A DNA stretch of 6,565 nucleotides from an uncultured bacterium (GTDB lineage: Bacteria > Chloroflexota > Anaerolineae > JACIWP01): contig CAIQJD010000521.1 of NCBI GenBank assembly GCA_903872005.1, positions 1-6,565 of the forward strand, in the 5' to 3' direction. Both the position numbers and the translations under genes were made by a program. The first letter of the stretch is position 1. The number at the start of each line of letters is the position of its first letter. Shown piece after piece: positions 1 through 6,565 of the stretch. The notes beneath the pieces were generated by a model. The model saw nothing but the letters and a program-made list of their open reading frames with translations. It was not told the origin of the DNA and made no database searches.

Positions 1-276
1 AATTAGCCGGCCGTCGAGATCTTTCAGCCTGAAGTCGGGAGCCGGCCTACCGTCCACCGCCGGCTCCAGGGCCGCCGGTTCCGCTTCATCGGTCGCCTTT
101 TCCGATGGCTCTTCTGCGATGGGAGGCGTGGGTTGTCTGGATGCCGGCGCCGATGGGACGGCGCTCACGCGGCCGGCGAGTGGGTTGCACCCCGTCAGCG
201 TTGCCAGCAACGCCACGAGGATCAGCGTCTCCATGATCCATAGCGCCCTTTTCCGAACAGATGGCTTCGTCATCAT
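1..276 (-). CDS. Lipoprotein with thioredoxin/redoxin-like domain, N-terminal part (3' end outside window)
   Basis: Read on the minus strand, 92 codons stay open from ATG at 276 to the window edge. The N-terminus is a lipoprotein signal peptide: a basic stretch (KPSVRKR), a hydrophobic core, and a lipobox LTGC with the lipidated Cys at residue 30. A Pro/Ala/Glu-rich linker of about 40 residues follows. Then comes GRPAPDFRLKDLDGR, the usual opening of AhpC/TSA and TlpA/ResA-type redoxins (compare GxxAPDFxLxDLxG). The protein is therefore probably a membrane-anchored extracytoplasmic thiol-disulfide oxidoreductase, for example for cytochrome c maturation or disulfide reduction. The CXXC active site would lie beyond the window, so catalysis is inferred. 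Starts are ambiguous: a second ATG follows directly at 273, and an in-frame ATG lies upstream at 291 across a run of eight G. A G-rich ribosome site fits 276 best. Confidence 0.75.
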   Translation of the reverse strand, partial: MMTKPSVRKRALWIMETLILVALLATLTGCNPLAGRVSAVPSAPASRQPTPPIAEEPSEKATDEAEPAALEPAVDGRPAPDFRLKDLDGRLI

Positions 277-306
277 GCTCGCCCCCCCCATGTCTATCTG
301 GACGAC

Positions 307-335
307 AGAGTACCATGTTCTCAGTAGTTCGCCAA
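307..335 (-). promoter_or_regulatory. Putative minus-strand promoter for the lipoprotein gene
   Basis: On the minus strand, TTGGCG (335-330) and TACTCT (312-307) are separated by 17 nt. A TGG immediately before the second hexamer resembles an extended -10. Matches to consensus are 4/6 and 3/6, so this is moderate. Transcription would start near 299, giving a 5' UTR of about 23 nt before ATG 276. It lies back-to-back with the stronger plus-strand promoter at 344-372. Confidence 0.4.
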
Positions 336-341
336 ATTGGC
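331..341. promoter_or_regulatory. Small inverted repeat between divergent promoters (possible operator)
   Basis: GCCAA-A-TTGGC is a perfect 5-bp inverted repeat with a single central base. It sits between the -35 boxes of the two divergent promoters and overlaps the minus-strand one. The position suits a regulator binding site, but the palindrome is short and can occur by chance. Confidence 0.25.
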
Positions 342-343
342 AC

Positions 344-372
344 TTGACAGATGCGACGAATTCGGGTATAAT
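344..372 (+). promoter_or_regulatory. Perfect-consensus sigma-70-type promoter
   Basis: TTGACA (344-349) and TATAAT (367-372) are separated by exactly 17 nt; both hexamers match consensus at all positions. The expected start is G379. No coding region follows within 500 bases; an RNA-like segment ending in an intrinsic terminator does. The strength and position point to a small RNA or a long structured leader. Confidence 0.85.
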
Positions 373-378
373 CTCTCT

Positions 379-555
379 GTACCTGAATAATTGAATGAAT
401 GCATCTCCGAGCTTCGTCTGCCTAACGGTCTGGCCGGCCTATGGAGTCGAAGCCGATAGGGTGTCGTGGGAAACCATGTCGCCTCCCGTGTTTGGAAAGG
501 AGAAAGGCTGACCGGTCTTCGCGCGGCGTCTCCGAATAGAGACGCCGTTTTTGTT
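379..555 (+). ncRNA. Candidate structured small RNA or leader RNA, family not recognised
   Basis: The segment is bounded by a perfect promoter (start about 379) and an intrinsic terminator (524-552), predicting an RNA of about 175 nt. Several helices can be drawn. GCTTCG (411-416) pairs with CGAAGC (448-453), extending inward past a U-U mismatch. A stem at 460-469/474-483 is capped by a GAAA tetraloop (470-473) and includes one U-U mismatch. As an alternative, CGGTC-U-GGCC (426-435) can pair with GGCTGACCG (506-514), enclosing the tetraloop hairpin like a riboswitch P1. I compared it by memory with 6S RNA, SRP RNA, RNase P RNA, T-box and common riboswitches and found no convincing signature. 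It could be a stand-alone regulatory RNA or the sensor part of a leader for downstream genes. Confidence 0.5.
524..555 (+). terminator. Intrinsic terminator 1 (end of candidate ncRNA)
   Basis: A 9-bp GC-rich stem (524-532 with 539-547) and a 6-nt loop are followed by TTTTTGTT (548-555). It lies about 145 nt after the expected start of the promoter at 344-372. Confidence 0.85.
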
Positions 556-583
556 AGATCGGCGCGCCGGCGTCTGTATACGC

Positions 584-623
584 GCGCGGCATCTCCTGTT
601 CCGAGATGCCGCGCTTTTTGTTT
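584..623 (+). terminator. Intrinsic terminator 2, near-copy of terminator 1
   Basis: A 12-bp stem (584-595 with 603-614) and a 7-nt loop are followed by TTTTTGTTT (615-623). The stem core GGCATCTC/GAGATGCC differs from terminator 1 (GGCGTCTC/GAGACGCC) by one base pair changed on both sides. The flanking CGCGCGGC and TTTTTGTT are shared, so the two look duplicated with pairing preserved. Confidence 0.85.
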
Positions 624-706
624 AACAATACCCCCTGTTACCCTCCATTCGGCGCGACTCCCCCTTCTCGACCCAGGAAGGGGGAGTCGCCCGGCGGGTT
701 CGCCGG
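622..706. repeat. Hairpin module A (first of two tandem diverged copies)
   Basis: The module contains, in order: a small hairpin TAACA (623-627)/TGTTA (636-640) around a C-rich loop; the shared segment 631-650 (five C, then TGTTACCCTCCATTC); a perfect 12-bp stem 656-667/677-688, extended by two more pairs; the loop TCGACCCAG (668-676); GCCCGG (689-694); and a second hairpin CCGGCG (691-696)/CGCCGG (701-706). It has no T-tract, so it is not a terminator. No protein reading is convincing. Compare with module B at 756-843. Orientation and function are unknown. Confidence 0.65.
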
Positions 707-755
707 CCGGGAGGGCGCGGGGCTTTTCCTGGGCAGGTTGCCCTGTCCGTTTCCT

Positions 756-843
756 TTGACATATTCCCCCCTGTTACCCTCCATTCTGCGGTACATCCTT
801 CGCCTCGACCCAGGGCGAAGGATGTGCCCGGAGGATCCCCCGG
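756..843. repeat. Hairpin module B (second copy, stem rewritten, loop unchanged)
   Basis: The copy starts 136 bp after module A. The shared 20-base segment recurs exactly at 767-786. The main stem 793-804/814-825 is again 12 bp and perfect, but its sequence (ACATCCTTCGCC) is unrelated to that of copy A. The 9-nt loop TCGACCCAG (805-813) and the following GCCCGG (826-831) are identical. The small 5' hairpin is kept with one G-U-compatible change (TGACA/TGTTA), and the outer CCGG/CCGG pairing of the 3' hairpin is kept (828-831/840-843). This conservation pattern favours a structured RNA or a folded DNA site over simple sequence homology. Confidence 0.65.
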
Positions 844-863
844 ACGTCTGCTGCGGCGCGAAT

Positions 864-892
864 TTGCTCCGGCTGTCGTTCTGATGTATACT
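864..892 (+). promoter_or_regulatory. Putative promoter of the pyrC-pyrB-rlmN operon
   Basis: TTGCTC (864-869), 17 nt, then TATACT (887-892): the -10 matches 5/6 and the -35 only 3/6. The expected start is A899, which leaves a 155-nt leader before pyrC containing a leader ORF and a terminator hairpin. A weak -35 is typical of promoters assisted or tuned by a regulator, but no operator was identified. Confidence 0.5.
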
Positions 893-928
893 CACCTCAA
901 CATACAGTCCGTATCAAGAGGCGAAGTC

Positions 929-1057
929 ATGCGACCGGTTGGAGCGGGGCCATCCGCTACGTTGAACGAAACGATGAAGACGCTCAAGAGAACTTTTCTC
1001 TTGAGCGTCTTTTTGCGCCTGCCGGCGCGGTTGGTGAGAGAGGCGCACCGAAGATGA
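929..1057 (+). CDS. Possible leader peptide of the pyr operon, 42 aa
   Basis: ATG at 929 is preceded by AAGAGG (916-921) at an ideal 7-nt spacing, about 30 nt downstream of the predicted start at 899. The frame gives a 42-residue basic peptide rich in Arg and Leu. It runs through the terminator hairpin (977-1011), and its TGA (1055-1057) overlaps the pyrC ATG (1054-1056) as ATGA. This layout resembles E. coli pyrL, a 44-codon leader spanning the pyrBI attenuator. A ribosome on this ORF would disrupt the terminator and could deliver ribosomes to pyrC. Unlike pyrL, no long U-rich pause tract precedes the hairpin. The peptide itself probably has no function. It could also be a chance open frame. 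Confidence 0.35.
   Translation: MRPVGAGPSATLNETMKTLKRTFLLSVFLRLPARLVREAHRR
977..1014 (+). terminator. Intrinsic terminator/attenuator directly upstream of pyrC
   Basis: A perfect 14-bp stem (977-990 with 998-1011), extendable by two A-T pairs into the loop, ends in TTTTT (1010-1014). It lies about 80 nt after the predicted start at 899 and 39 nt before pyrC, so it must be bypassed for operon expression from that promoter. The 7-mer TCAAGAG of the left arm (984-990) also occurs at 914-920 and could pair with the right arm as a weak competitor. Control by UTP level, a protein or the leader ORF cannot be decided from the sequence. Confidence 0.8.
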
Positions 1058-2121
1058 GCATGTTGACTTTGCCGGCGTTGGTGGACGCGCATGTCCATTT
1101 CCGCGAGCCGGGCGGGACGCACAAAGAGGATTTTGATAGCGGGACGCAAGCGGCGTTGGCCGGCGGGATCAGCGTCGTGCTGGAGATGCCCAATACCAGG
1201 CCGCCGACGGTGGATGCTGCGACGCTGGCAGAAAAAGAGCGCGTGGCGGCGCAGAAGGCGCATTGCGATTTTGGCCTGTTCGCGGGAGCGACGGAGGAGA
1301 ACGCGCCGGCGTGCGCGGCGCTGGGCGGCCGGCTCGCCGGCCTGAAGATCTATGCCGGGCCGACCTACGGGCCGCTGATGTTGAGCGAGCTGCCGGCGTT
1401 GATGGCGCACTTCACGACCTGGGCCGGGCCAGGGCCGATTGCCGTGCATGCCGAGGGAGCGATGCTGGCCGTCGCCATCGCGTTGGGGCGCGCCTATCGC
1501 CGGCCGACGCATCTGTGCCACGTCAGCCGCGCCTATGAGATCGAGCTGATTCGGCGCTCGAAAGCGGAAGGCGCGCCCATCACTTGTGAGGTCACGCCGC
1601 ACCACCTGTTCTTGACAGAGGATGATGCGGCGCGGCTTGGCCCGCTGGGGCACATGAAGCCGGCTTTGGGCAGCGCGGCAGACGTGGACGCGCTTTGGCG
1701 CAATCTGGATGTGGTAGATATCTTCGCGACCGATCATGCGCCGCACACGCTGGCGGAAAAGCGAGGCGAGAATCCTCCGCCGGGCGTGCCGGGCGTGGAG
1801 ACGATGCTGCCGCTGTTGCTGACTGCCGTGACGGAAGGACGCCTGATGTTGGGGGATGTCGTGAGCCGGCTGCATGACGGGCCGGCGCGCGTTTTCGGGC
1901 TGCGCTTGCCGCCGGCAGAGACGGTTATTGATGATGCGGCCGTCTGGGAAATTGGCAACGAGCCGCTGTTCACGCGTTGTGGATGGACTCCCTTTGCCGG
2001 GATGCGCGCCACGGGGCGCGTGGTCAGCGTGAAGCTGCGCGGCGAGTTGGCATATCGGGATGGTCGGGTGCTGGCGCCAGCCGGCTTTGGGAGAAATGTG
2101 CGGATGGCGCTTCTCAGTTAG
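1054..2121 (+). CDS. pyrC: Dihydroorotase, CAD-like type
   Basis: The 355-aa cytoplasmic amidohydrolase interconverts N-carbamoyl-L-aspartate and dihydroorotate, step 3 of UMP synthesis. Visible active-site elements are the HxH metal motif (H13, H15) with R17, N47 in MPNTRPP, carbamylated Lys K98 (AGLKIY), metal His H132 and H156, the CEVTPHH segment, and catalytic Asp D227 in ATDHAP. The length and many segments ([39 protein letters not shown]) strongly recall the dihydroorotase domain of animal CAD; this comparison is from memory. AGAGG at 1039-1043 supports ATG 1054, with ATG 1060 as a weaker alternative. It is preceded by an attenuator-like leader and followed after 35 bp by pyrB. All key residues are present, so the enzyme is predicted to be active. 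Confidence 0.95.
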
Positions 2122-2156
2122 TCACTCATACGGACGACGACATTAGGAGGGTCGAA

Positions 2157-3146
2157 ATGTATCAGAGCAGTGAGTTCCAGAGTCTACGCGATGTCGCCAT
2201 GCCGGCGGACAATGTGAATAATGGGCTGTACGGACAGGATATTCTGTCGGTGAAGCAGTTCGACCGCCGGCTGCTGGAATATGTGTTGAGCATTGCCGAG
2301 GAGATGCGCGGCTTGGTGCGCCGGTTCGGCAAGGCCAATTTGTTGGAAGGGAAGATTCTCGCGAATCTGTTCTATGAGCCGAGCACACGCACCAGCGCCT
2401 CGTTTCAGGCGGCCATGTATCGCCTGGGAGGGCGCTGCATTAACATCAGTGAAGTGCGCTATTCGTCGGTGACCAAGGGCGAGTCGTTGCCGGATACGGT
2501 GCGTACCCTGGAGAGCTACTGCGATGTGATTGTGTTGCGCCACCCGGAGACCGGCTCGGCGGCTATTGCGGCGAAGTATGCGCGCAAGCCGGTGATCAAT
2601 GCCGGCGACGGCACCGGCGAGCATCCGACGCAGGCGCTCCTTGATCTGTACACGATCAAAGATGAGTTGCGGTCGCTCGACGGCCTGAAAGTGGCGATGT
2701 TGGGCGACCTCAAGTATGGCCGCACGGTGCATTCGCTGACGCGCCTGTTGAGCAAGTTCGATACGGAGTTCACGTTCGTCTCGCCGGATAGCCTGCGGAT
2801 GCCGGAGCAGTTCTTGCAGGAGCTGGATCAGACTGGGCACAAGTATCAGTTGCAGACGGATGTTCATGCGGTGATTGATCAGGTGGATGTGTTGTATGTG
2901 ACGCGCGTGCAGCGCGAGCGGTTCGAGGATCCGAACCAGTACGAGACGGTGAAGGATTTCTACGTGATTTCGCCGGAGCTGATGGCGCGGGCGAAGCCGA
3001 AGATGATCGTGATGCACCCCTTGCCGCGCGTCTTCGAAATTGACATGCGTGTGGACGATGATCCGCGCGCGGCGTACTTCCGGCAGATGGAGAACGGCAT
3101 GTACATGCGTATGGCGCTCCTGGCGGGGGTCCTGGGCAAGGCATGA
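2157..3146 (+). CDS. pyrB: Aspartate carbamoyltransferase catalytic subunit
   Basis: The 329-aa enzyme condenses carbamoyl phosphate with aspartate, step 2 of UMP synthesis. Key motifs are STRTS (76-80) for carbamoyl phosphate, K107 in TKGES, RHP (128-130), GEHPTQ (154-159), GDLKYGR (183-189), TRVQRER (249-255) and HPLPR (287-291). An N-terminal extension of about 20 residues precedes [16 protein letters not shown] (2145-2150) lies 6 nt before ATG 2157; the frame is open farther upstream, but inside pyrC. Several segments, including [10 protein letters not shown] and the DPRAAYFRQ...ENGMY...RMALLA C-terminus, closely recall the ATC domain of animal CAD. F293 stands where E. coli has Asp271, whose contact with Tyr240 stabilises the T state. 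No regulatory chain pyrI is seen nearby, so the enzyme may be unregulated or controlled through another partner. Confidence 0.95.
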
Positions 3147-3173
3147 TGTGGCCCATCGGGCGGCCGGAAACGA

Positions 3174-4277
3174 ATGGGTGATGAAATGCCCGCTGATGAA
3201 CGGGTGAGGTTGCTGGAACTGGATCGGCCGGCGCTCACCGCTCTTTTGCAGGGGTGGGGAGAGCCGGCCTATCGCGCCGGGCAGCTCTGGGCGTGGCTAT
3301 ATCGTGATCTGGCGACGGATTTCGCCGAGATGACGAACTTGCCGGCCGGCTTGCGCCAGAAGTTGGCGCAGGGCGCTGCGTTGGCAACGGTCGCTGCGCT
3401 GGAGGAGATTGGCTCCGCGGATGGCGAGACACGCAAGGTCCTGTTGGAGCTGGGCGATGGGGAGACGGTGGAGAGTGTGCTGATGCTCTATGCCCGCCGG
3501 CGCACGGCCTGCATTTCCACGCAGGTGGGCTGCCCGATCCGTTGCCCATTTTGCGCTACCGGACAGGCCGGCTTGATTCGCAATCTGAGCGCCGGCGAGA
3601 TTGTGGCCCAGGCGCTCTATCTGGCGCGGCTTGCCCGACCGCTGGCGCCGGCCGGCGAGCGGCCGTTGACCAATGTGGTTTACATGGGGATGGGCGAGCC
3701 GTTGCTCAATTACGAGGCCACGCTCCGCAGTGTGGAGGTACTGAACGACGGCGCCGGCTTCGGTCTGGGGGCGCGCCAGTTCACCATTTCGACGGCGGGC
3801 GTGGCGCCGGCGATCCGTCGGTTGGCCGGGGAGGCGCTGCAGGTCAACCTGGCTGTCTCGCTCCATGCGCCGGAAGATGCGCTGCGCGATCAACTGACGC
3901 CATTGAACCGCCGGTATCCCATCGCTGAGGTCATGGATGCTGTGGATTACTACATGGGGGTGACCGGGCGACGGGTGACGTTCGAGTATGCGCTGATCGC
4001 CGGCGTCAACGATGCCCTTGAGATGGCTGAGGCGTTGGGGCGGCTGCTCGCCGGCAAGCTGGCGCACGTGAATCTCATCCCGGTCAATCCGGCCGAAGGG
4101 AGCGCGCTGCGGCCCACGCCGCGCGAGCAGGTGGATGCTTTTGCGGAGATCGTGCGCGGCCGGGGCGTGGCGTGTACCGTGCGGTTGCGGCGTGGGATTG
4201 ATGTGCAGGCCGGTTGTGGGCAGTTGCGGAGCCGGCGACGTCGTGCGTTTGACGCTCCCGCGCCGCCGGTTGTATAA
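3174..4277 (+). CDS. rlmN: Dual-specificity 23S rRNA A2503 / tRNA A37 C2-methyltransferase (radical SAM)
   Basis: The 367-aa radical-SAM enzyme methylates C2 of A2503 in 23S rRNA; E. coli RlmN also modifies A37 of some tRNAs. The [4Fe-4S] cluster motif is C120-x3-C124-x2-C127 ([13 protein letters not shown]). The two mechanistic cysteines are C113 (TACIST) and C348 (the methylated Cys, in DVQAGCGQL). GMGEPLLNY (172-180) is the family signature for SAM binding. Length is normal for RlmN. Both cysteines and the QxGC context favour RlmN over Cfr, though Cfr relatives share this architecture. Start is uncertain: ATG 3174 has only a poor G-rich ribosome site, and ATG 3186 is preceded by GGGTGA. 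It follows pyrB by 27 bp and probably shares its transcript; a link to pyrimidine synthesis is not expected. Its stop codon lies inside the trpS promoter. Confidence 0.95.
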
Positions 4278-4278
4278 T
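4249..4278 (+). promoter_or_regulatory. Promoter of trpS embedded in the 3' end of rlmN
   Basis: TTGACG (4249-4254), an 18-nt spacer, then TATAAT (4273-4278), giving a predicted start at A4285 and a 27-nt leader before trpS. The -10 box contains the rlmN stop codon TAA (4275-4277). The short leader leaves no room for a T-box, so trpS seems not to be tRNA-attenuated here. Confidence 0.75.
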
Positions 4279-4311
4279 GCGCCCACTGTATTTTGCCGAG
4301 GAGAGGGACGG

Positions 4312-5409
4312 ATGACAGAGGAGACGAGTCCGACGACGCCGGCGAAAAAGCGCATCTTGACGGGCGACCGGCCTACGGGGAAGCTCCACCTGGGGCACTA
4401 CGTGGGGTCGTTGGTCAACCGCGTGCGGCTGCAGGACGAATACGAGTGTTTTTTCATCATCGCGGATTTGCACACCTTGACGACGAAGTCGGAGAAGGAT
4501 GATGTTGCGCAGATTGGCGACAATCTGCATGAGATGGTGTTGGACTACCTGGCATGTGGGATTGATCCCAACAAGGCGACGATCTTCTTGCAGTCGAGCG
4601 TGCATGCTATCTATGAGATGAACCTGATCTTCGAGATGCTGGTGACGGTCAACCGGCTGAATCGCATCCCGGACATCAAGGACATGGCGCGGGCGGCGCA
4701 GATGGATGACGAGACGATGCCCTTCGGTTTGTTGGGCTATCCGGTGTTGCAGACGGCGGATATCCTGATGCCGCGCGCCCATCTGGTGCCGGTTGGCAAG
4801 GACAACGAGTCGCACGTGGAGTTGACGCGCGAGATTGCCCGGCGCTTCAATCGCCAATACGGCGAGGTGTTTCCGCTGCCGGATGTGCTGTTGAGCAACG
4901 TGCCGACGCTGGTCGGGACGGATGGGCAGGCCAAGATGTCGAAATCGCTGGGGAACGCCATCTTTCTGTCGGACGACGCGAAGACGGTACGCAAGAAAGT
5001 GTTCAGCATGTACACGGACCCCAATCGCATCCGCTCGGATATCCCAGGCACGGTGGAGGGGAACCCGGTTTTCGTGTATCATGATGTCTTCAATGGGGAC
5101 AAGGTGGAAGTGGATGACCTGAAGGCGCGTTACCGGGCCGGCACGGTGGGCGATGTGGAGGTCAAGGAGCGCCTGAGCGAGGTGTTGAACGCGTTCCTGG
5201 ATCCGATCCGCGAGCGCCGGACGGCGTTTGGGGCGCACAAGGGGCTGGTGGAGCGCATCGTTTTTGAGGGGACGGAACGGACGAATGTCGTCGCCAATGA
5301 GACTCTGGCGGCGATGAAGCAGGCCATGGGGCTGCGCACACTGCACAATCGGATTCGACGCAAGGCGGAAGAGGCCATCAAGGCCGAAGCGAAGGGGAAG
5401 CCGGCATAG
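4312..5409 (+). CDS. trpS: Tryptophanyl-tRNA synthetase
   Basis: The 365-aa class I synthetase charges tRNA-Trp in the cytoplasm. It carries the HIGH-type motif HLGHY (26-30) after GDRPTGK, the tryptophan pocket segment [10 protein letters not shown] (143-152, with the indole-recognising Asp at 150), [19 protein letters not shown], and the KMSKS loop (208-212). Length is some 30 residues above the common 334-aa form, from an N-terminal tail of about 13 residues, small insertions and a basic, alanine-rich C-terminus. AGGAG (4299-4303) lies 8 nt before ATG 4312; the open frame extends upstream but only overlaps rlmN in another frame. It has its own promoter and terminator, so it can be expressed separately from the pyr operon. 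Confidence 0.95.
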
Positions 5410-5432
5410 CGGTATCTCGATCTATGGCGCGG

Positions 5433-5474
5433 ACGGTCGCAGCCAGTGGCTTACTGGCTGCGACCGTTTTTGTT
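5433..5474 (+). terminator. Intrinsic terminator after trpS
   Basis: A perfect 14-bp stem (5433-5446 with 5454-5467) and a 7-nt loop are followed by TTTTTGTTT. It lies 23 bp after the trpS stop. On the minus strand no T-tract follows the hairpin, so it does not obviously serve the convergent lysX gene, whose stop is at 5495. Confidence 0.9.
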
Positions 5475-5494
5475 TGCCGGCAGCGTCACGGCGG

Positions 5495-6343
5495 TCAGGC
5501 GCGGCCTTCGCCCACAGCCACGACGTAGTCCATCATCCGGCCGGGGATATTCACTCCGGTGGTCTGGATGCTGTTGCGGAATTCCATCGTGTAGTTCACT
5601 TCATTGACCAGCAAGCCGCGATCGGGGTCTTCCAGCAGGTCAATGGCGACAATGCCGCCGCCGACTGCTTTGGCCGCGGCGCGACTGAGGTTGTCAATTT
5701 CCGGCGTGATCGGGCAATTAGATGCCTTGCCGCCACGCGCGGTGTTGGTGATCCAGTGCTCGGCGTTGCGGTAGATGGCGCAGATGGTCTGATCGCCAAC
5801 GACGAAGGAGCGGATGTCGCGGCCGGGCTTCTTGATGTATTCCTGGATGTAGTAGATGGAGTGAATGTAGGAGCCGAGGGTGGACTTGTGTTGCAAGACG
5901 GTTTCGGCGGCATCGCGATCGTTGATCTTGGAGAGGAGCCGGCCCCAGGAGCCGACGACCGGCTTCATGACGCAGGGGTAGCCGAGCTGCTCGATGGCTT
6001 CCAGGGCGGACTCTTCCTCGAAGGCGATAATGGTGCGGGGGGATGGGACGCCGGCGCGGATCAAGGCTGACGTGGTCAATAGCTTGTTGCCGCAGGTATC
6101 GGCGACTTGGTAGGTGTTCACGGTGGGGATGCCCCAGTCGCCGAAGATACGCAACGAGTGTAGGGCGCGGGAGTGCTGGATGCAGCGCTCCATGACGACG
6201 TCCCATTTGCGAATGGGGCGATCCATGGGCATGATGAGGGTGCGGTCGTCAATCAATTCAAAGTCCAGACCGCGTCGCTCGCACTCTTCGGTGAGCAGTT
6301 TCTCTTCGGCGCGGACACGGGAGAGCAAGATGCCGATTTTCAT
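5495..6343 (-). CDS. lysX: LysW-dependent amino-acid ligase, LysX/ArgX type (ATP-grasp)
   Basis: The 282-aa RimK-family ATP-grasp enzyme links the alpha-amino group of alpha-aminoadipate (LysX) or glutamate (ArgX) to the C-terminal Glu of carrier protein LysW, starting carrier-bound lysine or arginine synthesis. Nucleotide and metal elements are K87 (GNK), K127 in [15 protein letters not shown] (165-169), PGRDIR (173-178), NTARGG (200-205), D235 and NEVN (247-250). MEFRNS and TTGVNIPG near the C-terminus closely resemble Thermus LysX. Substrate choice between the two types cannot be fixed from these motifs by eye. ATG 6343 is the only reasonable start and gives the usual family length; AGGAGG (6356-6361) lies a rather long 12 nt upstream. 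No lysW gene is in the window, and the remaining pathway genes are presumably outside it. Confidence 0.88.
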
Positions 6344-6407
6344 GATCGCGAAGATCCTCCTGGGTAGGTCGTGTACAGGGCGGCGCGCCGGCGGGCAGCG
6401 CGCGCCG

Positions 6408-6565
6408 TCATTCGTCGAGAGCGGGACAGGCCGGCAGCGGCTCGAACAGGACGCCTTCGTCCAGCATGGCGGCCAACTCGTCGGCAGGGCCGCATTCGGC
6501 CGGCGGCAAGCCGGCGCGAGACGGCAGTGGAGCAAGCGGCGTCGGGGGGCGGCGCAGAGCCGGCG
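6408..6565 (-). CDS. C-terminal fragment of an unrecognised protein (5' end outside window)
   Basis: On the minus strand a frame is open from the window edge to TGA at 6410-6408, giving 51 residues. The first part is Pro/Arg/Ala-rich; the end is acidic and mixed ([17 protein letters not shown], then two prolines and LDE). This composition and the GC-rich third codon positions make it the most gene-like of the three minus-strand frames. The other two are open but Arg/Cys-rich, as out-of-frame readings of GC-rich DNA tend to be. It ends 64 bp upstream of lysX and is probably co-transcribed with it. It lacks the EDWGE-type C-terminus of LysW, so it is not that carrier. Function unknown. Confidence 0.45.

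What the first reader, a model, noticed from the sequence alone, without database searches (positions are those of the whole stretch)
622..843. Two tandem hairpin modules with rewritten stems but an invariant 9-nt loop
Copies A (622-706) and B (756-843) share an exact 20-base 5' segment, the loop TCGACCCAG and a GCCCGG 3' flank. Between these, the 12-bp stems are perfectly paired in both yet have unrelated sequences. A small 5' hairpin (TRACA/TGTTA) and a 3' CCGG/CCGG hairpin are also kept. Pairing kept while sequence changes, with loop and flanks fixed, is what selection on a folded RNA or cruciform-like DNA site produces. The modules have no T-tract and match no family I recognise. They sit between a strong RNA promoter and the pyrC promoter, so a ligand- or protein-sensing tandem leader, a processive antitermination element, or a dispersed genomic repeat are all possible.
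Basis: partly seen in the sequence, partly recalled or inferred. Interest (0 to 1): 0.78.

Follow-up and report, generated by a model that had tools for sequence, protein, structure and literature searches.

The report
Tandem RNA hairpins behind Moco riboswitch
Two near-copies of a folded, probably non-coding RNA element lie just downstream of a molybdenum/tungsten-cofactor riboswitch and its terminators with no gene of their own, which suggests, but does not prove, that the cofactor sensor controls a regulatory RNA instead of a protein.

Summary
The tandem hairpins are real: A 623-706 and B 757-843 share an exact 20-nt segment, a 9-nt loop and the 3' flank; the main stem keeps 14 of 14 pairs although 7 of 14 changed on both sides. 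A strong Rfam Moco riboswitch (393-518, 72.7 bits), of the P3-less form that the literature links to tungsten cofactor, sits behind a 12/12-consensus promoter and is followed by two similar intrinsic terminators; the second is strikingly complementary to the aptamer's 3' strand, as an antiterminator needs. The repeat unit is larger than described: a terminator-like hairpin with T-rich tract before each module also aligns. No plausible ORF lies between riboswitch and pyrC, which has its own promoter region and attenuator, shared with relatives. Best reading: a cofactor-gated non-coding RNA with tandem binding modules, laid out like EutX/Rli55. No other copy was found (exact pattern in the GTDB 220 species genomes; model in samples of 396 class and 400 phylum genomes). 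The organism's own genome is not held, so a dispersed DNA repeat, a decayed leader or template-switch upkeep of the stems remain possible. Function is inferred from layout only.

The parts
344..372 (+). promoter TTGACA-17-TATAAT
   Evidence: 12 of 12 consensus matches, the only site found in 280-1100
393..518 (+). Moco/Tuco riboswitch aptamer without P3 (RF01055)
   Evidence: 72.7 bits against cut-off 36, E 1.3e-16, P3 columns gapped
491..510 (+). aptamer 3' strand, candidate antiterminator strand
   Evidence: duplex energies with T1 and T2
523..548 (+). intrinsic terminator T1
   Evidence: 10 pairs plus T tract; aligns with T2, 0 of 500 shuffles as good
584..614 (+). intrinsic terminator T2, start of repeat unit 1
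   Evidence: 12 pairs plus T tract; -19.4 kcal/mol with the aptamer 3' strand
623..706 (+). module A: TRACA/TGTTA, C-rich linker, 14-bp stem with loop TCGACCCAG (668-676), CCGG-N8-CCGG
730..749 (+). weak terminator-like hairpin plus T-rich tract, counterpart of T2 in repeat unit 2
   Evidence: 8 pairs, 5 G-C; 712-756 aligns with 580-622, 0 of 500 shuffles as good
757..843 (+). module B, same anatomy, 15-bp stem, loop 805-813
864..892 (+). probable pyrC promoter, shared with relatives; taken as the right-hand limit of the element
   Evidence: by eye against L089 and L091; not reported by the consensus scan
977..1011 (+). pyrC attenuator/terminator hairpin, possible 3' end of a read-through RNA
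   Evidence: 16-bp inverted repeat; shared with relatives

Best explanation
The modules are the effector part of a non-coding RNA gated by a molybdenum/tungsten-cofactor riboswitch. Shown: a consensus promoter, a strong P3-less Moco aptamer, two related terminators (T2 strongly, T1 weakly complementary to the aptamer's 3' strand), then two tandem units of terminator-like hairpin plus module, and no plausible ORF before pyrC, which has its own promoter region. Inferred: with cofactor bound, P1 closes, the antiterminator strand is hidden and RNA ends at T1/T2; without cofactor, 491-510 pairs with the 5' side of T2 (and T1), polymerase reads on and makes a longer RNA carrying A and B. The fixed ACCC-centred loops and C-rich linker, on stems free to drift, then bind a protein or antisense target in trans, in the manner of EutX/Rli55. 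The partner and the regulated genes (probably Mo/W uptake or use) are guesses.
For: RF01055 match, 72.7 bits. Promoter 12 of 12. T2 complementarity to the aptamer 3' strand -19.4 kcal/mol, best site in 515-1050 (next -14.2), none of 1829 control windows from 1055-6540 at or below -15; 1 of 1000 mononucleotide shuffles as good for T2, 5 of 1000 for T1. T1 and T2 align, 0 of 500 shuffles as good, with a compensatory G-C to A-T pair. Stem pairs 14 of 14 kept, 7 with double change. Loop bases ACC unpaired with probability 1.00 in both modules. Both non-Watson-Crick pairs fit the + strand only. Neither long frame across the modules has a homologue. The pyrC promoter region (by eye) and attenuator are shared with relatives whose upstream neighbour is another gene. 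Of 30 related aptamer loci fetched, 22 could be anchored by script; none of the 22 has an exact direct repeat of 14 nt within 450 nt downstream. With a second anchor rule 22 of 30 were anchored, 1 ended at a contig edge, and in 20 of the other 21 an ORF of at least 80 aa starts within 192 nt, against 551 nt to pyrC in the window. EutX/Rli55 precedent: one passage of PMC5821096.
Against: No second locus has the layout, so nothing shows conservation of the combination. The minimum-energy fold of 379-622 has P1, T1 and T2 all formed and no antiterminator; read-through would have to be kinetic. T1 complementarity is not exceptional: 2.7% of control windows reach -11.6 and T1 ranks fifth in its own region. 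No clear terminator follows B before the pyrC attenuator, so the RNA's 3' end is unknown. The modules could be cis elements, or the riboswitch may simply have lost its gene. Perfect stems can be kept by template switching without selection (PMC8794818, abstract seen). In A the C-rich CCCUCC is predicted paired.
Confidence: 0.36

Rival explanations
1. Dispersed extragenic DNA repeat (REP/BIME- or MITE-like): tandem palindromic units that happen to have landed behind terminators in the space between the riboswitch and pyrC; folding matters for DNA mobility, not for an RNA function.
For: Tandem, palindromic, extragenic, located after terminators; the region is not syntenic with relatives; no relative outside this locus, as expected of a lineage-specific repeat.
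Against: Only two copies in the 6565-base window; stems half rewritten between neighbouring copies while loop and flank are fixed, unlike recent repeat copies; both G-U pairs favour + strand RNA; 0 exact-pattern matches in genome contigs. Copy number in the host genome could not be tested.
Confidence: 0.24
2. Relic or cis-acting leader: a Moco/Tuco riboswitch with duplicated terminator-plus-module units that once (or still, through read-through into pyrC) controlled a downstream gene in cis; the modules are part of a multi-step attenuator, and the original Mo/W gene was lost in a rearrangement.
For: T1, T2 and the 730-749 hairpin form a series of terminator-like elements; relatives have the same aptamer with one terminator and then a transporter or moaA-like gene; the pyrC side is conserved and the left side is not.
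Against: pyrC has its own promoter region and attenuator, so control by Mo/W has no obvious use; paired stem changes with fixed loops imply continuing constraint rather than decay; no module follows the aptamer in the related loci examined.
Confidence: 0.21
3. Sites for a DNA-binding protein or recombinase: three successive palindromes per copy, two copies 136-137 bp apart (about 13 helical turns), acting as double-stranded or extruded DNA.
For: Each copy holds TRACA/TGTTA, the long inverted repeat and CCGG-N8-CCGG; start-to-start spacing 136-137.
Against: A double-strand binder would not tolerate half-rewritten stems; the G-U pairs are mismatches as palindromic DNA. Two spacings are too few to argue phasing.
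Confidence: 0.08
4. A tandem duplication kept perfectly paired by template-switch mutation, without any function of the fold.
For: Template switching can create and repair perfect stems (PMC8794818, abstract seen); half of the pairs changed with none broken.
Against: Does not explain why the 20-mer, the loop and the 3' flank stay identical while spacers after the modules are not alignable.
Confidence: 0.07

Closest known systems
EutX/Rli55 (AdoCbl riboswitch-gated ncRNA that sequesters EutV)
   Same: Promoter, riboswitch with a terminator at the end of the aptamer, non-coding tail with hairpin binding sites, no ORF (as described in the PMC5821096 passage).
   Different: Another aptamer class; two 84-87 nt modules instead of small hexaloop hairpins; loop is not A1/G4; no partner protein known; transcription not shown.
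Moco/Tuco riboswitch RF01055 with terminator expression platform
   Same: Aptamer is a member by score; P3-less type; terminator right after the aptamer as in relatives L133, L134, L140.
   Different: Two related terminators, then tandem modules and no Mo/W gene.
REP / BIME extragenic palindromes
   Same: Palindromic, extragenic, tandem, behind terminators.
   Different: Far longer than 20-40 bp, stems half rewritten, not found in other genomes searched. REP size and tags taken from the abstract of PMC3733652 in a search listing.
Small RNAs with C-rich seeds (RsaE/RoxS type; recalled, from no call)
   Same: Conserved C-rich segment containing CCUCC, complementary to a Shine-Dalgarno core.
   Different: In A the CCCUCC is predicted paired with GGAGGG, so seed accessibility is doubtful.

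Membership tests
Moco/Tuco riboswitch RF01055 (393-518) | covariance-model score above the gathering cut-off | tested here: met
   72.7 against 36 bits
Moco/Tuco riboswitch RF01055 (393-518) | located upstream of a Mo/W transport, cofactor synthesis or enzyme gene | tested here: not met
   next credible gene is pyrC, 551 nt after the anchor in the aptamer's 3' strand
Tuco subtype of the Moco riboswitch | absence of the P3 stem | tested here: met
   alignment; criterion from passages of PMC2408646, which infer but do not prove Tuco binding
EutX/Rli55-like gated ncRNA (by layout) | riboswitch, terminator and non-coding tail on one transcript | tested here: inconclusive
   elements present in that order; transcription cannot be tested here
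EutX/Rli55, ANTAR substrate | hexaloop hairpins with A1 and G4 | tested here: not met
   loop TCGACCCAG, or hexaloop GACCCA if C-G closes; criterion from a PMC8934654 passage
REP-like dispersed repeat | many copies in the host genome | not testable with these tools
REP-like dispersed repeat | copies in related genomes | tested here: not met
   no genome of the window's own genus or species is known to be among them
any Rfam family, for the modules | score above the gathering cut-off | tested here: not met
   14 matches up to E 10 in 600-870, all below cut-off

The most novel reading that the evidence does not exclude
A tungsten/molybdenum-cofactor riboswitch that controls a trans-acting non-coding RNA: tandem modules with fixed loops on freely drifting stems capture a regulator only when cofactor is scarce. 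It would be an independent invention of the EutX principle with a new aptamer and a new binding module.
Probability: 0.25. Interest if true: 0.8.

Novelty: new variant of a known kind. Interest (0 to 1): 0.5.

Why it matters
The one riboswitch-gated regulatory RNA that I read about here senses cobalamin (EutX/Rli55). If this locus works as inferred, the same logic exists for Mo/W cofactor, and the module would be a new RNA-binding target whose partner could be fished out. It also shows that hairpins that look free-standing can belong to a riboswitch about 100-240 nt upstream.

Tried and rejected
Exact pattern TGTTACCCTCCATT-gap 8 to 36-CGACCCAG in genome contigs and viral contigs: 0 and 0. CTGTTACCCTCCATTC alone in viral contigs: 8 contigs; with model R1 the best were 18.2 and 15.2 bits, judged chance. 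Same 16-mer with up to 2 mismatches in 12 related genomes: 11 matches against 15 of the reversed control; 0 of 3 in the family of G096.

Model R1: 3 genomes held of the order of G096, 4 matches at E up to 10, best 17.2 bits; 396 class genomes, 2 matches at 27.4 and 27.0 bits; 400 phylum genomes, 1 match at 29.5 bits. I judged these chance: none keeps the loop or the 20-mer. The two large runs used stricter filters, are samples drawn from larger groups, and share some genomes, so they are not 796 distinct ones. R1 on the 30 fetched riboswitch loci: 3 matches up to E 5, best 12.3 bits.

Loop TCGACCCAG: 55 occurrences in the 199 sequences then held; only the two in the window are closed by more than 6 pairs. 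Of 71 occurrences in G096, G038 and G070 I held DNA for 30. BLAST of 560-860 in those three genomes: short matches only, best E 0.125. Plasmids and phages: no match for 300-1060 in plasmids; for 615-850 weak matches covering at most 22% (plasmids) and 20% (phages). Protein readings across the modules: no homologue. Left-hand frame 1-291 in the three nearest genomes: 1 weak match, E 0.086, so no synteny shown. ANTAR substrate rejected on loop sequence. Integron attC considered from memory and dropped, no core motif by eye.

In one search, 8 of 30 loci had no anchor and L135 ended at the contig edge, 8 of 30 (not the same eight) had no anchor. In one search L137 counted as having no near ORF, yet a moaA-like frame is readable by eye nearer the aptamer. 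Pfam was run on 9 of the 21 next ORFs.

Full report
What is there. The window is a bacterial chromosome fragment with pyrC at 1054-2121, followed by genes that I read by eye as pyrB, rlmN and trpS (names recalled, not tested). Its PyrC is 99% identical to one unnamed protein and 62% to an entry named Anaerolineae bacterium. Among 396 genomes drawn from the class of G001 (the genome of L001, Candidatus Thermoflexus sinensis) the nearest by PyrC are G096 and G038 (72%) and G070 (70%). These three are all that is held of their order. The organism's genome is not held.

The finding. Modules A (623-706) and B (757-843) are confirmed. They share 20 exact bases, the 9-nt loop and a 3' CCGG-N8-CCGG block. 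The main stem is 14 bp in A and 15 bp in B, not 12. All 14 aligned pairs are standard in both; 7 changed on both sides, 1 on one side, 6 not at all. Sliding the 3' partners by 1 to 3 columns drops pairing over the whole structure to 40-50%; with only two sequences the shuffle control (8 of 500 as high) is modest. Stem positions are 13 of 28 identical, others 48 of 56 (counted). The two non-Watson-Crick pairs, G758-U775 and U792-G826, are wobbles on the + strand and mismatches on the - strand. This favours + strand RNA, though two pairs are few, and folding energies do not separate the strands.

The context that was missed. Rfam finds a Moco riboswitch at 393-518 (72.7 bits). Its P3 stem is missing; Regulski et al. 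report that 17 of 19 organisms with P3-lacking RNAs also carry tungsten-cofactor genes (PMC2408646, passages seen). A 12-of-12 promoter lies at 344-372. Two terminators follow, T1 523-548 and T2 584-614, which align with each other (0 of 500 shuffles as good) and differ by a compensatory pair. The aptamer's 3' strand (491-510) pairs with T2 at -19.4 kcal/mol; the next best site in 515-1050 reaches -14.2, and none of 1829 windows from 1055-6540 reaches -15. T1 is weaker: -12.0, fifth in the region, and 2.7% of control windows reach -11.6. The minimum-energy fold of 379-622 shows P1, T1 and T2 together, not the antiterminator, so the switch, if real, is kinetic. In G096, G038 and G070 one aptamer is followed by one terminator close behind whose 5' arm reads UCUCCUUU in G096 and G038, complementary to AAAGGAGA (by eye), and then a permease gene (BPD_transp_1 for L133); the second aptamer of each precedes a moaA-like gene (by eye).

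The repeat unit. The 45 bases before module B (712-756) align with T2 and its T-tract (580-622) better than 500 of 500 shuffles; a local test of nearby stretches was weaker (36 of 500 shuffles as good). Each unit is thus probably terminator-like hairpin, T-rich tract, module. The second hairpin (730-749; 8 pairs, 5 G-C) is weak. The spacers after the modules are not alignable (330 of 500 shuffles as good).

No gene for the riboswitch. The two long frames across the modules have no homologue, and no other credible frame lies between T2 and pyrC. The pyrC promoter region (about 864-892, by eye against L089 and L091; the consensus scan did not list it) and the attenuator 977-1011 (85-89% over 46-47 nt) are shared with relatives, where the upstream neighbour is a different gene (mutS-like by eye). 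In the related loci that I could anchor, an ORF usually starts within 192 nt (20 of 21); of 9 such proteins run against Pfam, 4 carry a molybdopterin or Moco-synthesis domain and 3 are solute-binding or permease components, the others ABC_cobalt and DUF362. So the window's riboswitch appears to be an orphan whose only regulated product would be RNA.

Search for relatives. No credible second copy was found; Tried and rejected lists the searches and counts. Absence is informative for the genomes searched, not for the window's own genus, of which none is known to be held.

Mechanism. I prefer a cofactor-gated non-coding RNA, like EutX/Rli55 in layout (PMC5821096, one passage). Shown: the elements, their order, the T2 complementarity, the pairing. 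Inferred: transcription through the modules, direction of control, action in trans, partner. It is not an ANTAR substrate by loop sequence (PMC8934654, passages). Cautions: perfect stems can be maintained by template switching (PMC8794818, abstract), and CCCUCC of A is predicted paired to GGAGGG with probability 0.82-0.84, which argues against a simple open seed there.

Verdict. A real, unusual and so far unique locus; a new variant of a known kind if the reading holds. Six answered paper searches listed nothing that I recognised as a Moco-riboswitch-gated regulatory RNA, but I saw only top listings, one abstract page and passages of three papers, so this is no claim that none is in print.

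Noticed in passing
window 977-1011: Strong hairpin plus T5 before pyrC, shared with the pyrC leaders in L089, L090 and L091: a probable pyrimidine attenuator of this order.
   Followed up: partly
G038 C54 (L160), G070 C69 (L159): In two of the three nearest genomes a Moco riboswitch lies about 8 kb from pyrC; in the window it stands directly upstream of pyrC on the same strand.
   Followed up: partly
G378 C292, G106 C6, G179 C46, G002 C28, G094 C88: Pairs of Moco riboswitch matches within about 600 bases of each other; 155 of 396 class genomes have a match at E 0.001, 147 over the cut-off.
   Followed up: no
G002 C30, G163 C332 and C102: PyrC matches contain one in-frame TGA in both genomes; frame error or recoding not examined.
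   Followed up: no
window 1-291, - strand: Start of a lipoprotein-like, possibly thioredoxin-like reading frame (by eye) divergent from the riboswitch promoter; no Pfam match for the 97 residues present.
   Followed up: partly
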